This document shows positions 1-64,000 of a stretch of DNA of 64,000 nt, one piece after another. The stretch is from positions 1 through 64,000 of the forward strand of contig JAQGHQ010000575.1 in NCBI GenBank assembly GCA_028288765.1, given 5' to 3'. The notes below the pieces were generated by a model. That model was given only the letters and a program-made list of their open reading frames with translations. It did not search any database and was not told where the DNA came from. Every line of letters begins with the position of its first letter. The first letter of the stretch is position 1. Origin of the DNA: Gemmataceae bacterium (GTDB taxonomy: Bacteria; Planctomycetota; Planctomycetia; Gemmatales; Gemmataceae). Both the position numbers and the translations under genes were made by a program.

Positions 1-54
1 AGCCCCCCGAGTGACGTCAACGCCTCGGTAGGGTCTGACGTTACTCGGGGGGCT
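1..54. repeat. 19-bp inverted repeat (hairpin)
   Basis: Arms at 1-19 and 36-54 are reverse complements with a single mismatch, around a 16-base loop. It lies downstream of the minus-strand glycosyltransferase that ends at 169, so it could terminate that gene, but no T-run follows the stem on either strand. The element starts at the window edge and may extend beyond it. Confidence 0.6.
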
Positions 55-168
55 CACGCCCCCCGCTCGCCGGGAGAAACCGACCTTTTCGACAAAGCAC
101 CCGGCGGGGAGAGGGGAGAAAACCGGACCCGAGGGGAGTGCCCGGTCTCGCCTCCGAGATCCCGTTCC

Positions 169-1800
169 TCACGGCCAGGCGTGGAGCACGGGCCGGTCCT
201 CCGGGGCACCCGCGCGGGCGAAGCAGACGACCGAGCAGGACAGGACGGTCGGATCCTTCGGGTCCGGACGGACAGTGTAATCGGCCCGGGCGACGGCCCC
301 CCACGCCGGGCCGAGGGCGGTCGTCAGCCGGGTCACTTCCAGCGGCCCGCAGGTGTCTCTCGACAGCACGATCACCCACACCCGCCGAGTCTCAGGGGCG
401 GGGACGGGTGTTTCCTCGCGCGTCACCCGAGCCCCGAGCCGGGTCACGCACCACTCCACAGTGGCTTCTTTCTGTGGCGTTAATTTCCTGACTATTACCA
501 GATCGTCAGGCCGGACCTGACGGCCCAGCTCCCGCCCCAGCCACTGGGACCATTCCGCCATCGGGTCGTGGTGCGGCCGGTAGAGGTCGAACGCCATCTG
601 GCCGAACGCGAACACCCCCAGCCCCAGAGCACCCGACGCGACCCACATCGCCCGGACGCGCACCCGGGGCGCGCGGTCCAGCAGGGCGGCCCACCCGACC
701 CCGGTCAGGAGACAAATCGCCGGGGCCAGATGCTGCGACAGGCGGCAACAACCGCCGTACGGGTATTTCTGGGCCACGGCGGCCACAAAGTTCAAGCCGA
801 ACGGGACGAGGCAAAGCACGAGGATCGCCCGTTGGCCGGTCCGCCAGCACCGCCACGCCCCGAGGGCGAATACCAGGAAGACGATCGTGCTCCCGCCGTT
901 CCCGTCCCCGATCGGGAACGCGAACATCCGGCCCGTGTGTGCCTTGACCACCCAGGTCAGGAACCCGACCGGGTCGGCGGGCGGGAACCCGTGTGCCCAG
1001 TACTCCATCATGAACTTGTCGATGTCGCTGCCGCGGGGGTCGGCTTTCTGGCCGGCGACGAGGATGTAGGCGGCCGCGAACGAGGCGACCATGAGCACGG
1101 AGTAGGCGGCGAGGAGCCAGGCCGCCCGGCGGTCTTGGTGGCGCCACACGGCAGGGAGGAGGTACAGGACGACCGCCCCGGCGACGAACACCGTCGGGTA
1201 AGACGATCCCAGCGCGACCGGGACGACGACTGACAGAAGGGCCAGCGGCCAGAGTCGATCCGGGCGCTGCCGCCACCGGGCGGCGAGGGTCACGAGTACC
1301 GCCGACCAAAACAGGTCGCCGGAATACGGCTTCGCCGTCCCGGACAGGTACACCGGCCACCGCCCGACGGCCAGGACCCCGACCGCCAGGGCCGCCGCCG
1401 TGGGCGGGACGACCCGGCGGGCGAAATCCCAGAACAGAAGGAGCCCGCCGGCCCCGGCCAGGAAGGGCAACAGGCGGAGGGACCACTCGCATGCCCCGAA
1501 GCCGAGTACCACCGCCCGCTCGGCCCACAGGAACAGCACCGGGGCCACCTGCATCCAGTCGAGCGGTCGGGTCAGTCCCTCGAAATCCCGGGTGACGACG
1601 TTCAGCCCGATCGCGACCTCGTCACCCCAGAGGGCGGCCCCCACTACGAACCGCACGAGCCGGGCCGCCAGTCCGACCACGACAAGTAATACCGTGATCC
1701 GCCGGACCATGCGGACGTAGGCGCGGCGGTCGAGGTCGGCTTCGGGCGGGTGGGCGATTAGCCAGGGGAAAGTCCGGAACCGCTTTGCGAAGGCGCGCAT
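169..1800 (-). CDS. GT39/PMT-like membrane glycosyltransferase
   Basis: A 543-residue polytopic membrane protein. The first hydrophobic helix (about residues 33-56) is followed by WGDEVA at 59-64, the acidic pair expected in the first extracytoplasmic loop of GT-C enzymes such as ArnT and dolichyl-phosphate-mannose mannosyltransferases. Eight or more further hydrophobic stretches follow, then a soluble C-terminal domain of about 110 residues. Family members transfer sugar from a polyprenyl-phosphate carrier at the outer face of the membrane. The substrate cannot be read from the sequence. It starts with ATG, stands alone, and is separated from upstream genes by a long palindromic element. Confidence is high for the fold and low for the substrate. 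Confidence 0.8.
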   Translation of the reverse strand: MRAFAKRFRTFPWLIAHPPEADLDRRAYVRMVRRITVLLVVVGLAARLVRFVVGAALWGDEVAIGLNVVTRDFEGLTRPLDWMQVAPVLFLWAERAVVLGFGACEWSLRLLPFLAGAGGLLLFWDFARRVVPPTAAALAVGVLAVGRWPVYLSGTAKPYSGDLFWSAVLVTLAARWRQRPDRLWPLALLSVVVPVALGSSYPTVFVAGAVVLYLLPAVWRHQDRRAAWLLAAYSVLMVASFAAAYILVAGQKADPRGSDIDKFMMEYWAHGFPPADPVGFLTWVVKAHTGRMFAFPIGDGNGGSTIVFLVFALGAWRCWRTGQRAILVLCLVPFGLNFVAAVAQKYPYGGCCRLSQHLAPAICLLTGVGWAALLDRAPRVRVRAMWVASGALGLGVFAFGQMAFDLYRPHHDPMAEWSQWLGRELGRQVRPDDLVIVRKLTPQKEATVEWCVTRLGARVTREETPVPAPETRRVWVIVLSRDTCGPLEVTRLTTALGPAWGAVARADYTVRPDPKDPTVLSCSVVCFARAGAPEDRPVLHAWP

Positions 1801-1925
1801 GATCGGTACGCACGGGTTTCGCGGCCCGCACCGTGAGAGACGTTGCTTATCCAGGTCACGCTGTGCGGGACTGTAACGAAAGTGCCGGCCGGGTGTCCAC
1901 CGCGATTGCGCCTGCGGGCGACGGC

Positions 1926-2319
1926 GGGTTCACCTCCCGATTCCGGACGGTTCTCATGTAGGGTGGGCACCGCCCACCAAGACCTGATACATCAACCCGA
2001 TGAGGCGGTCGCATTTTCTTCGATGCCGGGGTACCCGCGAGTGGGTCATCCGGGATCAACTCTCCCCAGCGAGCGGGACGGCTCGGTCGGGGTAGGTGCC
2101 GCGAGCCGAGCGGCACAGGCAGTCCGGCCGGGGTACCCGCTCGCGGGTCGCGCCGGACCTACCCCGATCGGGCCGCCCGGCTCAACTGCCGAGTCGGTCT
2201 GGCATGACACGGATCCAACCGAATGCGACCGCCCTACCGGGTTCCTGTATGAGGCAAGAGGTGGGCGGTGCCCACCCTACAACGCTCACACCCCGGCTCC
2301 GGAATCCGGAAGCGAACCC
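1926..2319. repeat. Nested palindromic element, about 394 bp
   Basis: This is a multi-level inverted repeat. The outermost arms (from 1926 and to 2319) read like GGGTTCnCCTCC and its complement. Next are 21-bp perfect arms at 1958-1978 and 2260-2280, each itself partly self-complementary. Inside those, 1994-2015 pairs with 2222-2243 with three mismatches, and a further core around 2086-2165 contains CGGGGTAGGT/ACCTACCCCG and GTCCGGC/GCCGGAC arms. The outer two layers recur at 8251-8379 without the inner part. It fills most of the gap between the genes at 169-1800 and 2399-2806, and I see no convincing gene in it. Confidence 0.75.
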
Positions 2320-2398
2320 GGGGAAGGCAAGCCGTCCGTGCCTCCCCAAATTCCGACAGTCAACCCTTCCGCGGTCGTCGGACCCGGCGTGTCGACCG

Positions 2399-2806
2399 TC
2401 AGCGGGCGGCGAACAATCCCAGGTACGGCTCGCGGAGGGTGTCGCGGGGGGGCGGCCCCCACCCGGCATCACGGCCGGCAATCTCGAGGCGGGCCTGGGA
2501 AATCAGGTGACGGCTGTAGCCCGTCACGACCAACAGCACGGCACACCCGAGGGCCGCGATCCCGGCACCGACCTGCGGGCGGCGGGTGGAGACCAGAGCG
2601 ACCGACGCGACGAACACGAGTACCCCGCCCGCTTTGAACGCCGCGAGCCCCCGCCACCCGTGTTGTTCGAGACATGCTGCGGCGAACGGGTTCGACTCGT
2701 AGGCGCTCCCATTGATCTGCATCAGGGCGAACGTCAACACGAAGTCCAGAACACTCAGGCCGCTGTAGAGTGCGAGGCCGAGGAAACAGAGCAGTTTTGT
2801 TTTCAC
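2399..2806 (-). CDS. Small DUF5658-like membrane protein
   Basis: About 135 residues with an N-terminal hydrophobic helix, a central polar segment containing YESNPFAA, and two further hydrophobic helices. The pattern of a D in the first helix, an E-x-NP motif, and a K before the second helix resembles the DUF5658 family of small integral membrane proteins of unknown function. The likely start is GTG at 2804-2806, giving VKTKLL directly ahead of the first helix; a TTG eight to nine codons earlier is less likely. No neighbour suggests a role. Confidence 0.6.
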   Translation of the reverse strand: MKTKLLCFLGLALYSGLSVLDFVLTFALMQINGSAYESNPFAAACLEQHGWRGLAAFKAGGVLVFVASVALVSTRRPQVGAGIAALGCAVLLVVTGYSRHLISQARLEIAGRDAGWGPPPRDTLREPYLGLFAAR

Positions 2807-3766
2807 GAGACACCTGGCTGGTCGAGACGGCAAGCGGTGTCGGAGAGTGTCCGCCGTCTAGGGCATGGAAGGCAAAACTCGGACCGAAGGTCACGGAGAT
2901 TCGACATCAGTCGCGATCGGAACCGAATCGCTCTCCGGGCTTGAGGAGCCGGTGGGTCGACGCGAAACCCACATCCAGAGGCGCCGCGAATGTCGACCAA
3001 TTACCTCAGGAGCGAGCTGGAATCAGGAGGCCGGGGGAGTCGTCCGGTGGACCCATCGGAGAGGCCGGGGTGGCCGGAGCCGTTAGCCGACCCAGGGCAT
3101 TGCCCTGGGCCAGGTTGTCCCAGCCCTTCGGGCTGAAGATCGGTTCCCGGAACCTCCCGCGGGTTTCAAAACGGCATCTCCAGGAGTGTGCGGCTATCGG
3201 AGGGCGCGTCGGCCGGAAACCCCCAGATGCCTCACGGGTTGAACACTGAATTTTCATCGATACTACTTAATCGAAGCCTAATCTACCTGATTTCGCACCT
3301 CTCTGCTACTTTTTTTTGAGCCTCATCCCACCGACGGGCCACGTTTGGTGACACCGTTCAGCCCCCCCCAGGACTCAGACTCTGCGGAGAGGGTCGATCA
3401 CCATTCGCGATCCCGGTAAACACTTGCCGATACCCGGCGCACAAAGGGCAATCCAGGGTTGGTGCCGAGCGGGGATAGGTCGTCGCGGAACCTCACCGGG
3501 CGGTGACTGGGGGGTTGATCCGGCGTAACATGTGTCTTCGTTACCGATGTTCCGGCGGCCGAGTGGTCGAGGGGAGAGTGGAGAAAAGAACCCCGACCGC
3601 TGATTCGTATTGGTGTTCTACCACGCTCCGTTCCGGGAGGGGTGGCAAAACTGGTTACCATACCCGTCGGCAATCCCTTGCCAAGCCCGGTCAGGAAACA
3701 GGCCGCCGCGCTGTAGGCGGGAAAGGAGCGCGGCACGCCGAACCCGTCCCATTCACATCACCTCCC
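2807..3766. other. Gene-poor interval upstream of aspS
   Basis: About 960 bases with no ORF of convincing composition. It holds one partial copy of the GCCCTGGGC repeat family (3080-3150), an AT-richer patch with a T8 run near 3240-3320, and a GC-rich stretch with several short hairpins at 3550-3750 that I could not match to a known structured RNA. Confidence 0.5.
3080..3150 (-). repeat. Partial copy of GCCCTGGGC palindromic repeat
   Basis: Read on the minus strand this segment runs TTCAGCCCGAAGGGCTGGG, then a CCCAGGGCAATGCCCTGGG hairpin, then GGCTAACGGC. The order and wording match the left half of the larger repeats at 12895-13110 and 42893-43115. Only one half-element is present. Confidence 0.6.
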
Positions 3767-3772
3767 TATAAT
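3767..3772 (+). promoter_or_regulatory. Candidate -10 element for aspS
   Basis: A perfect TATAAT lies 45 bases upstream of the aspS ATG, which would give a leader of roughly 40 bases. No good -35 hexamer is visible at the usual spacing, so the assignment is tentative. Confidence 0.4.
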
Positions 3773-3817
3773 GCGCCCCGTCGACAAAATACAAGGTCGG
3801 ATTATCGAGGATCGGAC

Positions 3818-5599
3818 ATGGCCGAGTGGCAGCGGACACACACCTGCGGCGAACTCCGCGAGGAACAGGTCGGGCAGACCGTCACCCTGAACGGTTGGGT
3901 GCTGATCACCCGGAACTACGCGAAGCAGGTGTTCGTGGACGTGCGGGACCGCTACGGGCTCACGCAGGTCGTGTTCGAAGCCGACGACGCGGACCTGTTC
4001 AAGGAGGCGAACACGCTCGGCCGGGAATGGGTGATCTCGGTGACCGGGGTCGTCCGGAAGCGGCTCCCGGGGATGGAGCGCGACATCCCGACCGGGACGA
4101 TCGAGCTGGTAGCCACGGCCCTACGGGTACTGAACCCGTGCCCGCCCCTCCCGTTCAGCGTGACCGAGTTCCCGGACGAGGACCTGGCGAACGAGGATTT
4201 ACGCCTCCAGTACCGGTACCTCGACCTGCGGCGGCGGTCTCTCCAGCAGGTACTCATCCTCCGCCACCGGATGAACAAGGCGGTCCGGGACTACCTCGAC
4301 GCTCGCGGGTTCCTGGAACTGGAAACCCCGCTGCTCGGAAAGAGCACGCCGGAGGGGGCGCGGGATTATTTGGTCCCGAGCCGGGTCTTCAACGGCGAGT
4401 TCTTCGCCCTCCCGCAGTCCCCTCAGCTGTACAAACAGCTGTTGATGATCTCGGGCTACGACAAGTATTTCCAGGTCGCCCGGTGCCTCCGCGACGAAGA
4501 CCTCCGGGCCGACCGCCAGCCGGAGTTCACCCAGCTCGACCTGGAGATGTCGTTCGTCGTACAGGACGACATCCTCGGGCTGATCGAGGGCCTCGCCGGG
4601 GACATCTTCGGCAAGTGCCTCGGGGCGTCGCTGTCGACCCCGTTCCCGCGGCTGAAGTACGCCGACGCGATGGCCCGGTACGGGAGCGACAAGCCCGACC
4701 TCCGGTTCGGGCTGGAGATCGTGGACGTGACGGACCTCGCGGGGGAGTCCGACTTCGGGGTGTTCAAGACCGCGATCGCGGCCGGCGGCCGGGTCCGGGC
4801 GATCAACGCGAAGGGGGCGGCGGACAAGTTCTCGAACACGGCCCTGAAGCCGGGCGGGGAGCTGGCCAAGGTCGCCGAGACGTACAAGGCGAAGGGCCTC
4901 GCCTGGATGAAGGCCGAGGGGGAGAAGCTGACCGGGAGCATCGAGAAGTTCTTTCCGGACGCGCTGAAAATCCGGCTGCGGGAGCAGCTGGGGGTGCAGC
5001 CCGGGGACCTGCTCCTATTCGTGGCGGACACCGAATCGGTGGTGTGCGACGCCCTCGGGGCGATTCGGCTCCACCTGGCGAACAAGCTCGGCCTGGTGGC
5101 GAACAGCCGGGAGTACAAGTTCGTCTGGGTGGTGGACTTCCCCATGTTCACCTGGGACGATGAGGAGAAGCGGTGGGCGGCGAACCACCACCCGTTTACA
5201 GCCCCGCGGGACGAGGACCTGTCCCTTCTGGAGTCGGACCCGGGTAAGGCCCGGGCGAAGGCGTACGACCTGGTGCTGAATGGGTACGAGGTCGGCGGCG
5301 GGAGCATCCGGATCCACCGGCAGGACGTCCAGCAGCGGGTGTTCGGGATGCTCGGAATGGACCCGGCGGAAGCGCGAACCCGGTTCGGGTTCCTGCTCGA
5401 CGCGCTGCAGAGCGGGGCCCCGCCCCACGGCGGGATCGCCCTCGGCCTCGACCGGTGGGCGATGATCCTGGCGGGGACGACGAACATCCGGGACGTGATC
5501 GCGTTCCCCAAGAACCAGAAGGCCCGTGACCTGATGACCGGCGCCCCGGCCCTGGTCGATCCCCGTCAGCTCAAGGACCTCGGGATCCGGCTCGGGTAG
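3818..5599 (+). CDS. aspS: Aspartyl-tRNA synthetase
   Basis: A class II aminoacyl-tRNA synthetase of 593 residues, the usual bacterial AspRS length. It attaches aspartate to tRNA(Asp), and possibly to tRNA(Asn), in the cytoplasm. The N-terminal OB-fold anticodon domain contains the typical LNGWV start. The catalytic core shows QSPQLYKQLLM, the class II motif 2 block RDEDLRADRQPEFTQLD, GGGSIRIH and the motif 3 block GLDRWAM. The bacterial GAD insertion lies between motifs 2 and 3. The ATG start gives MAEWQRTHTCGEL, which aligns with the family N terminus; an in-frame extension upstream to 3503 is not protein-like. A large inverted repeat follows the stop codon at once. No partner genes are adjacent. 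Confidence 0.97.
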   Translation: MAEWQRTHTCGELREEQVGQTVTLNGWVLITRNYAKQVFVDVRDRYGLTQVVFEADDADLFKEANTLGREWVISVTGVVRKRLPGMERDIPTGTIELVATALRVLNPCPPLPFSVTEFPDEDLANEDLRLQYRYLDLRRRSLQQVLILRHRMNKAVRDYLDARGFLELETPLLGKSTPEGARDYLVPSRVFNGEFFALPQSPQLYKQLLMISGYDKYFQVARCLRDEDLRADRQPEFTQLDLEMSFVVQDDILGLIEGLAGDIFGKCLGASLSTPFPRLKYADAMARYGSDKPDLRFGLEIVDVTDLAGESDFGVFKTAIAAGGRVRAINAKGAADKFSNTALKPGGELAKVAETYKAKGLAWMKAEGEKLTGSIEKFFPDALKIRLREQLGVQPGDLLLFVADTESVVCDALGAIRLHLANKLGLVANSREYKFVWVVDFPMFTWDDEEKRWAANHHPFTAPRDEDLSLLESDPGKARAKAYDLVLNGYEVGGGSIRIHRQDVQQRVFGMLGMDPAEARTRFGFLLDALQSGAPPHGGIALGLDRWAMILAGTTNIRDVIAFPKNQKARDLMTGAPALVDPRQLKDLGIRLG

Positions 5600-5727
5600 G
5601 AAGAGGTGGTAGCGGGTGGGTGGTTTCTTGCTCAAGTCATCCCACGGGGGCGTCAATGGGGAAACCAGGGGGTCGGGTTGACGTCCACCCCGACCCCCTG
5701 GTTTCCCCACTGGCACCACCTCTTCCC
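5599..5727. repeat. Double-layer inverted repeat after aspS
   Basis: An outer pair, GGAAGAGGTGGT near 5599 and ACCACCTCTTCC near 5716-5727, encloses a perfect inner stem: TGGGGAAACCAGGGGGTCGG from 5657 pairs with its complement ending at 5709, around a loop of about 10 bases. It begins at the aspS stop codon and may act as its terminator, although no T-run follows the stem. Confidence 0.7.
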
Positions 5728-5793
5728 CAGAGTCGACCCCCCCGGGGGGTCCCGGGGGGTCGTTCTGTTTTAACGGTTGGACAGACTAACGAT

Positions 5794-5823
5794 TTGCGCG
5801 GCGGAATAACCTGACGATATAAT
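5794..5823 (+). promoter_or_regulatory. Candidate sigma-70 promoter for the response regulator
   Basis: TTGCGC at 5794-5799 and a perfect TATAAT at 5818-5823 are separated by 18 bases. They lie about 55 bases upstream of the response-regulator ATG at 5876. The surrounding sequence is noticeably less GC-rich than the flanking genes. Confidence 0.5.
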
Positions 5824-5875
5824 TTGGCATGACCCTTGCTTTATCCCGACTCAGTCATGTACGGGGGAGAGTGGT

Positions 5876-6289
5876 ATGAGTCCGCGGGAGCCGGTGCTGC
5901 GGGTGTTGTGCGTGGACGACAACCGCGACTGTGCGGACACGCTCGGGATTCTGCTCGAACTCGTCGGGTTCGACGCCTGTGTTTGTTACGACGGGGTGTC
6001 GGCCCTGGCCGCGGCCGAGACCTTCCGGCCCGACGCCGCCATCCTCGACCTGACCATGCCCGGGATGGACGGGGGCGAACTCGCTCGCCGGCTGCGGGAG
6101 CGGCCCTGGGCCCGGACCCTACCGCTGGTGGCACTCACCGCCCTGAGCGACGAGGAGGCCCGGCGGCGGACGGCCGGGGCCGGGTTCGACCTCCACCTCA
6201 CCAAGCCCGTCTCCCCGGACCGCCTGGCGAATGTCCTGGCCGACATCGTCATCCTCCGTGGGGATTCGTTCCTCGCCATCGGCCACTGA
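5876..6289 (+). CDS. Single-domain response regulator
   Basis: A 137-residue protein that is a receiver domain and nothing else. It has all the phosphorylation residues: the acidic pair in CVDDN (D14, D15), the phosphoacceptor D58 in ILDLTMPGMDG, the switch threonine T88 in ALTAL and the conserved K110 in LTKP. Such stand-alone CheY/Spo0F-type receivers pass phosphate or bind a partner instead of binding DNA. No histidine kinase is adjacent, so its partner is elsewhere. The ATG at 5876 is preceded by the purine-rich GGGGGAGAG. A strong hairpin at 6311-6339 ends the transcript. Confidence 0.92.
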   Translation: MSPREPVLRVLCVDDNRDCADTLGILLELVGFDACVCYDGVSALAAAETFRPDAAILDLTMPGMDGGELARRLRERPWARTLPLVALTALSDEEARRRTAGAGFDLHLTKPVSPDRLANVLADIVILRGDSFLAIGH

Positions 6290-6310
6290 CCCGCCAGGGG
6301 ATGAACGCGA

Positions 6311-6339
6311 GAAGGCCCGGGGTATGCCCCCGGGCCTTC
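6311..6339. terminator. Hairpin between convergent genes
   Basis: GAAGGCCCGGGG and its complement CCCCCGGGCCTTC form a 12-bp stem with a loop of about 4 bases. It sits between the convergent response regulator (ends 6289) and the cytochrome gene (ends 6357), so it can serve both. It lacks a long T-run. Confidence 0.65.
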
Positions 6340-6356
6340 GCCGTTACCCGACCAGG

Positions 6357-8162
6357 CTACTTGCCCGGAAGGGGAGGACGGCCGCCCGCGGCGAGGCCGG
6401 AGTGGGTGACTTTCGGCCAGTACTTGAACAGGTCGAAGTGCGGGTCGTTCTCGCCGTCGTGGCATTTCATGCAGGCCTGCGAAACCCCGTTGATCACTCG
6501 CTGCTGGGCGGGCGGGATGACCTCCTGACCGCGGTCGGCCGGGTTGAGCTTGGATATTCTTTCCATCGTCGCTGTATCCGGTAGCTTGTCGGCCTTGGCT
6601 TGTTTCCACGGCGCCATCAGTTTGAGGAGCTGATCGTTCTTCGGCGCGGCGGCGTGGCCGCTCCCGGGGCCGTGGCAGCTCTCGCACCCGACGTGCTTCA
6701 GGGACGGGGTCTTCTCCGCGTTCTCGTACCCGGTCTTGTACCCGAATCCGATGGTGTGGCAGACGACGCATTCGGCATCGAAGTTCCGCAGTCCGGGCCG
6801 TTTGGCGACCTTCTCTAGGGCGTCGAGCGCGTGACTGTGGGGCGTCCCCTGCCACTTGACGAACTCGGCCGCGTGGCAGCCCATGCACTTTTCGGAGCCG
6901 ATGTAGGTCAGGTTGAGTTTGGGGGCCTGGATCTGGGCGGGGTGCGGGAGCTGGGAGATCCTGGCGAGCAGGTTCCGGTCCTTCACCTGTTTGGCGTACG
7001 CCTCGAGTACGGGGAGGGCCTTGTTCCCCTTCTCGGCCGCAGGGTTGTCCGGGGTCACGTAGTCCTCGCCGAGGGGGACGAGTTGGTACTTCAGGTCGAC
7101 CTTCCCGCCCGGGCCGTTGAACACCCCGACCACCCCGACGTACCGGCCCTTATGCCCGACCTGGATGAGCATCGTCTGCCCGCCGTCCGGGTGGTTGACC
7201 GTCGTGGGGAACTGCGGCGGTTCGGGGTCGTCCCCCTGGCAGAGAACGACCCGGTACTGCGGCCAGGCGGCGGCGACCTTTTTGGCCTCGTCCAGAGAGC
7301 CCTGGTATAGAAGGACGTTGACCCGCGGCTTTTTCGGGTGGTTCGCCAGGGCGGCGGCCGCGTCCTCCAGGATCTTCTTGTTCCCTTCGAAGTCGATCGA
7401 GTGGTCGGCCTTCACGGCCTCCTTGGCGACCGTCGGCCCGACCACCCCGACCACCCCGACCGGGACTGTGCCGCCCAAGGCGACCTCGGCCAGGCCGACA
7501 GTCGGGCGGGTTCCGCCCGATGGGAAGAATGCTTCCCGCGGGACCGGCTTCCCGTCCGACACCCCGACCACGTTTCCCGCGAGGGTGTAGGGCGGCTGGT
7601 CCTTCTGGAGCGCGTACTCGGCGACCAGCTTGTGGAGCCCGACGGTGAACTCGGTCTTTCCCACCCCGACCGCCACGTACCCCATCTCACGGAGGGCGTT
7701 CATGGCCGCGACGTACTTGAGCAGGGACTGTTCGTCCGGGGCGACTATCCCGGACGGGCCGGTCGGGTGGCGGGCCGGGTAGACGTCGCCGAGGTCGAGC
7801 CCGATCACCGGCCAGCCCTTGGCCCGGAGGGAATTGAAGAAGTTCGCCCGCCGCTCCAGCCCGCCCATCTGCGGCCGGCTGCACCCGCACGGCTGGACGA
7901 ACCCGAATGTTTCCCCGGAGAGGACGATCGCGGCGTCCGGCTTGACGTCCTTAGGCCACCCGGCGAACAGCGGGATCGCGCCGACGGTCGGCTCCTTCGG
8001 GGGCGGAGAGGGGGTTTTGGTCTCGTCCCCGACCCGGAAGCAAAACCCGGACGCCCCGCCGTAGACGAGCCCGGCGACGAGGGCCACGAGGCCGATCACC
8101 CCCACGACCCGCCACCCGGACCTCGTCCGCCCGCCCGCGGGTCGAGTGCTCTGCTCGGTCAT
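6357..8162 (-). CDS. Tetrahaem c554-type cytochrome with UshA-like N-terminal region
   Basis: A secreted or membrane-anchored c-type cytochrome of 601 residues. One hydrophobic helix near the N terminus is followed by a long non-haem region containing PCGCSRPQMGGLERR and GLDLGDVY, which resembles the 5'-nucleotidase/metallophosphatase-like region seen in other planctomycete cytochromes. The C-terminal third carries four CxxCH motifs: CMGCH near residue 426, CVVCH near 465, CESCH near 493 and CMKCH near 564. This is the pattern of the cytochrome c554/c-prime family of periplasmic electron carriers. I chose the ATG at 8160-8162 because AGAGGA lies nine bases upstream; an ATG eleven codons earlier is possible. 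Its redox partner is unknown. Confidence 0.82.
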   Translation of the reverse strand: MTEQSTRPAGGRTRSGWRVVGVIGLVALVAGLVYGGASGFCFRVGDETKTPSPPPKEPTVGAIPLFAGWPKDVKPDAAIVLSGETFGFVQPCGCSRPQMGGLERRANFFNSLRAKGWPVIGLDLGDVYPARHPTGPSGIVAPDEQSLLKYVAAMNALREMGYVAVGVGKTEFTVGLHKLVAEYALQKDQPPYTLAGNVVGVSDGKPVPREAFFPSGGTRPTVGLAEVALGGTVPVGVVGVVGPTVAKEAVKADHSIDFEGNKKILEDAAAALANHPKKPRVNVLLYQGSLDEAKKVAAAWPQYRVVLCQGDDPEPPQFPTTVNHPDGGQTMLIQVGHKGRYVGVVGVFNGPGGKVDLKYQLVPLGEDYVTPDNPAAEKGNKALPVLEAYAKQVKDRNLLARISQLPHPAQIQAPKLNLTYIGSEKCMGCHAAEFVKWQGTPHSHALDALEKVAKRPGLRNFDAECVVCHTIGFGYKTGYENAEKTPSLKHVGCESCHGPGSGHAAAPKNDQLLKLMAPWKQAKADKLPDTATMERISKLNPADRGQEVIPPAQQRVINGVSQACMKCHDGENDPHFDLFKYWPKVTHSGLAAGGRPPLPGK

Positions 8163-8250
8163 CTCGGTTCGTCCTCTGAACGGCTGCGATGTCATTACAT
8201 ACCTGTTCCGCCGGCCGGCCGCGAGATCAGGTTGTATCGAGATATTACCG

Positions 8251-8379
8251 GGGTTCGCCTCCGGATTCCGGAGCCGGGGTGTGGGCTTTGTAGGGTGGGC
8301 ACCGCCCACCTCTTGCCTCAGCTCTTGGTGGGCGGTGCCTACCCTACATGAGAACCGTCCGGAATCCGGAGGCGAACCC
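8251..8379. repeat. Palindromic element, 129 bp
   Basis: Perfect 22-bp outer arms (8251-8272 and 8358-8379, GGGTTCGCCTCCGGATTCCG and onward) enclose a second pair of GTAGGGTGGGC/GCCTACCCTAC arms with one mismatch. It matches the outer layers of the element at 1926-2319 but in inverted orientation. It lies between two minus-strand genes and abuts the stop codon of the upstream one. Confidence 0.8.
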
Positions 8380-8381
8380 GA

Positions 8382-9812
8382 TTACCGCGTGCCCTGTCCC
8401 CGGACCGGGATGCGGAACCGTTGGGGGGTCGGGCCTTTGACGGCCAGAACGACGACCCCGTCCCGGATCGCCCCTTCCTGTTTCCCGGGCGGGACGGTGA
8501 CCCTCAATTGGTAGTACCCGCGGTCGCCCTGGTCCGGTCGCTTTTCAAGCGACACTTCCAGGCCCTCCGGGCGGGTCTGGTCCCGGACGACTTCCAGGTC
8601 GATCCCGGTCTGTTCGGTCGTGATGAACACCTTCTCGTTCGTCCCGTCGGCGGTTTTGAACGACCCGAGGTTGATCTCCTTCCCCTCGCTCAGGTGGACC
8701 GGCCCCCGGACCACCCCCTTGACCGTCACCGATTTCTGTTCGCCGCCCTGGGCCACCCAGATCATCCGCACCATGTCCCCGATGTCCAGTCTGGCGTCCC
8801 CGTCGCGGCCCTTGATGGTGACGGGCAGCCGGAAGGCGGACCGGACCCGCGTCGGGCGGCCGAGCTTGTTGGACAGGTCGACGGTGAACCGGCCGAGGTC
8901 CGGGCCCACGATCGGGACGAGGTTCCCGGTACTGACGAACCCGCCGGGCTCCCCACCCGCCCCTGTCGGCATCATCACCTGAACGGTCAGGTTGGGCATC
9001 TGGTCCGGGGTGCGGGTACACGAGTAGATGATGACTTCGTGGGTCTGGGCGGTCGTTGCGTCGGTGAGGTCGCCGGCGTCGATCGCCGGCCGGTCGACCT
9101 CGAACGCGCCGGCCGGCTCGTACCAGATCTCGAACCTTTCGGTCTCGACCAGCTCCGTGTCCTGGATCTGGGTGATGAACGCGGCCCGGAGGGGGATCTT
9201 CGGGCTCGGCCGCACCTTGAAGTTCAGTTCCAGAATCCCCCACTGGGGCGACCACCCGTCCGTGTCGGCCGCGGCCGGGACGTTGAAGACGACGCTGGCG
9301 GGATCCTGGTCGAACCTGTGCGACTGCCAGACGAGTGTCTTCCGCTCCGTATCCAGGAGGTTCGCGGCCGGCCCGGCCATTCCGAGCGGAAACCCGGCCA
9401 CGAGTCCCTGCGGCAGGGCGGACACCGCGGCCATCTGGAGAACGAGTTTGGTCGTTTCCGGCGGGATCGGGGCAAGCCGCCCCCCGCTACAGGCGGAGCA
9501 GCTGACCGACTGGAGCCGCATCGACACGGGCTTCCGGTTCGCATTCTCGAACCAGAACGTCGCCGCGTGCTGGGTCTCACCCGTCTCGTAAAACCCCGTG
9601 AACGCGTGGTCCGGCAGGTTCGACGAGAACGGGTCCCACCGGCGGACGCTGTTGGCGGCCGAGAACAGGAGCGGCTTCTCGCCCTCCGCCTTCTGCGCCC
9701 CCTTCGTCTCCTCCCGTCCGGTCGGGGTGTACTGGGAGAAAAACGTGACCGCGAACACGACCACGACGAGGAGACCGACGGGAACCAGGATCTTGAGCGT
9801 GGAGGTGTTCAT
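8382..9812 (-). CDS. Membrane-anchored hypothetical protein
   Basis: A 476-residue protein that I do not recognise. The N terminus is a single hydrophobic helix (residues about 7-25) after a short positive segment, so the rest should face the periplasm. The body is predicted to be beta-rich, in the style of repeated immunoglobulin-like modules, and contains one Cys cluster, VSCSACSGG. It lies directly upstream of the tetrahaem cytochrome on the same strand, separated by 219 bases that hold a palindromic repeat, so a shared transcript and a role with the cytochrome are possible. The ATG at 9810-9812 was chosen because it starts just before the helix. Confidence 0.7.
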   Translation of the reverse strand: MNTSTLKILVPVGLLVVVVFAVTFFSQYTPTGREETKGAQKAEGEKPLLFSAANSVRRWDPFSSNLPDHAFTGFYETGETQHAATFWFENANRKPVSMRLQSVSCSACSGGRLAPIPPETTKLVLQMAAVSALPQGLVAGFPLGMAGPAANLLDTERKTLVWQSHRFDQDPASVVFNVPAAADTDGWSPQWGILELNFKVRPSPKIPLRAAFITQIQDTELVETERFEIWYEPAGAFEVDRPAIDAGDLTDATTAQTHEVIIYSCTRTPDQMPNLTVQVMMPTGAGGEPGGFVSTGNLVPIVGPDLGRFTVDLSNKLGRPTRVRSAFRLPVTIKGRDGDARLDIGDMVRMIWVAQGGEQKSVTVKGVVRGPVHLSEGKEINLGSFKTADGTNEKVFITTEQTGIDLEVVRDQTRPEGLEVSLEKRPDQGDRGYYQLRVTVPPGKQEGAIRDGVVVLAVKGPTPQRFRIPVRGQGTR

Positions 9813-9936
9813 CGTCCCGGGTTCCCTCGGAGAGCGGTCGGCCGACCGGTGATCGGGCGGGGGCATAAAAGCCATTGCGGGGTCTCGGGCGGGATCGGCG
9901 AGGCGCACTGTTCTACGCCCCATTACCGCCCGCGGT

Positions 9937-12720
9937 TCACTTGTCCTTCTTCCCCGCGAGCGGCTTCCCGTCCTTGTCGATCGGGCCGACCGCGACGATC
10001 GTGAGCGTCATCGGGTCCAGGTACTTCCTGGCCACCGCCTGGACGTCGCTTGGGGAGACCGCCGCGACCTCCTTCCGGTACGTTTCCAGGAAGTCGAACC
10101 CGAGCCCGTACCGCTCGGCGGCCAGCAGCTCGCCGGCCACCGCGGACAGGGTGGTGAACCGGAACGGGAGGCTGCCGAGCAGGTACTTCTTGGCATCCTC
10201 CACCTCCTGCGCGGTCGGGGGTTCGTCCCGGATCTTGTTCACCTCCTTCAGGAACCCGTCCCGCACCCAGACGAACTTGTCCCGGAAGGTCCCGATGTAG
10301 CCGGTGAACGTCCCGGGCTGGTTCCCGGCCGTCGTGCTGATCGTCGCGGTGACCGTGTACGCCAGCCCCTGCCGGTCGCGGAGGGTGGCGGACAGCCGGT
10401 CGGTGAACCCCGGCCCGGTCCCGAGGACGTTGTCCATCACCAGGAGCTTGTAATAGTCCGGGTTCTGGCGGGTCACCCCGAGGTGGCCGATGTACACGTG
10501 GACCTGGGCGGCGGCCGGGTCGCTGACGATCTTCTCCGTCACCTGGGCGGCCTTCGGGGGGGCCGGCGGGTCGGGCTGCTTGGCGTCAGACTTCTTCCAC
10601 GCCCGGGTCAATTGTTCGACCTTTTTCGCCATCTCGCCGGAATCGAAGTCGCCGACCACCGCGACGATACTGACGTTCGGGGCGAACGCGACCGCGTGGA
10701 ACGTCTTGCAGTCGGCGGCGGTCAGCTTCTCCACGATTTCCTTCTTCCCGAGCGCCGAGCGGCCGAACGGGTGGTTCCCGTAGACGAGGGCGTTGAACAG
10801 CATCCGGGCTTTCGTCCGGGGCTGGGTCTCGGCGTCGTCGATCGCGGAGAGCTGTTGGTCCCGCTGCCGCTCCAGGGCGTCGGCCGGGAACGTCGGGCGG
10901 GTGAGGCACTCGAAGAGCAGCCCGAGCCCGAGATCAGTGTCCGGGGTGAGGACCTTGAGCGCCGCGCCCCCGGAGGACAGGCTCAGGCTGCCGCCGGTGT
11001 CCTCGATCAGGGCGGCAATCTGCTGGCCGGTGTGCTCGGCCGTGCCCTCGGCGAGGAGGTCGCCGACCAGATGGGCGACCCCGGCCTTCTCGGCCGGCTC
11101 CAACAGGGTCACGTCCTTCACGGCGACGCTCGCCACGACCACCGGCAGGCGGTGGTCTTCGAGCAGGACCAGGGTGAGCCCGTTCGGGAGGACCACCCGC
11201 TTCGCGTCCTTGAGCGAGAACCCGCCGGCCCCCGGGTCGAGCGCGGAGCGCGGGGCGCGGAGCGCGGGGGGGGCGGCGTGGATTCGACCCGGGTTGCGGG
11301 ATCCAGGCCCCGGGTTGCTCGTTCCCCGCTTTTCGTCCTTCGGGACTGACCAGACGACCGCCGCCTGCTTGCGGGCGAAGTACTTTTTCGCGACCCGCTG
11401 TACGTCGGCTTTCGAGACCGCCCCGAGGCGGGTCAGGTAGTCGCGGTAGTATTTCGCCACGTCCTCGCCGGAGGGGTAGGTGCTGGCCTTCGCGATCGTG
11501 TCGGCCAGACTGTGGACGCTCTCGCGCGAGAACACGAACCCGGCCAGGATTTTCCGCCGCGCCCGGTTCAATTCCTCGTCGGAAACTGGTTCGGCCCCCA
11601 GCTTCTCCAGCTCGGCGAAGACTACCGCCTCGGCCTTCGCCCGGTCCTTCCCCTTCAGCAGTTCGACGTTCACCTCGAACCAGCCGGGGTACCGCCCCGA
11701 GGAGTTGCCGGCCCCGACGTCCGCCGCGAGCTGATCGCCCTCGACCAGCTTTCGGTAGAGCCGGGCGGTCTTGCCGTCCGCCAGGACGGTCTGGATCACG
11801 TCGAGGACGGGGTCGTCGGGGTCACCGACGGGAACGGTGTTGAACCCGACGAGGAGCCGGGGCACGTCGAACTTCGAATCGAACTCCTTGCGGACCGGGC
11901 CCTCGCGGTCCTTGAAGAAGGTCGCCGGCTTGCGGACCGGGAGGTCGCCCCGCGCGATCGGGCCGAACAGGTCCTTGATCGTGGTCGCGGCCTTCTCAGG
12001 GTCGAACCCGCCGGCCAGGATCAGCGAGGCGTTGTTCGGGTGGTACCACTTGTCGTAGTGCCGCTTGATGATCTCGGCGGTCGCCGCCCGGACGTGGACT
12101 TCCTGCCCGATCACCGGGTGCGAGTACGGCGAGTCCTTCGGGTAGAGCAGGGGCAGGATGGTCTTGAACTCAAGGCTCCAGGGCGAGTCCTCGCCCCCCG
12201 CGAGTTCGGAGATCACCGCCCCCTTCTCCTGTTCAAACTCGTGCTTGGCGTCGATCCGGATGTTCCGCATCCGGTCGGCCTCGATCCGGAGAGGGATCTC
12301 CCAGCGGTCGGCGGCGAAGTCGAAGTGGTAGACGGTCATGTCTTCCGACGTGTACGCGTTGTTCCGCCCGCCGTTCCGCTGGGTGGCCCGGTCCACGTCG
12401 CCGGGCATGAGCTTGTCGGTCCCCTTGAACATGAGGTGTTCGAGGTAGTGCGACAGGCCGGTCTGGTCTTTCTCCTCGTCGGCGCTGCCCACACGGTAGG
12501 CGACCATCGTGCTCACCACGGGCGCGTTCTTGACCGGGAGCAGGTACACCCGCAACCCGTTGTCCAGGGTGAACGTCCGGAGGTCGGCGAACATCGCCTG
12601 GGCGGTGCGGGCAAGCTCCGCGTCGGATTTCGTCCGGGGCGCAGGGTCGGCTGCCCGACCGCCGGCCGGGAAGAGCAGGGCGACGATCAGTCCAAAGCCG
12701 AGTGGCAGACGCGACGACAT
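9937..12720 (-). CDS. M16 (insulinase/pitrilysin) family peptidase, two M16 units
   Basis: A secreted zinc peptidase of 927 residues with an N-terminal signal peptide ending near GGRAADP. The first M16 unit carries the inverted zinc motif HYLEH (H91, E94, H95) and downstream glutamates around EFEQEKGAVISE for the third ligand. The second unit begins about residue 500 (VLPNGLTLVLLEDHRLP) and has AHLVGDLL where HxxEH would be, so it should be the non-catalytic half that completes the clamshell. Most bacterial PqqL/YmxG-type enzymes place these halves on separate chains or in one long chain like this. A low-complexity Pro/Ala/Arg linker near residues 475-490 joins them. The ATG at 12718-12720 precedes the signal peptide. 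Confidence 0.9.
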   Translation of the reverse strand: MSSRLPLGFGLIVALLFPAGGRAADPAPRTKSDAELARTAQAMFADLRTFTLDNGLRVYLLPVKNAPVVSTMVAYRVGSADEEKDQTGLSHYLEHLMFKGTDKLMPGDVDRATQRNGGRNNAYTSEDMTVYHFDFAADRWEIPLRIEADRMRNIRIDAKHEFEQEKGAVISELAGGEDSPWSLEFKTILPLLYPKDSPYSHPVIGQEVHVRAATAEIIKRHYDKWYHPNNASLILAGGFDPEKAATTIKDLFGPIARGDLPVRKPATFFKDREGPVRKEFDSKFDVPRLLVGFNTVPVGDPDDPVLDVIQTVLADGKTARLYRKLVEGDQLAADVGAGNSSGRYPGWFEVNVELLKGKDRAKAEAVVFAELEKLGAEPVSDEELNRARRKILAGFVFSRESVHSLADTIAKASTYPSGEDVAKYYRDYLTRLGAVSKADVQRVAKKYFARKQAAVVWSVPKDEKRGTSNPGPGSRNPGRIHAAPPALRAPRSALDPGAGGFSLKDAKRVVLPNGLTLVLLEDHRLPVVVASVAVKDVTLLEPAEKAGVAHLVGDLLAEGTAEHTGQQIAALIEDTGGSLSLSSGGAALKVLTPDTDLGLGLLFECLTRPTFPADALERQRDQQLSAIDDAETQPRTKARMLFNALVYGNHPFGRSALGKKEIVEKLTAADCKTFHAVAFAPNVSIVAVVGDFDSGEMAKKVEQLTRAWKKSDAKQPDPPAPPKAAQVTEKIVSDPAAAQVHVYIGHLGVTRQNPDYYKLLVMDNVLGTGPGFTDRLSATLRDRQGLAYTVTATISTTAGNQPGTFTGYIGTFRDKFVWVRDGFLKEVNKIRDEPPTAQEVEDAKKYLLGSLPFRFTTLSAVAGELLAAERYGLGFDFLETYRKEVAAVSPSDVQAVARKYLDPMTLTIVAVGPIDKDGKPLAGKKDK

Positions 12721-12894
12721 GCGGGGCCTTTCCTTCCTGGTGACTGCCGGACCGGCGGCATGACCGGCCCCCAATAAGTTTAGCAGCCGGCCAGCCCGGA
12801 GCGAGAGTGGCATCCAAGCGGCGGCGCCTTTCAACGTCGTCCCCGCGCTCCGCGAGCGGTCGTTTCTTCGGTCCGCGAGTGTGGTCTGCTCGCT

Positions 12895-13110
12895 TGGTCG
12901 ACGTCCACGAGGAATTGGCGCCTCGACGTTTTCAGCCTGAAAAGCTGGGTGCGCGTAGCCCCGGTCACCGCCCTGGGCGGGCGAACGCCACCCGAGTGGG
13001 TCGGACGTCGGTCCCGGCCGCGTTCCCCCGCCCAGGGCGGTGACCGGGGCTATCGGCTCCCACCCCAGTGGGGTGAAAACAACACCCCAACGCGGATTTC
13101 GACAACGCAA
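12895..13110. repeat. GCCCTGGGC palindromic repeat, copy 1
   Basis: The arms are at about 12955-12988 and 13017-13052. The left arm reads CCCCGGTCACCGCCCTGGGC and the right arm is its complement. A smaller GGGGTG/CACCCC hairpin follows at about 13067-13090. The same layout, with different but still pairing arm bases, recurs at 42893-43115. The gap 12721-13239 holds this element and a CGCGAGCGGTCGTTTCTTCG segment also found near 43190, but no gene. Confidence 0.75.
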
Positions 13111-13239
13111 CCGGACCACACCCGCACACCTTCACCTGGAACCGGAAGCCCTGTCCGGCGTTATTCACTGGAGGCGGCCGGGCGCCGGTGAGATGATGTC
13201 TCCGACGCTGCCGCAAGGTGGAACCGGGAGGGAATACCG

Positions 13240-13725
13240 ATGACGCGCTTCGTACCGGGCCTGGGGGTGGGGATCATCCTGTTCACGGCGACCGCTGCGA
13301 CGGCCGCGGCCCCGGCCAAGGAAGCCGATGACCCGCTCGCGGTCGGCAGCAAGTGGAAGGGCAAGCTGACCCAGAAGGGGGAGATCGGCGGGACGGAAGT
13401 GCCGCTCGACCTCGACGCCGTCCTGACCGTTACGAAGCGGGACGGGGCCAAGTTCGAGGGTGAGCTCTTCGAGGAGGGCGGCGAGGGGTCGGGCATCAAA
13501 CTGACCTACCTCGTCCGGGGTGAGATCACAACGGCCAAGGACGGGAAGGGCTACACCGTCGAGTTCAAGTCGTACGACTTCAAGGACGCCGAATCCCAGA
13601 CCTTCCTCAACATCCCGTACACCGGCAAGCTCTCCGGCAAGAGGCTGAAGGGGACGTGGAAGCACCCGAAGAATGATGACGGGACCACGATCGAAGGCGA
13701 TTTCACGCTCGAACTCGCCAAGTGA
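13240..13725 (+). CDS. Small secreted hypothetical protein
   Basis: A 161-residue protein with a clear signal peptide (cleavage expected near ATAAAPA, residues 20-25) and a mature part rich in short beta strands, including VGSKWKGKLTQ, FEGELFEE and LKGTWKH. Alternating G-x-W and charged residues resemble small lipocalin-like or calycin-like folds seen in other planctomycete exported proteins, but I do not recognise a family. The ATG follows GGGAGG at eight to nine bases. Its stop lies ten bases from the stop of the convergent FAD oxidoreductase. Confidence 0.75.
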   Translation: MTRFVPGLGVGIILFTATAATAAAPAKEADDPLAVGSKWKGKLTQKGEIGGTEVPLDLDAVLTVTKRDGAKFEGELFEEGGEGSGIKLTYLVRGEITTAKDGKGYTVEFKSYDFKDAESQTFLNIPYTGKLSGKRLKGTWKHPKNDDGTTIEGDFTLELAK

Positions 13726-13735
13726 GTCGGGGTGC

Positions 13736-15445
<1,710 letters not shown>

Positions 15446-15505
15446 GGGGCTGCTCCGACGGGGTGGGCGACCCCAAGGATACCCTCACCGGTCTCGGGGG
15501 CGCGC

Positions 15506-15540
15506 GAAAAAGCCCACCCGCCGGGCGGGTGGGCTTCGCG
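15506..15540 (-). terminator. Intrinsic terminator of the HTH-receiver gene
   Basis: On the minus strand, GAAGCCCACCCGCC pairs with GGCGGGTGGGCTTT and is followed by a run of five T. It lies about 20 bases beyond the stop codon at 15561. This is the clearest rho-independent terminator in the window. Confidence 0.85.
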
Positions 15541-15560
15541 GGCCACTCGGGGCGGCCCGG

Positions 15561-16136
15561 TCAGTCTTCCCGCTTGGCCTCCGCGATGCTGCGGATCTTC
15601 TCCCCGAGCAGGGCCACGTCGAACGGCTTCTTGAAGATGTCGTTGAACCCGAACTGGGCCAGCTGTTCGGGGGCGGCCTCGTCCTCGCTGGCCAGCCCGA
15701 CGATCAGGGTGCCGGTGTGGGTCTCGTCGGCCCGGAGCCGGGCGACGATCTGGATCGACTCGGCCCGGCCGAGCCCGAGGTCGATGATGATCGTGTCGGG
15801 CTGGAAGTTCCCGGCAAGCATCCCGGCCTCAAACCCGCTGTTCGCGTACTGGAACTTGAAATCCTCATCTTCGGGCAGCAGCTCTTTGAGCCGGTCGTTG
15901 AACAGCTTCTCGGTGCCGATGAGCAGCACCTTGTGCCATTCCTCTTCCTCCAGCTCCCCGAGCGGCATCCCGTGTTCCTTCAGGAACCGGATGAGTTGTT
16001 CGCGGGGGATCCGGCGGTCTTGGCTGCCGGGGATCCGGTAGCCTTTGAGCCGGCCGGAGTCGAACCACTTCGAGACCGTCCGAGGGGCGACTTTACAGAT
16101 CTTCGCAACCTGGCCGGTGGTGAATACCTTCTTCAT
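15561..16136 (-). CDS. MerR/excisionase-type HTH fused to a degenerate receiver domain
   Basis: A 191-residue regulator. Residues 4-55 form a helix-turn-helix of the excisionase/BldC kind (TTGQVAKICKVAPRTVSKW, then GRLKGYRIPGSQDRRIPR), which binds DNA. Residues 68-187 form a CheY-like receiver with phosphoacceptor D119 (IIIDLGLG) and K170 (FKKPFD). The acidic pair that binds magnesium is missing: the VDDE position reads I73-G74-T75-E76. The switch threonine is alanine (A149). The domain order is also the reverse of ordinary response regulators. The start at ATG 16134-16136 gives MKKVFTTGQVAK, which fits the fold. Targets are unknown, and no kinase is next to it. Confidence 0.85.
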   Translation of the reverse strand: MKKVFTTGQVAKICKVAPRTVSKWFDSGRLKGYRIPGSQDRRIPREQLIRFLKEHGMPLGELEEEEWHKVLLIGTEKLFNDRLKELLPEDEDFKFQYANSGFEAGMLAGNFQPDTIIIDLGLGRAESIQIVARLRADETHTGTLIVGLASEDEAAPEQLAQFGFNDIFKKPFDVALLGEKIRSIAEAKRED

Positions 16137-16770
16137 CGCGAGGCACTCCGTTTGAACTCGCTGACCCCGCACCCCGCCCCGGCTGTTGCCGGCCATCCGT
16201 GGCGGGCGGCGCGTCTGGCCCCGGTCGGCGCCCCCGGGGCTGGGGGCTGAGCCGGTCGTCGCGGCAACCGCGCCGGGGCCGGACTCGGGTGGGTGGACGC
16301 CCAACGGGACCGGGCACCCGTGGCCGAGCCGGCCAGCGCGGGACCGGGCACTGCGGTCCGACCCGTGGGCCGCGCGAAGGCGGGCGGGTTCGGACGTCCG
16401 GGTGGGCCACCCGGGGGGTCGCAGGCGACGGCTCCGACGCTAACTGTTTCGACCAGTTCAACCACCCGACTTTGCAAAACCCGCGAAACTAGGGGTTTGA
16501 CATCAGCCAGGGGTCTCGGCGGGGGTCTGGGTCGTTGGGGCGGTCTGGGTCCCGGGGGCCGACCACCGGCCCCGCGGGCGTCCGCGCTGTCAGTCCCAGT
16601 AATCGTGCCGGATGAAGGTGAATCTTCGGTGCTACGTCATTCCGGAGAGATGCCTTCCATGGCAGGCGGGCCGGTCGATCCGGTTGGTCCGGTTCTACCG
16701 CCCCGGCACCTCATATTACGCCGGCCGGCAAGGGGGAGAGAAGGTCTGTCGGGGGGTAACGGGTGGGTGT
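16137..16770. other. Gene-free interval, 634 bp
   Basis: Very GC-rich, with many C and G runs in its right and middle parts and a less biased stretch at 16440-16510. I see no ORF with convincing composition, no tRNA and no long palindrome. The region upstream of 16136 presumably contains the promoter of the HTH-receiver gene. Confidence 0.4.
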
Positions 16771-17994
16771 TCAGGATTCCGGGAGGAGACGCCGGAATGA
16801 CTCCCCCAGGGCCTGCTCGATGTAGGGCACGACGCCCCAGAACGAACGCATCGAGAGGTACTCGCCGACGAATGACGGTTCCCCGACAGGTGCGCCCCTG
16901 ACGGCCCGGATCATCAGGTTCCGGGCCGTGTGCTCGGGGCTGACGAACTCGACCACGTCGGTCCGGTAGCCCATGATCCGCAGGGCGAGCGCGCGGAACG
17001 TGTCGGTGACGAGGTCCGCCGTCCGCTCCCGCAGGATGCCGTGGCGCAAGACCGGGCCGAGGACCGCGGCCGGTCCGACGGGCTGGATCTTCTTGTTCAG
17101 GTGGTGGTGGCAGCACGGGACGCTCAGGAGGAGCTTCGCGCCGGTCGTGACGGCTTGCGCGATCGCGTCATCCGTAGCGGTGTCGCAGGCGTGCAGGGCG
17201 AAGACGACGTCGGGCTTCGCGGCGACCGTGCCGATGCGGCCGCACGCGAACGACAGGCCCGGCGCCCCGAGCTGACCGGCCCGCTCGGTACTTTTGCGGA
17301 TGACCTCCTCGTTCACGTCCACCCCGATGACGCGGGCCGGAATCCCGAGCGTGTCGTTCAGGTAGTGGTGGGCGGCCAGGGTGAGGTAACTCGACCCACA
17401 CCCGCAGTCGAGGATCTCGACCGGGCGGCCGAGCGACCCGAGGCCGGCGTCGGCGAATACGTGCGTCAGGTGCTTGAGGAATTCGTTGATCTGCGTGTAC
17501 TTGGCCCGCATGGTCGGGCGGACCCGGCCGTCGGCGGTCAGGATGCCCATCACCTCCAGTACCCGGTCCGCCCGCCCCTCGGGAAGTGGAACGTCCTTCA
17601 CCCGGTTGTGTCTCTCGGGACCGTCCGCGGCAAGCGGCTCGACCGTCCGGCGGCCGAGGAGGACCTTTCCCTTTTTGGACGTGCGGATGTCGATCTCCTC
17701 CCCGCCGGTGGAGAGGTGAATGCCGGCGAAGCCGAAGTCGAGGAGTTCGGTGAGGGGTCCGTCGGCCTCCGTCTCCCGGCAGTTTTTTGTGACGTTCTTC
17801 GTCCGGTCGAAGTACGAAAACTGGACGTGCCGTTCTCCCCGGAGGTCCACCGGCCGGAGGACGACGCGGACCCAGGGGCATTCCTTAGCCCCGCGGACCG
17901 CACCACCGAACGTCGCCCGGCGAAAGTCCGGTGAGTGGACGGCGCCCGCCACCAGCTGCCGCACCGAAGAGAGATCGAGGTCGGGGGTGCTCAT
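16771..17994 (-). CDS. SAM-dependent methyltransferase (Methyltransf_32-like)
   Basis: A 407-residue protein with a class I SAM-binding core in its centre. Motif I is ILDCGCGSSYLTLAAHHYL, the acidic end of strand 2 is VIGVDVNEEV, and the later block FALHACDTATDDAI is characteristic of the PF13679 family. SVPCCHHHLN follows and may bind metal or shape the active site. Many homologues are described as RNA or small-molecule methyltransferases, but the substrate here cannot be assigned. An N-terminal domain of about 150 residues precedes the core. It starts ten bases after the stop of the GNAT gene, so the two are probably co-transcribed. Confidence 0.85.
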   Translation of the reverse strand: MSTPDLDLSSVRQLVAGAVHSPDFRRATFGGAVRGAKECPWVRVVLRPVDLRGERHVQFSYFDRTKNVTKNCRETEADGPLTELLDFGFAGIHLSTGGEEIDIRTSKKGKVLLGRRTVEPLAADGPERHNRVKDVPLPEGRADRVLEVMGILTADGRVRPTMRAKYTQINEFLKHLTHVFADAGLGSLGRPVEILDCGCGSSYLTLAAHHYLNDTLGIPARVIGVDVNEEVIRKSTERAGQLGAPGLSFACGRIGTVAAKPDVVFALHACDTATDDAIAQAVTTGAKLLLSVPCCHHHLNKKIQPVGPAAVLGPVLRHGILRERTADLVTDTFRALALRIMGYRTDVVEFVSPEHTARNLMIRAVRGAPVGEPSFVGEYLSMRSFWGVVPYIEQALGESFRRLLPES

Positions 17995-18003
17995 GGTCCC
18001 ATC

Positions 18004-18486
18004 TTAGCCGGCTGCGGGAATGAGCCGTTTGCTGAAGACGATCAACCCGTCGCCGTCGGAGTAGAAGTCCGGGATGTTGGCCGCGAGTACGTACCCGTTC
18101 TTCAGATAAAATCGGCGGGTCGGGTTGTAGTGGGCGGTGGAGGAGGTTTCGATGAGGAGGAGGCGGCCGTTCTGGTCGCGGACGTCCTGCTCGACGAACT
18201 CCAGGATCTGCCGGCCGAGTCCGCGGCCCTGCTGGTCCTTCGAGACCGCGATCCAGTAGACGTACCAGGTCCGGTCGGTCATCGGGGCCGGGGCGTGGTA
18301 CACGTACCCGAGGATCCGCCCGCCCTCTTCCCAAACGAACGACCGGTGCCCGAGGTCCCGGTTCGCGGCGTGATAGTCGTCGAGCACCTCCCGGAGCGCT
18401 TCGAGCTCGATGGGCTTGAAGAACCCGGTGTCGGCGGTCAGTTCGATCAGTGCCTCGGTGTCGTCGGGGGCGGTCGGGCGAAGCAT
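18004..18486 (-). CDS. GNAT-family N-acetyltransferase
   Basis: A 160-residue GNAT enzyme that would move an acetyl group from acetyl-CoA to an amine. The acetyl-CoA loop QQGRGLGRQILEFVE is present (motif A), preceded by the beta-4 strand WYVYWIAVSKD, and NPTRRFYLKNGYV is the typical motif B ending. The acceptor is not predictable. It is upstream of the methyltransferase gene with a nine-base gap. The ATG start at 18484-18486 gives MLRPTAPDD, the standard N terminus of this fold. Confidence 0.9.
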   Translation of the reverse strand: MLRPTAPDDTEALIELTADTGFFKPIELEALREVLDDYHAANRDLGHRSFVWEEGGRILGYVYHAPAPMTDRTWYVYWIAVSKDQQGRGLGRQILEFVEQDVRDQNGRLLLIETSSTAHYNPTRRFYLKNGYVLAANIPDFYSDGDGLIVFSKRLIPAAG

Positions 18487-18559
18487 TGCGGCCTCCGGTA
18501 CGGTATGATCGGCGATGGTTTCAGTTTACCGCGCGGCCGCGCTCGAACGGAGGAAGTGG

Positions 18560-19828
18560 ATGCGACCGATCGTGATCGCGGCGGCACTCGCATTCAATTC
18601 TCCCGGGCTGTCGGCCGCCGACTTCGAAGCCGGCGCCGCGAAGGCCGACATCACCCCGCCGACCGGCCACCCGATGTGGGGCTACTCGTCCCGCAAAGAC
18701 AAGCCGTGCGAGGGCGTCCGCGACCCGCTTCACGCCCGGGCTCTCGTCATGAAAGCCGGCGAGACGAAGATCGCCCTGGTCAGCCTCGACCTGGGCCGCG
18801 CGCCGACACGCGAGTCGATGAAACGCATCCGCGAGAAGCTGAAGCCCGAAAGGATCGCCGAACTGTTTCTCGTCGCCTCGCACACGCATCACGGGCCGGT
18901 GATCGAACTCGACACGTGGCCGAAGGGCGACAGGCCGTATGTGCGGGAGCTGGAAGACAAGCTCGTCGGCGTGATCCGGCAGGCGGACGCGGCCCGCAAG
19001 CCGGCCCGATATGGGATTGCGTCCACGGAAACCGCTCTCAACCGCAACCGCCAGTCGAAGCGGAAAGACGCCCCGGCGGACCGAGAGGTGCTCGTCCTCC
19101 GTGTCGAGGACCTGACCGGGAAGCCGATCGCCCACGCCGTCAACTTCGCTGCTCATCCGACCATGCACCCGGCCGGTCTGATGACGTTTTCCGCCGACTA
19201 CCCGGGGGCGATGACGAAGCACGTCGAGGCCGAAACCGGCGTGCCGTGCCTGTTTCTCCAAGGTGCGGCCGGGGACTTGTCCACAAATTCCCCGGAGGGT
19301 GTGAAGGGGCCGGACGAGTTTGGGAAACGGTTGGGTGAAACGGTGCTTGCGCTGGCGAAGGACATCAAGCCGACGGGGAAGGGGGGCGTCCTGGCGGTCA
19401 GGCGGGAGGAGTTCGCCTTCAAGTGCGTGATCGACGTGAAGAGCCCGTTCGTCCGTGCCGCCCTCGACCGGGCGTTCTTCCCCGAGCTGATCGGGTTCTT
19501 CGAGAAGGAATACGCCGACGGCGTCCGGCCGACGCTCTCGGTCGCGGTGCTCGACGGGGCGGTCGGGTTCGTCGGGGTGTCCGGCGAGTTCTTCTCCGAA
19601 CACGCCTTGAGCCTGAAACGGCGGGCCCGGCTGCCGCACCTCTTCTTCCTGGGCTACTGCAACGACTATCACCAATATTTCCCGACGATCCAGGCGGTGA
19701 GCGAGGGCGGATACGGGACCGGGCTGCCGGTGGCGGTCACCGAGGTCGGGGCAGGGGAGAAGGTGATCGACCGGGCGCTCATCCACCTGTACCAGCTGCG
19801 GGGGATGATTCCGGATGCCGCGAAATGA
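18560..19828 (+). CDS. Neutral/alkaline ceramidase-like secreted hydrolase
   Basis: A 422-residue exported protein with a signal peptide ending near GLSAADF. The sequence FEAGAAKADITPPTGHPMWGY is the start of the neutral/alkaline non-lysosomal ceramidase N-terminal fold (PF04734). VASHTHHGPV and NFAAHPTMHP supply histidines expected at the metal site. Planctomycetes carry many paralogues of this fold with unproven substrates, so amidase or lipid hydrolase activity is plausible but not certain. I chose the ATG at 18560 because GGAGGA lies about eight bases upstream; an in-frame extension to 18515 has no signal. It is divergent from the GNAT gene. Confidence 0.85.
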   Translation: MRPIVIAAALAFNSPGLSAADFEAGAAKADITPPTGHPMWGYSSRKDKPCEGVRDPLHARALVMKAGETKIALVSLDLGRAPTRESMKRIREKLKPERIAELFLVASHTHHGPVIELDTWPKGDRPYVRELEDKLVGVIRQADAARKPARYGIASTETALNRNRQSKRKDAPADREVLVLRVEDLTGKPIAHAVNFAAHPTMHPAGLMTFSADYPGAMTKHVEAETGVPCLFLQGAAGDLSTNSPEGVKGPDEFGKRLGETVLALAKDIKPTGKGGVLAVRREEFAFKCVIDVKSPFVRAALDRAFFPELIGFFEKEYADGVRPTLSVAVLDGAVGFVGVSGEFFSEHALSLKRRARLPHLFFLGYCNDYHQYFPTIQAVSEGGYGTGLPVAVTEVGAGEKVIDRALIHLYQLRGMIPDAAK

Positions 19829-20048
19829 AGGAAAGACAGGAATGGCCGCAAAAGAGCACAATTGTCGCGAGAAAAGCCCCCTGCGCAGTCGGCTTGGCCG
19901 GACCGGTATGGCTTTTTAAGGGGCTCTTCCGGGGGGGCGACTTGTGCTTACCATAAGCCTGATTCACTGACCGGTCTCATGAGTATTGTGTCCGCCACGC
20001 CAGGAATACGGACCCAGCGGGACAACCTCGCGTCAACAGGAGCGGCTC

Positions 20049-21341
20049 ATGATCTCGAGATACCTCGCTTGCTTCGGCTTCGTGATCTGGGCCGTTGGGT
20101 TATCCACCCTCGCGGCCGAAGACAGGGAGCCGGTCCCTGACAAAAAGGCCCAGGCGTCGGCAGAGAAAGCACTCCGAGACCTCTACAAGAAGGAGTTCTC
20201 GTACCGTTCGCCGGCCGACCGTCAAGCGTTCGGGAACAAGCTGCTGCAACTCGCGGCCGAAACGAAGGACGATACCGCTACCCGCTACATCCTGCTCCGG
20301 GAGAGTCAGGAGATCGGGGCCCAAATCGGCGATTTCAACCTGGCATTTCGGTCGGCGGAGAAAATGACCGCGACCTATGACCTGGACGATTTCGTGTTGA
20401 AGGCCTCCATTCTGGGGAGAGTAATCCGCGGGCCCCTCAAGCCGGTCGACGGGCCCAAGGTGGCCGAACTTGGGCTTGTCCTTACGGAGAAGTGCGTCGG
20501 CCTCGACCGGTACGACCTCGCTGCCGAATTCGCGACCGTGGCCGGCATCGCCGCGACGAAAGCCGGGGATAAGGAACTGGTGGCTCGCTGCAAGGCGAAG
20601 GGGGTTGACGTCACCGCGACACGCCGGAAGCACGACGAGGCAGCGCGTGCGTTTACCCGTCTCAAAGGGGCTGCCGACGACCCCGAGGCCAACACCGTCG
20701 GGGGGATATTCCTGGCGTTCTGGAAGGGGGATTGGGAGAAGGGTCTTCCGCTCCTCGTCAAGGGAAACGACGAGGCTATCGAGGCGACCGCAAAAGACGA
20801 CCTCACCACCCCGAAAGACCTGGAGAAACAGATACTGCTCGGCGACCGCTGGTTCGAGCTGGCTCGAAAATATCCCGGTGTCCCGGCCCGACACCTCCAG
20901 TTGCGGGCCTGCCACTGGTATGAACTGGCCGAACCCAATGCCATCGGTCTGACGAAGGAGAAGATCCGTAAACGGATCAAAGAGGCGACCCGAGATCTCC
21001 CTGGGCTGATGGAATTGCACGTGACCGTTACGGTCGACGGAACGGACGAGCTGAAAATCGATGCCCATCGCGCCCGCTGGGTCCACCACTCGTTCGGCTG
21101 GCCGGCCGACCTCGCCCTCAATCACGTCGCCACCTGGGAGCCGGCGAAACAACCCGAACTGCTGAACGCCGGGCCGACGCGGTTTCTCGCGAGCGGCGTC
21201 GATTTCGCCAAGGCCCGGGTCACCCAGTTGAGGGGGCGGACGGGGGTCGAACTCCAAAAGTCGGCCGAGGGGGTTACCCTCGTGTTTCGTGACGACCCGT
21301 TCGGGGCTGACGTGTACGAGGTCGTCGTCTCATTCCGGTGA
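20049..21341 (+). CDS. Secreted hypothetical protein
   Basis: A 430-residue protein with a signal peptide (MISRYLACFGFVIWAVG, cleavage near LAAED). The N-terminal half is helical and repeat-like, with a pattern of conserved positions reminiscent of TPR-style solenoids. The C-terminal 120 residues are beta-rich. I recognise no enzymatic motif; similar proteins of unknown function recur in planctomycete genomes. AGGAG lies about six bases before the ATG. The tryptophanase gene starts 31 bases after the stop codon, so co-transcription is likely, though a functional link is not evident. Confidence 0.75.
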   Translation: MISRYLACFGFVIWAVGLSTLAAEDREPVPDKKAQASAEKALRDLYKKEFSYRSPADRQAFGNKLLQLAAETKDDTATRYILLRESQEIGAQIGDFNLAFRSAEKMTATYDLDDFVLKASILGRVIRGPLKPVDGPKVAELGLVLTEKCVGLDRYDLAAEFATVAGIAATKAGDKELVARCKAKGVDVTATRRKHDEAARAFTRLKGAADDPEANTVGGIFLAFWKGDWEKGLPLLVKGNDEAIEATAKDDLTTPKDLEKQILLGDRWFELARKYPGVPARHLQLRACHWYELAEPNAIGLTKEKIRKRIKEATRDLPGLMELHVTVTVDGTDELKIDAHRARWVHHSFGWPADLALNHVATWEPAKQPELLNAGPTRFLASGVDFAKARVTQLRGRTGVELQKSAEGVTLVFRDDPFGADVYEVVVSFR

Positions 21342-21372
21342 TACGGCAGCGACCCCACGCGGAGCGTGTCCC

Positions 21373-22746
21373 GTGAAGACGATCATCGAGCCGTTCCGGA
21401 TCAAGATGGTCGAACCGCTAAAGATGACTTCCCGCGGGGAGCGGGAAGCCATCTTGCGGCGGGCGCATTTCAACCCGTTCCTGATCCCGGCCGAAGACGT
21501 GCTAATCGACCTGCTCACAGACTCGGGGACGTCCGCCATGTCGGCCGAGCAGTGGGCCGGGATGCTCCGGGGGGATGAGTCCTACGCCGGCGCGCGCAGC
21601 TGGTACCGGTTCGAGGCGGTGATGAAGGGGATCACCGGGATGCCGCACATCTTGCCCACCCACCAGGGGCGGGCGAGCGAGCGCATCCTGTTCGAGCTCG
21701 TCGGCGGACCGGGGAAGGTCGTGCCGAATAATAATCACTTCGACACCACCCGGGCGAACGTCGAACACTCCGGCGCCGCCGCCGTCGACCTCGTCATCGA
21801 CGAGGGGAAGCAACCCCGGTTGCGACTCCCGTTCAAGGGGAACCTCGATACCGCGAAGCTCGACGCCCTGATCCGCGAGGTCGGCCCGGGCCGAATCCCT
21901 CTCGTGATGGTGACCGTGACCAACAATAGCGGCGGCGGCCAGCCGGTGAGCCTGTCGAACCTCCACGCGGTCCGGGCGGTCTGCGACCGGTACAAGCTGC
22001 CCCTGTTCCTGGACGCGTGTCGGTTTGCCGAGAACGCCTACCTGATCAAACTCCGCGAGTCGGGGCAGGGGGACCGGCCGGTCCGGGAGATCGTCCGGGA
22101 GATGTTCGACCTCGCCGACGGGGCGACGATTTCGGCGAAAAAGGACGGGCTCGTCAACATCGGCGGGGTGCTCCTCTTCCGCGACGACGCGCTCGTCCAG
22201 CGGGCGAACAACCTGCTCATCCTGACCGAGGGGTTCGTCACCTACGGCGGGCTGGCCGGCCGCGACCTGGAGGCAATGGCGCAAGGGTTCGAGGAGGTCC
22301 TTCACGAGGATTACCTTCAGTACCGGATCAGGAGCGTGGAGTACCTCGGGGAAGGGCTCTTGCGGGCCGGGGTGCAGATCGTTGAACCGCCGGGCGGGCA
22401 TGCCATCTACATCGACGCGGCCCACTTCTGCGAACACCTCACCCCCGACGAGTTACCCGGTCAGGCGTTACTCTGCGCGCTGTACCGCCACGCGGGCATC
22501 CGGGCGGTCGAGATCGGGAGTGTGATGTTCGGAAAAACCGACCCGGACACCGGGGAAACCGCCCACCCGCCGATGCAGCTGGTCCGGCTGGCGGTCCCGC
22601 GGCGGGTGTACACGCAGAGCCACATCGACTACGTGATCGAGGCCACGGCCGAGGTCTTCGCGAACCGCCGGGCAATCCGGGGTCTCCGGATCGTCGAGGC
22701 CCCGGCCGTCCTCCGGCACTTCTCCGCCAAGTTTGCCGAAGTCTGA
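21373..22746 (+). CDS. tnaA: Tryptophanase (beta-eliminating lyase family)
   Basis: A PLP enzyme of 457 residues that splits L-tryptophan to indole, pyruvate and ammonia. It aligns over its length with tryptophanase and tyrosine phenol-lyase: EPFRIK at residues 6-11, IDLLTDSGT, THQGRASE, GGGQPVSLSNL and the PLP-lysine segment ISAKKDGLVNIGG (K256/K257). Two positions separate the families. The tyrosine phenol-lyase arginine is replaced by isoleucine in AVEIGS, and the C-terminal LRHFSAK keeps the histidine typical of tryptophanase where the phenol-lyase has phenylalanine. Several other stretches are closer to phenol-lyase, so the activity should be regarded as probable. GTG at 21373 is the start because homology begins at once; GGAG precedes it. 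Confidence 0.82.
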   Translation: MKTIIEPFRIKMVEPLKMTSRGEREAILRRAHFNPFLIPAEDVLIDLLTDSGTSAMSAEQWAGMLRGDESYAGARSWYRFEAVMKGITGMPHILPTHQGRASERILFELVGGPGKVVPNNNHFDTTRANVEHSGAAAVDLVIDEGKQPRLRLPFKGNLDTAKLDALIREVGPGRIPLVMVTVTNNSGGGQPVSLSNLHAVRAVCDRYKLPLFLDACRFAENAYLIKLRESGQGDRPVREIVREMFDLADGATISAKKDGLVNIGGVLLFRDDALVQRANNLLILTEGFVTYGGLAGRDLEAMAQGFEEVLHEDYLQYRIRSVEYLGEGLLRAGVQIVEPPGGHAIYIDAAHFCEHLTPDELPGQALLCALYRHAGIRAVEIGSVMFGKTDPDTGETAHPPMQLVRLAVPRRVYTQSHIDYVIEATAEVFANRRAIRGLRIVEAPAVLRHFSAKFAEV

Positions 22747-22838
22747 GGGCGATTTCCGGGTTTCAGCAAAACAACCGAAAGAGGAAGGCGGTCAGAATCC
22801 ATTTACAAGGTCGCTGGCCGCCGGGCCGCGGCAGACGG

Positions 22839-23546
22839 TCAGGGCTCTACGAACTTCCCGGACTTTGGCTGATTGATTTGTTGATTCCTCCCGTGGATCG
22901 TCTTCCCGTCCTCGCTAATCTTTAACGTATCGACCCACTGGCCGCCCTTGGCGTTCTCATCTCGTCTACGATAGATCAGTGTGGTCGTGTCGAGAGACCA
23001 GGTCTGTTCTGGCTGACCGTTAACAGTACCATCTGACATGAATCTTATCTGGATCGTTTTATCTGGTGCATATGTATAGTCACAGACCGCAAGGACCCGG
23101 GGTTTGAGTAACTCTTGCTTTCCGGTGAGATATTCTTTGGCCCGGTCCACGTTCTTCGACTTCGTGTGAAACTCGATCGCCCGGTCGAAGTCCCGCTCCA
23201 CGGCGGCGCGTGCGGCCTTGACCGATTTTAGGTACTCCACCACCGCGGGACGCATCTGGCCGGACCAGGGTATTCGCCCGGATTTCTCGAACGCCACCTT
23301 CTCGGCTTCGGCCACCTCGATCATCTTTAGTCGTTCTTCCGCAGTCATCTTCACGGTGGGGAGAGCCTTCCCCACCCGGTCAAAAGCAGCAACGAGTTTC
23401 TCGTCGGTCTTCTTCATTGCAACCGCGTAGGCGTCCTTCGCCTTCGCGACTTGCGCCTCGATCTCGTCCGCAGGAGCCGCGGCAGCAGCGGTGCTGGAGA
23501 GAATCGAGGCGACAGCCATCAATTGATAGCGGAAAAGCAGCTTCAT
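22839..23546 (-). CDS. Secreted hypothetical protein
   Basis: About 235 residues. A signal peptide (MKLLFRYQLMAVASILSS, cleavage near AAAAAPA) is followed by a helical, lysine- and alanine-rich segment to about residue 150, then a C-terminal beta domain with WSLDTTTLIYRRRDEN. That last part resembles the small beta-barrel modules that planctomycete exported proteins attach to coiled-coil leaders. The ATG at 23544-23546 is preferred because it starts the signal peptide; upstream in-frame ATGs exist and no Shine-Dalgarno sequence decides. I do not recognise a family. Confidence 0.65.
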   Translation of the reverse strand: MKLLFRYQLMAVASILSSTAAAAAPADEIEAQVAKAKDAYAVAMKKTDEKLVAAFDRVGKALPTVKMTAEERLKMIEVAEAEKVAFEKSGRIPWSGQMRPAVVEYLKSVKAARAAVERDFDRAIEFHTKSKNVDRAKEYLTGKQELLKPRVLAVCDYTYAPDKTIQIRFMSDGTVNGQPEQTWSLDTTTLIYRRRDENAKGGQWVDTLKISEDGKTIHGRNQQINQPKSGKFVEP

Positions 23547-23745
23547 GAGGTTGCGCCTGTGAATCAGATAAAGCATACTGTCAACACTTTCTGGCATTTC
23601 GTTGTGCAATCAAGCGGGGATATCAAACTGCATGCGCCCACAATCGGCCACTCAACCAGTGTGAGTCGGACCGCGGAGCTGTGCCAGGACGGCCCCGCGG
23701 ACCTCATTGATCCGGGCCCGGATGGCGGGGTGAAGCTGGCCGAAC

Positions 23746-26643
23746 CTATGTTCCCCTCGGCACGCCCTGCAGCCAGGTCAACCGATACTCCGCCGTCAGC
23801 CCCAGCTCCTTGCGAACCTCATCCGCCAGCGTGGTACAGAGCTTCTGCCCGGCTTCGGCAGATACTCCAGGCCCGGGGCTGGCCGTGATTTCCACCATGG
23901 GCCGGAGGTCGAGAAAGTCCAGGGCCAGCGGCATCTCCACATCGCGCACCGTCACGAAGGAGGCCAGTGGGACCATCTGCCCCGTCGCGTTGCGGACCTT
24001 GAGCTTGCCGAGATTCGCGGCCCAGTCTCCCGAGCGGTCATGGGCCTGGACTTCGACCCGCAAGGTGCGGCCGAAGGCGTTCAAGTGCTTGACAGTCAGC
24101 GCGCCGGTGTAGACATCAATCGTGTTGAAGATATCCGCCAGGGCCACGCCCCGGGCCGCGGCGGTCTCACGATTGACGTCCAGGGTTCGCCCCGGCCGCG
24201 GCACGGAATCGGGATTCGCCCACACGTCGGTCAGCTTCTTGCTCTCCGCGAGCCGCCCGGCCAACTGGCTGGCCCACTCCCTCACCCGGGCCGCGTCGGG
24301 CCCGTCCAGCGCCAGGTCGAGGGGGTAGCCACAGCGCGGAAAGCACCCCGCCACCGAGAGATCACGCAACCGGGCGGTCACGTCCTCGACCGCGCCGAGC
24401 TTGGCGCGGATTGTCTGGATGATCTCCTTCCGGCCGGTCTTCCCAAGCTCCGCGGGACTCAACAGGACCAGTAAACAGGGGCGGCCCCCGAACAGGTCGA
24501 ACGGGTTCTCGGAGAGGGCCAGGACGTGCTGCACCCCGGGGATCTGACGCACCAGCGCGTCGCCCCGCTGCTGGACCTGAACGGTGCTCTCGGCCGCGCC
24601 GGCCGGCACGTCCAGGTCCAGCAGTAGATAGTCGGGATTGGCGGGCCGCTCGGGGGTTTCCAGGTTCGCGGTGAAGTCGAAGGTGACGTCGAGGTCGAGG
24701 CCCTCGGGCAGCCGGGCCCGGATCTCGGTCAGCAGCTCCCGAACGGCAGCACGCATCTTCCTCGGGGCGACTTCCCCGGTCATGTGAACGACCAGGGTCG
24801 CTACCGGCCTGCCGTCCAGGAACGCCTTGCTCCGCGACGGGCCCGCACCAAGTCCAGCGTTGGCAACGTCCCGCAGGCGGACTCGACCCTGGTCACCGGC
24901 CTTCACCACGAGGTCCATCAGCCTCTCCGGCCACACGTCCCCGTCTCGTTTTTCCTCCCGCAGCACACGGACCACGTCGAGGGTATTCAAGTTGCGGGCG
25001 GCCAGCCTGTCCGGGTCGAGCCGGATGCGCATGGCGTAGTCGCTCGTGCCGAGCAAGGCCACCTCGCTCACGCCGGCCAGGCGGGCCAGTTCGTCCCTCA
25101 TCCAGATGCTGGCGTAATTGCCGAGGTAGACGCTATCGCGCCTGCCATCCGGCGAGAACAGGTTGACGACCATCAGCGCTCCGGATGTCCCGCGCCTCAC
25201 AGTTATACCGGCGTCTTGCACCGCCGTGGGGACCTGCGGCAGGGCCAGGGCCACGCGGTTCTGAACCTGGACCTGGGCCCGCCACGCGTCAACACCCAGG
25301 CCGAAAGTGACGTCGAGGGCATACCTGCCGTCACTCGTGCAGCGCGAGCGCATGTACCGGATCTTCTCGAGGCCGCTCACCTGCCGTTCGATGGGGGAGC
25401 GGACGGAATCCGAGACGAGCTGGGCGCTGGCCCCGGCGTAGGTTGTCTCAACGAGGATTCCCGGGCCCGGCTGCCCCCGAGCGGATGGGGGCTCTTCGGG
25501 AGGCTGCGTGCCCTTCGGGGCCGGCATGTCGCCCCCCTCGGGCCGAACCACCATCCCCGGCCGCAGTGCCGCCAGACGCCCAAAGACCACGTGGTCGTCC
25601 GGCTTGAGCCCGTCGCTAATCACGCGCAGGCCGTCCGGCTGCAACGGGCCGACGGTGACGCGGCGATACCGTACCGTGTTGTCCGCGTCGAGGACGTAGA
25701 CGAATTTGAGTCCCTGGTCCGACGCGACGGCCCGATCGCTGATCAGCAAGACCTTGTGGGGCGCGCCAAGGGCCAGCCGGACCCGGACGAACATGCCGGG
25801 CGCGAGCAGTCCGTCCTTGTTGGCGAGGACGGTCCGAATGCGGATGGTGCCGGTTTCCGGGTCCACGCTGTTGGCGGCGAGGTCCAGCTCGCCGTGATGG
25901 GAGAAACCCTTTTCGACGCTCAGTCCGACGTCGACCGGCAGCTTACCGGCCTCGACCTTGCTGTCCCGCATCCATCGCCGCAGCCGGAGGAATGTTCGCT
26001 CGTCGATATCGAAGTAGACGTACATCGGGTCCTGGACGACGAGGGTCGCCAGGAGGGTCTGATCCTGTTGGACCAGGTTGCCCGGATCGACGAGGCGCCG
26101 GCCGATCTGGCCGCTGACGGGCGCGGTCACTTTGCAGAAACTCAGGTTGAGCTTGCAGACCTCGGCGCCGGCCTCGGCAGCCTTGACCCATGCGAGGGCC
26201 TCGTCCACCGCCGCCTGATCCTGATCGAGTTGCTGCTGGCTGACGCTGCCGCGCGCGGCTTTGGCGGCGGCCTGGTCGCGGGCCAGGGTGGCGTTCGCCA
26301 GCTTGAGCGTGGCCTTTTTGAGCTCCACCTGACTGAGTGCCTGGTCCAGCTGGGCCTGGTAGGGACGCGGGTCCAGTTCGAAGAGGACATCCCCTTCCTT
26401 GACCCGGTCTCCCTCCTTGAAAGACGTTTTTGTCAGGTAGCCCGTCACACGGGCCCGCAGGTTGACGAGCGTGGACGCCTCGGTCCGGCCGGTGAAGTCC
26501 TCGTGGTCAGTCACTTCTCGGGCCACCGGCCGGGCGACGGGGACCTTCGGGAGCTTGGCGGGCTCCTCGGCGGAGTGGACGGTCCCGCGGGCGGTGAGCA
26601 GCACGAAACACATCGGTCCGATGCGGCGAGTTCGAGAAATCAT
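23746..26643 (-). CDS. Fusion of RND periplasmic adaptor and RND porter loops, no transmembrane helices
   Basis: A 965-residue exported protein. Residues 1-25 look like a weak signal peptide. Residues 30-370 are a complete HlyD/AcrA-type adaptor with barrel-sandwich halves (VNLRARVTGYL, KVTAPVSGQIGR), a coiled coil at about 95-165 and later beta-barrel and membrane-proximal strands. Residues 397-660 correspond to the first periplasmic loop of an AcrB-like pump (for example QVQVQNRVALALPQVP, YAMRIRLDPD) and residues 671-962 to the second (FNTIDVYTGALTVKH, GQMVPLASFV). The pump's helices 1, 2-7 and 8-12 are all absent, joined by short linkers, and the docking hairpin of the first loop is shortened. 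Such a protein cannot use proton-motive force itself. It could be a soluble scaffold or a substrate-binding partner. The ATG start follows GAGG. Confidence 0.85.
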   Translation of the reverse strand: MISRTRRIGPMCFVLLTARGTVHSAEEPAKLPKVPVARPVAREVTDHEDFTGRTEASTLVNLRARVTGYLTKTSFKEGDRVKEGDVLFELDPRPYQAQLDQALSQVELKKATLKLANATLARDQAAAKAARGSVSQQQLDQDQAAVDEALAWVKAAEAGAEVCKLNLSFCKVTAPVSGQIGRRLVDPGNLVQQDQTLLATLVVQDPMYVYFDIDERTFLRLRRWMRDSKVEAGKLPVDVGLSVEKGFSHHGELDLAANSVDPETGTIRIRTVLANKDGLLAPGMFVRVRLALGAPHKVLLISDRAVASDQGLKFVYVLDADNTVRYRRVTVGPLQPDGLRVISDGLKPDDHVVFGRLAALRPGMVVRPEGGDMPAPKGTQPPEEPPSARGQPGPGILVETTYAGASAQLVSDSVRSPIERQVSGLEKIRYMRSRCTSDGRYALDVTFGLGVDAWRAQVQVQNRVALALPQVPTAVQDAGITVRRGTSGALMVVNLFSPDGRRDSVYLGNYASIWMRDELARLAGVSEVALLGTSDYAMRIRLDPDRLAARNLNTLDVVRVLREEKRDGDVWPERLMDLVVKAGDQGRVRLRDVANAGLGAGPSRSKAFLDGRPVATLVVHMTGEVAPRKMRAAVRELLTEIRARLPEGLDLDVTFDFTANLETPERPANPDYLLLDLDVPAGAAESTVQVQQRGDALVRQIPGVQHVLALSENPFDLFGGRPCLLVLLSPAELGKTGRKEIIQTIRAKLGAVEDVTARLRDLSVAGCFPRCGYPLDLALDGPDAARVREWASQLAGRLAESKKLTDVWANPDSVPRPGRTLDVNRETAAARGVALADIFNTIDVYTGALTVKHLNAFGRTLRVEVQAHDRSGDWAANLGKLKVRNATGQMVPLASFVTVRDVEMPLALDFLDLRPMVEITASPGPGVSAEAGQKLCTTLADEVRKELGLTAEYRLTWLQGVPRGT

Positions 26644-26763
26644 CACGGATCCTCGGGAGAGATCACGGGGAGCGGTTGACCGCTCGCACGAAAGTTGACC
26701 GGACTCGCGGCCTCGATTTTACTTCCTCAGTTACGGCAGCGGTTTCTTTTTTTCGCTCGGGTT

Positions 26764-26838
26764 TTGTAGGGTGGGTCGAGTCTTCGAGGCCCACCGGGTG
26801 CGAAGTGGTGGGCCTCGACGACTCGACCCACCCTACAA
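26764..26838. repeat. GTAGGGTGGG palindrome
   Basis: Near-perfect arms, TTGTAGGGTGGGTCGAGTC and onward from 26764 and the complement ending at 26838, enclose a loop of about 11 bases. It shares the GTAGGGTGGG end with the elements at 1926-2319 and 8251-8379 but has a different interior. It lies in the 419-base gap between the RND fusion and the flavin-reductase gene; otherwise that gap shows only a doubtful 29-codon ORF at 26868. Confidence 0.75.
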
Positions 26839-27062
26839 GAACCGCTCCCCCAGCAGAGATTTCAACCATGCAAGACATCCTTCAAGGATTTCGAGGTCCG
26901 ATTGACAATTCAGAGAGGATGAGAGAGATGAAGGCGGGGCTGGCAGGAAGGACATGAAGGCGAGCGGTAACCGGAAACCGGAGGACGGCGAGTGTGGCCG
27001 TAGCTTGGCCTACCGGGTTGCCGACCCCGTCTGCGTCTCTGACCCGGGGGGTGGTGGTCGTA

Positions 27063-27668
27063 TCACGGCCGCTTCAGCTCGAACAGGTCCGACGTGTGGC
27101 ACCAGTAGTCGCCGCCGACCCGGGCGACGGTCCGGAGCTTCCGCGGGTCGATGCGCTTTTTGTCGTCGAGCACCTCGTCGGCGACGTGCATCACGAGGAT
27201 CTCGCCGATCACGATGTTCGCCGCGATCGGGCCGGTCCCGCACGGGATGATCTGCCGCACCCGGCACTCCATGCCCACCGGCGACTCGGCCACCCGCGGC
27301 GGGGCCACCTTCAGACTCGGCGCGGTGGTCAGGCCGGTCAGGTCGATCTCGCTCTCGTCGGAGGGAAGCTCGGCGCTCGAGAGGTTCACCTTCTCGGCGA
27401 GCGCGGCCGTGGCGGCGTTCAGGACGAACTCGCCGCGGGCTTCGAGGTTGATGAGGGTGTCTTTCTTCGTCCCGTCCCGGCGGAGTGAGGGGGAGAAGGC
27501 GACGACCGGCGGGTTCGCCCCGAAGGCGTTGAAGAAGCTGAACGGGGCGAGATTCACGACCCCGGCCGGGGAGAGGGTCGTGACCCAGGCGATCGGCCGG
27601 GGCGTCACGACCCCGGTGAGCATGTGGTAGACGTCGATCACATTCGCGGCGGACACGTCGATGAGCAC
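27063..27668 (-). CDS. Flavin reductase-like FMN-binding protein
   Basis: A 201-residue protein of the flavin-reductase-like split-barrel family, which binds FMN and often reduces flavin for a partner oxygenase. The N-terminal part reads TGVVTPRPIAWVTTLSPAG, then NLAPFSFFNAFGANPP, the standard FMN-site blocks. HVADEVLDDKKRIDPRKLRTVARVGGDYWCH closes the fold as usual. GTG at 27666-27668 lies two bases downstream of the hmgA stop codon, so it is the last gene of the homogentisate operon. Its role there is not established; it may be a general flavoprotein carried along. Confidence 0.82.
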   Translation of the reverse strand: MLIDVSAANVIDVYHMLTGVVTPRPIAWVTTLSPAGVVNLAPFSFFNAFGANPPVVAFSPSLRRDGTKKDTLINLEARGEFVLNAATAALAEKVNLSSAELPSDESEIDLTGLTTAPSLKVAPPRVAESPVGMECRVRQIIPCGTGPIAANIVIGEILVMHVADEVLDDKKRIDPRKLRTVARVGGDYWCHTSDLFELKRP

Positions 27669-27670
27669 GG

Positions 27671-28843
27671 TTACTCCAGCCACGAGAACGGGTAGGTCGG
27701 GTCGTCGAGGTCGAGGGCCTGTTTGGTGAGGAACAGCGGGCGGAAGGTGTCGACCATCACGGCCAGCTCGTCGGTCCGGGTCACGTCCTTGCTGGCGGCG
27801 ATCGTCCCCGGGTGCGGCCCGTGCGGGATGCCGTGCGGGTGCAACGTGAGCGACGCTTCCTCGACCCCCCGCCGGCTGCCGAACCGCCCCCGGACATAGT
27901 ACAGGACCTCGTCGCTCTCGACGTTGCTGTGCGCGTACGGGACCTTGATCGCGTCCGGATGGGTGTCGAGGGCCCGCGGGGCGAACGTGCAGACCACGAA
28001 CCCCGGGGCGTCGAACGTCTGGTGGATCGGGGGGGGCTGGTGGACGGTCCCGGTGATCGGCTCGAAGTCGTCGGCGTTGAAGGTGAACGGATAGACGCAC
28101 CCGTCCCACCCGACGGCGTCGAACGGGTGGTTTGCCAGGACGTACCGCGTGAGTCTCGCGCCGTCCTTGATGAGGACCGGCATTTCCTCTTCCCGGTCAA
28201 TCGTGATCAGTTCCGTCGGACCGTGGAGGTCCCGCTCGCCGAACGGCGCCCCGAGCCGGAACTGGCCGTCGGGGTTCAGATACCGTTGGGGAAACCCGAC
28301 GTTCCCCGTCGATTCGATGACGAGGAGATCGGCCGGCCCCGCAGCCGCGTCAAACTCCAGCCGGTACGTGGTGCAGCGGGGGATGACGACGTAGTCGAAC
28401 GGGCGGAACGGGAGCTGGCCGAACTGCGTACTCAGGGTGCCGGCCCCCTTGTGAACGAACTGGATTTCGTCCGCCACTGCGTTTTTGAACAGCTCGGCCT
28501 GTGGACCAGCTGGGCGGCACCGCCAAAGGGTCACGTCGTTGTTGGACAGCAGCGGGACCCGGCCGGTGACCGGGTCACCAGATGCCGGAAGGCTTCCGGA
28601 TTTCAGATGATGGTGGCGGAGGGCGGGTTGGTCGACCCGCTCGACCGGCCAGTTGCCGGCGGGCTCGACCTTCTTCACCCGGGTCGGCGGGCGGAGGTGG
28701 TAGACGATGGAGTACGCCCGCGAGAACCCCTGCGTGCTGACCACCTCTTCGTAGTAAATGCCCTCGTTGCGGTAGCCGGGCCGGGTGCGGTGGGCGGTGT
28801 GTCGTTTTTTTGGGAGGCTGCCGAGGGAGAGGTAACGCGGCAT
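27671..28843 (-). CDS. hmgA: Homogentisate 1,2-dioxygenase
   Basis: A cupin-fold, iron-dependent enzyme of 390 residues that opens the ring of homogentisate to give maleylacetoacetate. The signature TFDAPGFVVCTFAPR and the iron-site block YAHSNVESDEVLYYVRG (His and Glu ligands) are present, followed by the histidine-rich LHPHGIPHGPHPG that supplies the remaining ligand and base. Length and order match bacterial homogentisate dioxygenases. The start at ATG 28841-28843 gives MPRYLSLGSLPKKRHT, close to the family N terminus. It lies between an interrupted ORF and the flavin reductase in a minus-strand operon headed by hppD. Confidence 0.92.
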   Translation of the reverse strand: MPRYLSLGSLPKKRHTAHRTRPGYRNEGIYYEEVVSTQGFSRAYSIVYHLRPPTRVKKVEPAGNWPVERVDQPALRHHHLKSGSLPASGDPVTGRVPLLSNNDVTLWRCRPAGPQAELFKNAVADEIQFVHKGAGTLSTQFGQLPFRPFDYVVIPRCTTYRLEFDAAAGPADLLVIESTGNVGFPQRYLNPDGQFRLGAPFGERDLHGPTELITIDREEEMPVLIKDGARLTRYVLANHPFDAVGWDGCVYPFTFNADDFEPITGTVHQPPPIHQTFDAPGFVVCTFAPRALDTHPDAIKVPYAHSNVESDEVLYYVRGRFGSRRGVEEASLTLHPHGIPHGPHPGTIAASKDVTRTDELAVMVDTFRPLFLTKQALDLDDPTYPFSWLE

Positions 28844-28872
28844 GGGAGAGGCTCCGATCGAGATCCGGGTCG

Positions 28873-29253
28873 TCACGCCTTGTGCTGCACAAGGCACGCG
28901 GCGTGCCCGAGGACCTGCGGACCGTCTTTCAGCAGGGAGCACGTGGGCTGCCAGCACAGCTCGAGCCGCCGGGCCAGGAGCTCGTCCGCGGTCGGTTTGT
29001 GGGACCAGACGGCGACCGCCGTCAGCTCGCCGAATCAGGTCACGCCGAATACGAGCCAGCGGGCATCCGGAAGCGGCAAGAAGAGGTCGTAGCTGTACTC
29101 GTCTTGCTGGACCAGGTCGATCCCCGCGAGTGGAATGCCCGCGCCGGGTGCCCACCCGAGGATGCCTTCCAGGTTCCGGAGCTGCGCCACTCGGTCGCCG
29201 AGTACCCGGTCGGCGGCAGACACCGCCGCGAGCTGATCGTGGTAGGACGTCAT
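28873..29253 (-). pseudogene. Short ORF interrupted by in-frame TGA in the homogentisate operon
   Basis: The ATG at 29251-29253 overlaps the stop of the FAH gene (ATGA), as in a translationally coupled operon. The reading frame runs 72 codons to TGA at 29035-29037 (DARWLVFGVT, then stop). The same frame then continues without interruption for 53 more sense codons to TGA at 28873 (FGELTAVAVWSHKPT, then KDGPQVLGHAACLVQHKA), ending 29 bases before hmgA. Both halves look like ordinary protein. The simplest reading is a nonsense mutation in a gene of about 126 codons. Stop-codon readthrough or a sequencing error are alternatives. I do not recognise the family. Confidence 0.6.
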
Positions 29254-29963
29254 ACCGGTCGCTCCACGACGGGGTTTCGCAAGGTGCCGATCCGCTCGAT
29301 CGCCAGTTCGACCACGTCCCCGGGCTTCAGCCACCCGCCGACCGCCTCGGGCGTGAGTTCCAGGATGCAACCCGTCCCGACCGTTCCCGACCCGATCACG
29401 TCTCCCCGCCGCAGTTCCGTGTCCCGACTGGCGTGGGCGAGGATCTGCGGCCAGGTCCAGTACATGCTACCGGCGGCGCCGGCCGAATACTGTTTCCCGT
29501 TCACCCGGGCGGTCATTCCGAGGTGGAGACGGCCGTCGCGGTAGAAGCCCCGCAAGTCGTCGAACGGCACCAGGACCGGCCCGAGAGACGTGGCGAAGTC
29601 CTTGCTCTTACTTGGTCCGAGACCGACCGCCATCTCCGCCCGCTGGATGTCCCGGGCACTCCAGTCGTTCATGACGGTGAAGCCCGCGACGCAGTTCATG
29701 GCGGTGTCATCGGCCGGGAGGTCGCGGGCCGCGGTGCCGATCACACACGCCAGTTCCAGTTCGTAGTCGAGGGCCGTGCTGCCGTGTGGTGCCCAGACCG
29801 GGTCACCATCGCCGATCAAGGCGACCGGGTTCGAGAAGTAAAAGACCGGGATCTGATACCACTGCGGGACCATGTCCAGCCCGCGGTGCGCCCGGCACGT
29901 CTTGACGTGCTGCTCGAAGGCGTAGAAGTCTCTGAGACTCGCGACCGCGAAAGGGACGGGCAT
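29250..29963 (-). CDS. Fumarylacetoacetate hydrolase (FAH) family protein
   Basis: A 237-residue FAH-fold enzyme. The metal site is visible: the E-x-E pair in DYELELACVIG and an Asp in MNDWSARDIQR. The C-terminal blocks DTELRRGDVIGSGTVGTG and LKPGDVVELAIERIG are typical. The family includes fumarylacetoacetase and related hydratases. Its place in an operon with hppD and hmgA makes the last or a late step of tyrosine degradation likely. The chain lacks the usual N-terminal 50-60 residues; upstream sequence is a palindromic repeat, so the start may have been altered. The ATG at 29961-29963 is assumed. The stop overlaps the next ATG. Confidence 0.85.
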   Translation of the reverse strand: MPVPFAVASLRDFYAFEQHVKTCRAHRGLDMVPQWYQIPVFYFSNPVALIGDGDPVWAPHGSTALDYELELACVIGTAARDLPADDTAMNCVAGFTVMNDWSARDIQRAEMAVGLGPSKSKDFATSLGPVLVPFDDLRGFYRDGRLHLGMTARVNGKQYSAGAAGSMYWTWPQILAHASRDTELRRGDVIGSGTVGTGCILELTPEAVGGWLKPGDVVELAIERIGTLRNPVVERPV

Positions 29964-30071
29964 GGCGGCTACTCGAAGATTTCGGCGACGCGGCAACGGA
30001 GGCCGGGCAGATGATGTGGGCCGGCGATGAGATCAAATGGGTCATATCGCAACCACTCGACCCCACCCCGG

Positions 30072-30141
30072 CCCTCCCCGCAACCGGGGAGGGAGCCGGA
30101 CACTCGCCGGCCCCATTCTGGTCTCCCCCGGTTGCGGGGGG
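30072..30141. repeat. Paired hairpins between hppD and FAH genes
   Basis: CCCTCCCCG-caacc-GGGGAGGG at 30072-30093 is one hairpin. TCCCCCGG-ttg-CGGGGGGA at about 30123-30141 is another. The two are also mutually complementary across CCCCGCAACCGGGG, so they could form one longer stem instead. The element lies inside an otherwise tight operon and directly in front of the shortened FAH gene. Confidence 0.65.
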
Positions 30142-30214
30142 ATCAAGGGGAGTCGGCAAACGACTCCGCGACCGAGTGCTGTACGAACGGGGGATGTGTT
30201 TTCCTGCCCCACGT

Positions 30215-31321
30215 TCACAGTGTACCCCGACTTTCCTGTTCCCGCTCGATCGCCTCGAACAGCGCCTTGAAGTTCCCCTTCCCGAAGCTCTTCGACCCCT
30301 GCCGTTCGATGACCTCGAAGAACAGCGTCGGCCGGTCCTGGACCGGCTTGGTGAAGATCTGGAGCATGTATCCCTCGTCGTCCCGGTCCACGAGGATGCC
30401 CAGCTCGGCCAGCTCGTCGAGGTCCTCGTCGATCTTGCCCACCCGGGAGGGAAGCAGCTCGTAGTACGTCGCCGGCACCCGGAGGAAGGACACGTCGTTC
30501 GCCCGGAGGGCTTTCACAGTCGAGACGATGTCGTTCGTTGCCAGGGCAATGTGCTGGACACCCGCTCCGCCGTAGAAGTCGATGTACTCCTCGATCTGGC
30601 TCCGCCGCAGCCCTTTCGCCGGCTCGTTGATCGGGAACTTGATCCGCCCCCGCCCGCTCTGCACCACCTTCGACATCAGGGCTGAGTACTCGGTGCTGAT
30701 GTCCTTGTCGTCGAATGACACCAGCTGTTCGAACCCGAGTACCTTTCGGTAGAACCCGACCCACTCGTCCATCTTCCCTTCTTCGACATTCCCGACGATG
30801 TGGTCGATCCCGAGGAGGCCGGTCGGGTGGTACGTGCCGGGGCTGTACCGGGCCGGGTCGATCTCCTTGAACCCCGGGGCGAACGCCCCCTTGTAGTGAT
30901 CCCGATTCACGAACGTGTGGGTGGTGTCCCCGTAGGCCCGGATCGTCGCGGATTCGTAAACCCCGTGCTCGTCTTCGAGCCTCGTCGGGCCGACTACCCC
31001 CACCGCGCCCCGCTCGACGGCCAGGTTGTACGCGGTCCGGACGTCGTCCACCTGGAGGGCGATGTCCGAGACGCCGTCCCCGTGGAGCACGAGCCGCTGG
31101 ACGTCGGGGTGTTGCGGGTGGAGGGGGGAGACGAGGACGAACGTGATCCCGCCCTGCTTCAGGACGTACGCGGCCTCGTGCCGGACCTTCGTTTCGAGCC
31201 CGGCATAGGCGACCACGTCGAACCCGAACGCGTTCCGGTAGAAGAACGCACTCTGCCGAGCGTTCCCGACAAAAAATCGCACGTGGTCAATCTTGCGGAG
31301 GGGGATATCGGAGGTACCCAT
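30215..31321 (-). CDS. hppD: 4-hydroxyphenylpyruvate dioxygenase
   Basis: A 368-residue, two-domain VOC-fold oxygenase that turns 4-hydroxyphenylpyruvate into homogentisate using Fe(II) and O2. The three iron ligands can be placed: H174 in GIDHIVGNV, H257 in VQHIALATNDI and E336 in FFEVIERQG. NEPAKGLRRSQIEEYIDFY is the conserved substrate-domain block. FGKGNFKALFEAIEREQ is the C-terminal helix that gates the active site. It is the first gene of a minus-strand cluster leading to the FAH-family gene and hmgA. ATG at 31319-31321. Confidence 0.95.
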   Translation of the reverse strand: MGTSDIPLRKIDHVRFFVGNARQSAFFYRNAFGFDVVAYAGLETKVRHEAAYVLKQGGITFVLVSPLHPQHPDVQRLVLHGDGVSDIALQVDDVRTAYNLAVERGAVGVVGPTRLEDEHGVYESATIRAYGDTTHTFVNRDHYKGAFAPGFKEIDPARYSPGTYHPTGLLGIDHIVGNVEEGKMDEWVGFYRKVLGFEQLVSFDDKDISTEYSALMSKVVQSGRGRIKFPINEPAKGLRRSQIEEYIDFYGGAGVQHIALATNDIVSTVKALRANDVSFLRVPATYYELLPSRVGKIDEDLDELAELGILVDRDDEGYMLQIFTKPVQDRPTLFFEVIERQGSKSFGKGNFKALFEAIEREQESRGTL

Positions 31322-31382
31322 CGGATTTCGCCCGTGTGGTCGGAAATCTCTTCGCCGAACCCGAGAGTCATTCCGTCCGGTG

Positions 31383-32639
31383 TCACAGGTGGAATGCTCT
31401 GCCCGCGAACCGGTCTACCCAGTATCTCTCCTCGGCCCACCCGAGAGTGTAATACCCCTTGTGCAACCACTGCCATACGTGTCGCCCGTGGTGGGCCTGG
31501 TCTTCATCGTCCGACTCGCCTTCCGCCGGTGTGGGCTGGGGCGGGCGGGCGAAGGTCCGGACGAGTTCGTCCCGCCAGAGACGGAGGCCGAGTCCGGACG
31601 GGGTGACGAACTCTCGCAGCCAGACGAGCTCCGGCCGGAATCCATAGGTCGCTGCGAGCCACGCGGCGAAAGCCCCGTCCGGCGGGAGGGCCGACGGCGG
31701 GTCCGGCCGGTCGGACTCGGCGATCCGGCCGTCGTCGTCGAAAACCACCCGCGTGACGTGACTCTCGGACGGCGGGGGGAAGTGTACCCCGAGGCCGTCG
31801 ACCCGCGCCGGGCGGACGGCGAAGAGGACCGCCCGCCCGTCGGTCTGGCGGCCGGTGAACAGCCCTAACCTGGGGTTGCCGACGAGCGGGAACTTGGCGT
31901 CGAACGGCCGGACCACCGGTACCCGGTCAAGCCCCCAGCGCGCGGCCAACCGGACGGCCAGATCGTCGACGGCCGCATTTGCGGCCGAGGGGGCGGCGGC
32001 CGTCACCCCGCCGTAGAGCTGCACCAATTCGACCCGCCCAGCCGGTTTCCAGTTCGACCCGAGTAGGTGGGCCGGGAGCGAGTGTTCGACCGCCTCACCG
32101 ACCCACAACCGGAGTTCCGGGAGCCGTCCGAACGACTTCGCCTTGGTGAGCACTTCCGCATCCTCGGCGGTCGGCCAGTCGGCAATCTCCAGCCGGTCGA
32201 TCCGGTTCAGGGCCTTGCACTTCACAAGCTTCTTGCACCGACCGGCAATCCCGTGAACGGTCAGCGCCTTGATCGCCGGGTGCTCCTCAAACAAGGTCGC
32301 CTCGTGTTTGACGAGGGTGTTCAACCGGACCACGGCCGCGTCCGCGATGCCCCGGCGGAAGATCGGCGGCTTGACCTCGTAGAACTCGGTCCGGGCGAGT
32401 TGACCGATCCACTCCTGCCAGTGCCGGTCGAATAGCACCTTCTCGCGGGCGCGGAGAACCGCCGCCCGTGGGTGGTCGGGGCGGTTGCGGATCGGCTCGA
32501 GTTCGCACTGCACCCGGATGAACGCAGCGCGGTCCGGGTCGCCGTGCTCTTCGAGCCAGTCGGCGTACACCAGACGCGGGGTGTCGTCGTCCGGGTTCGC
32601 GCGTATTGCCGCAAGAAAAGTCCGCTGTTCATCCGTCAT
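31383..32639 (-). CDS. TIGR02996 domain-containing protein
   Basis: A 418-residue protein. Residues 1-50 (TDEQRTFLAAIRANPDDDTP, then YADWLEEHGDPDRAAFIRVQ) form the TIGR02996 domain, a module found almost only in Gemmataceae and close relatives, usually at the N terminus of proteins with leucine-rich or other repeat regions. The rest has scattered leucine-rich features and a C-terminal tail ending in WVDRFAGRAFHL, but no enzymatic motif. It supports the taxonomic placement. Its function is unknown. The ATG at 32637-32639 starts the domain precisely. Confidence 0.85.
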   Translation of the reverse strand: MTDEQRTFLAAIRANPDDDTPRLVYADWLEEHGDPDRAAFIRVQCELEPIRNRPDHPRAAVLRAREKVLFDRHWQEWIGQLARTEFYEVKPPIFRRGIADAAVVRLNTLVKHEATLFEEHPAIKALTVHGIAGRCKKLVKCKALNRIDRLEIADWPTAEDAEVLTKAKSFGRLPELRLWVGEAVEHSLPAHLLGSNWKPAGRVELVQLYGGVTAAAPSAANAAVDDLAVRLAARWGLDRVPVVRPFDAKFPLVGNPRLGLFTGRQTDGRAVLFAVRPARVDGLGVHFPPPSESHVTRVVFDDDGRIAESDRPDPPSALPPDGAFAAWLAATYGFRPELVWLREFVTPSGLGLRLWRDELVRTFARPPQPTPAEGESDDEDQAHHGRHVWQWLHKGYYTLGWAEERYWVDRFAGRAFHL

Positions 32640-32747
32640 TCCGGCCCTCTCGTTTCTCCGGAGAGGAAGACGCCGGCGCTCATCGGGCTATGACCCCTGC
32701 GTCGGAAACCGGCGCGCCGGACCCGAGAGGTCACTCGCCTCGACCTG

Positions 32748-33677
32748 TCACACCAGCCTGGTGTTCCCGGAGACCCGGTCCCGGTGCAGCCCGTCCCAGA
32801 ACACCGCGACCGCTTCCAGGATCTCCCGCCCGCCCTGGAAGAACTTCCCCTTATCGAAGCCGGGAGAAAAATATGTCTCTTCCAGCTCCTCGAGGGTGTG
32901 CCCGGCGTGCTGCCCTTCGACCCGGTTGTGCCAGGTGAAGAACGCGAGTGGCAGGTTCGGGTGGCGGGCCTTCTTGACCTGAACCAGCCCGTCCTCGAGC
33001 TCCTGCCAGAACCCGGCCGCGGCCCAGTTCTCCACCGCGAAGCTCGCCCCCTCCGCGATCTGGGCGTCGTCGCTCCCGTACAGCCGTCTCAGCTCGTCGC
33101 AGAAGTGCAGCGTGGTCGGGCGGGCGTGCTTGCGCTTCCCGAGCTGGGAGAACCCGAGCCCCAGGTGTTCCCCGATCCGCAGGAGCCACTCGAAGTGCGC
33201 GGCCCGGAACCGGAACACCCCGCCGTCGACCGTCCCCTCGGTGCTCACCAGGTCCGGGTCGCCTTCGCGGTCCTTGTCTTCGGGGTTCAGGGAGCTGCGC
33301 TCGCCGACCACCTTGTCGCCCTTGCGGTAGATCACCCCCAGCTCGTTCAGCAGGATCTCCTTGCTCGCGTGGGCCTGCTCCAGCGACTCGGCGTTGATCA
33401 CCCGTAGGAGCGCGGCCACCAAGAAATCGTTCGAGAAGACCGAGAACTGCTGGACGAACGCCCGGAGCTCGTCGTCGGACACGTCCCCGTGCTGGAACCA
33501 GGAGGTGTACGGGTTCTGGAGGATGATCGGGTGGTGCATGAGCTCCCGGTCGACTTCGCCGAGGAAGTCGCGGAACCGGTCCACCTGCGCCTGGGTCAGT
33601 TCCCCGGCCCGAAGGCGGGCCTGGACGCGGTCCGAGATCCCGAACCCGCGCGGGTGAGAAACGGTCGCGGTGGTCAT
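32748..33677 (-). CDS. Haem-oxygenase-fold (PqqC/TenA/HDO-like) protein
   Basis: A 309-residue, nearly all-helical protein. ENWAAAGFWQELEDG and FFTWHNRVEGQHAGHTLEELEETYF give the E-x-x-x-H and H-x-x-E arrangements of the haem-oxygenase-like superfamily, including di-iron oxidases and the PqqC and TenA groups. An earlier helix (RDFLGEVDRELMHHPIILQN) adds more possible ligands. No haem-oxygenase signature is present, so a di-iron or cofactor-free role is more likely. The substrate is unknown. It is divergent from the quinone oxidoreductase gene at 33880. The start is ATG 33675-33677. Confidence 0.7.
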   Translation of the reverse strand: MTTATVSHPRGFGISDRVQARLRAGELTQAQVDRFRDFLGEVDRELMHHPIILQNPYTSWFQHGDVSDDELRAFVQQFSVFSNDFLVAALLRVINAESLEQAHASKEILLNELGVIYRKGDKVVGERSSLNPEDKDREGDPDLVSTEGTVDGGVFRFRAAHFEWLLRIGEHLGLGFSQLGKRKHARPTTLHFCDELRRLYGSDDAQIAEGASFAVENWAAAGFWQELEDGLVQVKKARHPNLPLAFFTWHNRVEGQHAGHTLEELEETYFSPGFDKGKFFQGGREILEAVAVFWDGLHRDRVSGNTRLV

Positions 33678-33879
33678 GCGTTACCTCCGGGAGCGGGAGG
33701 GGTAGAACACGAACGGGAGTTGTCTTCGCCCGGTCATCGGTCCGCGGAATGTGTCGCGATCTCAGAAAACCGCTTCGGCCGGTGCCAGGTGAACGGTATT
33801 TTACACGTAACGTCCCCCGGCTACAAACACCCCGGACGACCTACTAATACCGTTTCCAGGCCGGAGCTGGGGACGGGGA

Positions 33880-34890
33880 GTGAAGACAGTGAAAGCCGCC
33901 TTTCTCGAAACCACCGGCGCCCCAGACGTCATCAAGTTCGGCGACCTCCCGACGCCCGAGCCAAAGGCCGGCGAAGTGCGGGTCAGGGTCGGCGCGGCGT
34001 CGTTGAACCCGATCGACACGTACATCCGGGCGGGCATGGTGAACATGACGCTGCCGAAGCCGTTCGTTCCCGGGTGCGACCTCGCGGGCGCGGTCGACGC
34101 GGTCGGCCCGGGGGTGGTCGGGTTCAAACCCGGCGACCGGGTCTGGGGCTCGAACCAGGGTCTCTTCGGCCGGCAGGGGACGTTCGCCGAATACGCCTGC
34201 GTCGGGCAGCAGTGGCTTTACCCGACTCCGGCCGGGGTGTCCGACGAACAGGCCGCCGCGCTCGCCCTGGTCGGAATTACCGCCTATCTAGGCCTCCTCC
34301 AGTGCGCGAGGCTGAAACCCGGGGAATGGGTGTTCGTGAACGGCGGGACGGGAGGGGTCGGGACGATGGTCGTCCAGATGGCGAAGGCCGCCGGGGCGAA
34401 GGTGGTCACCACCGTGGGGTCGGACGAGAAGGTCGGGCTCGCGCGTGACCTTGGGGCGGATGTCGTCGTCAATTACAAGACGGAAGACATTACCGCCCGT
34501 GCGAAAGAGGCAACCGGGGCGGTGGGTATCCAGGTCTGGTTCGAGACGCAACCGCCCTCTGACCTCGATAAGACGATCGAGTTGATGGGCCCGCGGGGGC
34601 GGATCGTGGTGATGGCCGGGCGGACCGCCCGCCCACAGTTTCCGAACGGACCGTTCTACGTAAAGGGGTTATCTCTGTACGGGTTCGCGATGTTCAACAT
34701 GTCCCCCGACGAACAGCGGGTCTGTGCCGATGACATCAACCGGTGGGCCGGGGAAGGCAAGTTGAAGGCGGTGATCGGTCGGCGGTTTCCCCTCTCCCGC
34801 GCGGCCGAGGCCCATCAGCTCCAGGAAGAGAACACTCTCAAGAAAGCCGGGACTTTGACCGGAAAGATCGTCGTTCTGCCCAACGGATGA
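33880..34890 (+). CDS. Quinone oxidoreductase-like MDR family NADPH reductase
   Basis: A 336-residue, zinc-free medium-chain reductase. The N-terminal GroES-like domain has SLNPIDTYIRAGM and PFVPGCDLAGAVDAVGPGV, and the Rossmann domain has WVFVNGGTGGVGTMVVQMAK. The catalytic and structural zinc cysteines of alcohol dehydrogenases are absent. This places it with NADPH:quinone reductases and related enzymes that reduce quinones or enones. The start is GTG at 33880 (VKTVKAAFLETTG); a second GTG three codons later is also possible. No partner gene adjoins. Confidence 0.85.
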   Translation: MKTVKAAFLETTGAPDVIKFGDLPTPEPKAGEVRVRVGAASLNPIDTYIRAGMVNMTLPKPFVPGCDLAGAVDAVGPGVVGFKPGDRVWGSNQGLFGRQGTFAEYACVGQQWLYPTPAGVSDEQAAALALVGITAYLGLLQCARLKPGEWVFVNGGTGGVGTMVVQMAKAAGAKVVTTVGSDEKVGLARDLGADVVVNYKTEDITARAKEATGAVGIQVWFETQPPSDLDKTIELMGPRGRIVVMAGRTARPQFPNGPFYVKGLSLYGFAMFNMSPDEQRVCADDINRWAGEGKLKAVIGRRFPLSRAAEAHQLQEENTLKKAGTLTGKIVVLPNG

Positions 34891-34982
34891 GGCCCACGGA
34901 ACGTAACATCAGGTGTAGGGCCTGATTCTCTTCCGAATTGACGCGGTTCTCGAACCCGGTGCCCGGCACCGGCGGGGTGCGA

Positions 34983-36308
34983 ATGACCCGACACGTCGCG
35001 AGTATGGTCGGACTGTCCTGGTGGGCGGTCGGGTGGGTTCTGACCGCTACCCCGACGGCGGCCGCGCGGCCGCCCGACCCACCGGTCCGGGTCGTGGCGG
35101 CAAAGGCCACATCCCCCGCCGCGACGTTCGCGGCCCGTCAGCCCGGGACAGACGGGTTCAAGGTCCTTCCCGCCACCGCCGACCTGTCCAGCGGCGATCT
35201 TCTGGTCACCCTTCCCGGGGCGGTTCTGGAGAGCAACAACCGGGCGGTCGGCCTCAAATCGCTCGCGGACTACGACGGGAGGTCCCCCCTCCCGGCTCTC
35301 GAAACGGCGTTCACGCTGAACGAGGCCAAGGAGGCCGACCTGGACATCACGCTGGACCGTGGGCGGGTCGATCTCTCGAATACCAAAACCGAGGGGGCGG
35401 CGACGGTCCGGGTCCGGTTCTGGGACCAGTCGTGGCGGATCACCCTCGACGCCCCGGGCGCCCGGGTTGCTCTGGAACTGTGCGGGAGGTGGCCCCCGGG
35501 GTCGCGGTTCAAACCGGCCGAGAAGGGGACGGAGAAGCCGCCGTCTCCGGCCGCGTCGCTGGTGATGCTCGTGTTGAAAGGGTCGGTCGCGGTCGATCTC
35601 GGCGGGCTGACGCTCGGACTGAAAACACCGCCCGGCCCCGCGCTCATGGAATGGGACAGCCTGACCGGGACCCGTCCCCAGCCCCAGAAGCTCGAAAAGT
35701 TGCCGGAGTGGGCCGACCCGGAGGCGACCCTTTCCGAGGCCGGTCAGAAGGCCGCGGCAACGGTCGAGAGGTTTCGTAAGGCGCGGGCGGAGAACCAGAC
35801 GGCGGCCCTCAAGGCGTTTCTCGGGTCCGCCGACCCGATCGAACAGCGGGTCGCTCTGGTCACCCTCGGGGCGACGGACGACCTCGACACCCTCGGCCGG
35901 GAACTGGCCGTCGCGAAAACGCCCGAGGAGTGGGATTTCGGCATCACGATTCTGCGCCACTGGCTGGGCCGGTGCCCGGGACACGACCAGAAGCTTTACG
36001 AAATCCTGACCTCGCCCGCCCTGGGGTATTCGGCCCGGGACGCGAAGATCATCATGCAGTTATTGTTCGGGTTCGGGCCCGACGACCTCTCCCGGCCGGA
36101 GACGTTCGAGGTCCTTATCGAATACCTCACCCACGACCAGGCGGCGGTCCGGAACCTGGCCGCGTGGCACCTCGTGCGGTTGGTCCCGCAGGGGAAAGCG
36201 ATCGCGTTCAAACCGGGCTGGACGAAAGAGGAGTGCGCCCCGGTGTACCTCGGGTGGAAGAAACTCATCCCGGCCGGTCAACTTCCCCCCAGGGCGAAAA
36301 AGGAATAA
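34983..36308 (+). CDS. Secreted hypothetical protein with HEAT-like C-terminus
   Basis: About 441 residues with a hydrophobic signal segment (MVGLSWWAVGWVLTATPTAAA). The middle contains DLSSGDLLVTLPGAVLES and a beta-rich region similar in outline to FecR-type or anti-sigma-associated exported domains. The last 170 residues are helical repeats (about three HEAT-like units). Proteins with this layout occur in other planctomycetes and have no known function. The ATG at 34983 is preferred over one 15 codons upstream because it sits closer to the signal segment. Confidence 0.68.
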   Translation: MTRHVASMVGLSWWAVGWVLTATPTAAARPPDPPVRVVAAKATSPAATFAARQPGTDGFKVLPATADLSSGDLLVTLPGAVLESNNRAVGLKSLADYDGRSPLPALETAFTLNEAKEADLDITLDRGRVDLSNTKTEGAATVRVRFWDQSWRITLDAPGARVALELCGRWPPGSRFKPAEKGTEKPPSPAASLVMLVLKGSVAVDLGGLTLGLKTPPGPALMEWDSLTGTRPQPQKLEKLPEWADPEATLSEAGQKAAATVERFRKARAENQTAALKAFLGSADPIEQRVALVTLGATDDLDTLGRELAVAKTPEEWDFGITILRHWLGRCPGHDQKLYEILTSPALGYSARDAKIIMQLLFGFGPDDLSRPETFEVLIEYLTHDQAAVRNLAAWHLVRLVPQGKAIAFKPGWTKEECAPVYLGWKKLIPAGQLPPRAKKE

Positions 36309-36454
36309 GATAAAAGCCGAATGTGAGGCCAGTAGGAAGAGACTGGTTTTTTCCGTCCAGCCGAGCGGCCACAAGTCTACGGTCAGCCGGCTACTCTTCT
36401 CTCGGGCCACGCGGGACCCACCCTCGGTTCGCCCAATGGCAAAGCGAGGTTCCC

Positions 36455-37756
36455 ATGTCTTCCTGCATCAGACTATCGGTCATCGCCTTACTCGGCGGGG
36501 GTGCGGTCCTTGCGGCGACGCCCCCGGCACAGGCCCAGCGCCTCATGGGAGGGGTACGCGGTCCCATGTTCAGCCCGACGATACCGATGGTTTCCCCGCT
36601 GGGCGGGTTCGGGTTCTCCCCGCTGGGCGCGTACGGGTTCTCCCCGATGGCCGCGTACGGGGGGTTCAACACCCGGGGCTTCCAGCCGATCCCATCTTCG
36701 ATGTTCGGCGGCCTCCGGCCGGTCCGGGGGGTGACCCCGCTGCCGGGGATCAACGGCTTCAACCCGCTGATGTTCAACCCGATGAACCCGAGCTACAACG
36801 CGTCGTACTCTTCCGCGGCCACGTACTACTACCTGAACCGATACGGCCAGGCGGGCTACTCCTCGTACGCCATGCCGTCAACGGGCTATTCCTCGTACCC
36901 CGGTGGGTACATGACCGGCGGGGTGCGGAGCCCGGCGTACGACTCGGCTTCCTTAAACTTCAGCCGGGCGCAGCAGGCAGCGGCCGTGGAACCGAGTTTG
37001 ACCGGGGGGCGGAGGGCGGTCGACGACCAGCGGACCTACGAACAGCGGGGTGCGGCCGGCCTGCCCGGTAGCCAGCTGGAGGAGAACTCGACGGCACTCG
37101 CCAAGGCCCTGGCGGGGACCGACCCCACGAAACTGACCTCGGGAGAATCGCTGAACCAGATCCTGGCGGCGGTGATCGCGGCCCAGGGGAAGGGGGGGAA
37201 GGCGGAGTCCGCACACCTGCCCCCGAACCTGTTGGCCGAAGTCCGGTTTGCCGGTGGGCCCAACGCGACCGCCGTGAACCTGCTCCGGACAGCCGGGAAA
37301 CTAGAGTTTCCCGCCGCGTTCGACGACGGCCCACTGGCGGCTCTCCGTCCCGTCCTGGCGCGGGACTTCGCCGCGGCGGCGGCCCCGGTCCTCGCCGGGA
37401 AAGCGGCCGACGGCGCGAAGGTGGCGGCCCTGGAGGCGACGGTCAAGAAGGTGGGGGAGACGCTGAACCCACTAATCAGGGGCATGGACTTCGAGGCCGC
37501 GATCGCGGCCCGCCGGTTCCTGAATCAACTCGACGACACGGTCACGGCTTTGAAAACCCCGGCCGCGGCCGGGTTGATCGACCCGAGCTGGGCGGCCGAA
37601 GGGACGAGTGTCGCGGACCTGGTCAGGCGGATGGCGAAGAACAAGTTGCAGTTCGGTCCCGCCGCGAAAGGGGCTGAGGAAGTATACGCGGCCCTGCATC
37701 ATGGCCTCGCCGCCTACCTGCTCGCCCTCGGACAGAACGTCCAGCCGAAAAAGTGA
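36455..37756 (+). CDS. Secreted hypothetical protein, tandem paralogue A
   Basis: A 433-residue exported protein. Its signal peptide ends near PPAQAQR. A low-complexity Gly/Tyr/Pro/Phe region follows, including GGFGFSPLGAYGFSPMAAYG and YSSYPGGYMTGGVRSP. A helical domain of about 270 residues closes the chain (LPPNLLAEVRFAGG, FDDGPLAALRPVLARDFAAA). The helical domain is strongly similar to that of the gene at 37980, for example the ARRFLNQLDDTVTALK/ARRLLNRMDTAVTVLK and LHHGLAAYL/LHHGLVAYL blocks, so the two arose by duplication. AGCGAGG precedes the ATG. Function is unknown; the Gly/Tyr-rich leader suggests a surface role. Confidence 0.78.
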   Translation: MSSCIRLSVIALLGGGAVLAATPPAQAQRLMGGVRGPMFSPTIPMVSPLGGFGFSPLGAYGFSPMAAYGGFNTRGFQPIPSSMFGGLRPVRGVTPLPGINGFNPLMFNPMNPSYNASYSSAATYYYLNRYGQAGYSSYAMPSTGYSSYPGGYMTGGVRSPAYDSASLNFSRAQQAAAVEPSLTGGRRAVDDQRTYEQRGAAGLPGSQLEENSTALAKALAGTDPTKLTSGESLNQILAAVIAAQGKGGKAESAHLPPNLLAEVRFAGGPNATAVNLLRTAGKLEFPAAFDDGPLAALRPVLARDFAAAAAPVLAGKAADGAKVAALEATVKKVGETLNPLIRGMDFEAAIAARRFLNQLDDTVTALKTPAAAGLIDPSWAAEGTSVADLVRRMAKNKLQFGPAAKGAEEVYAALHHGLAAYLLALGQNVQPKK

Positions 37757-37770
37757 CCCATCTCTCCGGA

Positions 37771-37800
37771 GCCCGGCCGCGACCCGCGCCGGGCTTCGTC
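37771..37800 (+). terminator. Hairpin after paralogue A
   Basis: GCCCGGC at 37771-37777 pairs with GCCGGGC at 37788-37794, followed by TTCGTCATTT. It lies 15 bases past the stop codon and is a plausible weak intrinsic terminator. Confidence 0.5.
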
Positions 37801-37979
37801 ATTTCCCAGTCCGTTACCTACCCCGTTGATTGTTCCCCCCGTGATGAGCTAGAGTGTAGCCATCTCTTATCTCCCTCGGGGCTTCACCAGCAACCGGGCC
37901 TGTCGCCCGGATTGGCGGTCGCGGCCTTGTTGTCGAGGGAGCAGCGAGGCCCGCAACCCTTTCAACTGGTGAGGCTCCC

Positions 37980-39149
37980 ATGTCGCAGCTGGTCCGGCTC
38001 GCGTTCATACTCGGGCTCGTCGGGGCGGGCGTCCTGGCGACCGCCGGGCGGGCTCCGGCCCAGTTTTGGGGCGGGTATGGTCGGGCCGGGACGGTCCAGT
38101 TTGGATTTCCGGGCACGCCCGGGTTCGGTTTCCCGCAGTTCAACTACTCCCAGCGCTTTAGCGTTCAAATCGGCCCGATCTCATACTCCGAGGGCTACTA
38201 CGGCCCGGTGGGTTACTGGATGATGAACCAGCGCCGGCAGGCACTGTACGCCGCTTCCTACTCCCCGCTCTACTCCTTCAATTCCAGCGGGTATATGTCC
38301 GGTGGGGTCCGTAACCCGGGGACCGAGAACCTGCAGCGGAACTTCGCCCGGGCCCAACAGCTGGTGGCGACGCAGTCGAACCCGACGGCCGCCCGGAACG
38401 CGATCTACGACCAGTGGGCGTACGAAAAGCTCGGGGGGGCGAGCCTCCCGGAACTCAAGACGGGGGAGGCACCTGCCGCCCTGGTCAAGGCAATGGCCGC
38501 GACCCGCGAGGCGGACGTCGCCTCGGGCGAAGCGCTCAATCACGTCATGGTGGCGGTCGTTGCCGCCGAGCCCAAGGGCGGGAAAGTCGATTCGGCGTAC
38601 CTGCCGCCGAACCTCCTGAACGAAGTCCGGTTCGCTGGTCCGCCCGCGGCCGACGCCGTGAATTTGATCCGGCAGGCCGGCCGGCTGAATATCCCCGCCG
38701 TGTTCGATGACGGTCCGCTCGCCGACGTCCGGCCCGATCTCGAGCGGGACTTCGCCGCGGCCGCAGCCCCCGTCCTGGCCGGCAAGGCCTCCGACCAGGC
38801 GAAGGTCGGAAAACTCGAGGCCGCGGTCAAGAAGGCGCGGGCGATCCTGGACCCCCTGACGACTAAGCTGGAATTCGAGGACGCGATCGCCGCCCGGCGG
38901 CTTCTGAACCGGATGGACACGGCGGTCACGGTGCTGAAAGGGTCGGGGACCGCCGGGCTCGTCGACCCCCGGTGGGGGACCGAGGGGGCGAACGTCGCCG
39001 ACCTGGTGAAGTACATGACCAAGAACAAGGTGCTGTTCGGTCCGGTGGGAAAGGGGAACGAGGACGCCTACCTCGCCCTGCACCACGGGCTCGTCGCGTA
39101 CCTGTACGGCCTGAACGATAGCCAGCCGAAGCCGGTACTGAAGAAATGA
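37980..39149 (+). CDS. Secreted hypothetical protein, tandem paralogue B
   Basis: A 389-residue exported protein with a signal peptide (FILGLVGAGVLATAGRAPAQ). The leader after cleavage is Gly/Tyr/Phe-rich (GYGRAGTVQFGFPG, EGYYGPVGYWMMNQRRQ) but shorter than in paralogue A. The C-terminal helical domain aligns along its length with A: LPPNLLNEVRFAG, FDDGPLADVRPDLERDF, AAAAPVLAGKASD and EDAIAARRLLNRMD. Both leaders diverge while the helical domain is kept, so that domain is likely the functional part. The gap between the two genes contains a hairpin and no other gene. Confidence 0.78.
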   Translation: MSQLVRLAFILGLVGAGVLATAGRAPAQFWGGYGRAGTVQFGFPGTPGFGFPQFNYSQRFSVQIGPISYSEGYYGPVGYWMMNQRRQALYAASYSPLYSFNSSGYMSGGVRNPGTENLQRNFARAQQLVATQSNPTAARNAIYDQWAYEKLGGASLPELKTGEAPAALVKAMAATREADVASGEALNHVMVAVVAAEPKGGKVDSAYLPPNLLNEVRFAGPPAADAVNLIRQAGRLNIPAVFDDGPLADVRPDLERDFAAAAAPVLAGKASDQAKVGKLEAAVKKARAILDPLTTKLEFEDAIAARRLLNRMDTAVTVLKGSGTAGLVDPRWGTEGANVADLVKYMTKNKVLFGPVGKGNEDAYLALHHGLVAYLYGLNDSQPKPVLKK

Positions 39150-39210
39150 CGGATCACTGGTGGGTGCAACCGTTGGGTGGAAACCGCCCCGTTGTCACGT
39201 CCCGCCCGCT

Positions 39211-39241
39211 TCCCGTTCACGGGGGCACCCCCTGTGACGGG
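39211..39241 (+). terminator. Hairpin after paralogue B
   Basis: CCCGTTCACGGGGG and CCCCCTGTGACGGG form an imperfect stem of about 13 bp around two bases, followed by GTTTGTCGTT. It sits about 60 bases past the paralogue B stop codon. Confidence 0.5.
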
Positions 39242-39357
39242 GTTTGTCGTTCCGCCCCCCGAGGAATAAACCAGTCGCATTGGGGTCTCACCCGCAAGCG
39301 GGTCCCGACTGCGTGCGCCGTCCGGCGGGTGCGCGGGAGCCGGCTGGCCGGGTTTAG

Positions 39358-40374
<1,017 letters not shown>

Positions 40375-40476
40375 TCCGGTGGGGTGGTGCGGGCGTGCGG
40401 TGACGAACGCCCGGGCCGGCTGCCGCCTCGTTACCATGCACGAACCCGCGCCCCCACAACCCCCGACCCGGACACC

Positions 40477-41439
40477 ATGCGAATCCTGATCACCGGGATT
40501 ACCGGGTTCGTCGGCGGTCACCTCGTGGAAGCGTTGGCGGCCGCGGGCGGGCACGTCCTGGCGGGGGTCGGCCGGTCCGCCACCTGGCCCGCCGCCCTGG
40601 CCCACCTGGCCGGCGCGGCCGACCTCCACTGCGTGGACTTGCTCGACGCCCCCCGCCTCGAGGCGGTCGTCCGGCTGGCCCGGCCGGAATGGGTCTTTCA
40701 CCTCGCCGGGTACGCGAACACCGGCGGGTCGTTCCGCGAGCCCGACCGGTGCTGGGAGGACAACCTCTCCGCCACCCGGTCGCTCTACGACGTTATCGCC
40801 CGGGCCGACGTCCGCCCCCGTATCCTCTACGTCTCGACCGGCCTGGTGTACGGCGAGCCGGACGACCCCGACCGGGCGTGCGACGAACGGACCACGCTGA
40901 AGCCGGCCAGCCCGTACGCCGCGAGCAAGGCGGCCGGCGACCTACTGAGCTACCAGTACACCCGCAGCCCCGGCCTCGACGTCGTCCGGGTCCGGTTGTT
41001 CAACCAGATCGGCCCGCGGCAATCGCCCGACTACGCCGTCGCCAACTTCGCCCGCCAGGTCGCCGCGATCGAGGCCGGGAGCCAGCCGCCGGTGATCGAG
41101 ACGAAAGGCGACCTGTCCGCCCAGCGGGACATCACCGACGTCCGGGACATGGTGGCCGCCTTCCCGCTCCTGCTGGAGCGGGGGGTGAAGGGGGAGGCCT
41201 ACAACGCGGGCCGGGGCGAGACGTACCGCATCCAGGACCTGCTCGACCGGCTCGTCGGGATGGCGGCGGTGCGGGTCGAGGTCCGGCAGGCGGTGGAACC
41301 CGGCCGGAAGGCGGACACCGCAGTCACCCGCGCCGACACCCGCAAGCTCCGCGAGACGACCGGGTGGGCCCCCCACATCCCGCTCGACCGGACGCTCGGG
41401 GACATTTTGAACGACTGGCGGGCGGCCGCCCGCGGGTGA
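40477..41439 (+). CDS. GDP-6-deoxy-D-mannose reductase-like SDR enzyme
   Basis: A 320-residue extended SDR. The cofactor loop is ITGITGFVGGHLVEAL. The catalytic positions are YVSTGLVYG and SPYAASKAAGDLLSYQY (Y-x3-K). LFNQIGPRQSPDYAVANFARQ and RDITDVRDMVAAF are typical of RMD-type reductases, which reduce GDP-4-keto-6-deoxymannose to GDP-D-rhamnose. Sequence alone does not exclude another 4-keto reductase of the same family; the gene follows gmd directly, which supports RMD. The ATG at 40477 begins the Rossmann fold. A long in-frame extension to 40384 has no homology. Confidence 0.85.
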   Translation: MRILITGITGFVGGHLVEALAAAGGHVLAGVGRSATWPAALAHLAGAADLHCVDLLDAPRLEAVVRLARPEWVFHLAGYANTGGSFREPDRCWEDNLSATRSLYDVIARADVRPRILYVSTGLVYGEPDDPDRACDERTTLKPASPYAASKAAGDLLSYQYTRSPGLDVVRVRLFNQIGPRQSPDYAVANFARQVAAIEAGSQPPVIETKGDLSAQRDITDVRDMVAAFPLLLERGVKGEAYNAGRGETYRIQDLLDRLVGMAAVRVEVRQAVEPGRKADTAVTRADTRKLRETTGWAPHIPLDRTLGDILNDWRAAARG

Positions 41440-41524
41440 CCGCCGCCGGTCGACCTTCCCGGGAGTCGACCGCCCGGGCTATCATCGGTGGCCCTTTCGG
41501 GACTCGCAAGGAGCAAGGACGGAC

Positions 41525-42853
41525 ATGAAAGTCGCTGTCATCGGAACCGGATACGTCGGCCTCGTCACCGGCACCTGCTTCGCCGAGAGCGGGAACGACG
41601 TGGTGTGCGTCGACAACAACGCGAAGAAGGTCCAGACGCTCAACGAGAACCGGCTCCCGATCTACGAGCCCGGGCTGCTCGAACTGGTCCTGCGGAACAA
41701 GGACGACGGGCGGCTGTCGTTCACCACCGACCTCGCGACGGCGGTCCGGGCGGCCAGACTGATCTTCATCGCCGTCGGGACGCCCCAGTCGGAGCAGGGG
41801 GACGCCGACCTGACGGCGGTGTTCGCGGTCGCCGACGCGATCGCCGCCGCCCTGAAGGACGTCCCGCCCGGCCCGGCCGGGGCGCGGGTGGTCGTCACCA
41901 AGAGCACCGTCCCGGTCGGGACGAACGCCAAGGTGGCCGAGCGGCTGGCGGCCAAGGGGGCCGCCCACGTCGACGTCGCGAGCAACCCGGAGTTCCTGAA
42001 GGAAGGGGCGGCGATCGACGACTTCATGAAGCCCGACCGGGTCGTGGTCGGGGTGCGGAAGCCGGAGGTCGGTGAGGTGCTCCGGGAACTGTACGCCCCG
42101 TTCCTGCGGACCGAGCGGCCGTTCCTGGTGATGACCCCCGAATCGGCCGAGATGACGAAGTACGCGGCGAACGCGATGCTGGCGACGAAGATCAGCTTCA
42201 TCAACGAGATGGCGAACCTGTGCGACCGGCTTTCGGCGGACATCAACGACGTCCGGAAGGGGATGGGGCACGACCAGCGGATCGGATTCCAGTTCCTGTT
42301 CCCCGGCCCGGGGTACGGCGGGTCGTGTTTTCCGAAGGACATCGAGGCGATCATCGCGATGGGCCGGCGGACCGACCTGCCGCTGCGGCTGATGCAGGCG
42401 GTGGACGCGGTCAACGACGAGCAGAAGCAGGTGCTCTTCGAGAAGGTCCGGAGGCACTTCGGGGCCGGACTCGCCGGCAAGACGCTGGCGCTCTGGGGCC
42501 TGGCGTTCAAGCCGCGGACGGACGACATCCGGGAGGCCCCCGCCCTGACCCTGATCGACTCGCTCCTCGCGGTCGGCGCGAACGTCCGGGTCCACGACCC
42601 GGAGGCAATGGAGAACGTGAAAGCGATCTACGGGCCGAAGCTCTACTACGCCGACCGGCCCTACGGGGCGCTGGAGGGGGCGGACGGGCTGGTGATCGTG
42701 ACTGAGTGGGCGGAGTTCCGGAACCCGGACTTTGAGCTCATCCGCCGGCTCATGAAAAGTCATGTGATCTTCGACGGCCGTAACATCTACGACGAGCGGA
42801 CGATGGCCCAGACCGGGTTCACCTACTACGGCATCGGCCGCGGGAAGCGGTGA
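41525..42853 (+). CDS. ugd: UDP-glucose 6-dehydrogenase
   Basis: A 442-residue NAD-dependent enzyme that oxidises UDP-glucose twice to UDP-glucuronate. It starts with the Rossmann motif VIGTGYVGLVTGTCFAESG. IAVGTPQSEQGDADL and VASNPEFLKEGAAIDDFM are family blocks, and GPGYGGSCFPKDIEAI holds the catalytic cysteine with its lysine neighbour. LWGLAFKPRTDDIREAP begins the C-terminal domain. AAGGAG lies about ten bases before the ATG. It follows gmd and the SDR reductase on the same strand with an 85-base gap. Together they supply deoxyhexose and uronic acid donors for a cell-envelope or extracellular glycan. Confidence 0.95.
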   Translation: MKVAVIGTGYVGLVTGTCFAESGNDVVCVDNNAKKVQTLNENRLPIYEPGLLELVLRNKDDGRLSFTTDLATAVRAARLIFIAVGTPQSEQGDADLTAVFAVADAIAAALKDVPPGPAGARVVVTKSTVPVGTNAKVAERLAAKGAAHVDVASNPEFLKEGAAIDDFMKPDRVVVGVRKPEVGEVLRELYAPFLRTERPFLVMTPESAEMTKYAANAMLATKISFINEMANLCDRLSADINDVRKGMGHDQRIGFQFLFPGPGYGGSCFPKDIEAIIAMGRRTDLPLRLMQAVDAVNDEQKQVLFEKVRRHFGAGLAGKTLALWGLAFKPRTDDIREAPALTLIDSLLAVGANVRVHDPEAMENVKAIYGPKLYYADRPYGALEGADGLVIVTEWAEFRNPDFELIRRLMKSHVIFDGRNIYDERTMAQTGFTYYGIGRGKR

Positions 42854-42892
42854 CCCGCGGGCACGGTCAAGCCACTTCGGGCGGGATGGCGG

Positions 42893-43115
42893 GGTTCGCT
42901 CGCTTTGGCGAAATCCACGAGGAATTGGAATCTCGGGGATTTCAGCCTGAAAGGCTGGGAGCCCATAGCCCCGGGCAACGCCCTGGGCGGGCGAACGCAG
43001 TTGCGCCCGACGTCCGCCCTGATCGAGTGGGGTTCCCCCGCCCCAGGGCGTTGCCCGGGGCTATGGGCTCCCACCCCGTTGGGGTGAAAACTACACCCCA
43101 ACGCGGATTTCTACA
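42893..43115. repeat. GCCCTGGGC palindromic repeat, copy 2
   Basis: Left arm at about 42957-42994 (CATAGCCCCGGGCAACGCCC and onward) pairs with the right arm at 43032-43074. A second perfect 9-bp hairpin, GTTGGGGTG/CACCCCAAC, follows at 43078-43102. The copy at 12895-13110 has the same flanking words (CCACGAGGAATTGG on the left, CGCGGATTTCnACAACGCAA on the right) but different arm bases that still pair. This fills the 401-base gap between ugd and the inositol-phosphate synthase, with a CTGCTCGCGGAGCGAGCAG stem near 43207-43225; no gene is seen there. Confidence 0.8.
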
Positions 43116-43254
43116 ACGCAAGCGGCCACACTCCCCCCTTCGTTCCGGTTTCTTCACACCCGCCCAGCGAGCGGTCGTATCTGCGCGGAGGGGGACGAAG
43201 AAACGACTGCTCGCGGAGCGAGCAGACTACTTTGAAAGACCCTGGGAGTTCGTC

Positions 43255-44454
43255 TTACCCGCCCGTGACGTACTCTTCGAGCATCTCGAACTGCTTGCCG
43301 AAGTCGTGTTCGGTCACCCCGATGGGGCTCTTGAAGAAGCACGCGAGGTGCTTCATCATGCCGGATTCGCCGCGCCGCTGGGCCAGGAGCGCCAGCCGGG
43401 CGATGTCCAGCACGAGCGGGGCCGCGAGCACTGAGTCGCAGCCCTGCCAGGTGAACTGGAGCGTCATCTTCGTGCCCAGGAAGCCCTCGAAATGGATGTG
43501 GTCCCAGGCCGTCTTCCAGTCGTCGAGGGACTCGATGTACTCGATCGAGACGTGCGATTGGGGGCGGTAGCCGAGTAGTTCCGCGAGGAGGAGGTCCTTG
43601 CTCCTCACCTTGGATGCCTTGTTTTCCGGGTCGTTCAGGACGAGCCCGTCGCGGTTGCCGAGGATGTTGTGCCCGACCCAGCTCAGGACCCGCAAGTTCC
43701 GCCGGGCGAACATCGGCGCCAGCACCGACTTGAGCAGAGTTTCGCCCGTCTTCAGGTCCTGCCCGGCGAGCGGTACGCCGCGCTTCCGGGCGAGTTCCTC
43801 GAGCGCCGGGAGGGTGGCCCCGCGGGACGGGGTCAGGTTCACGTAGGGGAACCCGGCGTCGATCGCGGCGAACGCGTAGACGCCGCTCGTGGGCAGCGCG
43901 CCCGGCGTGGGGCGGTCGAGGGCCGGCACCAACTGTTCGAGCGACTGGTGTTCGGCCGCGGGGTCGAACGGCGGTTCGGTCGACGCCGCGTTCACGACGA
44001 CGAGCTGGTCGAGCCCGGCGGCGGACTGGAAGGCCCTCAGATCCCGCTGGACCTGGTCGACGGCCGCCCGGGGCGTCGGGGCGAGGCGGACGTTCGGCCG
44101 GTCGGCCATTGCCGCGATCGTCGGGTTCGGGTGGTAGGCGACCCCGGGCCGGACGTTCGCCGACCACGTCTCCAGGTCGCCGGCGCAAGCCGCCATCACC
44201 CGCTCGTCGAGCACGTTCGACCGGTCGTGCAGTTCCCGGACGGCGGAAAGAAGACTCGCCTTGCGGATGTCATGTCCGCCGACGATGAACGCGGCCGGGT
44301 CGTCGAGGCCGAGCCCGGCGAACCGGGGCAGGGCGGTCACGAGCCCGGTCGGGGGCGTCAGGCCGCGGGCCAGGGCGGAGAGGCCGAGGGCTGTCGTGCT
44401 CCCGACCCCGCCACAGGCACCGATCAACCACATCCCGATGCGCTGCTGAGCCAT
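43255..44454 (-). CDS. Myo-inositol-1-phosphate synthase family protein
   Basis: A 399-residue NAD-dependent enzyme of the inositol-3-phosphate synthase family (PF07994), which makes inositol phosphate from glucose 6-phosphate. The NAD loop is GMWLIGACGGVGSTTALGLSAL. VVVNAASTEPPF, GVPLAGQDLKTGETLLKSV and SWVGHNILGNRDGLVLN are the expected synthase blocks, and LTWQGCDSVLAAPLVLD-type sequence (FTWQGCDSVLAAP) closes the catalytic region. Product use is unknown: inositol lipids or an inositol-based solute or thiol are options. ATG at 44452-44454. It stands alone between a repeat and a 256-base gap. Confidence 0.88.
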   Translation of the reverse strand: MAQQRIGMWLIGACGGVGSTTALGLSALARGLTPPTGLVTALPRFAGLGLDDPAAFIVGGHDIRKASLLSAVRELHDRSNVLDERVMAACAGDLETWSANVRPGVAYHPNPTIAAMADRPNVRLAPTPRAAVDQVQRDLRAFQSAAGLDQLVVVNAASTEPPFDPAAEHQSLEQLVPALDRPTPGALPTSGVYAFAAIDAGFPYVNLTPSRGATLPALEELARKRGVPLAGQDLKTGETLLKSVLAPMFARRNLRVLSWVGHNILGNRDGLVLNDPENKASKVRSKDLLLAELLGYRPQSHVSIEYIESLDDWKTAWDHIHFEGFLGTKMTLQFTWQGCDSVLAAPLVLDIARLALLAQRRGESGMMKHLACFFKSPIGVTEHDFGKQFEMLEEYVTGG

Positions 44455-44710
44455 ATCTAGGGGTGTCCGTCAGGCGTGTGAGTACGAATCGCCGCCCCCG
44501 CGCTCCGGAGCCGGTCGGTCCAGGCGGCGGGGTGGGGGAAGGCGGGCTGAGGCGGTGCTAATTGAATTCTCGCGGTCTACCCCGACCCGGTCAAGTTCGC
44601 CCACCAGACCATGAGGCTGACGAACTACGAGGTGGACGTTACACCCGGGTCATGGTGGTCATCCGCTGCCCACGAGTGGACACGGCGTGGACCCGCCCGC
44701 CCCACCGCTT

Positions 44711-45931
44711 TCAGCCGGTTCGATCCGCACGCGCGAGCTCCCGCATTACGAGCAACCCCACCGCGGCCATAACCGGGACTGCCACCTGGATCACCGCGGG
44801 CGGCTGGACGTAGTCGATCTGGACCTTGGCCAGCGGGGTACTCACCGCAAGGACGACCCAGGCGATGGCGAACAGACACAGCCAGGCGTCACGCCGGGCC
44901 GGGTGCCTTTCCCACAAGACAACCGCTGCGGGGACGAGGAGTGCCCACTCGTAAACGAGCGTATGCGGCGACAGCCAGAGTGAGAGAAATACAGCGACCG
45001 GAAACATGACTGCAAGCGGCGCGCCGGTTCGGCGGGCAACCCGCCACGCTGCCGCGATCCCCGCGAGCGCGCACGCCGCCGTGAGACTCCACACAATTCC
45101 TGTATCCGCCTCGGGGAAGAGGAGCGTCCAGAACGCCCGCGGGGATTGCTTGTTCCATCCCCGCTCGCCGCTGTAACCGACGTTCGACCGGAGCGTTTCC
45201 ACGAAGGCCCACGACGCATCGGGAAGGACGAGCCAGCTGACCGCCGCCAGAACCATCCCGGTCACCGCGAGTCCGGCCCAGCACATCGCATTTCGCCGGG
45301 GGGCAAGCCCCCACCAGACGAACAGCCCGAGCAACAGCTGGGGTTTGTACCACAGCAGCCCGGAGACCAGCCCGGCGGTGAACGGCCGCCCGCCCGCGAG
45401 CAGGCGATAAATCCCGGCAAACACGCCCAGGCTCAAAAGCGAGTTCTGCCCGAAGCTGACGGCCGCGAATACGGGATAGAAGGTCAGCGACCACGCCAGC
45501 GTACGGGCCGGCCGTTCGGGCCGGAGCCACCAGACCGCGGCGGTCAGTAGCCCGAGCCCGATGGCCGTCCAGACGAGCAAGCTGGCGACGAACGGGAGGC
45601 CGGCAGTGGGAAGATAGAGGAGGGCATAGAACGGTGGGTTCCGGTACGCGACCAGCATCTCCCAGTCCCAGCCGAGGAGACTCCCCTGATACGAGCTCAG
45701 GAAGGAGTAATCGTACATCCGGGCGGGCTGGCCGTCGCGGATCAGGCGGGCGGCGGAATAGAACGCGACGTGGTCGACGCCGACCGGTGTTCCCTCGGCG
45801 TCGACCGGGCGGTGGGTCGCCCACCCGCCGTAAGCCAGACTCCCGAACCACACCACCCAGGCGACCGCCCCGACCGGCCACCCGATCCACAGCCGCCCGC
45901 GCAGCCAGCCGGCCGTTGCGGCATAGGTCAT
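44711..45931 (-). CDS. GT87 (DUF2029)-family membrane glycosyltransferase
   Basis: A 406-residue membrane protein with about ten hydrophobic helices. The first loop holds VDHVAFYSAARLIRDG and WDWEMLVAYRNPPFYALLYL, the acidic and NPP features of GT87 enzymes, which use polyprenyl-phosphate-mannose-type donors in actinobacteria. FGQNSLLSLG and GLLWYKPQLLLGLFVWW follow, typical of the family. The ATG overlaps the aroB stop (ATGA at 45928-45931), so the two are translated from one message. A functional link to aroB is not obvious. The sugar donor and acceptor are unknown. Confidence 0.85.
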   Translation of the reverse strand: MTYAATAGWLRGRLWIGWPVGAVAWVVWFGSLAYGGWATHRPVDAEGTPVGVDHVAFYSAARLIRDGQPARMYDYSFLSSYQGSLLGWDWEMLVAYRNPPFYALLYLPTAGLPFVASLLVWTAIGLGLLTAAVWWLRPERPARTLAWSLTFYPVFAAVSFGQNSLLSLGVFAGIYRLLAGGRPFTAGLVSGLLWYKPQLLLGLFVWWGLAPRRNAMCWAGLAVTGMVLAAVSWLVLPDASWAFVETLRSNVGYSGERGWNKQSPRAFWTLLFPEADTGIVWSLTAACALAGIAAAWRVARRTGAPLAVMFPVAVFLSLWLSPHTLVYEWALLVPAAVVLWERHPARRDAWLCLFAIAWVVLAVSTPLAKVQIDYVQPPAVIQVAVPVMAAVGLLVMRELARADRTG

Positions 45932-47013
45932 GGCGTTTCCAGAACTTCGCGGACCAGGGATTCCGGGACGTCGTCGAAGAGCTTCACCTCGCCGAGACGG
46001 GTGGGCAGGATGAACCGGAGCTGCCCGCCCGCCGCCTTCTTGTCCCGCCGCATCACCGCGACGAGAGCGTCGACCGGCCATCCCGGGAGCGGTCGGGTCG
46101 GGAGAGAAAAGGCGGCGAGCAGGGCCCGCTGCCGCCGGGAGAGCTCAGGGCCGATCAGCCCGTGCCGCTCGGCAAGACGGGACGCGCACATCATCCCTGC
46201 TGCGACCGCCTCGCCGTGCAGCCAGCCGCCGTACCCGCCGACCGTCTCAAATGCATGGGCGAACGTGTGCCCGTAGTTCAGCACGGCGCGGAGGCCGGTT
46301 TCTTCCCGCTCGTCCTTCTCCACGACGTCGGCCTTGAGCCGGCACGACCGCGCCACGATCGACACGAGCGCGTCCGGCTTTCGGGCCCGGACCTCGGCAG
46401 CGGTCGCTTCGAGGTACTCGAAAAAGCCGGCGTCGAGGATGACGCCGTACTTCACGACCTCGGCGAGCCCGCTCAGGAACTCGCGGTCCGGTAGCGTACT
46501 CAGGTACGCGGTGTCGATCCACACCCCGGCGGGCTGGTGGAACGCGCCGATCAGGTTCTTCCCCTTCGGGTGGTTCACGCCCGTCTTCCCGCCGACGGAC
46601 GAGTCGACCATCGCGAGGAGGGTGGTCGGGACCATGACGAGCGGGAGCCCGCGGTTGTACGTCGCGGCAACGAAGCCGGCGAGATCGCCGACCACCCCCC
46701 CGCCGACGGCGACCACGGCCGTCTGGCGGTCGGCGGCCATCTCGTAGAGGGCGTCGTACAGGCGGCCGGCCTCGGCGAGCGACTTCGACCCCTCTCCGGC
46801 CGGGATCACCCCCAGGGCGGTGCGGAACCCGGCCTCCTTCAACCCGGCCTCGACGGCGCGGCCGTGCGACGCCGTGTTTGCATCGGCGACGACGAGGGCG
46901 AGTTTCGACTTCGGCAGACGGGCGCGGGTGAACGGCCCGACGCCGGCCGGGTCGGCTGTGGACAGGGCGATGTCATAGGCCCGTGGCCCGAGGTTCACGC
47001 GGACGGTATGCAT
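45928..47013 (-). CDS. aroB: 3-dehydroquinate synthase
   Basis: A 361-residue NAD- and metal-dependent enzyme of the shikimate pathway that cyclises DAHP to 3-dehydroquinate. Key blocks are GEGSKSLAEAGRLYDAL, VAVGGGVVGDLAGFVAATYNRG, PTTLLAMVDSSVGGKTGVNHP and AEVVKYGVI. Metal ligands come from the E in AEVVKYG and histidines in LNYGHTFAHAFE and LHGEAVAAGM. It has the usual length. The ATG is at 47011-47013. It heads a two-gene unit with the GT87 gene, which starts in its stop codon. Confidence 0.95.
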   Translation of the reverse strand: MHTVRVNLGPRAYDIALSTADPAGVGPFTRARLPKSKLALVVADANTASHGRAVEAGLKEAGFRTALGVIPAGEGSKSLAEAGRLYDALYEMAADRQTAVVAVGGGVVGDLAGFVAATYNRGLPLVMVPTTLLAMVDSSVGGKTGVNHPKGKNLIGAFHQPAGVWIDTAYLSTLPDREFLSGLAEVVKYGVILDAGFFEYLEATAAEVRARKPDALVSIVARSCRLKADVVEKDEREETGLRAVLNYGHTFAHAFETVGGYGGWLHGEAVAAGMMCASRLAERHGLIGPELSRRQRALLAAFSLPTRPLPGWPVDALVAVMRRDKKAAGGQLRFILPTRLGEVKLFDDVPESLVREVLETP

Positions 47014-47543
47014 GGGGGCATTTCAGCGGGAACGAACCGTTTCGCCAAGAGCGGTTTCCCCGCTCTTGGAGTTGGCTGTTCTACCCAGGCGGGTCGCGGG
47101 TGTTGGTCTACCAGGAAGGGTGATACCAAACTCGGGTTTTCGCCGAATCGGGGTCGGGTATTCCCGCAGAGCACGCGCGGTTAGATAACCGAGGTTCTGC
47201 CGGAAAGCCTAGCCCGGAAATGCTTTCGAACAAGGTTGCCGAGTTGGCCAGTTAAGATTGGTTAAGATTTCCCGGGGGCGCGGAACGCTGGTAGAGCGGG
47301 TCACTTCATAGGCGTGGTTAACTCGTCACATTGATATGTATATTATATCTAAAATATAATATAAACCTCTCCAGTCGTCACAAGTGGATGACTTTGCCCA
47401 GGAAAACTACGGCGAATCCCCTGGTTGCGAAATGATCGGGCGCAACTGGTTGTAGACCGGCGGAGCTACTCCGGTGGAAGATGGTTGCACCGGTCGGGAG
47501 ACCGGATCACGGATGAGGGTGGTGCAGAATGGAGGGAGTCAGG
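47014..47543. other. AT-rich intergenic interval
   Basis: A 530-base gap with no convincing ORF. GC content falls sharply around 47330-47366, where a perfect 10-bp inverted repeat (TATATTATAT at 47339-47348, ATATAATATA at 47354-47363) surrounds five bases. GGTTAAGATT also occurs twice at about 47250-47270. This may hold the aroB promoter region, which is about 330 bases downstream of the AT-rich core. Confidence 0.5.
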
Positions 47544-48173
47544 CTACCCGCGGAGGTCCCCGAGTTCGGTCCGCAGGCGGTGGAGGACGCGAGACTTGGC
47601 CACCCGCACGGCGCCGGGAGTCATCGACAGGTCTGCCGCGACGTCCCTGGGCGCCCGCCCCTCGATCGCGGTCTCCAAAAACGCCTGCCAGGTGCGGGGC
47701 TCGAACTCGGCGCGAATCATCTCCAGGGCACGGCGGAGGAGCACGTTTTCCGCCCCATTCCCGTTCCCACTCTCGTCGGCGGTATCGGGGCCGGGTACTT
47801 GCGTCAGCAGCAGCCGAGCCTCACTCCCGCCGACCCCCGCCGGTTCCCGCCGCCGGCGGCGGAAGTGGTCGTTCACCTTGTTCCGGGTGATCGTCCGGAG
47901 CCAGCCCCGGAAGGTCCCGCCGGGATGATCCCGGCTAAACCCCCCGAGATGGGAGGCCACGGACTGGAACACCTCCTGGAAGACGTCCGCCGCGTCGTCC
48001 TCCCGCAGCCCGCATTCCCGACACCAGTGGAGGACGAGTGGGGCGTAGAGGGTGACCATCCGCTCCCACGCGACCGGGTCCCGCGTCTGCGCCCGCTCGA
48101 TCAGGCCGCGCGACGTCCCCGTCGAGGACGACCTCGACTCTTCACCCCTGGTGATGACCTGTTCGTTGCTCAT
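47544..48173 (-). CDS. ECF-family RNA polymerase sigma factor
   Basis: A 209-residue extracytoplasmic-function sigma factor. Region 2 shows RDPVAWERMVTLYAPLVLHW and EDDAADVFQEVFQSVASHL. Region 2.4 is GTFRGWLRTITRNKVNDHFRRR. Region 4 is RTWQAFLETAIEGRAPRDVA followed by MTPGAVRVAKSRVLHRLR, the DNA-binding helix for the -35 element. It is divergent from the sensor kinase gene at 48331 across 157 bases, an arrangement that in planctomycetes usually marks a sigma/kinase signalling pair. No classic anti-sigma gene is adjacent, though the kinase begins with a zinc-finger-like motif. Confidence 0.93.
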   Translation of the reverse strand: MSNEQVITRGEESRSSSTGTSRGLIERAQTRDPVAWERMVTLYAPLVLHWCRECGLREDDAADVFQEVFQSVASHLGGFSRDHPGGTFRGWLRTITRNKVNDHFRRRRREPAGVGGSEARLLLTQVPGPDTADESGNGNGAENVLLRRALEMIRAEFEPRTWQAFLETAIEGRAPRDVAADLSMTPGAVRVAKSRVLHRLRTELGDLRG

Positions 48174-48330
48174 GACCCGTGGCGCTGGAGGCGGACACCC
48201 CTGACCGGGGGCGCCGTCCAGTTTGCCGGAGTCGTAGCGAGATGTCGATGGGAAACCCGTGTAACCGCCCGGCGTTAAGATAGAGGTGGTGCCTACCGAG
48301 CCGCAGTCACGAACCCCGAGGGAAGCGCGT

Positions 48331-50190
48331 ATGAGCGGAACGGGCTGCCCGGGTCGGGAGGACTTGGCCCGGTTCTCGGTCGGAGACCTGGAGGATGGTG
48401 ATCTTGCCCGGGTCGCGAGTCATATCGAACAGTGTGCCGTGTGCGAGGCGGTACTGGACGTGCTGGACGGGGACGCCGACCCGCTCGTGGCCGGTCTGCG
48501 GGAGACGGTCGGGGCGGAACTGGCAGATGTCCCCCTGGCGCTGCTCACGGCGGCCCGTTCGGCACTCACCCGCCGCCCGGGCAGCTGGCCGGAGGGCGGG
48601 CTGCCCCGTCGGGTCGGCAAGTTCGAGCTCCTCGAAGAACTCGGCAGCGGGTCGTTCGGCGCGGTCTTCCGGGCGCGCGATACTGAACTGGACCGGGAGG
48701 TGGCGATCAAGATCCTGCGGGCCGGCAGGTTGGCTGGCACCGAGGACGTGGAGCGGTTCCTCCGGGAAGCCCGGAGTAGTGCCCAGCTCCGGCACCCGGG
48801 CATCGTCGCCCTCTACGAGGCCGGCCAGTCCCCGGACGGTGTGTGCTACCTCGCCGAAGAGTTCGTCCGCGGCGAGACGCTCGCGGACCGTCTTTCCTCC
48901 GGCCCGTTCGAAGCGCGGGCGGCCGCCAGGTTGGTCGCCGCGGTCGCGGAGGCTCTGGACACCGCCCACCGGCTTGGAATCGTCCACCGGGACATCAAGC
49001 CGTCGAACATCATCCTCGACACCGACGGTGCGCCCCACGTCACGGACTTCGGGCTGGCGAAGCGGGAGGCGGACGACGTCACGATGACCCCGGAGGGCGA
49101 GGTTCTCGGCACCCCGGCGTACATGTCCCCGGAACAGGCCCGGGGGGAGTCGCACCGGGTCGACGCCCGGAGCGACGTGTACAGCCTGGGGGTGGTCCTG
49201 TACGAGCTGCTCACCCGCGAGCGGCCGTTCCGCGGGAACCGGCGGATGCTGATCCTCCAGGTCCTTCAGGACGAGCCCCGCCCGCCCCGCCAGCTCAACG
49301 ACAAGGTGCCCCGCGACCTGGAAACGATCTGCCTGAAGGCGATGGCCAAGGTCCCCGCCCGCCGCTACCCGACCGCCCGGGACCTCGCGGACGACCTCCG
49401 CCGGTATCTCGACCGCCTGCCGATCCGGGCGCGGCCGGTCGGGCGGGTCGAGCGGGTGTGGCGGTGGTGCCGGCGGAACCCCGTCCCGGTCGGGCTGCTC
49501 TCGGCCCTGTCGATAGGGTCGGCGGTCGGGTTCGGCCACCTCTCGCGCCTGTCCGAACAGCTGGTCCGCTCGACCGCCGTGGAAGGGGCCGCCGAGCAAG
49601 CCGAGGCGCTTGAGGAGGTGAACGACCTCTACTCGGACGTGATCGAGGGGCTGAAGCCGGGGAGCGTCCAGGTGACCCACGACTACGCCACCCGGAAGGG
49701 GGCGATGCCGCTGCCGGCGACCCTGACCATCGACCTCGGCCGGCGGATCAGCACGCGGAGCGAGTCCGGGATGCAGGTCCGGCTATACAGCGACCACCCG
49801 TTCCGATTCCGGACCAACGGGGGGCCGGCCGACGACTTCGAGCGGGAAGCCCTCCGGCGGCTGCGGGAGAACCCGAACGAGCCCGTATACCGGTTCGAGG
49901 ACTACGACGGCCGACCGTCGCTCCGGTACGCCACCGCCCGGCGGCTGCGTGACACCTGCCTTGCCTGCCACAACTTCCACCCGGACAGCACCAAGAAGGA
50001 CTGGAAGGTCGGCGACGTCCGCGGGGTGGTGGAGATCATCCGGCCGCTCGACCGGGACGAGGCCCGCACCCGCGCCGGGCTGCGGGAAACCTTTGTGCTC
50101 GTCGGGGTCGTCGCCGGGTCTCTGCTCGGGCTGACGGTCTTGTTCGCCGTCACCGGGGGCCGGCGGGTGGGTCCGGACAACCCCGTGTAA
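48331..50190 (+). CDS. Ser/Thr kinase with N-terminal zinc-finger-like motif and periplasmic CxxCH sensor domain
   Basis: A 619-residue membrane kinase. Residues 10-40 include H31-x3-C35-x2-C38 (HIEQCAVC), the zf-HC2 anti-sigma-type motif often found at the N terminus of planctomycete kinases. The kinase domain (about 96-355) is complete: GSGSFGAVF, VAIK, IVHRDIKPSN, DFGLAK and YMSPEQ. A first transmembrane helix (about 384-402) is followed by an outside domain of about 180 residues ending in CLACHNFHP (C543, C546, H547) and VGDVRGVVEIIRPLD, which match the haem-binding DUF3365/Tll0287-like sensor fold. A second helix (about 587-610) closes it. GAGGGA precedes the ATG. It is probably a redox- or gas-responsive kinase working with the divergent ECF sigma factor; the ligand is unproven. 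Confidence 0.88.
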   Translation: MSGTGCPGREDLARFSVGDLEDGDLARVASHIEQCAVCEAVLDVLDGDADPLVAGLRETVGAELADVPLALLTAARSALTRRPGSWPEGGLPRRVGKFELLEELGSGSFGAVFRARDTELDREVAIKILRAGRLAGTEDVERFLREARSSAQLRHPGIVALYEAGQSPDGVCYLAEEFVRGETLADRLSSGPFEARAAARLVAAVAEALDTAHRLGIVHRDIKPSNIILDTDGAPHVTDFGLAKREADDVTMTPEGEVLGTPAYMSPEQARGESHRVDARSDVYSLGVVLYELLTRERPFRGNRRMLILQVLQDEPRPPRQLNDKVPRDLETICLKAMAKVPARRYPTARDLADDLRRYLDRLPIRARPVGRVERVWRWCRRNPVPVGLLSALSIGSAVGFGHLSRLSEQLVRSTAVEGAAEQAEALEEVNDLYSDVIEGLKPGSVQVTHDYATRKGAMPLPATLTIDLGRRISTRSESGMQVRLYSDHPFRFRTNGGPADDFEREALRRLRENPNEPVYRFEDYDGRPSLRYATARRLRDTCLACHNFHPDSTKKDWKVGDVRGVVEIIRPLDRDEARTRAGLRETFVLVGVVAGSLLGLTVLFAVTGGRRVGPDNPV

Positions 50191-50282
50191 CGCCCCCGCG
50201 TTCGTGAGAACGGTGGGTAACCGGAGGTCACGGAACGCCGGGCCGCGGTCCGCCCCTATCCTCTTCCACCCGGAGACCGATT

Positions 50283-51809
50283 ATGAGTCCGCACAACCGT
50301 CGTGATTTTCTCGCGGACGTGGGTCGGGGCATGCTGGTCGCCAGCCTCGGCCCGGCCCTGACCGCCGACCTCGGGCTCGGTCCGGCTTTCGCCGCCGACG
50401 GGCCGGACGAACTGATGTTCGGGAAACTCGAGCCCCTGGTCGCCCTGCTTCAGGACACCCCGACCAACAAGCTGATGCCGGTCCTGGTCGGGAAGCTGAA
50501 GGACGGGGTCGACCTCCGCACCCTGGTCGCGGCCGGGGCACTGGCCAACGCGCGCAGCTTCGGCGGGCGGCACTACGAGGGCTACCACACGTTCATGGCC
50601 CTCGCCCCGGCCTTCGAGATGGCCCGGGAACTGCCCGAAGCCCGCCGGCCGCTGCCGGTCCTCAAGGTCCTGTACCGCAACGCCACCCACATCCAGGCGA
50701 AGGGCGGCCGCAAGAACGAGGAGCTGCACCCGGTCAAGCCGATCCCACTGCCCGAAGGGGTCGTGGGGGGCGAGGCCGTCCGCGACGCGGGCCACCGCGG
50801 CGACCGGAAGAAGGCCGATGGCTACTTCGCCACGCTGGCGCAGGGGTCCCCGGAAGACGCGTTCAACCACGTCCTCTACTGCGTCCACGACGACGTCAAC
50901 GTCCACCGGGTCGTCCTCGCCTGGCGGTCCTGGGCGATGCTCGACTTTACCGGCCCGGAGCAGGCCCGCACCCTTCTCCGCCAGTCGGTCAATTTCTGCT
51001 GCGACGAGACCCGCGGCGGCCGGGCGACCCAGATCCAGATGCTTCTGCCGAAGCTGCTCGACCAGTACAAGCTCCCCCGCGGCAAGCCCGGCACCCGGGA
51101 AGCGGACGACGCGTGGGTCGATGAACTGAGCAAGGTCGTATACGGGGCGGGGCGGGAGAAGGCCGCGGACGCGGTCGCCGCGGCCCTGGCCGAAGGGTTC
51201 TCGCCGGTGGCCGTGAGCGAGGCGATCTCCCTGGCCGCCAACCGGCTGCTCCTCCACGACGCCGGCCGCGCCCAGGCGGACGGGGCGAAGCAGAAGGGGA
51301 GCGTCCACGGCGACTCGGTCGGGCTCCACGCCTCGGACGCGGCGAACGCCTGGCGGAATATCGCCAAGGTGAGCAACCCCCGCAACTCGGTCGCCAGCCT
51401 GATCGTCGGGGCGTACCACACGTCCGGGCAGAACGGCGGTCAGTTGAAGGAGCCGGCCCATGCCGCGGAGCTCGACAAAGTTCGAGTCACCGACCCCGCC
51501 GCCCTCCTGCGTCAGACCGAGGACGCGATCCGGGCCGGGGACCAGAAGACGGCCTCCGCCCTGATCCAGAAGTACGGCGAACTCGGCCACCCGGAACGGG
51601 CCGTGTTCGACCTGCTGCTCGGGTACGGGGTGAGCGAGGACGGGGCGCTCCACGCCGAGAAGTACTACCGGACGGTCTCGGAAGAATTCGCCGCCGCCCG
51701 CCCGGCGTTCCGGTGGCGACAGCTGGTCGCCCTCGCCCGGGTTACCGCCAGCGAGTACGGGAAGACGGCCCCCGGATCCGAGGAGGCGAAGCGGTTGCTG
51801 GGGATTTGA
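50283..51809 (+). CDS. Tat-exported hypothetical protein
   Basis: A 508-residue protein with a twin-arginine signal (HNRRDFLADVGRGM, cleavage near AFAADGP). The mature part is largely helical and rich in His, Arg and Asp clusters: GGRHYEGYHTFMAL, FNHVLYCVHDDVNVHR, NFCCDETRGGR, AYHTSGQNGG. That suggests a metal or cofactor site and explains export in folded form. Homologues occur in other planctomycetes, but I know no function. It follows the sensor kinase on the same strand with a 92-base gap, so a shared role is possible but not shown. Confidence 0.78.
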   Translation: MSPHNRRDFLADVGRGMLVASLGPALTADLGLGPAFAADGPDELMFGKLEPLVALLQDTPTNKLMPVLVGKLKDGVDLRTLVAAGALANARSFGGRHYEGYHTFMALAPAFEMARELPEARRPLPVLKVLYRNATHIQAKGGRKNEELHPVKPIPLPEGVVGGEAVRDAGHRGDRKKADGYFATLAQGSPEDAFNHVLYCVHDDVNVHRVVLAWRSWAMLDFTGPEQARTLLRQSVNFCCDETRGGRATQIQMLLPKLLDQYKLPRGKPGTREADDAWVDELSKVVYGAGREKAADAVAAALAEGFSPVAVSEAISLAANRLLLHDAGRAQADGAKQKGSVHGDSVGLHASDAANAWRNIAKVSNPRNSVASLIVGAYHTSGQNGGQLKEPAHAAELDKVRVTDPAALLRQTEDAIRAGDQKTASALIQKYGELGHPERAVFDLLLGYGVSEDGALHAEKYYRTVSEEFAAARPAFRWRQLVALARVTASEYGKTAPGSEEAKRLLGI

Positions 51810-51856
51810 GACACGAGCCCGGTGAATCCGTTGCCCGGGGTTTGGCCGGAGACATG

Positions 51857-52180
51857 TGGTCGGGTGGCATGTCCACGGCTCGCGGGGACAAGTGTCAGTC
51901 AACGGTAGTCAGTCGGAGTCGCCGTAAGTGCTGGTTTTCCTCGGGTGCAGTTCATCCCCGCGAAAGTCCCTTCACCCCTGTGCCGAGGGGCTTTCGCGGG
52001 GATGAACTGCACCCTGGCTGCACAGGTTTTCCAGGCACTTACGTCGCGCCAGGGTGACTACCTTTGGGTGTCATCTGTCCGCTCGGCGTGGACATGGGCA
52101 TGCCTCACAGACCTGGGCCGGGGCTGAATGGAGTTCGGCCATGTCCACCCAAAGCGGTGGACATGCCACCCGGCCGTTCC
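51857..52180. repeat. Nested palindrome, about 320 bp
   Basis: The core has perfect 24-bp arms (51943-51966 and 51991-52014, GGGTGCAGTTCATCCCCGCG and onward) with a 24-base loop that itself folds (CCCCTgtgccgAGGGG). Outward layers are GTAAGTGC/GCACTTAC (51924-51931, 52035-52042), GGTAGTCA/TGACTACC (51904-51911, 52055-52062), then GCATGTCCACG/CGTGGACATG, and an outermost GGTGGCATGTCCAC/GTGGACATGCCACC pair around 51862 and 52157. It lies in the 437-base gap between convergent genes; no ORF is seen. Confidence 0.75.
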
Positions 52181-52246
52181 ATACGACGCCCCTCGAACGC
52201 TCGCCACCATGCGGGCGGGACGCCCGCGGTCCACGGACCAAAACCG

Positions 52247-55200
52247 TTAAGGCGGAAGCGGGTGGTCGCTCAGCAAGTACGTGAGGAGGTCCTGGAGTTC
52301 GGCGGGCGTCCTCACCAGCCCGACGGGCATCGGGGAGGTCGCGACGGGCTTCCGCTCCTCGATCTCCGCGACTTTCAGCACCGTTCGCGTCGTGTCCGGG
52401 AGCAACAGTTCGATCTCCGTTGCCGATTCCCGGACCACCAGTCCGGTCAGCACCCGCCCGTCCGCCATCGCCACCCGGGTACCGCGGAACTCCTCGGCTA
52501 CCAGTCGATCGGGAAGAAGGACCGACTCGGCCAGATGCGCTGGAGTGAATCGTTTCCCAGCCTCGGTGAGGCTCGGGGCCCCGCCACCGGCCTGGTCGGC
52601 GGTGACCGCGTGACACTTCGCGCATCCGAGCGAGCCGAACAGCTTACGTCCTCGCTCCGCATCTCCTTTCCGGCCTTCCATCGTCCAGTCGATCTTGAGG
52701 AATTCGGGCGGGATCGCAGCTGCCCCCTTCGCGTTCTTCAGGCGCTCCGCCAGTAGCGCTCCGTCGGCCTTCTCGGGGAGGCTTGCTGATACGCCGCCCC
52801 GAGCCCGGACGCTGAGCACCAGCGGGTGGGCGCTCGTGGTTCGGAGCAGGACGTCGTTGCTCCCGGGTTGCAGATCGAGCAGCGCAGACCCGTCGGACCC
52901 TGGTGGTACACTTCGCCCGTTGTGCCACACCCGGGCCTCGGCCGACCCTATGGAGAGTATCGCCAGCTGGCGGTCCCGGCTCTGGACGCGGAAGTAGACG
53001 TATGCGGAACCCTCCCCGCGCGGGAGCGGGACCTTCCCGTCCGGGGCCGATGTCGCCTCCCATGCTGGCTTACCGCCGGTGACCGCGGCCGTCAGATCGA
53101 TCGGCCCGTGTTCGATGGCCTGTTCGGTGGCGGCGAGTGAGATCCGGCCGATCCGCCACACGTCTTTCACCATGACTGGCGGGCGGTCCTTCAGCCCACG
53201 AGTCCGGGCCTCCAACCGGACCCGGTCCACCCTGGGTTCGGCTTCCCGGGCCCGGAGCCAGCCAAGATAGTATGCCGCCTGCGACCGTACCAGATCGTCC
53301 GGGTCATCGAGGGCGGTGAGGAGCAGCTGGTACAGGCGGTTTTCGTCCTGAGTGCGAGTGCCGACCGCCCACCGCTGGGCGGTGGTGTAACTGCCGATCG
53401 GGCCGAGGGTCGTTAGGTCCACCGGGGTCGGAGTGTCGGCGAACCGAAGCACGGGGCTGAAGAACGCATTCCCCTTCGGGAAGTGGAGAGTGACTTTCTG
53501 CGGGGGTGCGGAGTCGGCTGGTGGGACCGTCAGTTTGATGCCCGCGGCGAGGACCGCACCGAGCCTGATTCGAGGGTCGGACGTGCGGATCAGCCCGCTG
53601 AGTTGGGCGGTGGTCCCGCGGCGGGCGAGCAAGATGGCGGCGGTTTGTCGAACGACCGGGTCGGAGCTTCCGGCAAGCTTTGAGACCTCCTCAACCGGGA
53701 GCGGACAATCCCCGGTGAGCAGCCCGTCCAGTCCGGCGAGTTGGACAGCCGGGACCGGGTCCACGAGGACGCGATCGAAGATGCGGGACGACGGGTCGTC
53801 CGCGGCGTAGGCGGCGAGTGCCCGGATTGCCTGGAGCCGGGTCACCGGCCGGGTCCGGTCCGCGGCCCGTTCGGCTACGACGTCGTTCATCTTCCCCGCG
53901 GCGGCCAACCACGGGAGGTGCGGGGCGGCCGGGTCATCGTCGCGAACAGCCCGGAGCCGTTCCCACGCGCCGTCGAGTGCCTTCCCGCCACGGCGGATTA
54001 GTTCCTGGTGTGCCCGGCTGCGGACCACCCCGGACGGCCCCCCGAGGGCGGTCCACAGCTCATCGACCGACGCCCTCGTCTCGTCGAACGGCTTGACCGC
54101 GGGGCCGTCCGCCGGGGCGATCATCACGAGGTCGCTCGGGCAGTGCGGGGTGACGACGTTCCCGCCAAGGTAGTGGGCGGTGATGAATACCCGCCCGGCC
54201 GCGTCGACCGTGACCCCGGTCGGGCGGCACTGGTTCGACCCCTGGGTGAAGACATGCTCGTCGGCCGCGAAACTCGCCCCGTTGAGCCGGAGCGGGTAGC
54301 GGGTGACGGCGAACCGGTCCCACCGGCACATCAGCAGGTTACCGCGGAGGGCGGGAAGAGCGGGCTCGTCGTAGTACGCAAGGTCGCAGGGTACTCCCCG
54401 GCCGAGCGCCGGGTGAACGGAATCGAGCAGGTCGGCCCGGTCCGGGCTTTTTGACGCCATCCAGCCTCGCGGCCAGCCGAAATCGGCTTGCGGGGTGACG
54501 TGGAGCAAGCGTGCGGGGGCGTACTGGTCGGGCCGGCTCTCGTGGTCGTTGTCGTTGGTGAACAGGTTCCAGTGCCGGTCGAACGCCAGGCCGACCGGAC
54601 CGCGGAGCCCCCGGGCAACCACCCGCGGGGCCGACCCATCGGGCCGGACCTTCAGGACCGCCCCGGCCCCGGTGTACGGGGTCTTCGCCCCGTCCGGACC
54701 GGCATAGAGCGTCCAGTACCCCCAGTGGTCCGGCCGGGACCAGTCGCCGTAATTCAGGAGCGGGTCGCCGTGGTCGAGGTACAGGTCGCCCTCGGGGCCC
54801 CACGCGAGGCAGTGGAAGCTGACGTGGTAGTCGAGCGGGACCCCCCACAAGATGCGCTTCGGCGCGAGGCCGTCCCGCTTCACCCGTCCGCCCGGGACGA
54901 GGTACAGCCCGTGGGACGCGAGCACGTACAGGTCGTCGCCGCGGAACTCCAGCCCGATGATGATCGAGTCCTGCGGGAACCGGAGGAGCTCGATCCGCGG
55001 GCGGAAGCCGCCCCGGCCGTCCGGGGCGAAGACGAACACCTTCTCCCGCCCGCCGACGAACACGTGGCCGGTCCCGTCCACCTTGACCGCCATGTAGGCG
55101 TCGTCGGGGGAACGGTCGATCAGGGTAACCTTCAGCGCCGGGTCGGTCGGGGTCAGGTTCGGGCCGGGCGGGGGGGCGGCCGACACCGGCGTTGCCGTCG

Positions 55201-56674
55201 GGGTGGGGGCGGCCGGGTTCTTGAGTTTCGATCCATCCGGGGCGGGTTTGTCGCGGCCCGTGAACGTCCAGAACCCGAGAGTCGCGTCGTCCGGGGCGAG
55301 TTCCTTCTCGGTCGGGGTGATGATCCCCTTCGAGATCCGCACCCGGTCGAGGTCCCCGGCGCACCCGAGCCCGCCCTCGACGAGCTGGGCGAAGGCGATT
55401 CCGCCAGGGACGACGGCCTTGTTCTCCGAAGTTACCGCCTCGTCGGCGACCTTCTTGCCGTCCACGAACAAGCGGATCCGGCCGGGCTCGTACTGCATCG
55501 CGATGGTGTGCCACCGTTCGTCGCAGATATCGGCCCGGCTCCGGACATGGTCAGGCTTCATCCCGGTCATGTAGACGGTGAGATGGCCGGTCTTCGGCCA
55601 GGTGAAGAGTTCCCAGTGTGTACCAGATGTCTTGGTGTCCGACGCGACGAGGATGTTGAAGTTGTCCTTGGCGGTGAACTTCGCCCGGCACTCGACGGTG
55701 AGCGGCGGGGCGCGGTATTCCGGCTTTCCGCCGGCAAGCCACCCGCCACCGGGCGCAGCCGGTGCAGCGGCCGTCATGGTCCGCGGTTTGGGCTTGGGGC
55801 CGGCCGGCTTTCCGGCCAGCTGGGGAAGCAGCCAGTCGAGCCCGTCGAGATTGTCCTGCAACCGCTCCTGGGCATCGTCCTGGGTGTGACCGAGAATGCC
55901 GATCGGCCCCTTGTATCCGCTCTCCGCGATTGTTTTCAGGAGCGGAAGATCGAGGTCGCCCTGACCGAGCGGGAGGATCTTCTTGCCCGCCTTCTCGCCG
56001 TCCTTGACCATCCCGTTCAGGTTCAGGGCGAGCAGGTGAGGCTTCATCTTCTTCAGGAGAGCGGGGAACCGGTCGAGGTGATTGTGTCCGTGGTGCAGGT
56101 TGTACACGATCCCGACGTTCTTCAGCTTCAGGTGGTCGATGACCGCGAGCTGGTTCTCCGGCTCTCCGAACCAGTTCCCGTGGTTGTACAGGCCGACCGC
56201 GCAACCGAGCTTGTCCGCCTCCTCGGCGATGGGGCGGATCACCCGCGCGGCGGCTTCGACCTTCTCGGCCTGCTCTTTCCCGCCGGGGTCACCCATCGAC
56301 ACCCAGAGCTGAGGTTTCACCCCGTGCTTTTTGATCGCGCCGAGGAGCGTCTGGGCGTCTGCTCCCAGGTTGGCCGGGAACCACACGGCGGTGAGCTCGA
56401 TCCCATGCTTCCTAAGCAGCGCGACCTCGGCGTCGAACGTCGGCAGGTGCTGCGCGCGCCAGTCATAGGCGTACCGTTTGAACCCCAGTTTCCCGAGCAT
56501 TTCGACCCGCTCGGCCGGGGTCCGGTTCTTCTTGTCGAACGGGACGATGCACCACGCCACAAGGTTGTCGCGCGCGAAGACCGCCGGGACGGCACCGGAT
56601 GCCGGAGGGTCGGCGGGAAGGGCGGGGGCAAGAAGGAGAAGCACGACCAACAGGGCGAAGTGGCGGACCTGCAT
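52247..56674 (-). CDS. Giant secreted protein: sugar isomerase-like TIM barrel, LamG, beta-propeller, HEAT and c-type haem domains
   Basis: A 1475-residue exported protein with a signal peptide (HFALLVVLLLLAPALP). In order it has an AP-endonuclease-2/sugar-isomerase TIM barrel (about 30-290; AVGLYNHGNWFG, NLHHGHNHL); a LamG-like concanavalin fold (about 320-480); a six-bladed propeller of the membrane-bound dehydrogenase (TIGR02604) type (about 535-860); a HEAT-like stretch (about 880-1110); a small beta domain; and a C-terminal haem domain with GCAKCHAVTADQAGGGAPSL, as in TIGR02603. Planctomycetes have families of such proteins, thought to handle exotic carbohydrates, with haem passing electrons onward. 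The fused isomerase-like domain is notable. Substrate and activity are not known. Confidence 0.85.
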   Translation of the reverse strand: MQVRHFALLVVLLLLAPALPADPPASGAVPAVFARDNLVAWCIVPFDKKNRTPAERVEMLGKLGFKRYAYDWRAQHLPTFDAEVALLRKHGIELTAVWFPANLGADAQTLLGAIKKHGVKPQLWVSMGDPGGKEQAEKVEAAARVIRPIAEEADKLGCAVGLYNHGNWFGEPENQLAVIDHLKLKNVGIVYNLHHGHNHLDRFPALLKKMKPHLLALNLNGMVKDGEKAGKKILPLGQGDLDLPLLKTIAESGYKGPIGILGHTQDDAQERLQDNLDGLDWLLPQLAGKPAGPKPKPRTMTAAAPAAPGGGWLAGGKPEYRAPPLTVECRAKFTAKDNFNILVASDTKTSGTHWELFTWPKTGHLTVYMTGMKPDHVRSRADICDERWHTIAMQYEPGRIRLFVDGKKVADEAVTSENKAVVPGGIAFAQLVEGGLGCAGDLDRVRISKGIITPTEKELAPDDATLGFWTFTGRDKPAPDGSKLKNPAAPTPTATPVSAAPPPGPNLTPTDPALKVTLIDRSPDDAYMAVKVDGTGHVFVGGREKVFVFAPDGRGGFRPRIELLRFPQDSIIIGLEFRGDDLYVLASHGLYLVPGGRVKRDGLAPKRILWGVPLDYHVSFHCLAWGPEGDLYLDHGDPLLNYGDWSRPDHWGYWTLYAGPDGAKTPYTGAGAVLKVRPDGSAPRVVARGLRGPVGLAFDRHWNLFTNDNDHESRPDQYAPARLLHVTPQADFGWPRGWMASKSPDRADLLDSVHPALGRGVPCDLAYYDEPALPALRGNLLMCRWDRFAVTRYPLRLNGASFAADEHVFTQGSNQCRPTGVTVDAAGRVFITAHYLGGNVVTPHCPSDLVMIAPADGPAVKPFDETRASVDELWTALGGPSGVVRSRAHQELIRRGGKALDGAWERLRAVRDDDPAAPHLPWLAAAGKMNDVVAERAADRTRPVTRLQAIRALAAYAADDPSSRIFDRVLVDPVPAVQLAGLDGLLTGDCPLPVEEVSKLAGSSDPVVRQTAAILLARRGTTAQLSGLIRTSDPRIRLGAVLAAGIKLTVPPADSAPPQKVTLHFPKGNAFFSPVLRFADTPTPVDLTTLGPIGSYTTAQRWAVGTRTQDENRLYQLLLTALDDPDDLVRSQAAYYLGWLRAREAEPRVDRVRLEARTRGLKDRPPVMVKDVWRIGRISLAATEQAIEHGPIDLTAAVTGGKPAWEATSAPDGKVPLPRGEGSAYVYFRVQSRDRQLAILSIGSAEARVWHNGRSVPPGSDGSALLDLQPGSNDVLLRTTSAHPLVLSVRARGGVSASLPEKADGALLAERLKNAKGAAAIPPEFLKIDWTMEGRKGDAERGRKLFGSLGCAKCHAVTADQAGGGAPSLTEAGKRFTPAHLAESVLLPDRLVAEEFRGTRVAMADGRVLTGLVVRESATEIELLLPDTTRTVLKVAEIEERKPVATSPMPVGLVRTPAELQDLLTYLLSDHPLPP

Positions 56675-56764
56675 GGGGAACTCCGGACGGAAGACGGCTG
56701 GCCGGGCCGTCATTCTATCCGTCACACGGCTACGGGTGAGGCGTTGTTCGATTCGTCCGGAGAA

Positions 56765-56839
56765 GAGTTTTTGACCGGATACCAGGATCGACGAGATTCC
56801 GAATTCATCGAGTCGATCCTGGTATCCGGTCAAAAACTC
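56765..56839. repeat. Perfect 28-bp palindrome
   Basis: Arms at 56765-56792 and 56812-56839 (GAGTTTTTGACCGGATACCA and onward) are exact reverse complements around a 19-base loop with GAATTC at its centre. It lies about 90 bases upstream of the giant-gene ATG, in a 310-base interval to the M24-like gene that contains no other feature. It could block read-through, bind a protein, or be a small mobile repeat. Confidence 0.85.
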
Positions 56840-56984
56840 GGATTGGCTTGTTCCTCAGCAGGGTGTGAGACCCGAGAGTCGATGTCTTATTCCTGACCGG
56901 GCGGGGTATAACGACCTGTGAGGAAGTCCGCGTCTTTCGGTTGGTTCGCCTGCCGTCTGGCGGGAATCACCCGACCCCGTCAGA

Positions 56985-58100
56985 TCAACCCAGGCCGGAC
57001 AGGGTCGGAGGGGTGGTCGTGAGTGGCACGGCGCGGTCGCGGGTCACCAGCGTGGGGTCCGCCCACTTCACGCTCCCCCAGCCCGGAATCCTGACCCCCG
57101 CGCCCAGGCAGATGACCATCCCGGACTGGAATGTCCCTTCGGCCCCCGCCCGGATCACCGGCCCCTCGACGGCCTCGAGCCCGATCCCGTGTCCGAAGGC
57201 GGCGGGGGCGAAGTCGATCAACCCGGCCTTCCGGAGAACCTCCCGGGCCGCGGTGTCGGCATCCCGGATGGGGACCCCGTCCCGGATGATCCCGACCGCG
57301 GCGTCCCGTGCCCCTACCACGGCGGCGAACACGTCGTCCAGGTCGTACTCCAGCCGCTCACGCTTCGTCCGCCGGGTGGGCGTCACCCCGAACGGCGTGC
57401 GGACGGTCCGGGTGAGCCGACACCGGTAGAGGACCGTGACCCCGAAGTCGACGAGGAGCTTGCTGCCTTCCGCCAGGCGGACGTCCCCGGGAATGGGGTC
57501 GGGGGCCGCCCCGCGGTCCCCGACGGCGACGAGCGTCGGGAACGCGACGTCCCACCCGCCCGACCGGCGGACGTAGGCGTCGAGGGCGTCCCGCATGTCC
57601 CGCTCGGTGTCGGCCTCCCGGAGTGTGGCGGCGAACATCCGGAACGCCCGCTCCGCGATCCGGACCGCGGCCCGGATCTCCTCGACCTCGGACGGGTCCT
57701 TGAGCGCCCGCAGCGCCTCGATCCGGTCGGGCAGCGGTTTGAACGAGACCTTCGGGGCCGCCTCCCGTAACCGCTCGAACGCATCCAGGGTGAGGTGGCG
57801 GGCCTCGACCACCGCGGCTTTCGGCCCGGCCTTGCGGATCAGTTCGGCCGCGGCTTCGAGGGCCGTGCCCTCGGCACAAGGGTGCGTCGCGAGCCCGGGG
57901 CACGTGGCTTCCGCCCGCTCGACCGTGACGGGATCGGTCACCAGGACGACCCGTCCCTGGGTTATGAACAGGTATCCGGCAGGGCGGGCCAGACCGGTCA
58001 AATACGTAATGTTGGCCGGGTTCGACACCAGAATCGCATCGGCACCGTCCGCGGCCACGTTGCCGAGTAGCGTACGCCGCCGGAGTGAAAGATAGTCCAC
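56985..58100 (-). CDS. M24-family (Xaa-Pro aminopeptidase-like) protein with most metal ligands lost
   Basis: A 371-residue protein with the pita-bread fold order of prolidase and aminopeptidase P. An N-terminal domain (residues 1-120) with SNPANITYLTG is followed by the catalytic domain. The five M24 metal ligands should be D-D-H-E-E. D218 (LLVDFG) and H304 (FGHGIGLEAVEGP) are present. The second Asp is R228 (YRCRLTRT). The usual E of the EPG segment is G333 (CLGAGVRIPG). The final E is A347 (VKWADPTLVT). The usual second His (GHGIGLxxH) is V311. It is therefore probably not a metallopeptidase any more. The start is uncertain: GTG at 58098-58100 fits the fold, with no Shine-Dalgarno sequence. 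Confidence 0.78.
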   Translation of the reverse strand: MDYLSLRRRTLLGNVAADGADAILVSNPANITYLTGLARPAGYLFITQGRVVLVTDPVTVERAEATCPGLATHPCAEGTALEAAAELIRKAGPKAAVVEARHLTLDAFERLREAAPKVSFKPLPDRIEALRALKDPSEVEEIRAAVRIAERAFRMFAATLREADTERDMRDALDAYVRRSGGWDVAFPTLVAVGDRGAAPDPIPGDVRLAEGSKLLVDFGVTVLYRCRLTRTVRTPFGVTPTRRTKRERLEYDLDDVFAAVVGARDAAVGIIRDGVPIRDADTAAREVLRKAGLIDFAPAAFGHGIGLEAVEGPVIRAGAEGTFQSGMVICLGAGVRIPGWGSVKWADPTLVTRDRAVPLTTTPPTLSGLG

Positions 58101-58425
58101 GTCAGCACCCGGATTGGAAAGAAAGGGTTCGTATTTCGACGTGAGGGCAATTATATGACGCCCACAATCGTCCTGGTAGATGTAAACCGGATTGCGAAGC
58201 GTGGACGGTCGACCATGGCCATCTCTTCTGTTGTGAGAATCAGAATCGGACCGAAATCGGCCTGTTGACGTAAATCCATTAAATTTCAAGTGTTTCGGGT
58301 GTGGACACGCGACAGGGCCACTATTCTCGATTCTCGCACCCGAAACCTTGCCAAAGCTCCCCCGGCGCCCAAGAATTTCAGATGAACGTAGAGCTAAACT
58401 CGCGATTGACACCGGTGGGGGTGCC
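58101..58425. other. Divergent intergenic region, 325 bp
   Basis: Lies between the divergent M24-like gene and an ECF sigma factor. Less GC-rich than flanking DNA, with TTGACG at 58264 and CATTAAATTTCAAG after it. Two opposite promoters are expected here, but none is clear enough to assign. An upstream in-frame extension of the M24-like gene through this interval is not protein-like. Confidence 0.4.
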
Positions 58426-59007
58426 ATGCATTCCCGGGCGGCTCATTTTTCCCAACTGATCGGGCAGTTCCAGGCGGGCGATCACGCCGCCCTCGCCGCA
58501 CTTTACGCGGAGTACGGGGGGCTCGTCCGCGAGGCCGTCCGCCGCCGGCTCCCCGACCGGCTCCGGAAGGAGTACGATTCGCTCGACTTCGCCCAGGACG
58601 TGTGGGCGTCTTTCTGCCACCTCCCGCCGGGCAAACACCACTTCGCCACCCCGGAGGACCTCGGCGGGTTCCTGGTCCGGGTCGCGCACAACAAGGTGAT
58701 CGACGTCTGCCGCCGGCGGCTCGGGACCCAGGGGTACGACGTCACCCGCGAACAGCCGCTCGTCCGGGCGGCGGACGGAGCCGACGTCCCGGTCCCGGAC
58801 CGGCAGCCGACCCCGAGCCAGTGGGCAATCGCCGCCGAACGGTGGGCCGAGATCGCCGCCGCCTTGCCGGCCCAGCACGTGGCCGTGATCGAGCGGCTCC
58901 GCGAGGGGTTCACGCAGCAGGAGGTCGCCGCGATGGCCGGGATCACCGACCGGACCGTCCGCCGGATCGTCGACCGGGTCCGCGAGCTCTGCGAGGACGG
59001 GTCATGA
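58426..59007 (+). CDS. ECF-family RNA polymerase sigma factor
   Basis: A 193-residue sigma factor. Region 2 includes FQAGDHAALAALYAEYGGLV and RRRLPDRLRKEYDSLDFAQDVW; region 2.4 is FLVRVAHNKVIDVCRRRL. Region 4 is PAQHVAVIERLREGFTQQEV and GITDRTVRRIVDRVREL. Its stop codon overlaps the ATG of the kinase gene (ATGA at 59004-59007), a tight sigma-to-kinase arrangement that suggests the kinase controls the sigma factor. The ATG at 58426 is chosen; an in-frame ATG 26 codons upstream is possible but its extension is not typical. Confidence 0.92.
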   Translation: MHSRAAHFSQLIGQFQAGDHAALAALYAEYGGLVREAVRRRLPDRLRKEYDSLDFAQDVWASFCHLPPGKHHFATPEDLGGFLVRVAHNKVIDVCRRRLGTQGYDVTREQPLVRAADGADVPVPDRQPTPSQWAIAAERWAEIAAALPAQHVAVIERLREGFTQQEVAAMAGITDRTVRRIVDRVRELCEDGS

Positions 59008-61064
59008 GTGCCGCCGGGCCGGCCGCCGGGGTGAACGCCGCCCGGGAAATCGCGACCGACTTGAAACGGCGGTGGCGCCGCGGCGAACACCCGGACGCCG
59101 CCGCCGCCCTGGCCGCACACCCCGACCTCGCCCGGTACAAGTCCGTCGTCGTCGACCTCGCCTACGAAGAGTACTTGCTCCAGGAGCAGGCCGGCTCGCC
59201 GCCCGAACCGGGGCCTTTCGCCGACCGGTTCCCGGCGTTCCGGGTGAGCGTCCTGAACACGCTCGGCGCCCACCGCCGGCTCCTTGAACAGCCCGAACTG
59301 TTGGACCCGCCGGCCGGGGCCTGGCCCGAAATCGGCTCCCGGGTCGAGGGCATCGACTTGGTGGCGGAACTCGGGCGGGGGGCGTTCGGGCGGGCTTACC
59401 TGGCGTTCGACCCCGGGACCGACCGCCTCTGCGTGCTGAAGGTCGCCCCCGGCGCGGCGGCCGAGGCCCGGGTGATTGGGCGGCTCGCCCACCCCCACGT
59501 CACCGACATCTACTGGGCGAAGCCCGCCGGCCACCGGACCGCCGTCTGCATGCCGTTCGTCGGGGTCAGCACCCTGGCCGACGTGATCGCCGCGGCCTTC
59601 CCGGCCGGGGCCCTGCCGACCACCGCCCGGGTGATCCTCGAAGCGGCCGAAGCCGATTCGCTGGCGGGACAGGCCGACCGCCGGTCGGCCGCGGTGGTCC
59701 GGCCGGCCGAGGCGTACGTGGTCGGGGCCTGCGCGGTGGGCGCCCGGATCGCCGACGCGGTCGCCTACCTCCACCGGGAAGGCGTGGTCCACGGCGACCT
59801 GAAACCGTCGAACGTGGTGATCGGCCCGGGCGGGGCTCCCCACCTGATCGACTTCAACCTGGCCACGGGCGACGCGCTCCCGGTGTCCGCCCGCGGCACC
59901 CCGGCCTACATGGCCCCCGAGGTGCTCGAAGCGGTCCTGCTCGGGCGGGTGGGCGGCGGCGGGGTGGTCGGGGTCAAGGCGGACTTGTTCGCCCTCGGGG
60001 TGGTCCTGTTCGAACTCCTTGCGGGGCGGCACCCATTCCCCTGTAAGGAGAAAGCGACTCTCACCGACCTCGCGAAGGCGGTCCGCCGCGGCCCGCCCGC
60101 CTTTCCTGCGTCGGTCCCGCAATCGGTCGCGGCGGTGGTCGCGGGCTGCCTGGCCCCGGACCCGGCGGCCCGCCCGGCCACGGCGGACGTGGTGGCAGCC
60201 GCGCTCGACCGTTTCGTCCACCGGCGGCGGACGGCCCGGCGGCGGTGGTGGTGGCGGGTGATAGCAGTCGTGGGTGTGGTCGTAGTAGGTGTCGCCGCCG
60301 CGATCGGCGTTTACGCCTGGCCGGCCCAGGACGCGGTCGCGCCACCGCCCCACTCGCCCGAGACCGCCGCCGAGTTCTTCGCCCGCGGGCGGGAATTCAT
60401 TCGGGCCGAGGATATGACCGCGGCCCAGGCCGATTTCGTGGCGGCGCACAAGCGGTCCGGCGACCCCTGGGCGCTCGCGTTCGCGGCTTACAGCCTGGCG
60501 CGGGGCGGTCAGCCCCTGGCGGCGGCAGAGATGGGCCGGGTGGCAATTCAAGGGGGAGCGACCTCGGCGGAAGTCCATAATAACCTGGGGTACGCGCTGA
60601 CGGAGGCCGCTCGGCAGAAGGAAGCGATTGGCGCCCTCGACGATGCCCTGCGGATAACCCCGGGGATGCAAGCGGCGCTGTACAACCGCGCCCTCGCCCG
60701 GTATCGGCTGGGGCTCGGCGGGGAGGAAAAAAAGGGGGCCGATAAGCGGTGCGCGGCGGACATCACGGCGGCCCTTTCGGCCGGCCCGCCGTCCGTCGAG
60801 TTGCACTCCGATGCCGCCATAATTTACGCGGCCTGTTCTGCCCGCGAGGGGACTCTCCGCGCGGTCGCGTTGCGGCAGATTCGGATGGCGATTGCGGCCG
60901 GGAAGGACCCGACCCAGTGCCGGAACGAGCACGTTTTCCGGACGACTTTCACCGACGATCCAGAGTTCGAAGCCGCCTGCAAAACCCCGCGCGGCATGCC
61001 GCCGGAAAAGAGCCTTCACCTCAGGCTCGTCGAACCCCGCCTTCCCGCCGCCCGCGGTCCCTGA
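59004..61064 (+). CDS. Ser/Thr kinase-like protein with HGD and DFN motifs, one transmembrane helix and TPRs
   Basis: A 686-residue membrane protein. The kinase-like domain (about 112-400) has GRGAFGRAYLA and VLKVAPG; the catalytic loop is VVHGDLKPSNVV, near residue 263, with HGD instead of HRD; LIDFNLA (near 283) has Asn for the usual Gly of DFG. The essential Lys and both catalytic Asp residues remain, so activity is plausible, and HGD is common in planctomycete kinases. A large loop precedes APE (YMAPEVLE). A transmembrane helix at about 415-440 is followed by three or more TPR-like repeats (LNAEVHNNLGYAL-type, here SAEVHNNLGYALTEAARQK) outside the membrane. It is translationally coupled to the ECF sigma gene. 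Confidence 0.88.
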   Translation: MSAAGPAAGVNAAREIATDLKRRWRRGEHPDAAAALAAHPDLARYKSVVVDLAYEEYLLQEQAGSPPEPGPFADRFPAFRVSVLNTLGAHRRLLEQPELLDPPAGAWPEIGSRVEGIDLVAELGRGAFGRAYLAFDPGTDRLCVLKVAPGAAAEARVIGRLAHPHVTDIYWAKPAGHRTAVCMPFVGVSTLADVIAAAFPAGALPTTARVILEAAEADSLAGQADRRSAAVVRPAEAYVVGACAVGARIADAVAYLHREGVVHGDLKPSNVVIGPGGAPHLIDFNLATGDALPVSARGTPAYMAPEVLEAVLLGRVGGGGVVGVKADLFALGVVLFELLAGRHPFPCKEKATLTDLAKAVRRGPPAFPASVPQSVAAVVAGCLAPDPAARPATADVVAAALDRFVHRRRTARRRWWWRVIAVVGVVVVGVAAAIGVYAWPAQDAVAPPPHSPETAAEFFARGREFIRAEDMTAAQADFVAAHKRSGDPWALAFAAYSLARGGQPLAAAEMGRVAIQGGATSAEVHNNLGYALTEAARQKEAIGALDDALRITPGMQAALYNRALARYRLGLGGEEKKGADKRCAADITAALSAGPPSVELHSDAAIIYAACSAREGTLRAVALRQIRMAIAAGKDPTQCRNEHVFRTTFTDDPEFEAACKTPRGMPPEKSLHLRLVEPRLPAARGP

Positions 61065-61422
61065 CCACGTCAGTATTTGATATTAATATCTGTTAATTAA
61101 TATATCTAATAGAATAAATTGTCTGGTATATTCGCGTTCGCTCCGGGGGCGCGGCCCCCGCGGCCGCATGGGGCGGGACCGGACCGGGCGCTCGCGCTCA
61201 CAGGGTCTCCCCAGTCGGTTGCACCGTTCCCCTCTGGAGAAAAGGGGGATTCGGATCGGATCTTATTTTCTTGGTTGGGTTTGAATTGTCACGTCTGGGC
61301 GGTTCGATGCTTTCTCATGTCCGCTTCTTCTCGGCTTTCTCGATCGGTCGGATGCCTACAGCGGTGACGAGTTCGCGTGGCCGACCGACCGCTGGCGTCC
61401 TCCACTGACCCCACAGATAACC
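61065..61422. other. AT-rich patch in intergenic interval
   Basis: Just past the kinase stop codon, 61079-61090 is a perfect 12-bp palindrome (GATATTAATATC), followed by TTAATTAA at 61093-61100 and more A/T to about 61125. The rest of the gap (to 61422) shows short C/G runs and no convincing ORF. Confidence 0.45.
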
Positions 61423-61875
61423 ATGTTTCCTTTCAGCTTGTTCACCCACCCGGGCCGCCAGGTCCGGACGGGTACCGGCCTTCGTGCGCGCCTGGCCGTT
61501 GAAGAACTGGGCATTCGGGCCACCCCCGGTTCGCTCGACGGGACCACCCCCGTGCCGGTCCCGTCGCCCGCCCCGACGCTGACTTCCACGGCGGGCCCGA
61601 CTATCGTCAATTTCTCGGGCGTGCAGACGTCACCGGGGTGGTACATGTTCACCGGTACCGTGAAGGACAGCGCGCCCGGCGGCCTGACCGTCACTTTTGG
61701 CGGAGTGCCTTCGCTCCAGGGGAAAACGGTCGTGACTGCCTCGGACGGGTCCTTCTCGCTGCTCGTCCAGGTCAAGACCGACGGGTCCGACGCGGGGACG
61801 GTCACCGCGGTAACGACCGACTCCTTCGGTTTTCGGTCGAACGTCGCGACGTGCTACATCTCCCCGACGAAATGA
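61423..61875 (+). CDS. Planctomycete surface-protein leader plus Ig-like domain
   Basis: A 150-residue protein. Residues 18-36 (TGLRARLAVEELGIRATPGS) are a variant of the planctomycete leader seen as RLxVExLExRxxPS in many exported or surface proteins. A Pro/Val-rich linker follows (about 40-55), then a beta-sandwich of about 90 residues with WYMFTGTVKDSAPGGLTVTF and VVTASDGSFSLLVQV, in the style of bacterial Ig-like domains. Short for its class, it could be a minimal surface protein or a truncated relative. The ATG at 61423 has no clear ribosome-binding site. Confidence 0.65.
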   Translation: MFPFSLFTHPGRQVRTGTGLRARLAVEELGIRATPGSLDGTTPVPVPSPAPTLTSTAGPTIVNFSGVQTSPGWYMFTGTVKDSAPGGLTVTFGGVPSLQGKTVVTASDGSFSLLVQVKTDGSDAGTVTAVTTDSFGFRSNVATCYISPTK

Positions 61876-61935
61876 GTAGACGCCGGTGCCGATGCCGGGA
61901 GTGACCTGGCATGACTTGACAACGCGGGGGAAGCA

Positions 61936-62310
61936 GTGGCAACCGAAATACCCGAGGGCGGTCGACGATTCGGCCGCCCGGAAACCCGCCCGGGGCGGTT
62001 CAGCGCGGATGACGTCCTCCCGATTGTCCGGGCGGCGATGGTCCGCGGGGAAGGCCCCCCCGCGGTGGTGACCTGGCTGCGGAGACTGGGAGTCGAGGGG
62101 CGGGCGGACTGGACAGCGGCGGACGAGACCCGTGCGACGGCGCTTGCCCGCCGGCTTGCGGAGATTTTAAACGATGACGGACGGGCCGACGCAGTCGCCG
62201 GACCGGTCGAGAAGCCTTTCGCCAACGCCAATGGTCGGGCTGAAGCGGGGACCGATGTATTGGGGGAGACCATCGGCGCGGATAGCGGTCCCCGCGGTCA
62301 AGACCGCTGA
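61936..62310 (+). CDS. Doubtful small hypothetical protein
   Basis: A 124-codon frame starting with GTG at 61936. Residues 1-85 have normal composition with charged and hydrophobic alternation (FSADDVLPIVRAAMVRG, TRATALARRLAEIL); the last 35 are Gly/Asp-rich. Its 3' end overlaps the convergent gene at 62167-62700 by 144 bases. I recognise no family. It may be real, or only its first part may be translated. Confidence 0.35.
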   Translation: MATEIPEGGRRFGRPETRPGRFSADDVLPIVRAAMVRGEGPPAVVTWLRRLGVEGRADWTAADETRATALARRLAEILNDDGRADAVAGPVEKPFANANGRAEAGTDVLGETIGADSGPRGQDR

Positions 62311-62700
62311 CATCTCATAGAAGTGTTCCGGCAATTCGCCCGCGAACGCCTCGAACTGGTTCCACGCGTCCTGCATCTTGATCAGGTCAGCGGTCAGCTC
62401 GTCCACGTGAACCCCGGCCGGGGGCGAGAGCCAGGGGATCTGCGAGGCGTACCGGACCGTTTGGGACCAGAGGTCGGACTCGGCCCCGGCCAGCCCGAGC
62501 GTCGGGCGGAGGCCGAACGCGGCGAGCTGGTCGGTGACTTCCAACAGGGCGACGGAGCGGGCGGTGATGAGGCCCCGGATCGGCCCCCGGTTCACCCGGT
62601 GGCGGACCAGGTCGCGCAGCGCGATCGTCAGGAAGAGGTGCTCGGCGTAGTCCCCCCGCCATCTCCGGGCGAGGGTGTGCGGAAAGTCGTGGTCGGCCAT
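62167..62700 (-). CDS. Hypothetical helical protein
   Basis: About 177 residues, mostly helical: YAEHLFLTIALRDLVRHRV, ITARSVALLEVTDQLAAFG and HVDELTADLIKMQDAWNQFE. No signal peptide and no catalytic motif are apparent. It is divergent from efp, with a 311-base gap. The ATG at 62698-62700 is favoured because composition changes abruptly upstream, where a longer in-frame stretch reads unlike protein. I recognise no family. Confidence 0.6.
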   Translation of the reverse strand: MADHDFPHTLARRWRGDYAEHLFLTIALRDLVRHRVNRGPIRGLITARSVALLEVTDQLAAFGLRPTLGLAGAESDLWSQTVRYASQIPWLSPPAGVHVDELTADLIKMQDAWNQFEAFAGELPEHFYEMSAVLTAGTAIRADGLPQYIGPRFSPTIGVGERLLDRSGDCVGPSVIV

Positions 62701-63011
62701 GTGACGGAACCCCGGTAGGTGATAGGACGAATACCGTACCTCGCCGACCAATCGAGATTGCGAGCCGGGACCGGACACGGAAACCGGACAATTTGTCCGA
62801 CCGGCCGCCGCCGGGCAGGAATAGTCGGACAACCGGATGCCGCCGACCGGGTGCCCCGCGACGCCTTGACTCACCGCCCTGGGCTTCGCACAATACCCAA
62901 TACCCTTGGAATTTAGTGATTTGCGCGCGGCGGATGGGGGCGGGGCGAACCGAACGGCAACCCGGCGGAACGGGGACCGGGCCACTCACGGCCGACAACC
63001 GGAGATGTCCA

Positions 63012-63587
63012 ATGGCGTCCATGAAGATGATTGACGTGCGGCGGGGGATGGTCCTGAACATGGGCGGGCAGCTCTGGTACTGCCTCGACCGCGACCTCAA
63101 CACGCCCGGGAACTGGCGGGCGATTTTGTACCTGAAGCTGAAGAACCTGAACACCGGGTCGATCACCGACGAGCGGGTCCACCCGGACGACAAGGTCGAC
63201 GTCGTGTTCCTGGAGACGAAGGACTACAACTACTCGTACAAGGACGGCGACGACTACGTGTTCGTGGACGCGGAAACCTACGAGCCCGTCACCCTGAGCG
63301 GGGAGATGGTCGGGGACATGATGAAGTACCTGCGGGAGAACGACACCTGCAAGATCACGTTCTACGACGGCAAGGCGCTGTCGATGGAGCTCCCCCAGAC
63401 GGTCACCCTCAAGGTGATCGAGACCGAGCCGGGGATCAAGGGGGCGACCGCCGCCGCCCAGACCAAACCGGCCACGCTCGAGACCGGGCTGACCGTCCAG
63501 GTCCCGTCGTTCATCACCGAAGGCGAAATGATCGTCGTCCAGACGGAAGACGGGAAATACCTGCGGCGGGCCAAAGAAGGGAAGTAG
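63012..63587 (+). CDS. efp: Elongation factor P with Asn at position 34
   Basis: A 191-residue EF-P that relieves ribosomes stalled at proline runs. Three beta-barrel domains are recognisable: KOW-like residues 5-65, OB domain I about 68-130 and the C-terminal OB domain (GATAAAQTKPATLETGLTVQ, then VPSFITEGEMIVVQTEDGKY). The loop that enters the peptidyl-transferase centre reads TPGNWRA. With E. coli numbering, P32 and G33 are kept but the modified lysine K34 is N34, followed by W35 and R36. The protein must therefore work without lysyl, hydroxylysyl or rhamnosyl modification at this site, unless R36 takes the role. A hairpin terminator follows. Confidence 0.93.
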   Translation: MASMKMIDVRRGMVLNMGGQLWYCLDRDLNTPGNWRAILYLKLKNLNTGSITDERVHPDDKVDVVFLETKDYNYSYKDGDDYVFVDAETYEPVTLSGEMVGDMMKYLRENDTCKITFYDGKALSMELPQTVTLKVIETEPGIKGATAAAQTKPATLETGLTVQVPSFITEGEMIVVQTEDGKYLRRAKEGK

Positions 63588-63598
63588 GCCGATCGGAT

Positions 63599-63623
63599 GG
63601 AGCCCCCGCCGCGGCGGGGCTCC
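63599..63623 (+). terminator. Hairpin after efp
   Basis: GGAGCCCCCGCC and GCGGCGGGGCTCC form a stem of about 11 bp, twelve bases past the efp stop codon. No T-run follows. Confidence 0.6.
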
Positions 63624-63639
63624 GGCGTCGGCCCGGGTT

Positions 63640-64000
63640 ATGTCCCAGCCACCCCTCATCACCCTGACCACCGACTACGGCGACGCCTCCCCGTACGCGT
63701 CGGTGCTCAAGGGCGTCATCCTGTCGGTCAACCCGGCCGCCCGCGTCCTCGACCTGTCGCACCGCGTCCGCCCGCAAGACCTCCGACACGCGAGCTACTT
63801 CCTCGCCACCGCGGTCCCGTACTTCCCGCCCGGTACGATCCACGTCTGTGTCGTCGACCCGGGGGTCGGGTCCGACCGGGCGGCCCTGTACGCCGAGGCC
63901 GGCGGGCAGCGTCTGGTCGGCCCGGACAACGGCGTCTTCACGGGAGTGTTCCACCGGGCCGGGGGGCCGTCGCTCGTCCGGGAGTTGGTCGACCGCCGGT
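63640..64000 (+). CDS. SAM hydroxide adenosyltransferase (DUF62) family protein, 5' part
   Basis: The first 120 residues of a gene that runs off the window. It begins MSQPPLITLTTDYGDASPYA, the N terminus of the SAM hydrolase/SAM-dependent halogenase-like family, then VLDLSHRVRPQDLRHASYFL and VCVVDPGVGSDRA, and VGPDNGVF for the SAM-binding loop. Most bacterial members hydrolyse S-adenosylmethionine to adenosine and methionine; halogenases of this fold have a distinct extra loop that cannot be judged here. The ATG at 63640 follows efp by 52 bases on the same strand, after a hairpin. Confidence 0.85.
   Translation, partial: MSQPPLITLTTDYGDASPYASVLKGVILSVNPAARVLDLSHRVRPQDLRHASYFLATAVPYFPPGTIHVCVVDPGVGSDRAALYAEAGGQRLVGPDNGVFTGVFHRAGGPSLVRELVDRR

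Follow-up and report, generated by a model that had tools for sequence, protein, structure and literature searches.

RND pumps are understood as an alternating porter domain driven by a proton-driven membrane domain. A gene in the window (the whole 64,000-nucleotide stretch that was analyzed, from a Gemmataceae bacterium) raises the question of whether the porter domain can occur naturally without the membrane domain and, if so, what it could do there. We found that this gene encodes a natural, conserved, membrane-free RND porter that is joined in frame to a complete adaptor.

Layout of the fusion protein

The original prediction described a single 965-codon open frame at this locus. The frame was confirmed, albeit on the minus strand, where it runs from an ATG at 26643, with a GAGG 5' of it, to a stop at 23746 (965 amino acids); stops are present on the plus strand of 23746-26643. 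The list of open reading frames enters it with a GTG start and 966 codons (23746..26646, minus strand). From its N terminus, the protein consists of a weak signal-peptide-like start, a full adaptor, a 19-residue linker, the first periplasmic loop, a ~9-residue junction, and the second loop (Table 1). Matches to Pfam, NCBIfam, and PDB 7wlv bear out the predicted order of an adaptor followed by the first and second AcrB-type periplasmic loops.

Table 1. Features of the adaptor-porter fusion gene (window coordinates)
Feature	Position	Strand	Details and basis
Whole gene: adaptor-porter fusion without membrane domain	23746..26643	minus	965 codons from ATG; 966 from GTG at 26646
Ribosome-binding-like GAGG	26651..26654	minus	7 bases 5' of ATG; by eye
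N-terminal signal-peptide-like segment	26569..26643	minus	RTRR, then MCFVLLTARGTVHSA; by eye
Periplasmic adaptor, residues 35-375 (966 numbering)	25522..26544	minus	TIGR01730 35-369, HlyD_D23 58-287; alignment with 18 pump adaptors
Proline-rich linker between adaptor and porter, residues 376-394	25465..25521	minus	Least conserved part versus orthologue: 53% of 19 residues
Loop 1 (PN1-PN2-DN), residues 395-660	24667..25464	minus	~AcrB 41-331; Pfam, 7wlv, and profile alignments
Collapsed DN arm site	24925..24948	minus	8 residues where pumps have 31-33; alignment
Junction replacing TM2-TM7, residues 661-669	24640..24666	minus	Alignment
Loop 2 (PC1-PC2-DC), residues 670-962	23761..24639	minus	~AcrB 571-866; 7wlv and profile alignments

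The adaptor half scored above the family cut-offs for HlyD_D23 (PF16576; 53.7 bits versus a cut-off of 30 [Pfam]) and RND_mfp (TIGR01730; 266.5 versus 94.9 [NCBIfam]), and a Biotin_lipoyl_2 match (25.9 bits) fell below its 29.8 cut-off. By these matches, it is a complete HlyD/AcrA/MexE-type adaptor. While it is thus a full adaptor like those of RND pumps (MexE/AcrA type; TIGR01730 and PF16576), the window protein differs from them in running on in frame into a pump head, and no lipobox was seen by eye at its N terminus. The signal-peptide-like start, also read by eye, is weak, with an arginine inside its core; the corresponding segment is clearer (LGLTCFVLLAVGTVRSA) in an orthologue from genome G032. 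When the genes called at 22 fetched loci were compared with it, the best match was a pump adaptor from the same bacterial family (L026). In the hairpin of the window adaptor, the R and S of the R-L-S motif, which we take to be the channel-binding motif, are kept, whereas the leucine is an alanine and the spacing is longer by two residues; L026 shares this spacing.

Both large loops of an RND permease, with their PN/PC porter and DN/DC docking parts, are present in the second half of the protein. ACR_tran (PF00873) matched it in three stretches, the best of which aligned residues 395-567 with profile positions 41-212 of 1021 (E value, 1.9e-75 [Pfam]), and the NCBIfam RND permease models scored far under their full-length cut-offs (e.g., 286.5 versus 1250). 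Against PDB 7wlv, loop 1 matched residues 43-214 and, weakly (i-Evalue, 0.005), 249-334, while loop 2 matched residues 576-855. These pieces sit back to back in the window protein, whereas about 200 to 300 residues separate the loop matches in 22 full pumps. In the profile alignment, loop 1 stops at ~AcrB 331, loop 2 starts at ~571, and the C terminus falls where TM8 would come next. Given E values such as that for ACR_tran and an orthologue with the same layout, a chance match can be excluded.

The predicted loss of helices 1, 2-7, and 8-12 was supported both by the contiguity of the loop matches and by a hydropathy scan. No 19-residue stretch with a mean Kyte-Doolittle value of ≥1.6 was found in the window protein, consistent with the absence of TM1, TM2-7, and TM8-12, whereas the same test gave 11 to 14 such stretches in each of the 22 full pumps; the G032 orthologue has one, at residue 477, within loop 1. 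The proton relay of AcrB sits in TM4 (DD motif, D407/D408), and the motif DD[AS]I[VI][VL][VL]E was found in 21 of 22 pumps but in 0 of 14 membrane-free proteins (see below). Thus, relative to HAE-1 RND pumps (AcrB and MexB; PF00873), the window protein has both loops in order but neither the transmembrane helices nor the proton-relay motif. Since the 12 helices and the proton relay are defining features of an RND permease, the protein should not be filed as one. Lacking both the relay motif and the helices by which AcrB is driven, the protein, although built from RND parts, cannot pump via the known RND cycle.

The porter subdomains are unevenly conserved. With approximate subdomain limits, mean identity between the membrane-free proteins and the 22 pumps was 50% in PN1, 42% in both DN parts, 38% in PN2a, and 31% in DC, and it was 26% in PC2b, 23% in PN2b, 22% in PC1, and 15% in PC2a. 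PN1 identity among the membrane-free proteins themselves was 48%, and identity among pumps in the same subdomains was 43 to 64%. According to a review (PMC8277102), PN1 faces the inside of the trimer, where the central pore helices lie, and the substrate cleft and pocket are surrounded by PC1, PC2, and PN2. Taken together with this placement, the identities indicate that the trimer interior has been kept while the substrate-handling parts have changed, and since the substrate-pocket subdomains diverge most, the sequence lends no support to drug binding.

The docking hairpin of loop 1 is shortened, as had been predicted: the DN arm has 31 to 33 residues in 22/22 full pumps and 24 to 33 in the 12 unfused membrane-free proteins but is down to 8 in each of the two fused ones. 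Arm loss therefore occurs only together with adaptor fusion, in a sample that comprises two proteins related to each other. According to the same review, the DN loop reaches into the neighboring protomer and is essential to AcrB trimer assembly (PMC8277102). Because the fused proteins are the very two in which this loop is short, trimer formation by the window protein appears doubtful.

An orthologue and a family of membrane-free porters

The orthologue check proposed in the original prediction identified the same fusion in G032, a two-contig genome of another genus in the same family (C1:5301752-5304637, inside a 9.8-Mb contig). The G032 protein (964 amino acids) is 66% identical to the window protein and has the same fusion, linker, and junction; identity is 64 to 67% in the adaptor and in either loop. 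The dN/dS of the fused pair was 0.23/0.47 (NG86), not near 1, and full pumps, of which three pairs with 67 to 69% amino acid identity were taken from these genomes, gave 0.23/0.53, 0.26/0.62, and 0.25/0.54; in this comparison (NG86 and LWL85), dS is underestimated in GC-rich genes, equally for all pairs. Since the bias hits all pairs alike, the fused protein is constrained about as strongly as full pumps. The frames of all 14 related membrane-free loci were also free of stops.

These results bear on whether the gene is a degenerating, functionless remnant of pump and adaptor genes that were joined through deletions. Consistent with a remnant, it is a lone gene, the window and G032 have no common neighbors as judged by eye, and no close copy was found in the genus outside the window's genome (5 genomes; threshold, 1e-100). 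Since the whole-protein searches of the genus (6 genomes, including the window's) and of the family (95 genomes) used strict thresholds, what they show is limited to the rarity of close copies. The same-junction orthologue in another genus, the pump-like dN/dS, and the stop-free frames make a remnant very improbable, and the pseudogene reading was rejected. Less probable still, to the point of being negligible, is an assembly artifact fusing an adaptor gene with pump fragments: although the window's genome is a 615-contig draft, the same fusion lies well within one of the two G032 contigs, and misassembly was rejected as well. The 66% identical orthologue with the same junction, the pump-like constraint, and the open frames thus exclude decay and a misjoin, and together with the related membrane-free porters they uphold the earlier argument against random decay.

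A profile of the porter part gave contiguous matches without a membrane segment in the window's own genome (C551, 594 amino acids) and elsewhere in the family. Among the matches listed, another profile that spans the junction and loop 2 set membrane-free porters apart from full pumps: the former scored 219 to 412 bits with starts at columns 1 to 8, and the latter scored ≤207 bits with starts at column 15 or beyond. At least 14 membrane-free loci were found in 12 of the 95 genomes of the family, namely, two each in G000 and G011 and one each in G015, G016, G020, G024, G032, G038, G049, G057, G070, and G094. The window gene is therefore one member of a family, most of which lack an adaptor, a point that the original prediction missed. 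The profile match was single and contiguous in 13 of the 14 proteins (G049 has two overlapping stretches), whereas 22/22 pumps gave separated matches. When the porter parts of the 14 membrane-free proteins and the 22 full pumps were placed in a tree, the two groups fell on the two sides of one branch (support, 100/100); the tree, which is unrooted, holds six rows of unusual composition, and samples one pump type, fits one loss of the membrane domain. By eye, the 14 N termini are signal-peptide-like, lipobox-like, or a single anchor, assuming an upstream start for G015 and a downstream start for G057.

Outside the family, no membrane-free porter was seen in seven other genomes of the order or in a class sample of 297 genomes, and a phylum sample (392 genomes) gave no passing contiguous match other than that of the window's own genome (at 1e-112 and at 1e-57), all among the matches listed. 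The class and phylum searches scored 3 to 7 candidates per genome and list the best matches, so distant membrane-free porters elsewhere could be missed. A scan of genome contigs (12 loci; open frames of ≥150 amino acids) gave no membrane-free porter and 11 frames with the two loops as separate matches; L030 has loop 1 and a weak, separate start of loop 2, L032 is cut off within loop 1, and L033 and L038 gave no loop match.

Two members differ in detail. The second membrane-free porter of the window's genome (L021 4265-6049, G000:C551) has a lipobox-like N terminus by eye, and no adaptor was found within its 9.4-kb contig. In the G049 porter (L077 8997-10820), the DC docking subdomain contains a gap, and the N terminus carries two hydrophobic stretches that may be left over from TM1.

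Known counterparts

The closest counterpart is AcrBper (PDB 5en5 and 7b8r), which was engineered from E. coli AcrB by joining the two loops without the membrane helices. The family profile matched 58 of 60 listed solved chains in two stretches, and the two exceptions, with a single stretch each (4-574 and 6-574 of 577), are the AcrBper sequences. AcrBper is soluble and was crystallized with a DARPin as a drug-binding trimer (PMC8617272), which indicates that a pump head can fold without the membrane part. Unlike this man-made, adaptor-free protein, the window protein is natural and fused to an adaptor, its DN arm has collapsed, and its pocket subdomains have diverged. BstA, an RND-type sterol transporter, shares the RND superfamily with the window protein but was set aside as a counterpart, since it is, like HpnN, a predicted inner-membrane RND transporter (PMC10942540).

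No description of a natural membrane-free RND porter was found in searches of an open-access library. The original prediction, which named no described protein with this layout, overlooked that its porter half exists as engineered AcrBper. Judged by its alignments, the window protein is a newly seen variant assembled from RND parts, the porter half of which is the natural counterpart of AcrBper.

Gene neighborhoods and possible functions

Linkage to an adaptor varies across the 14 loci: the porter is fused in two (the window and G032), an adaptor gene lies directly upstream in three (G024, G057, and the second G011 locus, representing three genera), and no adaptor was found by tblastn with six adaptors in the fetched neighborhoods of the other nine, although in G070 a contig end lies 344 bases from the start of the gene. 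The three operon adaptors group in a separate clade (100/100) on a long branch, whereas the two fused adaptors fall among pump adaptors. The helical hairpin of the divergent clade is shorter than in most of the pump adaptors compared. These divergent adaptors, at L075 10660-11769, L076 7713-8933, and L078 10646-11836, pair with membrane-free porters. A single ancestral adaptor-porter pairing for the five linked cases was not favored (1% of 200 bootstrap trees), although the starred branches alone are compatible with it.

No full pump was called in the 14 porter neighborhoods (9 to 64 kb), and no OEP outer-membrane factor was found near any of the 14 loci among the matches listed; the one polytopic protein in these neighborhoods (L077:16729-18750) is cytochrome-biogenesis-like by eye. 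At the genome level, TolC-type factors (Pfam OEP) are encoded in 12/12 carriers, and the fetched contigs of the window's genome hold at least eight full pump genes of the same type. The suggested search for a full RND pump was thus negative for a nearby one and positive for co-occurring ones. The median number of full-pump matches was 8 in 12 carriers versus 3 in 83 noncarriers (P = 3.5e-5) and, in genomes of ≥7 Mb, 9 (n = 11) versus 3 (n = 17; P = 0.003), a comparison that is confounded with genome size, ignores kinship, and saturates because only 14 candidates were scored per genome.

Several other features of the window flank the fusion gene. Just downstream (22839-23609, minus strand) lies a gene for a 256-amino-acid protein without a Pfam match, the start of which looks signal-like by eye. 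Upstream, 419 bases away on the same strand, is a tyrosine-catabolism-like run (27063-31321) of dioxygenase (with a sub-cut-off HPPD N-terminal match), fumarylacetoacetate hydrolase, homogentisate dioxygenase-like, and flavin reductase genes; none was seen by eye next to the G032 orthologue. A palindromic repeat (26766-26836) lies between the fusion gene and the flavin-reductase-like gene. Its 17-base arm has 89 matches in the genome with ≤1 mismatch, many of them at contig ends, versus 0 for a reversed control, and exact copies occur in only three of 137 fetched loci, all three of which cover this very place.

As to function, we tentatively favor, as a possibility short of a probability, a secreted periplasmic adaptor-porter that has no energy source of its own and docks on outer-membrane channels or pump assemblies. 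The protein would be exported to the periplasm, where its adaptor half would join an adaptor ring on a TolC-type outer-membrane channel and the porter half beneath would serve as an unpowered vestibule for binding or metering small molecules; alternatively, the porter half may occupy and tune outer-membrane channels that full RND pumps of the cell also use. Given the loss of the DN arm, it is probably the adaptor half, and not interlocking of the AcrB type, that assembly relies on, and directional transport, if any, would draw its energy from elsewhere.

The adaptor-porter explanation is consistent with the two ways in which adaptors are linked, by fusion and by neighboring genes in three genera, with the distinct clade of the neighboring adaptors, and with a PN1 that remains close to pumps while PN2b, PC1, and PC2a do not. 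The OEP proteins of all carriers and their larger numbers of full-pump matches also fit, although the latter link is confounded with genome size, and AcrBper provides a soluble, drug-binding trimer as precedent (PMC8617272). Other observations argue against it: the nine loci without an adaptor in the fetched neighborhoods, the lack of an outer-membrane factor (among the matches listed) or a called full pump near any locus, the missing DN arm of the fused proteins, the divergent substrate-pocket subdomains, and the R-L-S motif with its alanine and longer spacing (the latter as in L026). In addition, the usual adaptor:pump ratio is 2:1, which a 1:1 fusion does not match. That the secreted head on its own covalent adaptor constitutes a channel-docking, membrane-free RND machine, passive or partner-powered and with no proton-driven domain, seems to us somewhat unlikely.

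The main rival, which we consider unlikely on balance, is a periplasmic ligand-binding or scavenging protein built from pump parts that acts as a monomer or small oligomer outside any tripartite channel and sequesters or senses hydrophobic compounds. The many relatives with no adaptor in view (9/14), the signal-peptide-like, lipobox-like, or anchor starts read by eye, and the loss of the interlocking arm in the fused pair would suit such a protein, as would the ability of the soluble AcrBper head to bind drugs (PMC8617272). An adaptor, however, would be of no obvious use to a scavenger, yet one is fused or adjacent at 5/14 loci, and it is PN1 in the trimer interior that is best conserved and the pocket subdomains that have diverged most.

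Somewhat less likely still is a modulator of full RND pumps, either a noncoupling subunit in their assemblies or a competitor for adaptors and channels, acting as a brake or specificity factor. The full pumps of the window's genome, the richness of carrier genomes in pump matches, and the pump-like PN1 point in this direction, and mixed trimers exist in the superfamily, as the review notes for MdtBC (PMC8277102). The lack of a called full pump in any of the 14 neighborhoods and the lost arm of the fused members argue against a modulator, and the pump-number link carries the limits given above (genome size, kinship, and saturation).

Whichever role applies, the existence of a natural, selected family of porter heads that lack the membrane domain, with adaptor fusions in two cases, suggests that cells have a use for the head by itself. 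The family opens a direct test of what a head contributes without energy, through ligand binding, trimer assembly, and channel docking. It also supplies natural soluble heads for structural work, for which AcrBper, the only case that we met, was engineered.
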